Positions 1 through 33,942 of a stretch of 33,942 bases of DNA are shown in pieces. The translations under genes and the position numbers were made by a program. The notes beneath the pieces are model-generated. The model saw only the letters and a program-made list of their open reading frames with translations. It searched no databases and was not told the origin of the DNA. Source of the DNA: a virus; IMG/VR virus record IMGVR_UViG_3300048838_000970, positions 1 to 33,942 of that record; one strand, written 5' to 3'. Each line of letters starts with the position of its first letter. Position 1 is the first letter of the stretch.

Positions 1-3
1 GAT

Positions 4-261
4 ATGGAATTGAAAAACGACTTTACATTGTTTGGCTTGGTCAAACGTGAGTCGACGGAACAGATTAAAAAATGGGGTATCCAAGACCATACCCCGTTCG
101 AGTGGATGATTTACCTGACCGAGGAACATGGCGAGCTTGCAAAAGCCATATCAGAATATGAATATCGTAACGGGAGCGCCGAGGATGTTGTTGCTGAAGC
201 CATTCAAGTTGCGACACTTAGTTTGAAGATTGCTGAAATGTACATGGAAAAAAGAAAATGA
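4..261 (+). CDS. MazG-like nucleotide pyrophosphohydrolase domain protein
   Basis: An 85-residue protein that is mostly helical. It carries the acidic pattern typical of all-alpha NTP pyrophosphohydrolases: TEEHGELAKAISE near residues 39-51 and a second acidic helix, AEDVVAEAIQVATL, near residues 59-72. In MazG-like enzymes such E-x2-E and E/D-x3 helices bind Mg2+ and hydrolyse NTPs to NMP and pyrophosphate. Phages often encode them, probably to adjust nucleotide or alarmone pools. The stop overlaps the start of the next gene (ATGA), so the two are translationally coupled. The start lies 3 bases from the window edge, so its ribosome binding site is not visible. The family call is from motif recognition only. 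Confidence 0.7.
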   Translation: MELKNDFTLFGLVKRESTEQIKKWGIQDHTPFEWMIYLTEEHGELAKAISEYEYRNGSAEDVVAEAIQVATLSLKIAEMYMEKRK

Positions 262-476
262 AATTTAGGATTACACGAAAAAACGGCCACAAGTATCTCC
301 TGGAGATAAAAAGAAGATATTGGTTTTGGCGGACAGTTTGTGATCGTTTCTCAGATCATGCGGGAGATATATATTCCCCACGTGAATTTGATAGTCCCGA
401 AGAAGCGGAACGCTATGTCCGCCGCCGTTGGGGGATATATGCCGAGCGCGTCTATGAAGGGAAGCTGGTTGTTTGA
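258..476 (+). CDS. Small basic phage protein of unknown function
   Basis: A 72-residue protein rich in Arg, Lys, Trp and Tyr. The first half looks like a small beta structure (KFRITRKNGHKYLLEIKRR). It is followed by FDSPEEAERYVRRRWG, a helix pattern seen in many short phage proteins of unknown role. Its ATG overlaps the stop of the MazG-like gene by four bases and its own stop overlaps the next start, so it sits in a tightly coupled cluster. I do not recognise a function. Confidence 0.55.
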   Translation: MKFRITRKNGHKYLLEIKRRYWFWRTVCDRFSDHAGDIYSPREFDSPEEAERYVRRRWGIYAERVYEGKLVV

Positions 477-694
477 TGGAGATCCTAAACACCACCACCT
501 TCCACCTGATCACCATGATCCTAACCGTCGCATCGCTGATCGGTGTGGTGTTGAATATCAAGAAACGGCGGGAGTGTTTTTACATTTGGGCAGTGACGAA
601 CGCGGCCTGGACGTTCATTGATTACCACCAGGGCGTTCCAGCCCAGGCATTTATGTTTTTTATATATTTTCTTCTGTCGGTCTGGGGGATCTAG
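476..694 (+). CDS. Small two-helix membrane protein (PnuC-like fragment)
   Basis: A 72-residue hydrophobic protein with two likely membrane helices, roughly residues 8-26 and 50-70, separated by a Lys/Arg patch and an Asn/Trp-rich stretch. The pattern YIWAVTNAAWTFIDYHQG followed by FMFFIYFLLSVWGI resembles one repeat of nicotinamide-riboside transporter PnuC-like proteins. Phages often carry it as a short stand-alone protein. Transport activity cannot be inferred from so short a protein. I chose the ATG at 476, which overlaps the upstream stop, over the TTG at 473. Confidence 0.55.
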   Translation: MEILNTTTFHLITMILTVASLIGVVLNIKKRRECFYIWAVTNAAWTFIDYHQGVPAQAFMFFIYFLLSVWGI

Positions 695-704
695 GAGTGG
701 AAAA

Positions 705-1253
705 ATGTCGCTAGAAGATAAGTTGAAGGAAAATTCCGAAATAGCGGCGAGCGTAATAGGCCGCTATTTGCAAGGGGAGCAGATCGATGACAGGAAACTC
801 AATATGGCGACGTTGTGCCTTAAAATGTTCGACGAATATAATAAGTCTCAACAAAGAACAGAACCGCCTAGCCCGGTTTACCACGACAAGATTAATGAGT
901 GCCTGGTTAAAAATATAATCAAAGAATTCTTGTGGGACGTTGATAATCTTATCAAGAAAAAGGTAGTCAGATTGGTAAGGCTTGAAAACAAGGATACCAA
1001 TACTGGTGCCACAGTGGCTCACGGGTATTACGATAATAAGGTGGTATATTTAAAGATTAGTCAATTAATAAAAATAATAACGGAACATAAATTCAAATAT
1101 ATTTCTAATCAATCTCTATTCAACGAATTGACAAGAAGAAATATATCGTGGAAGCCACTTGTTATGAAATCAAGAGGCAAATCGGTTAGGGTTATTGCGA
1201 TAAATAATGAGGAGTTTTATTCAGCCCTCATAATAAATAACAGATTGATTTGA
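705..1253 (+). CDS. Hypothetical protein with duplicated N-terminal module and winged-helix-like C-terminus
   Basis: A 182-residue protein from the ATG at 705, which has a ribosome binding site (GGAG) nearby. The first ~40 residues (MSLEDKLKENSEIAASVIGR...) match the start of the next gene closely, so the two share a module. The C-terminal half (YYDNKVVYLKISQLIKII followed by a short helix-turn-helix-like stretch and Lys/Arg-rich strand) looks like the winged-helix tail of some phage primases and helicases. This is a resemblance only. The DNA is clearly AT-richer than the terminase gene that follows, which suggests later acquisition. Confidence 0.5.
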   Translation: MSLEDKLKENSEIAASVIGRYLQGEQIDDRKLNMATLCLKMFDEYNKSQQRTEPPSPVYHDKINECLVKNIIKEFLWDVDNLIKKKVVRLVRLENKDTNTGATVAHGYYDNKVVYLKISQLIKIITEHKFKYISNQSLFNELTRRNISWKPLVMKSRGKSVRVIAINNEEFYSALIINNRLI

Positions 1254-1266
1254 AAGGAGATATGTA

Positions 1267-1539
1267 ATGGCATTAGAAGAAAAACTTGTGGAGAATGCAG
1301 AGATCGCGGCAGACATCGTAAAAAAATACTTACTGGGAGAAATCGCCGGTACAGATCGGGTTAAGATAGCAAGCCTCTCTATTACTCAATCTGTTAAATA
1401 TAAGGCTACAAAAGGGGCCACGGATGCGCTTCGTTTTGCAGTAGCCAGATCGATCGCTGGAAATAGAGATGAGCTTAAAAAGCAAGTTCGTGAAAATATG
1501 CCCGGATACATTCAAACGGATCAGATCGAGAACAAATAA
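1267..1539 (+). CDS. Hypothetical protein sharing the N-terminal module of its neighbour
   Basis: A 90-residue protein with a strong Shine-Dalgarno (AAAGGAGAT) before its ATG. Residues 1-23 (MALEEKLVENAEIAADIVKKYL) align with the start of the preceding protein: the same LE-KL-EN-EIAA core and a similar glycine turn. The rest differs. The C-terminus is a charged helix ending in a hydrophilic tail. It lies directly before the terminase and its stop overlaps the terminase start (TAATG), so it may be coupled to packaging gene expression. Small terminase subunits often sit in this position, but no DNA-binding motif is evident. Confidence 0.5.
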   Translation: MALEEKLVENAEIAADIVKKYLLGEIAGTDRVKIASLSITQSVKYKATKGATDALRFAVARSIAGNRDELKKQVRENMPGYIQTDQIENK

Positions 1540-3425
1540 TGACCACCCCCACCGCCTTCGCCCTGAAAATTGACGACCGCCCTGCCCTATCCCTGGTATT
1601 CACCCCGGGAGAGCGGTGTGTATTTAACAAGCGCGAAAAGCTGACCGTCTCCGAGTGGTCGGCGAAGTACCGCGTCGTCACGAACGGGCCGATGACGGGC
1701 AAGTGGCGGAACGAGGTCACGCCGTACCTGGTCGAGCCGATGGACACCTGGCAGCAGCCCTGGATCCGGGAAGTCTATCTTTGCTTCGCTCCCCAGACGG
1801 GAAAGACGCAGGTCGCCTTCAACTGCATGAGCTACGCCATCGACCAGCGACCATCGGGAATGATGTACATCATGCCGGACGAGAAGGTCACGAAGCGGAT
1901 CAGCAAGCGCCGGATCGGGCCCATGTTCAAGGGCACACCACGGATATCCGCGCTCATGAGCAGCAAGGCGGACGACACATCCACGCTGGCGGTACAGTTC
2001 GCCAACGGCGCCGATCTCATGATGGCCTGGGCAACGTCGCCGGCGGCCCTCGCCTCCGAGTCGGTCATGTACCTTTTTCTGGATGAGATGGACAAGTACC
2101 CGGAATTCTCCGGCAAGGAATCGGACCCGATCAGCCTGGCCCGGGTACGGACCACGGCTTATATGCACACAAGCAAGATCCTGGGCGTTTCGACGCCGAC
2201 CACGGAAACCGGCTACATCGTCCGGGCCATGGAGGACGCCGACGAAATCCGGGACTTCCAGGTGCCGTGCTTTGTTTGCGGCGAGTATCAGACGATGATT
2301 TTCGACAATATCATCTGGCCTGGCAACTGCCGTGACCCGCGGGAGATCAAGGGAAGGCATCTGGCAAAATACCAGTGCTCCCATTGCGGGATGTTTTGGG
2401 ACGATCACGCGCGGGATGAGGCGGTCAGGAAAGGTCGATGGGTTGCCCGCGGCAATGCTAAGGAAAGACCGGTTTCCGTGGCGTTCCATCTGCCGAGCTG
2501 GTATTCGCCGTTTGTTTCCATGTCCCGCGTGGCAGCGGATTTCCTGCGTGGCCAGGATGATCCGGCGAAGCTGATGGCGTTCGTCACCCAGCACAAAGCG
2601 GAAGCCTGGAAGGAAACGATCGTTCCAAAGAAGGAAAGCGGCGTCCTGGAGCACTGCTCGAACATCCCCGTCGGAATCGTGCCGTCCTGGGCGGTTGCAC
2701 TGACGGCCGGAATCGACGTCCAGAAGGCGGGTTTTTGGTTCGTCGTCCGCGCCTGGGGTGAGGATCTGACAAGCCACCTGGTCCAGTACGGATACGTGAC
2801 CACATGGCAGGATCTGGAGGCCCTGGTCTATCAAACGCGGTATCAGATTCAGGACACGTCCGAGACCATGGGCATCTGGCGGGCGGGGATCGATACTGGC
2901 GGCGGCGAGTCGGAAGGCGGAGAATGGACCAGGACGGAAGAAATCTATCAGTGGCTGCGAAATGTTCCGCCGGGTGTTGTGTACGGAATCAAGGGTGCGT
3001 CGCACAAGAGCCCGTCGCGGATCAAGATCACCCGCATCGATGTCATGCCCAGGAGCCGCAAGTCCATCCCGGGCGGGCTCGAACTGCGTATCATCGCCAC
3101 GGACCAGTACAAGGAGACCATCCACTGGCGCCTGGAGCGTCAGAAAGGCGACGCACAATATTTTTCCCTGCATTCCGGGACGGGCATGGACTACGCGCAT
3201 CAACTCCTGGCGGAAGAGAAGGCCCGGGACCGGCGGGGGAAAGTGTACTGGAAATCGCAGCACCGGGCGAACCATCTCCTGGATTGCGAAGTCTATGCGG
3301 CGGCCCTGGCGGACAGCGCCTGGCTGCCATCCCTGCAGCAGCTGGCGAAGTATCTGAAGGGCACAAAGGACCCGGCTGTTCAGGCGAGGAACCGCCGGCG
3401 AATCATCTCATCGGGGGTATCTTGA
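1539..3425 (+). CDS. Terminase large subunit, lambda gpA family
   Basis: A 628-residue packaging motor and nuclease; lambda gpA is 641 residues. The ATPase domain has a Walker-A-like APQTGKTQ at residues 84-91 and a Walker B region YLFLDEMDKYP at 178-188. Two CxxC pairs (CFVCG, CSHCG) near residues 245-290 match the zinc-like element common in this family. The C-terminal part has the acidic nuclease features GIDVQKAG and AGIDTGGGESEGG. It cuts concatemeric DNA and drives it into the prohead through the portal encoded downstream. The start overlaps the upstream stop. Confidence 0.95.
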   Translation: MTTPTAFALKIDDRPALSLVFTPGERCVFNKREKLTVSEWSAKYRVVTNGPMTGKWRNEVTPYLVEPMDTWQQPWIREVYLCFAPQTGKTQVAFNCMSYAIDQRPSGMMYIMPDEKVTKRISKRRIGPMFKGTPRISALMSSKADDTSTLAVQFANGADLMMAWATSPAALASESVMYLFLDEMDKYPEFSGKESDPISLARVRTTAYMHTSKILGVSTPTTETGYIVRAMEDADEIRDFQVPCFVCGEYQTMIFDNIIWPGNCRDPREIKGRHLAKYQCSHCGMFWDDHARDEAVRKGRWVARGNAKERPVSVAFHLPSWYSPFVSMSRVAADFLRGQDDPAKLMAFVTQHKAEAWKETIVPKKESGVLEHCSNIPVGIVPSWAVALTAGIDVQKAGFWFVVRAWGEDLTSHLVQYGYVTTWQDLEALVYQTRYQIQDTSETMGIWRAGIDTGGGESEGGEWTRTEEIYQWLRNVPPGVVYGIKGASHKSPSRIKITRIDVMPRSRKSIPGGLELRIIATDQYKETIHWRLERQKGDAQYFSLHSGTGMDYAHQLLAEEKARDRRGKVYWKSQHRANHLLDCEVYAAALADSAWLPSLQQLAKYLKGTKDPAVQARNRRRIISSGVS

Positions 3426-3427
3426 TT

Positions 3428-3793
3428 ATGATTATGAATGATAATCCGGCAACAATAGATCATGTATTTCTGATCGGGACTACAGAATGGTCTGTTCGAT
3501 CTTTCTTGCCACTTTTCGATGACAGCCTGGTGTTTGATACGGATGTAAGAGACGGATTTTGTGCGGTATGCCCGCTTGCGAGTTATGCCCATCCGATGGT
3601 GCGGAGTGATTATGATGAATATTCATATCACAAACTATGCACATTGACTGCCATTAAAACCGGAATCGTAATGCTCAGAGAGGTGCTGGCCGATAAAGGA
3701 GGATGTGGTGAACGAGATCCGGGATCCGATTACGCGAAGGCAATGGCTTTAATATCAAGGATATATAAAGTACCAAGAAAGGTACACGGTTAA
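3428..3793 (+). CDS. Hypothetical protein in the packaging cluster
   Basis: A 121-residue protein. A ribosome binding site (GGGGG) precedes the ATG at 3428; a second in-frame ATG follows at 3434. It contains a Cys-containing segment (FCAVCPLASYAH) and a helical C-terminus ending in a basic tail. Composition changes to AT-richer DNA at its start, so it looks inserted between the terminase and the small HTH gene. I do not recognise it. An upstream extension of this frame runs inside the terminase gene and is not coding. Confidence 0.5.
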   Translation: MIMNDNPATIDHVFLIGTTEWSVRSFLPLFDDSLVFDTDVRDGFCAVCPLASYAHPMVRSDYDEYSYHKLCTLTAIKTGIVMLREVLADKGGCGERDPGSDYAKAMALISRIYKVPRKVHG

Positions 3794-3794
3794 T

Positions 3795-4028
3795 ATGGCG
3801 CAGGTGAAGAAAAGCCAGTACATTTTGACCAGCAAGGAAGAAATCAAGGAGTATTGCGGGGGTATTTCAAATCACCTGTTTAACAAGTACGTCAAGATGG
3901 GAATGCCTGCCCGGTTTGAAGACAACCGATGGTGCGCCCACACGGAAAACATCGACAGCTTTTTTAAGGTATATACCAAGGTGTCCATGAGCAAGGTGCT
4001 CGATCAGATCCCCGAAAACAGCGATTGA
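3795..4028 (+). CDS. Small HTH DNA-binding protein, candidate terminase small subunit
   Basis: A 77-residue protein with a winged-helix or MerR/Nu1-like pattern: LTSKEEIKEYCGGISNHLF, then VKMGMPARFEDNRW and the recognition-like segment AHTENIDSFFK. Nu1-type small terminases and excisionases share this fold, and its place beside the terminase favours the first. The usual order puts the small subunit before the large one; here it comes after. An array of five 11-bp repeats begins 12 bases past its stop and could be its binding site. The DNA-binding call is fair; the terminase role is inference. Confidence 0.6.
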   Translation: MAQVKKSQYILTSKEEIKEYCGGISNHLFNKYVKMGMPARFEDNRWCAHTENIDSFFKVYTKVSMSKVLDQIPENSD

Positions 4029-4039
4029 AAATATATGTC

Positions 4040-4094
4040 AAGAACAATAACCCACCAATAACCCACCAATAAGGCACCAATAACATACCAATAA
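4040..4094. repeat. Five tandem 11-bp repeats, core ACCAATAA
   Basis: Units begin at 4040, 4051, 4062, 4073 and 4084. The middle three carry CACCAATAA exactly, the last has TACCAATAA, and the first is degenerate (AACAATAA). The period is close to one DNA turn, so the units would face the same side of the helix. They lie in the only gap between the packaging and head genes, next to a small HTH protein. Protein-binding sites for packaging initiation are the best guess. Confidence 0.85.
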
Positions 4095-4120
4095 CGACCG
4101 ATCGGCCATTTTGAGAAAAA

Positions 4121-4167
4121 CCCCATGATATAGTGGAACCGTTAAAAGCAACCACTATATCTTGGGG
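4121..4167. promoter_or_regulatory. Long hairpin overlapping the gpW-like gene's ribosome binding site
   Basis: An inverted repeat with 16-bp arms (4121-4136 and 4152-4167, one mismatch) and a 15-base loop. The right arm ends in TTGGGG, which is the likely Shine-Dalgarno for the ATG at 4173. In mRNA the hairpin would bury that site, so it could limit translation of the joiner protein. There is no T-run, so a simple intrinsic terminator is unlikely. An 8-bp palindrome, CCGATCGG, lies just upstream at 4098-4105. Confidence 0.7.
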
Positions 4168-4172
4168 TGAAC

Positions 4173-4388
4173 ATGGCATTCACAACCTGGTCGGCTCTTA
4201 GAACCTCCATCCTGGATGACATCGCCAACGGATCAATCCTGACGAAATCCTACGCTATCGGCGATGTCACGCGCACGTTCCGCGATCTGCGCGAAGTCAC
4301 CGAATTCCTGAAGTTTCTCGATTATCAAGTAGCCGCGGAAACGACCACCCGCCGCGGGCCTACCCTGCGAGGTGCGACGCCGGTATGA
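4173..4388 (+). CDS. gpW-like head-tail joining protein
   Basis: A 71-residue protein, close to the 68 residues of lambda gpW and in the same position, between the terminase and the portal. The pattern of an N-terminal helix, a Ser/Thr loop containing SYAIGDVTRTFRDL and a second helix with FLKFLDYQ fits the gpW fold. In lambda, gpW joins the filled head before tail attachment. The ATG at 4173 was preferred over a GTG at 4167. Its stop overlaps the portal start (ATGA). Confidence 0.65.
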   Translation: MAFTTWSALRTSILDDIANGSILTKSYAIGDVTRTFRDLREVTEFLKFLDYQVAAETTTRRGPTLRGATPV

Positions 4389-6013
4389 AAGAGGTGACGG
4401 TTGGCAGGAAAAAGGTCAGTATCGACGGGAACGCCATAGATCGGGCCATCGAGTATGTCGCCCCGGTCTGGGCACAGCGGCGCATGGCCGCCCGTTTGCG
4501 CATGGCCATGGCCGGGGGGTACTCCGGCGCGTCGAAAACGCGTCGCTCCCTCAGTGCCTGGATCACCGGAAGCAACGACGCCGATTCGGATATCTTGCTC
4601 GATCTCCCCGCCCTGCGCGACCGCAGCCGCGACCTGATCCGCAACAGCCCCCTGGCCTGCGGGTCCGTCGGGACAATCGTGACCAACGTCGTCGGCCAGG
4701 GCCTGAAGCTCCAGTCACGCATCGACCGCGAAACGCTCCGTATGACGGATGAGCGGGCCGCACTATGGGAAGCCGAAACGGAACGCGAATGGCAGCTCTG
4801 GGCGGACTCGCATGAATGCGACGTCACCCGCGCCATGACCTTCGCCGACATCCAGGAGCTGGTCTTCCGGCAGACGCTGGAAAACGGTGACGTCTTCACC
4901 CTCCTGCCGCGATTCATACGCGGCGGATCCCCCTATCAATTGCGCTTGCAGGTTGTCGAGGCGGACCGGGTCTGCAACAAGGACAACACGCCGGACAGCG
5001 ACCTGCTCGCCGGTGGCGTAAAAAAAGATCAGTACGGCGCCCCCGTCGAATACCATATCCTGAAACAGCATCCCGGCAACAAACTGTACGCATCAAAGAA
5101 GACCTACGAATGGGATACCGTCCAGGCCTTCGGCGTGAACTCCGGCCTGCGGAACGTGATCCATCTCTACAAGATACAGCGTCCCGGCCAGACGCGCGGC
5201 GTGCCGCTTTTGGCCCCCGTCATCGAACCCCTGAAGCAGCTCGAAAGATACACCGAGGCGGAGCTGATGGCCGCCGTCGTGTCCGGAATGTTTACGGTTT
5301 TTGTTAAGACGGAAACGGGAGACGGCGCCTTCGGAACATTCACGCCGTCATCGGAAACTGGCGGGACGGCCAGCGATGAAGACTACAAGCTGGGCAACGG
5401 CGCGATTGTCGGCCTGGCGCCAAACGAGGACGTCAGCACAGCCAACCCCGGCCGTCCGAACCAGGCGTTCGATCCGTTCGTGAAATCCATCCTGCAGCAG
5501 ATCGGCGTCGCCCTGGAAATTCCCTATGAGGTCCTGATCCACTATTTCAGTGCATCGTACAGCGCATCTCGCGCCGCCTTGCTTGAAGCCTGGCGATTTT
5601 TCCGCAACCGTCGCGCCTGGCTGGCCCGCAATTTCTGCCAGCTCGTATATGAGAACTGGCTGACCGAAGCCGTGGCCATCGGCCGCGTCCAGGCCCCGGG
5701 CTTTTTCCGCGACTACCGGGTCCGCCAGGCATACCTGGGCAGCATCTGGATCGGAGACGCCCCCGGGCAGATCGATCCCCTGAAGGAAGTCAACGCCGCG
5801 GACAAGCGGCTCGATCTCGGCCTGACCACGCTCGATGAAGAAACGGTCCTGATCACCGGCGGCGATTTTGACCGCAATTACCCGCGCATCAAGAAGGAAC
5901 GTCAGATGCTCAAGGAAATCGGCATGTGGGTGCCGAAAAAGGAAGGCGCACCGGCTGGCGCGTCGGTCGGCGCATCACGGCCCGACGATGAAGACGGAGG
6001 AACGGACGAATGA
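4385..6013 (+). CDS. Portal protein, lambda gpB family
   Basis: A 542-residue protein matching lambda-type portals in length (533 in lambda) and order. Recognisable parts include the N-terminal RDLIRNSPLACGSVGTIV region, TLENGDVFTLLP, LQVVEADRVCNKDN and the ALEIPYEVLIHYFSASYSA segment before the long wing and stem helices. Twelve copies form the ring at one capsid vertex through which the terminase pumps DNA. The gene is GC-rich and shares its stop with the start of the next gene. The family call is firm. Confidence 0.92.
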   Translation: MKEVTVGRKKVSIDGNAIDRAIEYVAPVWAQRRMAARLRMAMAGGYSGASKTRRSLSAWITGSNDADSDILLDLPALRDRSRDLIRNSPLACGSVGTIVTNVVGQGLKLQSRIDRETLRMTDERAALWEAETEREWQLWADSHECDVTRAMTFADIQELVFRQTLENGDVFTLLPRFIRGGSPYQLRLQVVEADRVCNKDNTPDSDLLAGGVKKDQYGAPVEYHILKQHPGNKLYASKKTYEWDTVQAFGVNSGLRNVIHLYKIQRPGQTRGVPLLAPVIEPLKQLERYTEAELMAAVVSGMFTVFVKTETGDGAFGTFTPSSETGGTASDEDYKLGNGAIVGLAPNEDVSTANPGRPNQAFDPFVKSILQQIGVALEIPYEVLIHYFSASYSASRAALLEAWRFFRNRRAWLARNFCQLVYENWLTEAVAIGRVQAPGFFRDYRVRQAYLGSIWIGDAPGQIDPLKEVNAADKRLDLGLTTLDEETVLITGGDFDRNYPRIKKERQMLKEIGMWVPKKEGAPAGASVGASRPDDEDGGTDE

Positions 6014-7395
6014 AGCTGCTCGATATCATGACGGCGCCCTGGGCGATCATGCCGGAGAAATTGCAGGAGATCCGCGCGGTCTATGAGACCCATGTGCGCG
6101 GCCCGAAGCTGGACCTGAAGGACCTGAAGAAAGGCGGCGGATTCGCTTTCACCGAGGACAATCCGGACGATCTGCGGGGATACACCGTTGACCGCGGGGT
6201 TGCGGTCATTCCCGTAACGGACGTGCTCACGAAATCGCGGACCTTCTTCAGCTACCTGTTCGGCGGTACGTCCATGCGGGACATCGGCGACGCCTACCGC
6301 AACGCCATGGCCGACCAGGACGTGCATTCCATCGTTTTCCATATCGACTCCCCTGGCGGAACCGTGGACGGGACCGAAGAACTTTCCGCCCTGATCCGCT
6401 CCGGCCGGGGAACGAAGCCGGTTGTGTCCGTGGCCGACGGCATGATGGCCTCGGCCGCCTACTGGATCGGGTCCGCAGCGGACAGCATTTACGTCTCCGG
6501 AGAGACCACGGAAGTCGGAAGCATCGGCGTCGTTGCGACGCACCTGGACGCGTCCAGGATGGAGGACAGCCTCGGGCTTAAGATCACGGATATCACAGCC
6601 GGGAAATACAAGCGCATCGCCTCGATGCACAAGCCCCTTTCCGACGAAGGCCGGGCCTATATCCAGGACCAGGTCGACGCCATATACGGAATTTTTGTGG
6701 ATACCGTTGCCGAAAATCGCGGTCGCTCGGTGGAGCAGATCCTCGAAGCGGCGGACGGGAAAGTGTTTTTGGGAAGGGACGCCATAGAGAACGGCCTTGT
6801 TGACGGCATGGCGACCCTCGATCAAGTCATCAATCAATTACAGGAGGAAAGTCAGATGAACCTGGAAGAACTTAAAACCAAGCACCCCGACGTCTATCGG
6901 GCGGCATTCGATGAGGGCCGGGCAACCGGTTCGCAGGAAGCCCAGGAGCAGGCGCGGTCGGAGGCGTTTTCCGCAGGAAAGGCCGAAGGGATTACCGAAG
7001 GCCGGACCTCCGAGCGGAAGCGCATGAGCGAAATGGAGTCCATGCTGATCCCCGGACACGAGGATCTGCTGGCCGCATGCAGGGAAGATGAAACCTGCGC
7101 CCCGGCGGACTTTGCCGTGAAGCAGGCCATGGCGGAAAAGGAGATCCGCGAAAAGGAAAAGACGAAGATCGCGGCGGATGCCATTGCACCGGTACCGCCC
7201 GCAACGCCGCCTGCACCGGGAGACGATGCTGCGGCCGCTGATTCCGGCCTGCCGATCGAGCAGCAGGCCAAGGCGGAATGGGACAAGTCGCCCGATCTCC
7301 GCAGGGAATTCGGCGACAATTACGGTGCGTATGAGGCTTATCGCAAAAGCCAGGCCGCCGGGCGCGTCCGGATTCTCGGGCGTAAAGACCGTTAA
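6010..7395 (+). CDS. S49-family head maturation protease fused to scaffold domain
   Basis: A 461-residue protein. Residues ~60-270 form an SppA/ClpP-like S49 peptidase: HIDSPGGTVDG at 111-121, the presumed nucleophile Ser148 in GMMASAAYW, and the presumed general base Lys199 in AGKYKRI. Residues ~283-461 are a charged, Ala/Glu/Lys-rich helical region typical of capsid scaffolds, including a Pro/Ala-rich linker near residue 400. As with lambda gpC/Nu3, the protease would cut scaffold and head proteins during maturation. Its start overlaps the portal stop. Confidence 0.9.
   Translation: MKLLDIMTAPWAIMPEKLQEIRAVYETHVRGPKLDLKDLKKGGGFAFTEDNPDDLRGYTVDRGVAVIPVTDVLTKSRTFFSYLFGGTSMRDIGDAYRNAMADQDVHSIVFHIDSPGGTVDGTEELSALIRSGRGTKPVVSVADGMMASAAYWIGSAADSIYVSGETTEVGSIGVVATHLDASRMEDSLGLKITDITAGKYKRIASMHKPLSDEGRAYIQDQVDAIYGIFVDTVAENRGRSVEQILEAADGKVFLGRDAIENGLVDGMATLDQVINQLQEESQMNLEELKTKHPDVYRAAFDEGRATGSQEAQEQARSEAFSAGKAEGITEGRTSERKRMSEMESMLIPGHEDLLAACREDETCAPADFAVKQAMAEKEIREKEKTKIAADAIAPVPPATPPAPGDDAAAADSGLPIEQQAKAEWDKSPDLRREFGDNYGAYEAYRKSQAAGRVRILGRKDR
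6856..7395 (+). CDS. Internal in-frame start giving separate scaffold protein
   Basis: An ATG at 6856 lies inside the protease gene in the same frame and is preceded by a near-perfect Shine-Dalgarno (AGGAGG, 6843-6848). Such a site inside a gene is rarely accidental. The product would be 179 residues and would contain only the helical scaffold region. Lambda Nu3 is made in exactly this way from within gene C. The new protein begins MNLEELKTKHPDVYRAAF, a typical scaffold start. The molar excess of scaffold over protease would come from this site. Confidence 0.85.
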   Translation: MNLEELKTKHPDVYRAAFDEGRATGSQEAQEQARSEAFSAGKAEGITEGRTSERKRMSEMESMLIPGHEDLLAACREDETCAPADFAVKQAMAEKEIREKEKTKIAADAIAPVPPATPPAPGDDAAAADSGLPIEQQAKAEWDKSPDLRREFGDNYGAYEAYRKSQAAGRVRILGRKDR

Positions 7396-7422
7396 CAACA
7401 AGGAACAAGGAGGTAAACTATC

Positions 7423-8058
7423 ATGGCACTTACAGAAGACACCCCGAGAGCATACGAGCTCGGCAATCAGGACGACCTGCCCGTTGCGGCATCGACCAAA
7501 ATTTATGAAGGCGCGGCGGTCGGCGATAACGCCTCCGGCTACATGCGCGGCCTGGTCGCCGGCGACCCCTTCCGCGGCTTCGCGCTCCGCCAGGCGGACA
7601 ACTCCGCCGTGGCAACGGACGGCGCTATCAACGTCCGGGTTGTGACCGAAGGAAAGGCCCAGCTGACGATCACCGGGATTGCCATCACGGACGTCGGCAA
7701 ACCGGTTTACGCATCCGCCGATGGGACCTTTACCCTGACCACGGGCAGCAATTCCAAGATCGGATGGGTCCACCGCTACGTGACGACCAATACCTGCATC
7801 GTGGCTTTCAGCGCGGAGCCGGAGGACACTGTCAGCGATTCCAAGGCGGCGTCCCTGTCTACGCTCACGTCCACGGCGGACAGCAAGGCGGTTTCGAATT
7901 CAGTCGTCGAATCCGGAAACAAGAGCATCGCGGCCAGCGCTGCGGTGTCCCTGTCAACCATCGTTTCTGCGAACCTCAGCACCGGTAACAGCAAGGACGT
8001 TTCGCAGTCCACGATTATCAGCACGCTGGACAGCAAGGTCACGTCTTTCCACGCGTAA
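7423..8058 (+). CDS. Capsid cement/decoration protein with Ser/Thr-rich C-terminal tail
   Basis: A 211-residue protein with a strong ribosome binding site (AAGGAGG). Residues 1-~130 match the compact beta fold of phage capsid cement proteins (AAVGDNASGYMRGLVAGD, VGKPVYASADGTFTL, IGWVHRYV), which stabilise the expanded head at the threefold or similar positions. Residues 134-211 are unlike the usual family: 21 Ser and 9 Thr in 78 residues, built on a repeated (D/N)SK-x-x-S motif with beta-branched residues between. The tail would be exposed on the capsid. The next two genes are a glycosyltransferase and an acetyltransferase. Confidence 0.75.
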   Translation: MALTEDTPRAYELGNQDDLPVAASTKIYEGAAVGDNASGYMRGLVAGDPFRGFALRQADNSAVATDGAINVRVVTEGKAQLTITGIAITDVGKPVYASADGTFTLTTGSNSKIGWVHRYVTTNTCIVAFSAEPEDTVSDSKAASLSTLTSTADSKAVSNSVVESGNKSIAASAAVSLSTIVSANLSTGNSKDVSQSTIISTLDSKVTSFHA

Positions 8059-8087
8059 CGGAATGACGGATGCAAGGTGAAAAACGC

Positions 8088-9056
8088 ATGAGAATCGCCC
8101 ACTGGACGGAGAAGATCGGCTCGGGAATGAGCCGGGTTGCCGAGGAGATGGCCGAGATCGAACGGATTCTCGGCCTGGACTCCGCGGTCCACAACCCGTT
8201 TCAGGCCGTATCCGATGAAGCCCGTTCGGCGGACGTGCATGTGATCCATCAGCACCTTCCGGATGAGTTCCACGGGGACAAATTCCGGAAGGTGTACGTC
8301 ACCCACGGCACGCCGGAGCATGTGTTCCAGAGCTCCGTCGAGGCGGGACTTAACCAGGGCTACGGCGCGAGCGACCCGTTCATGATCGCCCAGCAGTGGC
8401 TGCGCGTATCGGACGCGGTGGTCACCTTCTGGCCGCGTATCCGTGCGATCTGGCAGGATCTCTGCCAGAAGCCGAAACGGGTCCATCTTGTTCCGATGGG
8501 CATTGATCTGGATTACTGGCAGCAGGGTCAGACCCGCGGGAAGTACGCCGGGGTTCCGAGCGTCTTCACGGCGGAGAACTGCCACTACATCAAATGGCCC
8601 CTGGACCTGATCATCATGTGGCCCTGGGTCGTCGACCAGGTTCCCGGCGCAAGGCTGCATCTGGCCTATCTGCCCCGGGACCAGCATCGCTGGTGGTTCC
8701 CATGGATGCACTGCAACGGCAGCGCTTTCAAGAGCTACATCAGCGGACAGCCTCTGGCCTGGCCGGATCTGCGTAACGCATTCCAGTCCACCGATTATTA
8801 CCTCGGACTGGTCCGTTACGGCGATTACGACCGCATTTGCCTCGAAGCCAGGGCGGCCGGGGCGAAGGTCATCTCCTGGGCGGGAAACGATTACGCCCAT
8901 TACTGGATCCACGAAGGGGACCAGCGGGATCAGGCGAAGGAACTGATCGCCGTCCTGCGCGGAGAAGTCGAACCGCGCCCGGTCCTGGACGTGCCGGACC
9001 GCAAACAGATGGGTGAAGCCATGGTCGAGGTTTACCGGGAGGTGCTCCATGGATAA
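8088..9056 (+). CDS. GT-B glycosyltransferase (GT4-like) in the capsid operon
   Basis: A 322-residue protein. The N-terminal Rossmann half (MRIAHWTEKIGSGMSRVAEE) resembles acceptor-binding domains of GT4-type enzymes. The second half has VHLVPMGIDLDYW, FTAENCHYIKWPLDL and the nucleotide-sugar region DRICLEARAAGAKVISWAGN, with the conserved Glu of the family. It should transfer a sugar from a nucleotide-sugar donor; the donor and acceptor are unknown. I chose the ATG at 8088, which has GGTG upstream, over 8070. Its place between the cement and capsid genes suggests a virion target. A DNA-modifying role is less likely because no base hydroxylase is visible. Confidence 0.8.
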   Translation: MRIAHWTEKIGSGMSRVAEEMAEIERILGLDSAVHNPFQAVSDEARSADVHVIHQHLPDEFHGDKFRKVYVTHGTPEHVFQSSVEAGLNQGYGASDPFMIAQQWLRVSDAVVTFWPRIRAIWQDLCQKPKRVHLVPMGIDLDYWQQGQTRGKYAGVPSVFTAENCHYIKWPLDLIIMWPWVVDQVPGARLHLAYLPRDQHRWWFPWMHCNGSAFKSYISGQPLAWPDLRNAFQSTDYYLGLVRYGDYDRICLEARAAGAKVISWAGNDYAHYWIHEGDQRDQAKELIAVLRGEVEPRPVLDVPDRKQMGEAMVEVYREVLHG

Positions 9057-9459
9057 CCTGGTCACGGTTTACGAACCGTCGAATATTTACGGGACGCCCG
9101 TCCTGGGGAAGAACGTCAAGATCGGCGCCTTCTGTGACCTGGGAGACGCCGTGATCGGCGACAACGTCAGCGTCGGGGCCTTCGGCTTTATACCGGGCAA
9201 GGTCCGGATAAAGGACGGCGCCTGGCTCGGTCCTCGGGTGACCTTCACCCACACCTTTCCGCCCGCGACACCTGCGGACTGGAAGGAAACGATCGTCGGA
9301 GAAAATGTGAAGATCGGCGCGGCGGTGACCATCCTCTGCGGGATCCACATCGGAAACAACGCCATTATCGGGGCGGGCTCGGTTGTCACGAAGGACGTCC
9401 CCGCAGGCGAAACGTGGGCCGGGGTGCCGGCCAGACCCATTAACAACAAAATCACTTAA
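9049..9459 (+). CDS. Hexapeptide-repeat (left-handed beta-helix) acetyltransferase
   Basis: A 136-residue protein made almost entirely of hexapeptide repeats (GKNVKIGAFCDLGDAVIGDN, VKIGAAVTILCGIHIGNNAI). It ends with GAGSVVTKDVPAGETWAGVPARPI, the typical finish of WbbJ/NeuD-like O-acetyltransferases. The His-containing loop THTFPP is in the expected active-site position. These enzymes usually form trimers and acetylate sugars with acetyl-CoA. The start at 9049 overlaps the glycosyltransferase stop by eight bases, so the two enzymes are coupled and probably act on the same glycan. Confidence 0.85.
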   Translation: MDNLVTVYEPSNIYGTPVLGKNVKIGAFCDLGDAVIGDNVSVGAFGFIPGKVRIKDGAWLGPRVTFTHTFPPATPADWKETIVGENVKIGAAVTILCGIHIGNNAIIGAGSVVTKDVPAGETWAGVPARPINNKIT

Positions 9460-9473
9460 TAAGGAGGCCCACA

Positions 9474-10403
9474 ATGGGAGCATCAGGATTAGGGAGCCGA
9501 GCAATCATCGGCGAGTTTTTCGCAAGGTTGAACGCAGATCCGGGCATGGCCTGGGTGAACGACGCATCCATGCTGTTCGACAGCAATCAGGAAAGCGAGA
9601 CTTACAAATGGCTGGGGATGGCCCCCGCCATGAGAGAGTGGATCGGCGGCCGTCACGCGAAGGGGTTCCGCGAGAACGGCGTCACGATCGTAAACAAGAC
9701 CTACGAATCGACCATGGAAGTCCTGGTCGATGAAATCCGCCGAGACAAGACCGGACAGGTCATGCTGCGGGTCGCGGAGCAGGCACAGCGGGCCAACGCA
9801 CACTGGGCATCCCTGCTCACATCCCTGCTGGTTGCCGGAGAGGCGGCCGGCGGCGAGTGCTACGACGGACAGTATTTCTTCGACACGGATCATTCCGAAG
9901 GCGATTCCGGAACCCAGGACAACGACCTGACCGGGGCCGCAACCACGAGCACGATCCCGACAGCGGCCGAGGCCGAGACGGCCGTCATGGCCTGCGTCGG
10001 CGCCATCCTCGGTTTTAAGGACGACCAGGGCGAACCCATGAACGAGGGCGCAAGCCGTTTCCGGATCGTGGTGCCTCCGGCGTATTTCGGGCCTTTCGCG
10101 TCGCTCATGAGCAACGATTATATCGCCGCCGGGCAGAGCAATCTGGTCAAGAACATCGACGGTTTCAATTTCGCGCTGACGGTCAACCCGCGGCTTACCT
10201 CATCGGCGAAGTTCTACGTCTTCCGCGCCGACGGGTTTGCCAAAGCCCTGATCCGCCAGGAGGAAGAGCCGATCACCGTATCGGCCATCGCCGAAGGGTC
10301 CGAGCTGGAGTTCAACGAGAACAAGCATCATTACGGCATCAAGGCGATCCGCAACGTAGGTTACGGTTACTGGCAGTACGGCTGCCTGTACACCTTCACC
10401 TAA
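9474..10403 (+). CDS. Major capsid protein, Mu gpT-like family
   Basis: A 309-residue protein with a strong ribosome binding site. It matches the Mu-type major head subunit: the KTYESTMEVLVDEIRRD strand-helix, ECYDGQYFFDTDHS, the P-domain segment PPAYFGPFASLMSNDY, and a C-terminal HHYGIKAIRNVGYGYW strand. It forms the capsid shell with an HK97-like fold. Mu gpT is also about 305 residues. It is paired here with a lambda-type portal and terminase. An intrinsic terminator follows at once, as expected after a highly expressed gene. Confidence 0.9.
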   Translation: MGASGLGSRAIIGEFFARLNADPGMAWVNDASMLFDSNQESETYKWLGMAPAMREWIGGRHAKGFRENGVTIVNKTYESTMEVLVDEIRRDKTGQVMLRVAEQAQRANAHWASLLTSLLVAGEAAGGECYDGQYFFDTDHSEGDSGTQDNDLTGAATTSTIPTAAEAETAVMACVGAILGFKDDQGEPMNEGASRFRIVVPPAYFGPFASLMSNDYIAAGQSNLVKNIDGFNFALTVNPRLTSSAKFYVFRADGFAKALIRQEEEPITVSAIAEGSELEFNENKHHYGIKAIRNVGYGYWQYGCLYTFT

Positions 10404-10423
10404 TCGGTAACGATTAACCATCA

Positions 10424-10449
10424 GGGGCGGTCCACGCCGCCCCTTTTTT
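10424..10449 (+). terminator. Intrinsic terminator after the capsid gene
   Basis: A perfect 7-bp GC stem (GGGGCGG / CCGCCCC, 10424-10430 and 10437-10443), a six-base loop and six T's. It would end or attenuate transcription after the capsid gene, so the lysis genes downstream need readthrough or their own promoter. A second hairpin with a 6-bp stem (GGGATG/CATCCC) lies at 10472-10489 without a T-run. I see no clear promoter in 10450-10558. Confidence 0.9.
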
Positions 10450-10558
10450 GGAAAGCAGAAGCGAACGGGCCGGGATGCTCGAACATCCCCCGGAAGAGGT
10501 AAACCGGCAAGGCCCGCCGCCATGAATCTCAAAGCATAAAAAGGGGGGGCCGTGTCAA

Positions 10559-10759
10559 ATGGATATTGGAACGGGCGTGGCAATCGCAGGCGGCGCGATT
10601 TCAGTGGCAGCCGTTATCATGAAATGGCTTTCCGTGGCGTACAGCGATAATGCCACGCAATGCGTGGCGCATAATTTCATGGCCAAACAGATTGACGAAA
10701 TAAAATTATGGCTGACGCGTGTGGAAGAGAAGCTGGACCGAGTCATTGAGAGGCCGTAA
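10559..10759 (+). CDS. Small membrane protein with coiled coil, possible holin
   Basis: A 66-residue protein with one predicted membrane helix near residues 4-26 (VAIAGGAISVAAVIMKWL) and a C-terminal amphipathic helix (IKLWLTRVEEKLDRVI). A G-rich ribosome binding site precedes it. It stands first in the lysis block, four bases before the endolysin, which is a typical holin position. The single helix and long charged tail are unusual for a holin, so a membrane-anchored regulator of lysis is an alternative. Confidence 0.5.
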   Translation: MDIGTGVAIAGGAISVAAVIMKWLSVAYSDNATQCVAHNFMAKQIDEIKLWLTRVEEKLDRVIERP

Positions 10760-10762
10760 GGG

Positions 10763-11239
10763 ATGAAACCCGAACATGTCCCCATATTCAAACGCCTCCA
10801 GGACTGGCAGTTATTCGGCCTCTGCATCGAGCGCGAAGCGTCCGGAGAACCCTACGAAGGCCAGGTGGCCGTCGGGACGGTCATCCTTGAGCGGGTCGAT
10901 CATCGGGATTGGGATGGCAAGACCATACATGAAGTGATCATGAGACCCTGGCAGTTCTCCTGGACCATGCCGGAGGCCGGAGCGGATTATTACAACGAGG
11001 CGATCATGATTGTCAGAAGCTGGCCGGCTGAATACCGGCGCCGGAATGCCCTGCGCGATTGCTGTGCGATTGCCAAAGGTCTTCTCTTAGGTTCGATTCC
11101 CAGGGATCAGGAGTTGGCTGCTGCACATTGCTGCCAGTATCTCAATCCGAAGCTGGCGGCGGATACCCGGGCGAAATGGCTGGCGTCAGGCATGACGACA
11201 ATCAAGAAGATCGGGAACCATGAGTTTTTTGCATCATGA
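10763..11239 (+). CDS. Endolysin, SleB-type cell wall hydrolase
   Basis: A 158-residue protein of the SleB/hydrolase_2 family, lytic transglycosylases that cut peptidoglycan glycan strands. The signature CIEREASGEPYEGQVAVGTV contains the presumed catalytic Glu. PWQFSW and the C-terminal TIKKIGNHEFF are also typical. There is no signal peptide, so release to the wall would need a holin. Its stop overlaps the start of a 26-residue micro-ORF (ATGA). Confidence is high for the fold. Confidence 0.88.
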   Translation: MKPEHVPIFKRLQDWQLFGLCIEREASGEPYEGQVAVGTVILERVDHRDWDGKTIHEVIMRPWQFSWTMPEAGADYYNEAIMIVRSWPAEYRRRNALRDCCAIAKGLLLGSIPRDQELAAAHCCQYLNPKLAADTRAKWLASGMTTIKKIGNHEFFAS

Positions 11240-11316
11240 AAACCGGCAAGGTGCGGCAGATCGAAGCCGCGAAAAAAGAGAAACGACAGAAGCGGAAGAA
11301 AAAAGGAAAGCGCTAA
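11236..11316 (+). CDS. 26-residue highly basic micro-ORF in the lysis cassette
   Basis: This ORF begins at the ATG that overlaps the endolysin stop (ATGA). It ends at a TAA that overlaps the ATG of the next gene (TAATG). Fourteen of its 26 residues are Lys or Arg, with no hydrophobic stretch. Coupling on both sides argues for real translation, either as a working peptide or as a device that carries ribosomes from the endolysin to the next gene. It may bind nucleic acid or negative lipids, but that is a guess. Confidence 0.55.
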   Translation: MKTGKVRQIEAAKKEKRQKRKKKGKR

Positions 11317-11864
11317 TGGAACGGTACCTGACGCGAAAAGAGCTATTTGAAATACCTGAGGCCATGATGCCGATGCCGGTACTGTCCGACAATCTCCGCA
11401 ATATCTTTTCCGCCGGGATCAAGGCGCATACCCACGGCTGTTACGGACATTTTATGTGGCTGATCGCCCATGGCACGCTGGCATCAATGCAGACCAACGG
11501 GTTCAAGCGGGTGAAGCTGGAATCGTTTTTGCGGGATGACCGCCTTAAATTTTGGTGGTGTTCAGCCTGGACAGAGGCGGACCGACGGAAGATCCTGGAT
11601 GCGATTCACGGCGAATTGAAGCGCCCATGGTGGCGGAACCGCTATGACTTTCTTTCTTATATCGGACACCTGACCGGCTGGCGCTGGATACAGTCACCCT
11701 GGTCGGACGTATGCAGCGACAAGGCGAAATATATCGCCATGGTGGATCCTGCTTATGATCTCGAAAACCCGAACCCGGAAGACGTTAACCGCTGGCTGGA
11801 ATCACGCCGGGATCAGGACGGACGCCCGGTTTACCGGGTATATGGCCGGTACACGCCGGATTGA
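11316..11864 (+). CDS. Putative permuted papain-fold (NlpC/P60-like) protein
   Basis: A 182-residue protein read from the ATG at 11316 with AGGAAAG upstream. It has a His-containing segment in the N-terminal half (THGCYGHFMWLIAHG) and later YDFLSYIGHLTG followed by SPWSDVCSDK. The order of His before Cys, with the C-S pair after a Tyr/Phe-rich helix, resembles permuted papain-like YiiX/NlpC enzymes. If so, Cys and His would be catalytic and a peptide or lipid bond the target. The assignment rests on motif order alone. It sits in the lysis block after the endolysin. Confidence 0.45.
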   Translation: MERYLTRKELFEIPEAMMPMPVLSDNLRNIFSAGIKAHTHGCYGHFMWLIAHGTLASMQTNGFKRVKLESFLRDDRLKFWWCSAWTEADRRKILDAIHGELKRPWWRNRYDFLSYIGHLTGWRWIQSPWSDVCSDKAKYIAMVDPAYDLENPNPEDVNRWLESRRDQDGRPVYRVYGRYTPD

Positions 11865-11875
11865 CTGGGGGAATC

Positions 11876-12052
11876 ATGTTTGACGGAAACGCATGGATCA
11901 ATGATTTCATCGGAAAGAACTGGATGCTTCTGATTCTGCTTTACAACATGCTGACCGTGATATTCCCCGACAGTGCGGCCCTCAAGGCTATAGGCCAGAG
12001 TTTTTCAAGGATGTTTCCGGTGTTCCGGTCAAAAGGGGATGACAAAAAATGA
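11876..12052 (+). CDS. Small single-pass membrane protein
   Basis: A 58-residue protein from the ATG at 11876 (GGGGGAATC before it). It has one membrane helix near residues 14-32 (NWMLLILLYNMLTVIFP) and a basic C-terminus. It is another candidate holin or antiholin in the lysis block. Its stop overlaps the start of the following lipoprotein-like gene. Confidence 0.5.
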   Translation: MFDGNAWINDFIGKNWMLLILLYNMLTVIFPDSAALKAIGQSFSRMFPVFRSKGDDKK

Positions 12053-12387
12053 TGATCGAATCGGCCAAAGATTTCTGGAAGTTCATCGCGGCGTTAATGG
12101 CGACCGGAATCGCGTGGCTGATTTTGTCATATCGGGCGATCCGCCGCATCGTCGGTTACCGGTCCAGGATGCTTTGCGTCCTGGTCGTTCTGTGCATGCT
12201 TTCCGGGTGCGCCTGTCTTACATACGAGGACAAGGCGGGTACAAAAATTACCTACACTCGGTTTATGACTGGGGCGGATACGATCAAAGGACAGGCCGGA
12301 TCGGCCAGGATCGAGGCTCAGGGGCAAAAGCAACTTGACCCGGAAGTGCTTCAGGCCGCCATCAAGATTATGGGCGTGGTGAAATAA
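12049..12387 (+). CDS. Membrane protein with lipobox, possible spanin component
   Basis: A 112-residue protein with a GGGG-type ribosome binding site. It has an N-terminal hydrophobic helix (FIAALMATGIAWLIL), a basic loop, then a second signal-like segment ending VVLCMLSGC, a good lipobox. An in-frame ATG at 12169 would make this second part a classical lipoprotein of 72 residues. Outer-membrane spanins are small lipoproteins in lysis cassettes, so an o-spanin role is possible. The C-terminus contains an Ala/Gln-rich segment. The gene may encode both a membrane and a lipoprotein form. Confidence 0.5.
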   Translation: MMIESAKDFWKFIAALMATGIAWLILSYRAIRRIVGYRSRMLCVLVVLCMLSGCACLTYEDKAGTKITYTRFMTGADTIKGQAGSARIEAQGQKQLDPEVLQAAIKIMGVVK

Positions 12388-12710
12388 TGACCCTTGCAAC
12401 CGACATCGCCGCCATGTATGCGGATCTGCTCGCCGCCGGGCTGATGACGGAGACCGTCACCGTGACGACCGGGCTCACCGTAAATTCGTGCACCGCGATT
12501 ATCCGTTACGGCAAGGGCGACGAGTACAAGGGTGCGGACGGATACGGCGTCAACGCGACGCTCCGGATTCAGGCCCAGGGCGATGACGGCGTGACAAGCG
12601 TGACGGGCAAGACGGTCATCACGATCGGCACGACGACCTGGCGGGTCATCGGGGCGGACAAATCATCGACGGGCCTGGAGTGGATCATTCAGGCGAACAA
12701 GGTGGGCTGA
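12387..12710 (+). CDS. Head-tail joining or neck protein
   Basis: A 107-residue protein with an N-terminal helix and a beta-rich remainder (VTVTTGLTVNSCTAIIRY, TVITIGTTTWRVIGADKS), a layout like lambda gpFII-type joiners and other neck proteins. It follows the lysis block and opens the connector-tail series. The start overlaps the previous stop (TAATG), and its own stop overlaps the next ATG. Confidence 0.5.
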   Translation: MTLATDIAAMYADLLAAGLMTETVTVTTGLTVNSCTAIIRYGKGDEYKGADGYGVNATLRIQAQGDDGVTSVTGKTVITIGTTTWRVIGADKSSTGLEWIIQANKVG

Positions 12711-13402
12711 TGCAGATCAATGTTCAGCGGGAGACAGGCGAATACGGAATCGAGAACCTCGAGCAGATTTTCGAGGACTTCCCGCGATACGCGAAGCGGG
12801 CGCTCCTGTCGGCGTTGTCGGCGGAAGGGTACCGGCTGAAACAGGTCATGGCCTCGGCGATTCGCAGCGGCGGCCCCGGCGGTGAGAAATGGCCGCAACT
12901 CAATCCGCACACTGGAATTCTCGGCAAGGCAAAACGGGGAACCGTCAAGAATTTCCGCTTGTCCCGCAAGAAGGGGCAGCAGGGCAAGCGGATTTACAAG
13001 GAATATATGACGTCGACAAAGCGCTCTCCCCTGCTCCGCCTGGCCGGCGCGGTTCGTTACCGGGTGGACAAGGCGGATATGTATGCCCATATCGGATTCA
13101 TCAACGACGACGCCAAAGGATTTCGGGTCCAGAATATCGTCAGCCACGCTGCAAAGGGATTCAAGACACCGCTTACAAATCGGATGCGGCGTTTCGCCTT
13201 CGCCATGGGCTTCCCGTTGAAAAAAGACACGACCGAGCTGATCGCTCAGCCACGCCCCCTGATGCGCCCCATCTTTGAAAAGGAGTCCGGGACAATCGTC
13301 AAGAACCTGTCCGTCCGGATCGTGAACAATATCACCCGGTATCGTCATGGCCTGGAGAAGGACTGGGATTCCATGTTCCGGGATGAGAAAGGGAACTACT
13401 GA
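12710..13402 (+). CDS. Virion morphogenesis/tail completion protein (gpG/gpZ-like)
   Basis: A 230-residue, strongly basic protein. Features common in gpG/gpZ-type neck or tail completion proteins are the early helix with FPRYAKRALLSALSAEGY, the GGPGGEKWPQLNPHTG loop, and a later segment that ends QPRPLMRPIF. These proteins sit at the head-tail interface or tail end. The ATG at 12710 shares one base with the previous stop. The exact family is uncertain; the position fits. Confidence 0.55.
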   Translation: MQINVQRETGEYGIENLEQIFEDFPRYAKRALLSALSAEGYRLKQVMASAIRSGGPGGEKWPQLNPHTGILGKAKRGTVKNFRLSRKKGQQGKRIYKEYMTSTKRSPLLRLAGAVRYRVDKADMYAHIGFINDDAKGFRVQNIVSHAAKGFKTPLTNRMRRFAFAMGFPLKKDTTELIAQPRPLMRPIFEKESGTIVKNLSVRIVNNITRYRHGLEKDWDSMFRDEKGNY

Positions 13403-13875
13403 TGAGCGAGGCCCTGATCCGCGCACAGATTAAAACCATCCTGGAGACCGCCTCCGGGATCGGCGCCGTCTATGACTACGAGCGCTATGCCCGCAGCCTG
13501 GGCGATTATTTCGCGCTGATGACCAAAACGGGGCAGACGACCGTCAATGGCTGGATCATCCACCGTGAGCGGACTGTTTCCGCACCGATAACGCTGGGCA
13601 TCAAAGGACAGATCGAGCGCATTCATACATTCCGGATTGCCGGGCTTTATGAAATGGACGACTCGGCCGGATCGGAAAAGACCTTTCAGGGCATCCTGGA
13701 CGCGATCTTCGAGGCATTCCGCGCGAACCCGACTTTGAATGCGACGGCGACACGACACGACCAGATACAGATCGATGACGTGACGGTCTGCATTGAGGAT
13801 GAATACGGGGGGAATCTCTATCACGTCGCGGAATGCACATTGAACGTAACGGAACGGGTCAACGTAACCACATAA
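13402..13875 (+). CDS. Tail terminator-like protein
   Basis: A 157-residue protein with an N-terminal helix (EALIRAQIKTILETASGIG) and alternating strands and helices. It ends with a strand block (LYHVAECTLNVTERV). The size, fold pattern and place just before the tail tube gene match gpU-like tail terminators or Mu gp37-like proteins, which cap the tail tube. This is an inference from order and layout. Confidence 0.5.
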   Translation: MSEALIRAQIKTILETASGIGAVYDYERYARSLGDYFALMTKTGQTTVNGWIIHRERTVSAPITLGIKGQIERIHTFRIAGLYEMDDSAGSEKTFQGILDAIFEAFRANPTLNATATRHDQIQIDDVTVCIEDEYGGNLYHVAECTLNVTERVNVTT

Positions 13876-13894
13876 TAAACAGGAGGACAGAGCC

Positions 13895-15058
13895 ATGACA
13901 CAGGCAATGGGGAGTAACAGCAAGGTAGGATATGAAATAGAAACGGCTTTCGGCGTTGTAAATGCGGCCCCGGCGCTCAAGACGCTCTATTTTCTTTCGG
14001 AATCGATAGGGGAGCGCATCAACCAGATGGCGTCTCAGGTCATCCGGTCCAACCGGAACCCGACCAAACCGGTACGCGGAAACCGGGATGTGAGCGGGTC
14101 GTTCCGCACGGAGCTTGCGCCCGGGCTCGGGACGCTGCTCAAGGCGGCTTTGGGTACGAGCACGCCTGCCGGCGGCGGTCCATTCACGCACACTATCAAG
14201 GTAAGCACCCTGCCTTCTTTGATGTTCGAGAAGTATTTCACGGACCTTTCCCTGGGCTATCTTTTCTTTGGCTGCAAGGTCAACAAGATGACCATCAGCG
14301 CCAAGCCGGAGGGGTTCCAGGATGTGAGCTTTGATCTGATCGGGTCCTACATGGCCCAAGCGCTCAAGTATAAAGCCCAGTCCGGGAACTTCACCGTCGG
14401 CCTGTACGCGACCGGCGCGGGCGGATCGACGGGCATCATCAAGGGTGATATCGACGGCGGGACGGAAGGCAAGCTGATCATTCTCGGCGCATCCGGAAAC
14501 TACGTGAACAACGAGGCCGTGACAGACAGTTCGACCGGAGCGGCCACAGTGGACGGGACTCTGGGCGACACGTCGCTGGATTCGTCCTGGACGGACCCCG
14601 GCCATTCGCCTTTCGACGGCTTGAGCATTTCCGTCCTGCAGGAAGGCGGGTCCAATATCGCCTATGTCCAGAGCGTGGATATCTCCGTGGAAAACAATAT
14701 CGACGGGTCGGCCTTTGTCATCGGTGGCGGCGGGATCCGGCGCTATGCTCCGGAAGGTAAAGTCCGGGTGTCCGGTACGATCCGGGCCCTGTTCGAGTCC
14801 CGCGCCCTTTACGACAAGGCGGTCCGAAAAACGGAGTCATCCCTGAAATGCACCTGGTCGCACGGCACCGGGGCAGGCTCGGCGGGAAATGAATCCCTTG
14901 AGCTCTATGTGCCGGAGCTCTACCTGAGTGCCGAAACGCCCGTCATCGAGGGGCCGTCCGGCATCATGTACAACGGCCCGTTCGAGGCGTTCTACGACGA
15001 CCATGCGGACGCGAGCGCCATCGAAATCACCCTGAAAAATGCGGAGGCGACAATCTGA
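13895..15058 (+). CDS. Major tail tube protein
   Basis: A 387-residue protein with AGGAGG before its ATG. The N-terminal GYEIETAFGVV, followed by IGERINQMASQVIRSNRN and DVSGSFRTELAPGLGTLLKAALG, is typical of siphophage tail tube subunits. The long C-terminal half adds a beta-rich domain, probably exposed on the tail surface. Lambda gpV is much shorter (246 residues), so an extra domain is present. Its stop overlaps the next start. Confidence 0.85.
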   Translation: MTQAMGSNSKVGYEIETAFGVVNAAPALKTLYFLSESIGERINQMASQVIRSNRNPTKPVRGNRDVSGSFRTELAPGLGTLLKAALGTSTPAGGGPFTHTIKVSTLPSLMFEKYFTDLSLGYLFFGCKVNKMTISAKPEGFQDVSFDLIGSYMAQALKYKAQSGNFTVGLYATGAGGSTGIIKGDIDGGTEGKLIILGASGNYVNNEAVTDSSTGAATVDGTLGDTSLDSSWTDPGHSPFDGLSISVLQEGGSNIAYVQSVDISVENNIDGSAFVIGGGGIRRYAPEGKVRVSGTIRALFESRALYDKAVRKTESSLKCTWSHGTGAGSAGNESLELYVPELYLSAETPVIEGPSGIMYNGPFEAFYDDHADASAIEITLKNAEATI

Positions 15059-15531
15059 TGGCACAGGAGATGGAATACGATCTGAACGGAACCGTCTATG
15101 TCCAGAGGCCCCTGGTCATCGGGCAGGTGCGGCAGCTGGTCGCCCTGCTTGACGGACTGGTCATTCCCCGGGGTGCGAGCATACCCGAGCTGATCGACGC
15201 CCTGGGCGGGAAGCTTATGCCTGCCTTGGCGGTTGCTCTCACCGAAAAAGGGAAAAGCCCGCGGGATAAGGACGTCGACGCCATGGCGCACGAGCTGGAA
15301 TTCACAATGACTCCGGAGCAGCTCCTGCAGGTTGTCGATGATTTTTTCGGATTGAACCCGATCTCCTCCATTATGGAGAGGATCGGGAACCTCATGCAGA
15401 ACGGGGCGGGGACAATCGGGGCTATGGAAAACAGCTTGAAGAGCTCGTCGTCGTCCTCGCCGGAGGAGACATCACCCAGCGGGACGCCATTGAGTGGGGA
15501 TATACCCTCGGAGACGCAGAGCCTTTCCTGA
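15058..15531 (+). CDS. Tail assembly chaperone, short (gpG-like) form
   Basis: A 157-residue zero-frame product. Residues 1-~122 are helical (RQLVALLDGLV, PEQLLQVVDDFFGLNPISSIMER). The last ~30 residues are low-complexity Ser/Pro (SSSSSSPEETSPSGTP), which looks like DNA whose main meaning is in another frame. It lies between the tube and tape measure genes, as lambda G does. It is thought to coat the tape measure protein during tail assembly. Confidence 0.75.
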   Translation: MAQEMEYDLNGTVYVQRPLVIGQVRQLVALLDGLVIPRGASIPELIDALGGKLMPALAVALTEKGKSPRDKDVDAMAHELEFTMTPEQLLQVVDDFFGLNPISSIMERIGNLMQNGAGTIGAMENSLKSSSSSSPEETSPSGTPLSGDIPSETQSLS

Positions 15532-15704
15532 GATACCGGCGGCGGGAAATCATTTTCCGCGAAGCCGTGATCGGGTTTCTGTGCGGCCCTGAGAAAACGA
15601 AACCGGAAGACGAATACTGCGTGATATGCAGGCAGGCAGGCCGGGACGCCGACTGTAAGACCTGCGACAAAAACTTTAACGTGATCAAACAAGGGGACAT
15701 GTAA
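15058..15704 (+). CDS. Tail assembly chaperone, long (gpGT-like) form by -1 frameshift
   Basis: The -1 frame downstream of the chaperone is open from 15342 to 15704 and reads as sensible protein from about 15432: QLEELVVVLAGGDITQRD, IEWGYTLGDAEPFLRYRRRE. No good start codon precedes it. A candidate slippery site GGAAAAC lies at 15426-15432 (zero frame GAA AAC). This fits the lambda G/GT arrangement. The predicted fusion is 215 residues. Its C-terminus has two CxxC pairs (CVIC, CKTC), a zinc-ribbon-like tail. The slip site is not the canonical GGGAAAG. Confidence 0.7.
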
Positions 15705-15705
15705 A

Positions 15706-17733
15706 ATGCCCATTTCCGCCGCGGATGTCAAAATCGTACTGAGCGCCCAGGACAACGCCTCCCCTGCCGTGAAGCAGTTCGGTGTGAACGCCGAAAAAGC
15801 CCTGCGCGATGTCGAAGGCGCAACGGGCAAGCTGAACGGTGTTTTCGAGAAATTCAAGCAGAACTGGTTGGGTCTTACCGCCGCTGCCTATGCAGCGAAG
15901 GAGGCGTTTCAGAAGGCATGGGATATGGCCGGCGTGGCTGCCGACTATAACGAACGAATCGCCGCCCTGAATGCGCTTGGCGCGCAGTATGGCATGACCG
16001 GGACTCAGATCGTCAACGCTACGAAGGAAGCATCCCGCGGTCTCATCTCATTGGCCAACGCGGCAGACATGGCCGCGATAGGCATGAACCTTGCCCTCTT
16101 CCCGCAGCAGGTGGCAGAATTCACAAGCGTCGCTGAAGCCCTGTCCGATGTGATCGGCGGATCGATTCCTGAGGCTTACGACCGCATGGTGGTGGCCGCC
16201 GCATCAGGCCGGACAACGACCCTCGCCCAGATGGGCATCCTGGTTGATCTTGATAAGGCATACAAGGATCACGCAGAAGCAATCGGCCGCAAAGCGGAAA
16301 GCCTGACCTCACTGGAAAAACAGCAGATACGGGTCAATACCATCCTGGAAACCGCAAAGGGGAAAGTGGCCGATCTGGGGGGGGGCGTGGACTCGACGCG
16401 CGACAAGATGGACCGCTTGGTTATGACTCTTCAGGATATCGAGCTCTGGCTCGGGCAGGCGACCATCAAGGGCGCGGCCATGGCTTTGAGCGGTTTTCAG
16501 TATCTTGCCGCCGGCGTCCTGGGCCTCGTGTCCGCATACTCGCGCTACCGCGCCCTAGTCTATGACGCCATTGGCGATGAAAAAAAACATCAGGAAAACC
16601 TCATCAACGCGAACGCCGCATGGGAGGCCCGCAACGCCCTGCTGAAAGACGCCGCCAACAACTGGCAACTTGCGACGACGAATAGCACGACCATCGCATC
16701 TTTCCGCAGGACAGGCAATCTGCCGGTGGATTATGGAGCACCCGCGGGATCTGGCAAGACCAGCAAAACCACCAAAAGCGATATCATGACCCAGGCGGAA
16801 AAAGACGCGATACTGGTCAAGGATGAACTGGAGCGCGTGCAGAAGGTCTGGGAAGACAATGAGGAATGGCTTAAAACGCATGTCTTTGATCCGCTGATTG
16901 GAGATTATGTTTTGCTTGCCGATTTGGAAGAGGCAGAGCTCAAGAGAAAAAGACTATTGCAGCAGGTACTTGAGGATATCAAGACACCCGCAGAAAAATA
17001 TAACGAACAGGTTGACATTCTGAATGATCTGCTCTCGCGGGGACTGCTGACGACAGAACAGTATGAGCGTGCCCTGGAAAAGGCGCGCAGCGCAATGGAG
17101 AAAAACGCTAATGATGAAAAGTCCATGCTTGATGATCTGAAACAGTCTATCGAGGGCTGGGGCCGCGATGCAGCCGATGCCATTACAGACTGGGCTCTGG
17201 AAGGCAAGGGATCATTTAAGGACTTCGCTGATGCGGTCATAAAAGACATCATGCGTATGGTTTTGTATCAGCAATTATTGAAGCCGATCATGACGGGCAT
17301 CAGCAATGGATCATGGATCGGCTCGGCCGTATCTTTTGTCGGTGGACTGTTTGGCGGCGGTGGCACGGTTACCGGTACCCAGTACAATGCGGATGTCGCG
17401 GGCAGCTTTACCGGCGGCGGCCTTGGTTATCACACGGGCGGTATGGCCACGGAGCCGGGCTTCTACCGCATCGGCATCAACCCACGCATCTTTGACAGTG
17501 CCCCGCGGTACCATTCCGGCATCGGCCCCGGCGAGACGGCGGCGATACTCCGCAAGGACGAAGGAGTCTTTACCCCCGGCCAGATGCGGGCCCTGGGCCT
17601 GATGGCGGGAAGAGGCGCCACAACCATCAATGTCCCGATCAATATGGACGGGCAATCGGACAAGCGACTGGCGTCTAATCTCCGCCGGGTCATCGAAGAC
17701 ACGGTCCGCCGCGAACTGCAGAGGAACCTGTAA
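15706..17733 (+). CDS. Tail tape measure protein
   Basis: A 675-residue protein. It begins with AADVKIVLSAQDNASPAVKQFG, a standard tape measure start. Long alpha-helical and Ala-rich segments follow, with a hydrophobic stretch near residues 250-280. The C-terminus has IEGWGRDAADAITDWAL and FADAVIKDIMRMVLYQQLLKPI, a lambda gpH-like end. At about 1.5 Angstrom per residue this predicts a tail of roughly 100 nm, hence a siphovirus. The start is one base after the chaperone stop. Confidence 0.92.
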   Translation: MPISAADVKIVLSAQDNASPAVKQFGVNAEKALRDVEGATGKLNGVFEKFKQNWLGLTAAAYAAKEAFQKAWDMAGVAADYNERIAALNALGAQYGMTGTQIVNATKEASRGLISLANAADMAAIGMNLALFPQQVAEFTSVAEALSDVIGGSIPEAYDRMVVAAASGRTTTLAQMGILVDLDKAYKDHAEAIGRKAESLTSLEKQQIRVNTILETAKGKVADLGGGVDSTRDKMDRLVMTLQDIELWLGQATIKGAAMALSGFQYLAAGVLGLVSAYSRYRALVYDAIGDEKKHQENLINANAAWEARNALLKDAANNWQLATTNSTTIASFRRTGNLPVDYGAPAGSGKTSKTTKSDIMTQAEKDAILVKDELERVQKVWEDNEEWLKTHVFDPLIGDYVLLADLEEAELKRKRLLQQVLEDIKTPAEKYNEQVDILNDLLSRGLLTTEQYERALEKARSAMEKNANDEKSMLDDLKQSIEGWGRDAADAITDWALEGKGSFKDFADAVIKDIMRMVLYQQLLKPIMTGISNGSWIGSAVSFVGGLFGGGGTVTGTQYNADVAGSFTGGGLGYHTGGMATEPGFYRIGINPRIFDSAPRYHSGIGPGETAAILRKDEGVFTPGQMRALGLMAGRGATTINVPINMDGQSDKRLASNLRRVIEDTVRRELQRNL

Positions 17734-18108
17734 ATGGCGAATATCTCTATCGGGGCTGTAACCCTTAAAAGCAATCCGACGGACCTGACCCTGATCCGGG
17801 CGGATAAAACCTGCGCCGCACAGCAGACCTACTCTTCTGTCGCCTTCTTTTCCTGGGGTGCATCCATCATCGGAAAAGAGATCGAGCTGCTCTGGAACTG
17901 GATGGAAGCCGATGATTTTGCCGCCCTCGATGCGCTCTACGCCGCAGACGCCCCGGTTGTGTTCGACCCGCAGGACGGAGGCGGGAAAACCTATAACGTT
18001 GAAATCATGGCCCTGGACGGCAAATACCACATGGAATTCGGGACGGTCTCGACCGTCATGCGCCGGGACGTCACCATGACCCTGCTTATGCTGTCCGAGG
18101 TGGCCTGA
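17734..18108 (+). CDS. Minor tail protein
   Basis: A 124-residue beta-rich protein (SIGAVTLKSNPTDLTLI, KTYNVEIMALDGKYH) immediately after the tape measure gene. The position and size match lambda gpM-type tail tip proteins, although identity is not certain. Its stop overlaps the next small start. Confidence 0.6.
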   Translation: MANISIGAVTLKSNPTDLTLIRADKTCAAQQTYSSVAFFSWGASIIGKEIELLWNWMEADDFAALDALYAADAPVVFDPQDGGGKTYNVEIMALDGKYHMEFGTVSTVMRRDVTMTLLMLSEVA

Positions 18109-18272
18109 TGAAATGGAGCGAATTCAAAAGACTAGTTGATGAGGAAATAAAAGAGTCGGGAGTTGATGATCCCGATATCGATTATATCGACATTGGCGCA
18201 CTTGAATGGAGTGGAGACGAAATCGTGATCGGGGTTGATGAAAGGACTAAGGAACTTTGTATAGGTAGTTGA
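18108..18272 (+). CDS. Short acidic protein of unknown function
   Basis: A 54-residue protein with an acidic core (DDPDIDYIDIGALEWSGDE). Its ATG overlaps the stop of the minor tail gene by one base. It is AT-richer than its neighbours. The coupled start and clear stop support it as a real gene. I do not recognise it. It lies directly before the long hairpin that precedes the tail hub gene. Confidence 0.6.
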   Translation: MKWSEFKRLVDEEIKESGVDDPDIDYIDIGALEWSGDEIVIGVDERTKELCIGS

Positions 18273-18336
18273 AACTTATTAATCTTTAACAAACAGGGTT
18301 TTCCGTAGCTCCGGCCAGAGCGAAGGGAACGCAAGC

Positions 18337-18388
18337 ATAATCAAGGCGGTCAGTGTGGGACCACACCCTACACGACCGCCTTGATTAT
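18337..18388. repeat. 15-bp perfect inverted repeat before the hub gene
   Basis: Arms at 18337-18351 and 18374-18388 are exact complements. The enclosed bases (GTGTGGG / CCCTACAC) extend the stem by about seven more pairs with one G-U pair. There is no T-run. A short hairpin (GCTC/GAGC) lies just upstream near 18308-18321. The rest of 18273-18408 has no gene. Confidence 0.85.
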
Positions 18389-18408
18389 TGCCCTGAGCGA
18401 GGAATTAG

Positions 18409-21400
18409 ATGGCATTAACTCTCTCGACATTAGGTTCCGTTACCGCCCTGGCGATTGACGACAGCGCCTGCGTCGAAGCCAACGGGACTTATGACCTGAT
18501 CTTCACCGGCGACAATACCGCCCCGGCCACAGGGACCTATACCATCGTATCCAATGTGATCACGTCCGTTTCCCTGACTTCCGGCGGGTCCGGATATTCG
18601 TCCGCGCCGACCGTCGCCACGCAGACCGGAGATGGTTCAGTTACCGCTTCGTTCATGTCCTTGGCCAGCGCACAGGACAGCCAGTCCAGGCATCCTTTAG
18701 TTGAAATCATCTCCGCCCAGAAGGGCAATGAAATCCCCTTCGATGGCACATATTTAACCCCCGAAACCTTCAACGAATATTCATCCGCTCCTATAGCCCA
18801 CTCAACAGGCAGGCTTTGCAAGGCGTATTGTTACGGGCCGGAAGATATGGGGGATAGCGTCCATTATAACAGCGGTATCAAGTACGTTTATACGGATACA
18901 GATCGAACTGAATTTACGACCGTCACCATTACATTGTACACAAATCCGGCCTATGAAATGAAGTCCGTCTCAATCTGCGCAATGACGGACGGGAACATCG
19001 GTATTATCTGCATGGTGGATGACTCATCGGCCAACGTCTATCGAATATTGCGCCGTATCGTCACCGTTACCGGAACTGCCGTGAGCAACGCCGAAATCGC
19101 AAGCTGGAGTCACGGAACCTATACATCCGATCCGTGGGTTTCGACTATTGCCGCCAATTCATATTTGCTGGTTTACGGAAAGATCAGTGGTTCGGATTAT
19201 TACATCTACAAAAGAACATCGGCCGACTTTGTTACCTGGAGCGCGGAAGGTGCTTTGACTATCGGGGGCCCGACTTCCACATGGCGTCTTGCCAACCCAT
19301 CAATACTCAAGATCAGTGCCGGCGATTTATGGCTCTGTTTCGACGCACTTGAAAGTATCGGGCCGGGTGGTGAGGAATTGACAAACGTCTATTACTCTGT
19401 TTCCGCCGATGCGGGTGCAAATTGGGCGGATGCCGTCAAGCTAACAAATTATACGACGTACGGCGAAATCGGCTTGCACCCCACCACATGTCAAAAAACA
19501 GCCGATCAAATGCACATGATATTTACACGTCAGGTCGGGGCATTGCATATGGACGACACGGCGACGGGTTGGCCGACGGGAGACTATACCGTTGAATTGT
19601 CATGGGATTCTGTCAACCGAAAATTGTACGCTGTCAACTGTAATGGCGGCAGCGCAAATAAATATTTACAATGCGTGGTAAAAATCGATGTTGATACTTG
19701 GGCGGTTGACCAGTATTGGGACTCAACAACGACGCCAGGCTTTCCATCGTTTATTTGCGATAATACGCATCATGTCTGGTTTGGAAACAAGATGCACGAC
19801 GGCCATCATATCGCTATTTGTTGCACTAATAACGATCATCGATTTGTTTGGCATTTGGATGGCGAAAACGACACCATAACCGGATATTATGTCGATACAC
19901 AACTTGAACACTCTATTCTCAGCAATACAACCATCGATGCACTTAATGAGCATTACAATCGCATAAATGGGTTGCAGGTTGATGCTGATAATGAGCGCAT
20001 CTACGTATGGATTGTTTCGGCTTATCTATATCACGCTGGCGTATATGTTGGTTACATTGATCTCACCGAAACAAGCGGATACGCTATGCATACTGTGTTA
20101 TATGTGGATCGGATGTTCGGGACAAATAATACTTATGTGTCCGGCATCGGCGGCACGTATTCTGGCGGCATATACATCGACACGGTTGGTAATCGCGTGG
20201 CAATCACCGGGACGACCGCAGGCACATGGGATGGCTTTTGCAAGGTTTACGACATCGAAAGCGCAGGGGAATTGGTATCGTGGGACGGCGCTATCGATAC
20301 GGACTTTCCGAAGTATGGTCTGAGAAAGCCTTTCGTTTACGGTGACAAACTTTATGCAGGGCTTGGCGCATACTATTCAGGAGGAACACAATCAACCTTC
20401 CGGGGATTATGTGAAATCGATCTCGTCTCTGAGATAATCAAATTCCACCGTCCTTCTTATTGCACTGAGGATGATCATCTATTCGGGCGGCCTTATTATA
20501 TCGGGAATGACCGGCTGGCCATGACTCATCCAGGTTATGGCGTGGCGATCTTTGACATGATTGGTCATACATGGGAACTGTTTTCTAACGATAATGTTCC
20601 GGGATTGACACTTGATGGTCTGGATGACTGGAAGGAAGCGCAAATAGCTTATGATGAAATGAATGAAATAATCTTCGTAGGCGACCCCGGGAATGGCGTG
20701 ATTGCTTTTTCGCTCTATGGCTACTTGCGTCAGGCTTACTATTCAATCGGCACGTTTTCCGGTGGCACATGGTCGTTCGCCGCTGCAACGCAACTTGTTC
20801 AGGGCTTCAGGGATTTTGAGGCGGTTGCCGTACCAGACCCCGGAAATGCGACGTCCATGTATTGCTTCTGGAACTCAGAAGATTCAGACGGCGAGCAATC
20901 TATAAAATGGGACAAGGACGGGTCAAGTCTGAACCTGTCAGAGTATTTAATTGATGACGAAATTACGCTTGAACGCACCATCGACGGCAATCCGGCCACA
21001 CTTTCCTTTAGCGTTTCGCACGGCCATCTGTTTGATCCATACAATCAAAACAGCCTATTGTCGCTCTATCTGAAGAAAGGCCGGAAACTCACTATCCGGT
21101 GGGGGGAACTCATCTCAGGAACTGAATATTGGCAGAATGCCGGGACATTCTATGTGCAATCCGGGTCTATAAGAATTGCGCGTGGCGAGTATCCGGTGAT
21201 GAAAATAGAGGCCCTGGACCAGAGGGCATTGTGGCAGAACTCCCACGTCTATGCGACGGACATTTACGCCAATACCCCGGAAGAAATTCTCACCGACCTG
21301 ATGACCGACATTGCGGACATGGCCGTGGGTGAGATAGACACGCTCTCCATCGATAATTCATCAACACTCTATAACCAGTGGATTGAAACGACGCTTGATG

Positions 21401-22398
21401 ACATCCTGACCCAGGTATGCGAGCGGTACGGTTATTATTATCGATTTACGGTGGATGGTAAATTCTCCGTCCGCAAAATCACCAACTTAGGGACTGTGAC
21501 GCATACCTATGCCGATCATGCGACCATTATCGAGTACACGCCGGATGATCGATATTCAGACTTTACAAACAGGGTCACGGTAATCGGGCAGGAGCGGGAC
21601 TACACAACCGTGCTTTTTAATGAAGAACAGGTGGCTACCCTCCAGGGAACCCTTGGATGGTGGGGTTGTAAAAAAGAGCATGTCGTCTGGTTTTCCACGG
21701 ACCAGTCTCGCCGGTGTATGAACCCGCGCCTTGTCGTGCTGGAAACGGCCATGTCAATACCAATGAGGTTGGCCGGTAACGTAGAAGAGTCGATTGAAGA
21801 ATGCCCGGAAGCGGGTGATTTCAAATACTGCACCGTCAATGTAAAGGCCCCGAACCTTATTGGTCCACTGATTGGAAACGTCTTGGGTTATGTCGCCCTG
21901 TGTTCGATCCCTGATATGGGTGAAGAAATAGATGGGACGGTGATTGTATCCCTGCCATGGGGGCGGCTGTTGCAGTCAGTCGCCATGACGTTTATCTGCA
22001 TGATTTTAGGCTCGGTGGTGAATTATCAATATGCCATTTACGCGCAACCACTGGGATCGATCCGCCGGAGCGTACAGGGGCAAGCGGACGATACGGAGCA
22101 TCAGGCGGAAATCGGATGCGTGGTGGAACAGAAGATGGAAGATCCGCTCTGTTATTCGGTGGCCGACTGTAATCAGGTCGCCAACTTTGAGTTGATGGTA
22201 GCACAGATGCAGCGCAAACGGGTATCCATTACAAAGGTGGCCCACTTGCAGGATGAGGACGGCGACACAATCCGGTTCGTTCATCCTTACAGTGGTGCGG
22301 ATATAGATTTGTATGTAACCAATATCCGGCGCAAATTCAAAAAAGGTAGTGACGGGTATTTTATAGACGAAATTGACGGGTGGTTGGTGAATCAATGA
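18409..22398 (+). CDS. Beta-propeller/tail hub fusion protein
   Basis: A 1,329-residue protein. Residues 1-~85 are a Gly/Ser/Thr-rich beta domain containing SLTSGGSGYSSAPTV. Residues ~90-830 look like a sialidase-type beta-propeller or propeller pair: repeated strand blocks such as WRLANPSILKISAGDLWLCF, and an Asp-box match, SADAGANW, near residue 335. Residues ~840-1329 resemble a tail hub/baseplate protein (EYLIDDEITLERTIDGNP, YYYRFTVDGKFSVRKI). The hub would join the tail tip while the propeller could bind or cut host surface sugar. The order is unusual, since adhesins usually follow the hub domain. The sugar role is inference. Confidence 0.75.
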   Translation: MALTLSTLGSVTALAIDDSACVEANGTYDLIFTGDNTAPATGTYTIVSNVITSVSLTSGGSGYSSAPTVATQTGDGSVTASFMSLASAQDSQSRHPLVEIISAQKGNEIPFDGTYLTPETFNEYSSAPIAHSTGRLCKAYCYGPEDMGDSVHYNSGIKYVYTDTDRTEFTTVTITLYTNPAYEMKSVSICAMTDGNIGIICMVDDSSANVYRILRRIVTVTGTAVSNAEIASWSHGTYTSDPWVSTIAANSYLLVYGKISGSDYYIYKRTSADFVTWSAEGALTIGGPTSTWRLANPSILKISAGDLWLCFDALESIGPGGEELTNVYYSVSADAGANWADAVKLTNYTTYGEIGLHPTTCQKTADQMHMIFTRQVGALHMDDTATGWPTGDYTVELSWDSVNRKLYAVNCNGGSANKYLQCVVKIDVDTWAVDQYWDSTTTPGFPSFICDNTHHVWFGNKMHDGHHIAICCTNNDHRFVWHLDGENDTITGYYVDTQLEHSILSNTTIDALNEHYNRINGLQVDADNERIYVWIVSAYLYHAGVYVGYIDLTETSGYAMHTVLYVDRMFGTNNTYVSGIGGTYSGGIYIDTVGNRVAITGTTAGTWDGFCKVYDIESAGELVSWDGAIDTDFPKYGLRKPFVYGDKLYAGLGAYYSGGTQSTFRGLCEIDLVSEIIKFHRPSYCTEDDHLFGRPYYIGNDRLAMTHPGYGVAIFDMIGHTWELFSNDNVPGLTLDGLDDWKEAQIAYDEMNEIIFVGDPGNGVIAFSLYGYLRQAYYSIGTFSGGTWSFAAATQLVQGFRDFEAVAVPDPGNATSMYCFWNSEDSDGEQSIKWDKDGSSLNLSEYLIDDEITLERTIDGNPATLSFSVSHGHLFDPYNQNSLLSLYLKKGRKLTIRWGELISGTEYWQNAGTFYVQSGSIRIARGEYPVMKIEALDQRALWQNSHVYATDIYANTPEEILTDLMTDIADMAVGEIDTLSIDNSSTLYNQWIETTLDDILTQVCERYGYYYRFTVDGKFSVRKITNLGTVTHTYADHATIIEYTPDDRYSDFTNRVTVIGQERDYTTVLFNEEQVATLQGTLGWWGCKKEHVVWFSTDQSRRCMNPRLVVLETAMSIPMRLAGNVEESIEECPEAGDFKYCTVNVKAPNLIGPLIGNVLGYVALCSIPDMGEEIDGTVIVSLPWGRLLQSVAMTFICMILGSVVNYQYAIYAQPLGSIRRSVQGQADDTEHQAEIGCVVEQKMEDPLCYSVADCNQVANFELMVAQMQRKRVSITKVAHLQDEDGDTIRFVHPYSGADIDLYVTNIRRKFKKGSDGYFIDEIDGWLVNQ

Positions 22399-23504
22399 GG
22401 CTATACGGCGGTCGGATAATCCATTCACAGGTGCGCCGGGAAATCTCAATCCGGCAGGAACTCAGGGATGCAATCGTCTATGACATCGACTCAACGAATA
22501 AATATTGCCGGGTAAAGATACAGGGGTCGGATAAGTATATCAAGGCTTATTACAACGAAAACTGGGGATCATCCCCTGAATGGTTGAAGCCAGGAAACGC
22601 CGTACGGATCACGCACCCCGGAGGAAACAAGGGGCGTATAGAGGTTGTTGGGCATGGTCTTTTACTGCCAACTGCGATTCCAGGCGGTAATGTCACGCCG
22701 CCCGCCGCAACGCTGCCCGATGCGGTGTTGTCCGGCATGGCGCTTATGGCTCCGTCTGATGGGTCCATGACGGCATGGGTGTATAGCGGGACATATCGTA
22801 TTGACGGCATAGAGTATTCATTCTCCGGCATGACTATGGATAACGCCGATATTGAAATGGACCGGCCGGACCTGTTCATTGATGAGGTCGGCGGATCGGT
22901 GACGTTTGATGCGGCCCATGCGACGCTGTTCCGGTATGACAAGGTGGTTATCGGTGCGGATGGGATACTGGATGTAGTCAAGGGCAGTAATTATTCCGGG
23001 GAACCGACATTCCCGGAAACGCCCGTCGATCATGTGTGGGTTGGTTGGGTGCTGATTTACCCCGGTATGACCAGCGTTACACAGGCGGATATCAATAGAA
23101 CCTATTCAGACCCGATATTAAGTTCATTCACCATTGCATACGAGGACCAGGAGTTGTCCTGGGGCGACGATGAGACGTATTTTGATGTGACGGCCCTTGA
23201 CCAGTACGGGCAGGAAGTATCTGGCAATTATACCGCAACGGTAAGCGTGCAATTCGGGACAGGGACGTTCTCGGACGGTGCGGGGCAATCGACTTGCAGC
23301 GAGGACGGTTACGTTGATTTGACGTTCAACTTCCTGACGAGTTTTAGATGTTATTACGAGCGCGAGCTTGTTTTTGATGACCCGCTTGAAACGGAATGGT
23401 CGCCTACCTTTATGATACTTGACTCGTACACTAATACAATGGCCGTCGGGGGAATACAGCTACTGGCCGATGGCGGAGCACACTTAGGAGAGATTTATGT
23501 TTAA
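22395..23504 (+). CDS. Tail tip/spike-like protein with OB-fold start and Ig-like C-terminus
   Basis: A 369-residue protein whose ATG at 22395 overlaps the hub stop. Residues ~20-90 contain IVYDIDSTNKYCRVKIQG and WLKPGNAVRITHPGGNKG, like an OB-fold spike base. The middle part is beta-rich. The C-terminal ~130 residues (LSWGDDETYFDVTALDQYGQ, YTATVSVQFGTGTFSD) look like a bacterial Ig-like domain, often a surface-binding element. It probably works with the hub at the tail tip. Confidence 0.6.
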   Translation: MRLYGGRIIHSQVRREISIRQELRDAIVYDIDSTNKYCRVKIQGSDKYIKAYYNENWGSSPEWLKPGNAVRITHPGGNKGRIEVVGHGLLLPTAIPGGNVTPPAATLPDAVLSGMALMAPSDGSMTAWVYSGTYRIDGIEYSFSGMTMDNADIEMDRPDLFIDEVGGSVTFDAAHATLFRYDKVVIGADGILDVVKGSNYSGEPTFPETPVDHVWVGWVLIYPGMTSVTQADINRTYSDPILSSFTIAYEDQELSWGDDETYFDVTALDQYGQEVSGNYTATVSVQFGTGTFSDGAGQSTCSEDGYVDLTFNFLTSFRCYYERELVFDDPLETEWSPTFMILDSYTNTMAVGGIQLLADGGAHLGEIYV

Positions 23505-23676
23505 CGAGTTAAAAAGGATAGCAGATGCGCTTGAAAGTATTGCGCGGGATGTATCGGAAATGAGAACGGATCAGAAAATGGCTAGAGAGCGACATGCACA
23601 GGCCATCGAGGACAGCAAGCAAGCAACTCAAGGTCTTATGTCGCAATTTACGCATCTCCTGACGGGCGGACAGTAA
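23497..23676 (+). CDS. Short coiled-coil protein
   Basis: A 59-residue protein with a heptad-like pattern (LKRIADALESIARDVSEM) and a charged helical rest. The ATG overlaps the previous stop by eight bases, and a GGAG lies upstream. Similar short coiled coils occur next to fibre genes, perhaps as trimerisation or assembly aids. The function is not known. Confidence 0.65.
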   Translation: MFNELKRIADALESIARDVSEMRTDQKMARERHAQAIEDSKQATQGLMSQFTHLLTGGQ

Positions 23677-23690
23677 AGGAGGCATCAAAA

Positions 23691-24629
23691 ATGGGCAATA
23701 ATTATTTTACACCTTATAGTAACACAGCGCCGAAAACGGCTTTTACAGCCGCGTCAATGGGTGCACCGTTGGTCGAACTGGACCAGGCCATCACCTACGG
23801 GACAAAGCGCCCGATTGTCCATACAGACGGAGATATAACCTGGTCAGGCGGAACGCTTACCTGGACGGGTACGATCAGGATTCTCTTTAATACGGCTGCG
23901 GGTCTGGCCGTTCAGAACACCATTGCCGCCGGGAGCATCGCCCTGTCCGATAATGAGTTTTGTTACGTCACCATCAATGAGACCAATGATACAGCCCTAA
24001 CGATGAGTAAGGCGGCAGTGACTACCGCCGCCGCCAGTAATTTTCTGACGCTCGGGATTCTGGTTATGGGATACCGCAACACGACCAACGACGAATTTTA
24101 TCCGGTCTGGTTGCCTTTCAAATATTCCGCCACGGATGCCTCAGCGTATGTGGCCAAGACGCTCTTTGATGCCTATTCCGTATTATATGCCGATTCGGAC
24201 AATACCCCGGCGGCTTTGAGCGTCGGTGCTTCGCAGGTTGTTGGCAGAAAAGCCTCCGGCGGGGTTGTCGCGATATCTATGGACGATCTGAGAACGCTGC
24301 TCGGGAACTTGGATGGCCGTGAGCAAGCTATCACCTGCGCTGATACCGTGACGGTTGACTGGTCTGCGGGGGCCACAGCCAGGATGACCTTTGACCGTAA
24401 TGCGGTTGCCTTTACCTTTTCAAACCCGGTTGTCGGAAAGGTCTATCGCCTGCTGCTCATCCAGGGTGATGGGTCTGATCTCGCCAGCTGGACGACCACG
24501 ATCAAGTGGGCAGGCGGTGCGGCCCCGGTGTTATCGACGGCAGTGGGGGCGATAGATATCGTCACCTTTGTTTACATCAACTCGGTCTGGTACGGATCGG
24601 CAACGCTCAATTTTGCAACACCGGCGTAA
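23691..24629 (+). CDS. Tail fibre or receptor-binding-like protein
   Basis: A 312-residue, beta-rich and Ala/Thr-rich protein with AAAGGAGG before its ATG. A short N-terminal region has ASMGAPLVELDQAITYG. Repeated strand patterns follow (DGDITWSGGTLTWTGTIRI). A C-terminal jelly-roll-like part is visible (RMTFDRNAVAFTFSNPVVGK, SVWYGSATLNFATPA). The composition and place after hub and spike fit a fibre or appendage protein. The receptor is unknown. Confidence 0.6.
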   Translation: MGNNYFTPYSNTAPKTAFTAASMGAPLVELDQAITYGTKRPIVHTDGDITWSGGTLTWTGTIRILFNTAAGLAVQNTIAAGSIALSDNEFCYVTINETNDTALTMSKAAVTTAAASNFLTLGILVMGYRNTTNDEFYPVWLPFKYSATDASAYVAKTLFDAYSVLYADSDNTPAALSVGASQVVGRKASGGVVAISMDDLRTLLGNLDGREQAITCADTVTVDWSAGATARMTFDRNAVAFTFSNPVVGKVYRLLLIQGDGSDLASWTTTIKWAGGAAPVLSTAVGAIDIVTFVYINSVWYGSATLNFATPA

Positions 24630-24638
24630 GGAGGAAAT

Positions 24639-26270
24639 ATGAAAAATTATCGAACTACATTAAAAACAGCGCTAAGCGTATTCGCCTGTATTTTAATCTT
24701 TGTGGTTTGCCTGGTACCGCAGGCCTATGCCGCAACTTGGCGAGTAAATAATAGCACAAGTCTTGGTGGCGAAGTCTGTTCTCAGTGGCAGGCGAATCAT
24801 GCCTACGGGTTGGGCGCGAGGGTCGTGTGCCGTGTAGCCTATGGAACGCAGGCGGCAAGGGCGTTTGTTTACGAATGTACTTCCGCCGGGACATCCCATG
24901 CAACGACAGAACCCTCTTGGCCGACGACAGTAGGCAATACGGTCGTTGACAACGGCGCAACATGGACTTGCCGTTCACCCTCTGATGGTAGTTGGGATAA
25001 TGCATCGTGCTATCTTCATTACATTCTAAATCACACAACCGTTGCCGGGGGAGATTCTGTATATATAGATGATGGGCATAGTGAGGCGGTTGACTTGGGG
25101 GGGACTACACGGTACACCCTAAAGGGTTCCACAACACCTACACAGCCTATTTATATTTACTGTGTTGATAAATCGGATGATTCCCTGTCTGTTGGTGCTT
25201 TGGTGAAACATACAGATGTTTCATATGGAATGTATATTCAGGGTTATGGATATTCTTATGGTGTGCAATACGAGAACTCTACCACGACGGGAAAGATCCA
25301 GCAAAGCACTGAGGGGGCGTGGGTGTTTGAGAGCGATGGGAGTGATGTTTTTAAATGTACCGCCTCTGGAATAGACGTTGGTGATAATTACGCAGAGCGT
25401 TACTCGTTGACGATTATCAACGGAGGTATCAATTTAAGCACGGGTGATATTAGAATATACAATGGAACTTTTACGTGGATTGGTGGGACGCTAACGGTAG
25501 GTAGTGGCACTATTAAATTATTTAGTTCAAACGATGCTTACGGCAAAGGCTCTGGGTATGTCTCTGATGTTGATCTGAGTGCGCTTGATACAGGGGATGC
25601 CCTGGTAGACGTGTCTGATGCTGGGGATACAGACTATACCTTTCTGCGTTGCAAACTTCCTGCGGGTGAATTCGTCCCAATTACAGGTACATGGGATACG
25701 GGTTCGCTTCCCACGAAAGAAAGGGTTATTTTGCATCATTGTTCATCTGCCAGTGCTACTTATGATTTTTACGAAGCGTATTATGTTGGTATATGCCAAG
25801 ACGAGACAACGATTGTTCGGACTGGGGGTGCTTCAGATGGCACAACTGCCATTTCCATCAAGATGGTTACAAATGCTAATGCGTCAGAAGTATCACGAGA
25901 CCTTGCACTAGCGTCACCCGCTATTACTGGCTGGACATCCTCAACCACAGAAAAGACCTTTACAATCGAGTTCGTTCACGACTCTGAGACAGCCCTGCAA
26001 GATGATGAAATCTGGATGGAACTTGAGTATCCTGCTAATAACACTGATGGTCTTGGTGCGATTGCTAAAAGTAAATGCGCCATTCTTGGAACTCCGGCAG
26101 ACACAACCGATTCATCTGAGACGTGGACAACTACCGGGTTGACAAACCCCAACACAAGAAAGTTGTCTGTTACCGTTACACCCGGCAAGGCAGGGCCTAT
26201 CACGGCAAAGGTGTATTTAGCAAAGCCAAGTACGACAGTTTACATTGACCCAAAGATTACGGAGAACTGA
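24639..26270 (+). CDS. Fibre-like beta-helix protein with N-terminal signal peptide
   Basis: A 543-residue protein with TAAGGAGG before its ATG. Residues 1-32 form a clear Sec signal peptide: a basic start, a hydrophobic core (SVFACILIFVVCLV) and a cleavage site after AYA. Residues ~45-115 match a small Trp-rich module common in phage fibres (WQANHAYGLGARVV, TTEPSWPTTVG). Residues ~125-360 have stacked short strands suggesting a beta-helix, and the C-terminus is beta-rich. Virion proteins normally lack signal peptides, so this may be exported during lysogeny or infection. Its DNA is AT-richer than the capsid genes. Confidence 0.65.
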   Translation: MKNYRTTLKTALSVFACILIFVVCLVPQAYAATWRVNNSTSLGGEVCSQWQANHAYGLGARVVCRVAYGTQAARAFVYECTSAGTSHATTEPSWPTTVGNTVVDNGATWTCRSPSDGSWDNASCYLHYILNHTTVAGGDSVYIDDGHSEAVDLGGTTRYTLKGSTTPTQPIYIYCVDKSDDSLSVGALVKHTDVSYGMYIQGYGYSYGVQYENSTTTGKIQQSTEGAWVFESDGSDVFKCTASGIDVGDNYAERYSLTIINGGINLSTGDIRIYNGTFTWIGGTLTVGSGTIKLFSSNDAYGKGSGYVSDVDLSALDTGDALVDVSDAGDTDYTFLRCKLPAGEFVPITGTWDTGSLPTKERVILHHCSSASATYDFYEAYYVGICQDETTIVRTGGASDGTTAISIKMVTNANASEVSRDLALASPAITGWTSSTTEKTFTIEFVHDSETALQDDEIWMELEYPANNTDGLGAIAKSKCAILGTPADTTDSSETWTTTGLTNPNTRKLSVTVTPGKAGPITAKVYLAKPSTTVYIDPKITEN

Positions 26271-26272
26271 TT

Positions 26273-26458
26273 ATGGCCTCGAAAGATGTGTTCATTCCTG
26301 GCGTAGGGATGGTCAACGTTCCTGACGAAGGGGACAAGGAATATATCATCCCCGGCGCCGGATTTATAAATGAGGAATCAATTTCGGGCGGCGGCGTGGG
26401 TGAACCACCAGGGCCTGGCGATCCGAGTTACGGCGGGCTATTCTTCTGTCATGGGTGA
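26273..26458 (+). CDS. Small protein with two IPG-G-(V/I)N repeats
   Basis: A 61-residue protein with two copies of a short motif (FIPGVGMVN and YIIPGAGFIN) separated by an acidic linker, then a Gly/Pro-rich tail. Short proteins with this doubled motif occur near phage tail genes, but I know of no function. It sits two bases after the signal-peptide fibre-like gene, with GGAGA as the ribosome binding site. Confidence 0.6.
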   Translation: MASKDVFIPGVGMVNVPDEGDKEYIIPGAGFINEESISGGGVGEPPGPGDPSYGGLFFCHG

Positions 26459-26464
26459 TGCGTT

Positions 26465-26707
26465 ATGGATGAAATCGACCGTGCCCAGGAATATGACTTG
26501 CTTTACCAGGCGGACGCTTTGATGCGTCACGGGCGTTTCGGTCTGGGCCATGATTCGTCCAGCTGCACGGGTCAGATCGGACCGCGTTTCTGTGTCGATT
26601 GCGGAAAGAAGATTCCGAAAGCCCGCCTGGAAATCAACCCGCGAGCCATTCGATGTGTTGCCTGCCAGATGAAGGCCGAAGCCCGCCGCAGTGCGGATTC
26701 CGGCTGA
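26465..26707 (+). CDS. DksA/TraR-type zinc finger protein
   Basis: An 80-residue protein with the family C4 pattern: CVDCGKKIP then CVACQ, spaced 17 residues apart. The helical N-terminus is short, as in phage and plasmid TraR. TraR-like proteins bind the secondary channel of RNA polymerase and alter transcription without ppGpp. It is the last rightward gene before the minus-strand block. Confidence 0.75.
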   Translation: MDEIDRAQEYDLLYQADALMRHGRFGLGHDSSSCTGQIGPRFCVDCGKKIPKARLEINPRAIRCVACQMKAEARRSADSG

Positions 26708-26799
26708 ATTTGCGTCAAAAAACGCCTTCGTAAAATCGCCTGTATTGAACGATCTTCCCCTGGCCAGTACGTTCCATCGCCCCATTTCAGGGCATAAAA

Positions 26800-27129
26800 T
26801 CACTTATAGGTCGGCGCTGCCGGAACCGTCGTTATCGGTTTCTCGTCATAGTAATGATTATATTCCCCCAGGTAACGTCCGGCAGTGAACCGCCACGGAG
26901 CTTCCACAATCGCGTAGGATAGCTGTTCGCTCACGCCGATCGGGAACGTAACGGGCAGGGTGGCGATGAAAAAGGCTGTCGCGGCTACCGAACCCACAAC
27001 ACAGGCAGGCCTGACGAGCAGCGCGTCAACGATTTTTGCCCCCACGGACGGCTCTTCGTAAGCCATGACGGGAGCGACAAATGACAGAATCAGGACGAGT
27101 GCCAGTACAACGGACAATTTCTTTTTCAT
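26800..27129 (-). CDS. Exported small protein, probable lysogenic cargo
   Basis: A 109-residue protein with AAGGAGG before its ATG. It has a signal peptide (KKKLSVVLALVLILSF, cleavage near VMA) and a second hydrophobic segment (VGSVAATAFFIATLPVTFP). The C-terminal motif EAPWRFTAGRYLGEYNHY is one I associate with chromosomal proteins of Desulfobacterota. It reads opposite to the late genes and beside the repressor, so it could be expressed in lysogens. Envelope change or superinfection exclusion is possible. Confidence 0.65.
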   Translation of the reverse strand: MKKKLSVVLALVLILSFVAPVMAYEEPSVGAKIVDALLVRPACVVGSVAATAFFIATLPVTFPIGVSEQLSYAIVEAPWRFTAGRYLGEYNHYYDEKPITTVPAAPTYK

Positions 27130-27146
27130 GATGACCTCCTTGATGT

Positions 27147-27635
27147 CTATTTGGTTTGTTGCATCGATGTTAGGATGCCGTTTTCAAAATATAAATAATC
27201 ACTGTACATGCTATCCGACATAACCCATTGTTCATGAATCCCCCAGCTGCCCTTCGTTTCATTAACCTGATATGGTTTTCCCCATGCGGCGATGACCTGA
27301 TCACGCCTCATGCCGATCCGGACCTTCTTTTCTGCGATCACATTGCAATCATCGTTGTTCCAGTCAGGATGTACTTTCTTAATATTTTTCCCTTTTTTTG
27401 AAAGAGGCGTAACGTCTTGTATTTCATTAACAATCGATGTTGCGCCTATTGGTTCAGGATTTGTTTTTGTTGTGTCGGTTTTATTGTTGCTGACAATGAT
27501 GAAAATAATAAAGAGAATAACAATTAAGAGACATCCAATGGTGCTGTTTTTTGTTTGTGGTTTCCCGCAATTAGGACAGGCCTTGGCATTAGAGCTTATT
27601 TCGTGTCCGCATTCTTTGCATTTTTTAAGAGCCAT
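27147..27635 (-). CDS. Zinc-ribbon membrane protein with SmpA/BamE-like C-terminus
   Basis: A 162-residue protein read from the ATG at 27635. Residues 3-25 form a zinc ribbon (CKECG and CPNCG). One membrane helix follows (IGCLLIVILFIIFIIV), then a polar linker. The C-terminal ~60 residues (VRIGMRRDQVIAAWGKPYQV, YLYFENGILTSM) resemble SmpA/BamE-like domains. The layout suggests an envelope-facing sensor or regulator. It lies between the exported protein and the repressor on the same strand, so it is likely lysogenic cargo. Confidence 0.65.
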   Translation of the reverse strand: MALKKCKECGHEISSNAKACPNCGKPQTKNSTIGCLLIVILFIIFIIVSNNKTDTTKTNPEPIGATSIVNEIQDVTPLSKKGKNIKKVHPDWNNDDCNVIAEKKVRIGMRRDQVIAAWGKPYQVNETKGSWGIHEQWVMSDSMYSDYLYFENGILTSMQQTK

Positions 27636-27686
27636 GATCCCCCGTTTAATTTCCAAAATTCACATAGAAGATATTGCCGCGACGAT

Positions 27687-28184
27687 CTATCCCGACGCTT
27701 TCTTGCGGCCCCCATCCACAACGCCGGGAGGATGTCCCGGCAGCGTTTTCCTTTTTCTGCCTGGATCGATTTCGTTATTCACCCCGTGGTGAAATGCTCT
27801 TATATTCTGCGACAAAGCATCCGCATATATTGTGCCCGAATTGAGCACGGCGCCCGCCATGCCCATCAACTCGCTGAAATTGTCTATGGCGTCGGTACCG
27901 GTAATTTCCGGGCTGAAAGTATTCCCGCTGTTGTAGTACGCACTTTGCTCCCGGATGGAATTGTTTTGGACAAACATGTCCCCTTCTCCGGTAAGAAGCC
28001 AACCTTTATTAATCCCCTTGTCTATTGCGTGAAGAATTAATATTTCTTTTATGCCTCCAGATTTTTTTCTGCTATTAAAATTTTGAGGCGATAGGCCAAT
28101 CGCCCTGGCCAGCGCCGCGTCTGATATGTATCGGCACGAAATCTTTAGTCTTTCTATGATGTCAGTCAAGTCGTTAGCAGACAT
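27687..28184 (-). CDS. CI-type phage repressor (HTH), no peptidase domain seen
   Basis: A 165-residue protein. Residues ~5-75 match the CI-repressor HTH family: YISDAALARAIGLSPQNFNS, then an ILHAIDKGINKGWLLTGEG motif that is diagnostic for it. The C-terminal half lacks the Ser/Lys peptidase motifs of LexA-like CI proteins, so induction may not use RecA-driven self-cleavage. The ATG at 28184 has no clear Shine-Dalgarno and lies roughly 20 bases after a -10 box, so the leader is very short. Confidence 0.85.
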   Translation of the reverse strand: MSANDLTDIIERLKISCRYISDAALARAIGLSPQNFNSRKKSGGIKEILILHAIDKGINKGWLLTGEGDMFVQNNSIREQSAYYNSGNTFSPEITGTDAIDNFSELMGMAGAVLNSGTIYADALSQNIRAFHHGVNNEIDPGRKRKTLPGHPPGVVDGGRKKASG

Positions 28185-28208
28185 AATCAATCATTAATAA
28201 ATTTGACG

Positions 28209-28237
28209 ATCATAAAATATTGTTTGACACATGTAAA
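28209..28237 (-). promoter_or_regulatory. Repressor promoter (minus strand)
   Basis: On the minus strand, TTTACA (28237-28232) and TATGAT (28214-28209) are spaced by exactly 17 bases. Transcription would start near 28200 and give a short leader before the repressor ATG at 28184. It overlaps the opposing promoter almost completely, so the two cannot be fully active together. Confidence 0.75.
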
Positions 28238-28242
28238 ATATT
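28213..28242. promoter_or_regulatory. Paired operator-like repeats TAAAATATT
   Basis: TAAAATATT occurs at 28213-28221 and at 28234-28242, 21 bases apart, which is two helical turns. One copy overlaps the minus-strand -10 and one lies in the rightward promoter spacer. They are plausible binding sites for the repressor or Cro-like protein. Confidence 0.55.
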
Positions 28243-28252
28243 CGTGTAGCAT
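28224..28252 (+). promoter_or_regulatory. Early rightward promoter
   Basis: TTGACA at 28224-28229 and TAGCAT at 28247-28252, with a 17-base spacer. It would drive the Cro-like gene and early operon. It shares the same region as the repressor promoter on the other strand. Confidence 0.75.
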
Positions 28253-28295
28253 CCCCTCCCAGAGAATAAACACAGAGGGGCACTACATATCAACC

Positions 28296-28571
28296 ATGAC
28301 CCACGACGCACTCATCAAAGAAATACTTCATCAGCTGATCGACCTCGGGTACTACCCGAACAATATGGTCGGATGGCAGCAGAAATTCGCCCCAATTATT
28401 TCGGAGCGCATGGGCAGAAAAGTAACCTACAAAACCATATCCCATGCCATGAGCGGCGCAAAAAACCGCCGCGGTCCCCATTACCAGAACATCCTGAACA
28501 ACCTGTACGAAATATTAACCGATGGTGAAACGTGCCCTCGGCCTGGGATTATACACGATAACGCAGCGTAA
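28296..28571 (+). CDS. Cro-like or small regulatory DNA-binding protein
   Basis: A 91-residue protein from the ATG at 28296, first gene of the early transcript opposite the repressor. The middle part (WQQKFAPIISERMGRKVTYKTISHAMSG) looks like a helix-turn-helix with a basic recognition helix. A GAGGGG lies about 16 bases upstream, longer than ideal spacing. Cro-like function is inferred from position. Confidence 0.6.
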   Translation: MTHDALIKEILHQLIDLGYYPNNMVGWQQKFAPIISERMGRKVTYKTISHAMSGAKNRRGPHYQNILNNLYEILTDGETCPRPGIIHDNAA

Positions 28572-28582
28572 GCAATAATAAA

Positions 28583-28795
28583 TTGAGGGGATATGAGCAA
28601 GGAGCCTACCGAAAATCCGTATCCGTGCCGATCAGCATGGTTGAAATCCTCGATCATTTCTGCTGCCAGAACGACCTCAATCGCTCGCAGGTCATTAACC
28701 GCGCCATCCGTCTCTTTCTCGGAACCAAGATTGCCAAGGACCCGGCCTTTTGGGACAGAGAATATCAGAGACTGCAGGCAGAAGGCAAAATATAG
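28583..28795 (+). CDS. Ribbon-helix-helix regulator, start unclear
   Basis: A 70-residue frame with a good ribbon-helix-helix pattern: YRKSVSVPISMVEILDHFC, then LNRSQVINRAIRLFLG. The only upstream start in frame is a TTG at 28583 with no Shine-Dalgarno. A well-placed ATG at 28593 with GAGGGG before it is in a different frame; a one-base indel between about 28593 and 28612 would join it to the RHH frame. So either TTG is used or the gene has a frameshift or sequencing error. Confidence 0.6.
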   Translation: MRGYEQGAYRKSVSVPISMVEILDHFCCQNDLNRSQVINRAIRLFLGTKIAKDPAFWDREYQRLQAEGKI

Positions 28796-29117
28796 AAATT
28801 ATTTTTCTTTGAAAATATTACGTTTTCCAACCGCGTTCTCGATCGCGCGATTTCCGGGCCACTAAGAGCGGGTGCAAAATCAAAAAGCGCCGCCGTCAGG
28901 CCATCCGGATCGGCGATTCCGGAACCGGCAACGTCCTTCAGGACGACCCGGCAGCGGCAAGGCGATAGGGAAACGGTGCGGCATTCAACATGCTCTGCCA
29001 CCCTCCAGGGTATGAGCCCACCCGGGCTGCCGCACCAAATATAAAGAGGGTCAACGCGGAAATGGGATATGGTCGGTTGGCGAAAATAAACGCTACTCCA
29101 ATAACGATAGGGGGAGA
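28796..29117. other. Non-coding stretch rich in inverted repeats
   Basis: No convincing gene on either strand. It holds several perfect short hairpins: CGTCC/GGACG (28932-28945), ACCC/GGGT (29000-29011), GCCC/GGGC (29016-29027), the last two enclosed by a 9-bp outer stem. The region could be a structured RNA or an operator cluster. Small ORFs in it have poor ribosome binding sites. Confidence 0.5.
28975..29036. repeat. Cloverleaf-like element closed by a 9-bp inverted repeat
   Basis: GGTGCGGCA (28975-28983) and TGCCGCACC (29028-29036) are exact complements. They enclose two internal hairpins (29000-29011 and 29016-29027), with a third possible stem GCAT/ATGC at the left edge. The minus strand includes GGGCTCATACCC, reminiscent of a Met-tRNA anticodon arm. 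At 62 bases it is too short for a tRNA. It may be a tRNA-like relic or a regulatory RNA. Confidence 0.5.
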
Positions 29118-29222
29118 ATGGGACCTAAGATCGCGTTATCCATGACCTATAGGCATCGGCTCGACACCATTCATGCGGGTAACCAGTCCCGCACCGACTA
29201 CCAGAATGTCACGGTGCATTGA
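29118..29222 (+). CDS. Possible small ORF with strong ribosome binding site
   Basis: A 34-residue frame with AGGGGGAGA just before the ATG. The product is basic and His-rich (TYRHRLDTIHAGNQSRTDY). The ribosome binding site is the main support. No homology is recognised. Confidence 0.35.
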   Translation: MGPKIALSMTYRHRLDTIHAGNQSRTDYQNVTVH

Positions 29223-29251
29223 GGGGCATCGCCACACGGACCCGTTAGGGA

Positions 29252-29386
29252 GTGGGATGTATCTACAAAAAGCGACCTGGACACCGTGACAAACGCGGCA
29301 TGTGGCGCCCGGCCACGGTAACGGGCAATGTTGTGGTAAGGTCTGGGGGTAGGGTATCCTCTAAGAGGCGCCCCCAGATCAAATAA
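29252..29386 (+). CDS. Possible small basic ORF
   Basis: A 44-residue frame starting at a GTG, strongly basic (IYKKRPGHRDKRGMWRP). It ends 12 bases before the next gene. A purine-rich stretch sits too close to the start for ideal use. The last part overlaps an 8-bp inverted repeat, so it may be a chance frame. Confidence 0.3.
   Translation: MGCIYKKRPGHRDKRGMWRPATVTGNVVVRSGGRVSSKRRPQIK
29342..29378. repeat. Inverted repeat before the 29399 gene
   Basis: TCTGGGGG (29342-29349) and CCCCCAGA (29371-29378) are exact complements, with an inner CCTCT/AGAGG palindrome. There is no T-run. It may be a protein-binding site or mRNA hairpin. Confidence 0.6.
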
Positions 29387-29398
29387 CCGGTGACAGAC

Positions 29399-29596
29399 AT
29401 GCTGATTACGAAAACGGAAAGCGGATATCGGGCATACGACGGGGAAGCCGTTTTGGACTTTCCCTCGCTGGAAAAGCTGTTCCGGTACCTGCTGCGGTAT
29501 TACGAGGGCCGCAGCCCGCTTTTTGCCGGTGATGACAGTTACGGCAGCGTCCGCATTTTCAGAAATCCCCCGGAAGTGTTTTCGGGGAGAAGGTAG
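29399..29596 (+). CDS. Small early protein of unknown function
   Basis: A 65-residue protein with GGTGA five bases before the ATG at 29399; a GTG at 29390 is an alternative. It has a helix with LEKLFRYLLRYYEG and an otherwise short beta pattern. Function is unknown. It heads a run of small, closely packed early genes. Confidence 0.55.
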   Translation: MLITKTESGYRAYDGEAVLDFPSLEKLFRYLLRYYEGRSPLFAGDDSYGSVRIFRNPPEVFSGRR

Positions 29597-29600
29597 GGCG

Positions 29601-29801
29601 ATGGAAAAGAAATTCAGAACGATCAAGGGGATGGTTATTTCACAGGTCACAACGCGCAGTATTGCGGATCCGCAGGAACTCGAACTCGTTGAATACAATG
29701 TTTATACGACGGACGAGTGGAATATGGGTCGTGGATTTCGGACGCCGGAATTTGAGGGCTGTTCCCTCGCCGAAGCGATCTCCCAGGCAGAGAACTATTA
29801 A
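29601..29801 (+). CDS. Small early protein of unknown function
   Basis: A 66-residue protein with AGGTAGGG before the ATG. It has an N-terminal strand segment (RTIKGMVISQVTTRSI), an acidic middle and the C-terminal helix CSLAEAISQAEN. It begins four bases after the previous stop. No family is recognised. Confidence 0.55.
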   Translation: MEKKFRTIKGMVISQVTTRSIADPQELELVEYNVYTTDEWNMGRGFRTPEFEGCSLAEAISQAENY

Positions 29802-29826
29802 GGAATTAACAGCGGAGAGGGTAAAC

Positions 29827-30123
29827 ATGAAGGGACATTACGAACAAGTCGGGGCAAAGATCGGCGCCCTGGTTGACGAGAAAAACGCGGCTTACGGGGA
29901 TTCGTTTCACCGCTCCGGAGAAGTCCTGGAAATTATCTATGGGCCGGTCATTCGGAAAGCACAGTTTAAGAATTTACTAACTATAGCCAGGATCGTCGAC
30001 AAGCTCTTCCGGATTGCAAAGGACGAGCATGCCTTGGGAGAGAATCCCTATCAGGACATTGCTGGGTATGCCCTGCTGCAATGCCGTGACATCGATTTGG
30101 GGGAAGAAGATGATGAAAATTGA
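29827..30123 (+). CDS. DUF1599/MazG-like nucleotide-associated protein
   Basis: A 98-residue protein with GGAGAGGG before its ATG. The sequence EKNAAYGDSFHRSGEVLE, then LTIARIVDKLFRIAKDE and GENPYQDIAGYALL, fits phage proteins of the nucleotide modification-associated (DUF1599-like) group, related to MazG in its helical acidic layout. A role in nucleotide hydrolysis or modified-base metabolism is possible. The family call is from pattern only. It overlaps the next gene. Confidence 0.6.
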   Translation: MKGHYEQVGAKIGALVDEKNAAYGDSFHRSGEVLEIIYGPVIRKAQFKNLLTIARIVDKLFRIAKDEHALGENPYQDIAGYALLQCRDIDLGEEDDEN

Positions 30124-30283
30124 GGTAGCCTATCTTCTGAATGGACTGGAAGTGGTGGAAGTAATCGATCGGATTTGCTTCAGTAAAGAACAGGCTGGTT
30201 CTGCCGCGATTGATTACGCAAAAGCAAAAGGCAGTCGACATTTTCCATATTTTAAGGTGCTGGAAGAGGAGAATGCAGGATGA
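30110..30283 (+). CDS. Small early protein of unknown function
   Basis: A 57-residue protein with GGGGGAAG before the double ATG at 30110. It reads as a small alpha/beta protein (EVAYLLNGLEVVEVIDRI, AAIDYAKAKG). It overlaps the previous stop by 14 bases, and its own stop overlaps the next start. Function is unknown. Confidence 0.55.
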   Translation: MMKIEVAYLLNGLEVVEVIDRICFSKEQAGSAAIDYAKAKGSRHFPYFKVLEEENAG

Positions 30284-30498
30284 AAGCAGCCACGATTGAA
30301 CTGGACCGGGTATATGCAGCCTCGCTTAAACGGATACAGGTTAGGTCTGCCTTTTTCCGCAATCTGGTCCGTTACGCCACCGTCACCCTGGCCTGTGTGT
30401 CCGTCCTGGTCATGGGCTCGGAAAGCCAGTGGTTTCCCTGGCCGAACCTGTCCGCCGGCGCGGTCCTTTTCTTTATCGCCTGGAGGGTGAACAGATGA
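30280..30498 (+). CDS. Small two-helix membrane protein
   Basis: A 72-residue protein with a charged N-terminal helix and two membrane segments (YATVTLACVSVLVMG and LSAGAVLFFIAWRV). It is coupled to genes on both sides by ATGA overlaps. It is a possible membrane-acting early protein such as an exclusion factor, without direct evidence. Confidence 0.55.
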   Translation: MKAATIELDRVYAASLKRIQVRSAFFRNLVRYATVTLACVSVLVMGSESQWFPWPNLSAGAVLFFIAWRVNR

Positions 30499-30638
30499 AC
30501 GCCAAGGACGAAAAATTCCCCAGCCGTGAATTCAACGACGAGGAGAAAAGCGCCCTGGCGACGATCCTGACCATCCTGAACCAGGAGACCATGGTTGAAA
30601 TTCTTCATGATGGTTTGCTTCGGGAGGGTGATTCATGA
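30495..30638 (+). CDS. Short acidic protein
   Basis: A 47-residue protein with GGAGGGTGA before the ATG. It is helical and acidic (FNDEEKSALATILTILNQ). Start and stop overlap its neighbours, which supports it as real. Function is unknown. Confidence 0.55.
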   Translation: MNAKDEKFPSREFNDEEKSALATILTILNQETMVEILHDGLLREGDS

Positions 30639-30886
30639 CCGGCCATGTGCGGACGGCCGTTGTCGTCGGTCTGCTCGTGTTCGTCATTTATCTGGCGTTT
30701 TTAACGTACACGCCGACCGATCCGGCCCCACGCCTGCCTGAGTATCGGGAAACGCCGGAAGAAAGGGCGATGGTTGAAAAGCGGATGCGCTATCACGGTC
30801 TGGATGGTCACTTTGTGGTGATGCGCGAGTCTCCGCGCGGATGGGAGTTCTACCGCGAAAGAGACGGGCAGTGGTGCAAATTATGA
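30635..30886 (+). CDS. Small single-pass membrane protein
   Basis: An 83-residue protein with GGGAGGG before its ATG. One membrane helix lies near residues 6-24 (TAVVVGLLVFVIYLAFL). A Pro-rich and charged soluble part follows, ending in HFVVMRESPRGWEFYRERDG. The layout suggests an N-terminal anchor with a soluble domain. The function is unknown. Confidence 0.55.
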   Translation: MTGHVRTAVVVGLLVFVIYLAFLTYTPTDPAPRLPEYRETPEERAMVEKRMRYHGLDGHFVVMRESPRGWEFYRERDGQWCKL

Positions 30887-31713
30887 GCGTACCTGCCGCA
30901 ACGGCCGAAGCGCTGCTCAATTCGCCGGATTACTTTACGTGTGACAAATATGCCTGCCGCATGTCGAAACAGACCTGCGTGGCCAATCAACGCCTTGCCG
31001 GGAATACGGGCAGAGTGCATTTCGATGCGCATCATGGCTGTGATTTCGCGGCGATCAATCGCAAGGCGTACTGTTTTGAATGCCGACAGGGGTCGGACAT
31101 AAAGATGGAGATGGAGGCAGAAGCCATGGGGAAAAGAGGAACGTGTGGAAATTGCGGTCGCCCGGATGTCCTGCTTGTGCCGGGCATGAAGAACAATATT
31201 TGCTGGTCCTGCCAGAAATACGCCGCCGGTACAGCCGGAGACGAACGGATTAAAAAGCTGGCCGAAGCCGCTGAGAAATACGGGGGTAAAACAGGCGGCG
31301 AAGTGAAGAAAATATCGCCGGAAAACATCAATAAAATAAAGCAATGCGTTAAGAATCTGAGGGAGAAAACTGCAATGAAACAAGAATCCAATCCGCGCCC
31401 GGAAGAAGTGGGCGCTGTTAACGAACAGCCTGTATTGAGATCGATGCCCGCGGAGCTTGAATCCGCGCCCGGAGAGTCAATCGGCACTGCCTTCGGCTTT
31501 TTATGGGGCCTTCAAGAGGGTTGTGTCGCCGTTCATTTTTTCCCGGACGACAAGCAACTCTTTGAATATTTAAATGAGGTATGCAAGCGCGAACGCCGCA
31601 CTCCGGATCAGCAGATCCTGCATATGCTGGACTGCCACCGTCAGGCGGATCTGGAAGCGGGCCTTGCCATACCGGAAGAGATCCTGAAAGCCAAAATGCA
31701 GCTCTACACGTAA
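30883..31713 (+). CDS. Cys-rich zinc-binding protein
   Basis: A 276-residue protein whose ATG at 30883 overlaps the previous stop. The first ~115 residues carry many paired Cys (YFTCDKYACRMSKQTC, YCFEC, GTCGNCG, NICWSCQ), so two or more zinc ribbons are likely. The middle is Lys/Glu-rich, and the C-terminal ~70 residues are helical (QLFEYLNEVCKRERRT). DNA or RNA binding is possible. It is the largest gene of the early run. Confidence 0.6.
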   Translation: MSVPAATAEALLNSPDYFTCDKYACRMSKQTCVANQRLAGNTGRVHFDAHHGCDFAAINRKAYCFECRQGSDIKMEMEAEAMGKRGTCGNCGRPDVLLVPGMKNNICWSCQKYAAGTAGDERIKKLAEAAEKYGGKTGGEVKKISPENINKIKQCVKNLREKTAMKQESNPRPEEVGAVNEQPVLRSMPAELESAPGESIGTAFGFLWGLQEGCVAVHFFPDDKQLFEYLNEVCKRERRTPDQQILHMLDCHRQADLEAGLAIPEEILKAKMQLYT

Positions 31714-31734
31714 CCGGGGAATGCTAAAACAACC

Positions 31735-31935
31735 ATGTTGACCGCCGAAGATTTGAGCAGAATTGAGAGCAGGCAGGAGCGGATCGAAGAGAAGCTCGAC
31801 CGGCTTATGGCTGTATTCGGCCTGTCCGACGGTCAAAAAAAGCGTCTATCGCGTCCGGAGATGGACGATATCGTTCGCAGGGGCGTGCTCAGATTTCAGT
31901 CAAAGCAAAACAAAGCATTGAACGGCTCCCGATAA
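31735..31935 (+). CDS. Small coiled-coil protein before the integrase
   Basis: A 66-residue protein with a helical heptad region (DLSRIESRQERIEEKLDRLM) and a basic C-terminal part. It lies 43 bases before the integrase gene. Recombination directionality factors often sit here, but no HTH is seen, so an excisionase role is only possible. Confidence 0.5.
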   Translation: MLTAEDLSRIESRQERIEEKLDRLMAVFGLSDGQKKRLSRPEMDDIVRRGVLRFQSKQNKALNGSR

Positions 31936-31978
31936 AAGTCTATAAAGAACAACTGACTACATTCGGGAGGTGAAAGGT

Positions 31979-33037
31979 ATGGCAGTGAGGGTTGTTAAAG
32001 GAAAGCCTGGGTATTTCGATGTGATTATCTCGTGCGGTTATGAGCATATCATGTGTGACGGTAAGCAGACGCGTAAGCAGAAGCGATTCACCCAGCGCAT
32101 TGAATGCGCCGATCCGCTGCAGGCCATCGAGATTGAAAAAGAGTTGACGCGGCAATTAGGGCGTGCGGGAAACATGGTCATGAATGTGAACGACATCGCA
32201 TTGAAATATGTCCCCTGGGTCGATCAGCATCAGGCGGAAAGCACGGCAAGAAACAAAAAACGGATGCTGTTTTCGCATATCCTGCCCTATTTCGGCCGCA
32301 TGATCCCCGACTATATCGAGGCCGCCACCATCGATCAATACAAGAAAAAACGACTTGAGGAAACGAAGCGGGGGAAGATCCACAGGGAAATAAACCTGGA
32401 GATCCTGTGCCTGAAATCCCTGATTGCCTGGGGAAGCGATCCGGGCCGCCGGTATTGCAACGAGCCGACCGGGAAATTGAAACCATTGCCCTATCGTCGC
32501 CCGATCCCGGAGGTGTTGTCCAGGGAAGAACTTGAAGCGTTACTTGAAAATATGGGCGAAAAGCACCGTATTTTATACCATTGTCTCTATCATACCGGAT
32601 TGCGGTCGTCCGAGGCCAGGAATCTCCGGCCGGATGATGTGCATTTCAATCCGGATTTTCTTAGAGTTACGGGTAAAGGCGGGAAAACAAGGATTGTCTC
32701 CATGTCTGCCAGGCTGGCGCAGATGCTGAAATCTTGGCTTGAGAGTCATCCGGGCCTGACCGTATGCTTTCCTTCAAGGGTCAAGAGCAAGGGAACCGGA
32801 GTGCTGACGGATATCCGCCGGCCGTTATGGCGTGCCATGAAGCTGGCGGGCATAAGCAAGCGGGTGACGCCACACATGCTCCGTCACAGTTTCGCCACAC
32901 ATAACCTGGACGCTGGGGTCGATCTGAGAACCATCCAGGAGATGCTCGGCCATGAGGATGTAACGACAACGACGATCTATACGCACGTTTCTCTGGCGAA
33001 CCAGCAGAGTGCGATCAATAAGACATTCGGGGAGTGA
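31979..33037 (+). CDS. Tyrosine-type integrase
   Basis: A 352-residue protein; GGGAGG precedes the ATG at 31979. An N-terminal arm-binding part, a core-binding helical domain (VDQHQAESTARNKKRM) and the catalytic domain are visible. Catalytic residues: Arg in HTGLRSSEARNL, HxxR in HMLRHSFATH, His in LGHEDV and the Tyr in TTIYTHVS. It would integrate the phage at the tRNA site found just downstream. The C-terminus is complete. Confidence 0.95.
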   Translation: MAVRVVKGKPGYFDVIISCGYEHIMCDGKQTRKQKRFTQRIECADPLQAIEIEKELTRQLGRAGNMVMNVNDIALKYVPWVDQHQAESTARNKKRMLFSHILPYFGRMIPDYIEAATIDQYKKKRLEETKRGKIHREINLEILCLKSLIAWGSDPGRRYCNEPTGKLKPLPYRRPIPEVLSREELEALLENMGEKHRILYHCLYHTGLRSSEARNLRPDDVHFNPDFLRVTGKGGKTRIVSMSARLAQMLKSWLESHPGLTVCFPSRVKSKGTGVLTDIRRPLWRAMKLAGISKRVTPHMLRHSFATHNLDAGVDLRTIQEMLGHEDVTTTTIYTHVSLANQQSAINKTFGE

Positions 33038-33042
33038 AATGC

Positions 33043-33071
33043 GTAAGCAGAAAGTAAGCAGACAAGCAGAC
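33043..33071 (+). repeat. Direct repeats GTAAGCAGA, likely integrase arm-type sites
   Basis: GTAAGCAGAA (33043-33052), GTAAGCAGAC (33054-33063) and a shortened AAGCAGAC (33064-33071) lie between the integrase and the attachment core. An inverted copy, GTCTGCTTAC, lies beyond the core at 33209-33218. Copies on both sides of the core fit arm-type binding sites. The same 10-mer occurs at 32061 and, with one change, at 32073 inside the integrase gene. Confidence 0.7.
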
Positions 33072-33103
33072 AAAAAGGGGTTAAGCATAACGCCTAACCC
33101 CTT
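33072..33103 (-). terminator. Intrinsic terminator on the minus strand, possibly bidirectional
   Basis: A perfect 9-bp inverted repeat (AAGGGGTTA at 33075-33083, TAACCCCTT at 33095-33103). Read on the minus strand it is followed by five T's. On the plus strand only a weak TT-GATTT follows. It could stop transcription from the tRNA side toward the integrase and help end integrase mRNA. Confidence 0.65.
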
Positions 33104-33109
33104 GATTTA

Positions 33110-33154
33110 TGGTGAGCCCTGTCGGGATCGAACCGACAACCTACTGATTAAGAG
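33110..33154 (-). other. attP core: 3' half of tRNA-Lys(CUU)
   Basis: On the minus strand this reads as the 3' part of a tRNA: anticodon loop CTCTTAA, stem TCAGT, a perfect T arm (GTCGG-TTCGATC-CCGAC), acceptor strand AGGGCTC, discriminator A and CCA. The 5' half is absent: the bases beyond the loop do not pair as an anticodon stem. The anticodon CTT gives Lys. Phage genes lie on both sides, so this is best read as attP for integration into a host tRNA-Lys gene. Confidence 0.85.
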
Positions 33155-33160
33155 CTATGT

Positions 33161-33191
33161 GTATGTTATTTATTGTTCAAGAATAACATAC
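33161..33191. promoter_or_regulatory. 10-bp inverted repeat between attP and primase
   Basis: GTATGTTATT (33161-33170) and AATAACATAC (33182-33191) are exact complements with an 11-base spacer. It lies upstream of the primase gene and near the attachment core. It could be an operator or an accessory integration site. Confidence 0.65.
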
Positions 33192-33244
33192 AATTATCTT
33201 GCCTGTTCGTCTGCTTACTTTTTTGCTATGCTCCGGGGGTGCTC

Positions 33245-33942
33245 ATGGGCATAGCTCTTAAGCATCTCTCCGAAGCTGACCGCATCCGGATCGCCCGCGA
33301 CCTCTTCAAGGTCACCCAGGTTGAAGAATCCAAGGGCGAATTGCACGGCCTCTGTCCGATCCACGGGGAGTCAAACCCGTCTTTTTCCTACAATTACCAT
33401 ACCGATCTGTACAACTGTTTTTCCTGCGGCGCCTCCGGAGACCTCCTTCGCCTGTGGTCCGAAGTTCATGGCCATGGGCAGAGGGAGGGCTTTAAGGCGT
33501 TTTGCGAGGAATTCGGCATTTCTCCTGGAGGGGAACAGAAAAGTCGAGCGCCGGCGGCGCAGGGGGCGGGAGGCGGCGGCCCGGAAATAAGTCATGAGAA
33601 GGCCGTCGAACAGATGCGGATCGCCTGGGAGAAATTCCCGAAGCTGCCCGAACCATGGCTGGAGCGTCTGGAAAAAGAACGCGGATGGTCGCGGGAGTGG
33701 ATGGAGATCCTGGACCTTCGCCTGCAGACGTTCTATCTGAACAAGAAAGGCGGTCTGTCCCAGATCGACCTGCCTGAACGGATTGCCATACCGGTCATAG
33801 ATGAGCGCGGCGAAATGGTTAACGTTCGCCTGTACGCTCCCGGTGCTAAGCAGCACAAGATCATTTCATGGGCGAAATCGACCGGGCAGGCGCGGCTGTT
33901 CCCTGCAAAGCCCATGTATGAACATGGCATGAAGAATGCGGC
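33245..33942 (+). CDS. CHC2 zinc-finger DNA primase, cut by window end
   Basis: The first 232 residues of a longer protein that runs off the window. GGGGGTG precedes the ATG. A CHC2-type zinc finger is clear: CPIHGESNPSF then YNCFSCGASGDLL. A linker and the start of a larger domain follow (RIAIPVIDERGEMVNVRLY), similar to phage primase or primase-helicase proteins. It would begin replication primer synthesis. It is the first gene of a replication region beyond the attachment site. Confidence 0.9.
   Translation, partial: MGIALKHLSEADRIRIARDLFKVTQVEESKGELHGLCPIHGESNPSFSYNYHTDLYNCFSCGASGDLLRLWSEVHGHGQREGFKAFCEEFGISPGGEQKSRAPAAQGAGGGGPEISHEKAVEQMRIAWEKFPKLPEPWLERLEKERGWSREWMEILDLRLQTFYLNKKGGLSQIDLPERIAIPVIDERGEMVNVRLYAPGAKQHKIISWAKSTGQARLFPAKPMYEHGMKNA

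Follow-up and report, generated by a model that had tools for sequence, protein, structure and literature searches.

Close to its right end, the stretch of viral DNA analysed here (33,942 nucleotides, hereafter referred to as the window) very probably carries the intact phage attachment site (attP) of a temperate tailed phage, which has lambda-type packaging genes and a host in the Syntrophales. The basis of this reading is a tRNA-derived core, arm repeats, a terminator, the gene order, and relatives found in both integrated and attP forms (Table 1). An intact attP that targets tRNA-Lys(CUU) had already been proposed in the initial annotation, and both parts of the proposal stand: the arms on the two sides of the core match, the order integrase-core-primase-terminase recurs, and relatives of the integrase lie at tRNA-Lys(CUU) in chromosomes. 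These features, taken together, point to an intact attP and not to attL or attR. They link an uncultured phage group to the Syntrophales and name its chromosomal target.

Table 1. Features in and around the proposed attP (positions are those of the window)
Feature	Position	Strand	Evidence or remark
Window, complete IMG/VR record IMGVR_UViG_3300048838_000970	33,942 bases		linear ends
Small ORF, 66 aa	31735..31935	+	directly upstream of integrase; conserved in relatives
Tyrosine integrase, 355 aa	31970..33037	+	PF00589 1.8e-37; PHROG integrase 1.1e-51
Integrase-side arm: tandem arm-type sites GTAAGCAGAA, GTAAGCAGAC, AAGCAGAC	33043..33071	+	
Intrinsic terminator of rebuilt tRNA transcript	33075..33103	-	13-pair stem and T-run
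attP core, tRNA-Lys(CUU) 3′ half, from the 7-base anticodon loop to CCA	33110..33154	-	exact matches, tRNA rebuilding
Anticodon loop, probable 7-bp overlap region for strand exchange	33148..33154	-	identity limit, att-site model
Inverted repeat TGTATGTTATT/AATAACATACA, possible operator or accessory-factor site	33160..33192	.	sequence only
Opposite arm, one inverted arm-type site (33209-33221)	33199..33221	-	87% match over 23 nt to 33051-33073
DNA primase gene start, cut by record end	33245..33942	+	family matches

The core is the 3′ half of tRNA-Lys(CUU)

The core sequence, TGGTGAGCCCTGTCGGGATCGAACCGACAACCTACTGATTAAGAG, is the reverse complement of the 45-base 3′ half of tRNA-Lys(CUU). In the genome collection, 52 stretches match this 45-mer, with one degenerate position, exactly, and almost all of them belong to Syntrophales (Syntrophus, Smithella and uncultured relatives); the half-tRNA that the initial annotation had seen here is thus confirmed in bacterial tRNA-Lys(CUU) genes with the same 3′ 45 bases. 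The inner 35-mer of the core has exact matches in 12 other viral contigs. ARAGORN detected no whole tRNA in the window, and Rfam gave no match near the core. When the 5′ half of one of five host loci was placed before the 45-bp core, a recognisable tRNA-Lys(CUU) resulted in each case. As an attP core should be, it is identical to the 3′ part of the host tRNA gene, beginning at the anticodon loop, and is flanked by phage DNA on its left and right. Identity among partial cores stops at 33154; this limit, combined with the model for tRNA att sites (PMC8371274), suggests that the strands are probably exchanged at the borders of the anticodon loop.

We regard it as exceedingly unlikely that the tRNA fragment is a chance resemblance or a decayed remnant devoid of integration function. 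Although the attP reading comes from sequence, 45 identical bases, an exact border at the anticodon loop and arms on both sides argue against such an origin, as do the full catalytic set of the integrase and the relatives integrated at the tRNA-Lys(CUU) gene.

A near-inverted copy of the anticodon-loop edge of the core (33145-33159, 93%) occurs at 33250-33264, within the first primase codons. We considered it as a second core; because its bases encode conserved primase residues, coincidence is the more likely explanation.

Arm-type sites match across the core

On the integrase side of the core, tandem GTAAGCAGA(C/A) sites at 33043 and 33054 are followed by a truncated site at 33064. The GTAAGCAGAC sequence, present at 33054-33063 on the plus strand and in imperfect copies at 33043 and 33064, recurs to the right of the core at 33209-33218 on the minus strand. 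The 13-bp arm-type site AAAGTAAGCAGAC forms the longest inverted match between the two sides of the core; none of 1000 shuffles reached this length (top value, 11). By this similarity, putative arm-type repeats lie to the left and right of the core, as in an attP. The initial annotation had noted these flanking copies correctly; its inventory did not mention two more (GTAAGCAGAC and GTAAGCAGAA) at 32061 and 32073 (32061-32082), which fall within the first part of the integrase gene, some 1 kb away from the core.

If the right flank came from another element, its arm should not match the integrase-side arms. Each distinct related core locus that had sufficient flank (about 50 in all) was scored by its best inverted match across the core. 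The window ranked first (13 bp) and locus L002 next (10 bp); L010 had an 8-bp match at the expected place, which is not significant alone. Whole-tRNA loci, which have host DNA on one side, gave inverted matches that were 8 bp or shorter and scattered in position. The right arm starts at +55 in the window, +53 in L002 and +54 in L010 and differs in sequence among them, which would follow from a shared geometry in which every integrase uses an arm sequence of its own. In L107, whose integrase is the closest relative found in an attP context, the right-hand GTCTGC lies at about +10; thus, this arm geometry is not universal. Arm matching across the core offers a test, applicable to bare sequence, for telling a true attP in metagenomic contigs from attL, attR or junctions of unlike tandem prophages.

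The core could in principle be a junction of the last kind, formed by two unlike prophages at one tRNA gene, of which one contributed the integrase and left arm and the other the right flank and primase. Several Syntrophales contigs do hold more than one tRNA-Lys(CUU) 3′ half (L045 with L019, L020 with L025, L040 with L062), which are tandem integrations at this gene. Such an origin of the window is nevertheless very unlikely, because the right arm fits the integrase-side arms over 13 bp, which the arms at chromosomal junctions do not, and the gene order of the window recurs in related phages. The right segment also has a base composition typical of the window. The flank to the right is neither bacterial nor part of an unlike prophage, and we retain the intact attP.

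Genes flanking the core recur in related phages

Pfam and PHROG matches bear out the earlier assignment of an integrase to the left of the core and a primase to the right (PF01807 CHC2 zinc finger, 2.5e-12; PHROG DNA primase, 2e-16). The tyrosine integrase adjoining the core has its catalytic residues R212, K236, H302, R305, H328 and Y337 conserved in the alignment; as a single-protein query, it gave no match against the viral contigs. Homologs of the 66-aa protein are encoded directly upstream of many integrase relatives. It has two predicted helices and no family match at E ≤ 0.01.

The window's order was found in two other IMG/VR contigs: L107 (3300027896_005843) has integrase (53%), tRNA-Lys(CUU) 3′ half and primase (64%), and L111 (3300038429_000788) has integrase, tRNA-Lys(CUU) 3′ half, primase and terminase (61% each for the last two). 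While the primases are 61-64% identical, both contigs differ from the window in that their core is a T-stem variant, their arms have another sequence or position, and the core-to-primase distance is 1.3-1.6 kb as compared with 90 bases. In L111, moreover, the integrase is distant (26%) and a clear terminator is absent.

Integrated relatives were found as well. In a Syntrophales chromosome contig (G091:C10), an integrase relative (40%, L092/L101) adjoins a whole tRNA-Lys(CUU), beyond which lie relatives of the window primase (56%) and terminase (54%); the orientation of the integrase differs from that in the window. Further integrase relatives adjoin partial cores. Prophages joined at tRNA-Lys(CUU), for which the initial annotation had suggested a search, are thus represented by relatives of the integrase; an integrated copy of the window's own phage was not found. 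Across the 155 Syntrophales genomes searched, the integrase most similar to that of the window (51%) adjoins tRNA-Thr(CGU) and not tRNA-Lys, which counts against our explanation and indicates that the integrase family uses the anticodon loops of more than one tRNA. Another contig, L112, has a tRNA-Thr(CGU) 3′ half with a phage primase on its right and, on its left, where the window has the integrase, a PAS-repeat sensor gene that is probably bacterial by its sequence; we take it to be, in all probability, one end of an integrated relative, and it illustrates the appearance of an integrated copy.

Two side observations concern other elements. An approximately 14-kb element at tRNA-Lys(CUU) (L003 1-14092, L086 1-12188) has an integrase, a primase and a large terminase and no homolog of the window portal or other structural genes; it is satellite-like or a decayed prophage. 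In L075, the closest primase relative (80%), positions 1426-1580, directly upstream of the primase, resemble a tmRNA 3′ end. ARAGORN and Rfam did not confirm the resemblance, and the exact pattern is absent from 154 Syntrophales genomes; we consider it as a lead only.

The record probably lacks one segment of the genome

The initial annotation had raised the possibility that the window ends join in a circular assembly. They do not: no terminal repeat or end overlap was found in the 33,942-base record, and circular joining of the ends broke the primase frame. We therefore rejected a circle formed from the window ends, and the record is not a closed genome. The primase gene at the right end comprises 232 of about 800 residues; since the primases of relatives are 786-870 residues long, the record ends within this gene. 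The distance from primase start to terminase start is 4.4-7.3 kb in relatives and 2.2 kb in the window, so that about 2.2-5.1 kb is absent from the record. Homologs of a gene at the left end (473-691) immediately precede the terminase in L079 and L112, two relatives whose primase lies farther upstream; both window ends thus face each other across a single gap. A circularly permuted genome with a single gap is the reading that fits the window best. Its packaging genes encode a GpA terminase, a lambda-family portal and an S49 protease. Two neighbouring ORFs at 704-1539, directly upstream of the large terminase, start with similar residues, suggesting duplication.

For a linear record with a truncated primase and ends that do not join in frame, the description 'free phage genome' in the initial annotation holds as to the attP and exceeds the data as to 'free'. 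The DNA may come from a virion, a replicating form or concatemer, an excised circle or copies of this one phage arrayed in tandem, all of which would give the same junction. In the last case the attP-like junction would be real and the DNA integrated. A chromosomal array of this kind would yield an identical sequence; we consider it improbable, however, as host sequence is absent from the record and two phage copies would be required in most of the sampled cells.

Proposed integration and comparison with known systems

In the mechanism that we propose for this attP, the integrase would bind the arm sites flanking the core, with the anticodon stem-loop recognised as its core site, and attP and the host tRNA-Lys(CUU) gene would then exchange strands inside the 7-bp anticodon loop. 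Integration would join the host promoter and 5′ half to the phage 3′ half and terminator, so that the tRNA gene would stay intact beside the integrase, and the displaced host 3′ half would end up at the primase end of the prophage. The 66-aa protein is a candidate directionality factor for excision, by position only.

Earlier work (PMC8371274, PMC4383910, PMC10865867) gives a good account of integration at the anticodon loop with rebuilding of the tRNA, of tRNA-Lys-CTT cores about 45 bp long, and of elements arrayed in tandem at a single tRNA gene. The integration mechanism is well understood and the phage group undescribed; a DNA search of the INPHARED phages with the window gave no match. 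The att sites of the anticodon-loop class of tyrosine integrases (Islander class A, PMC4383910; reviewed in PMC8371274) resemble the window in having a 3′ fragment that extends from the anticodon loop to CCA, an adjacent integrase gene and a target gene rebuilt on integration; tandem arrays are known for this class, as at the present tRNA gene. The window differs from it in host order and phage group, and also in the terminator that almost all of its relatives have next to the tRNA fragment. Actinobacteriophages such as Hammy and DS6A (PMC10865867) have tRNA-Lys-CTT cores of 45-49 bp, and thus the same isoacceptor and a similar core length; the tRNA is likewise reconstituted, and putative arm-type sites have been described for related phages. 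Their hosts are unrelated to that of the window, and the comparison covers the att site.

A terminator accompanies the tRNA 3′ half

A strong terminator hairpin, oriented as the tRNA, lies directly past its CCA end, between the integrase gene and the core. Among 62 other distinct core loci, 60 have a fold of -13.2 kcal/mol or lower within 48 bases past CCA (mean, -19.1), the weaker folds being those of L077 (-3.9) and L044 (-7.0), and 58 have a run of four T past CCA. The fold is common to partial, phage-borne cores and whole tRNA genes. Given the location of the terminator between integrase and core, we take the element, as the simplest reading, to carry the tRNA 3′ half together with the terminator. 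We did not find this arrangement stated as a rule in the literature searched and do not claim priority for it. It is rather doubtful that elements at tRNA-Lys(CUU) as a rule carry the 3′ half with their own terminator and, in addition, that the two-helix protein is a new kind of directionality factor; if the former is true, every integration swaps the terminator as well as the tRNA 3′ half. We also compared terminators as a guide to the host; similarity to the closest whole-tRNA locus (L035) was too weak to name a species. The terminator adjoining the core suggests that these phages maintain not only the tRNA sequence but also the termination of its transcript.
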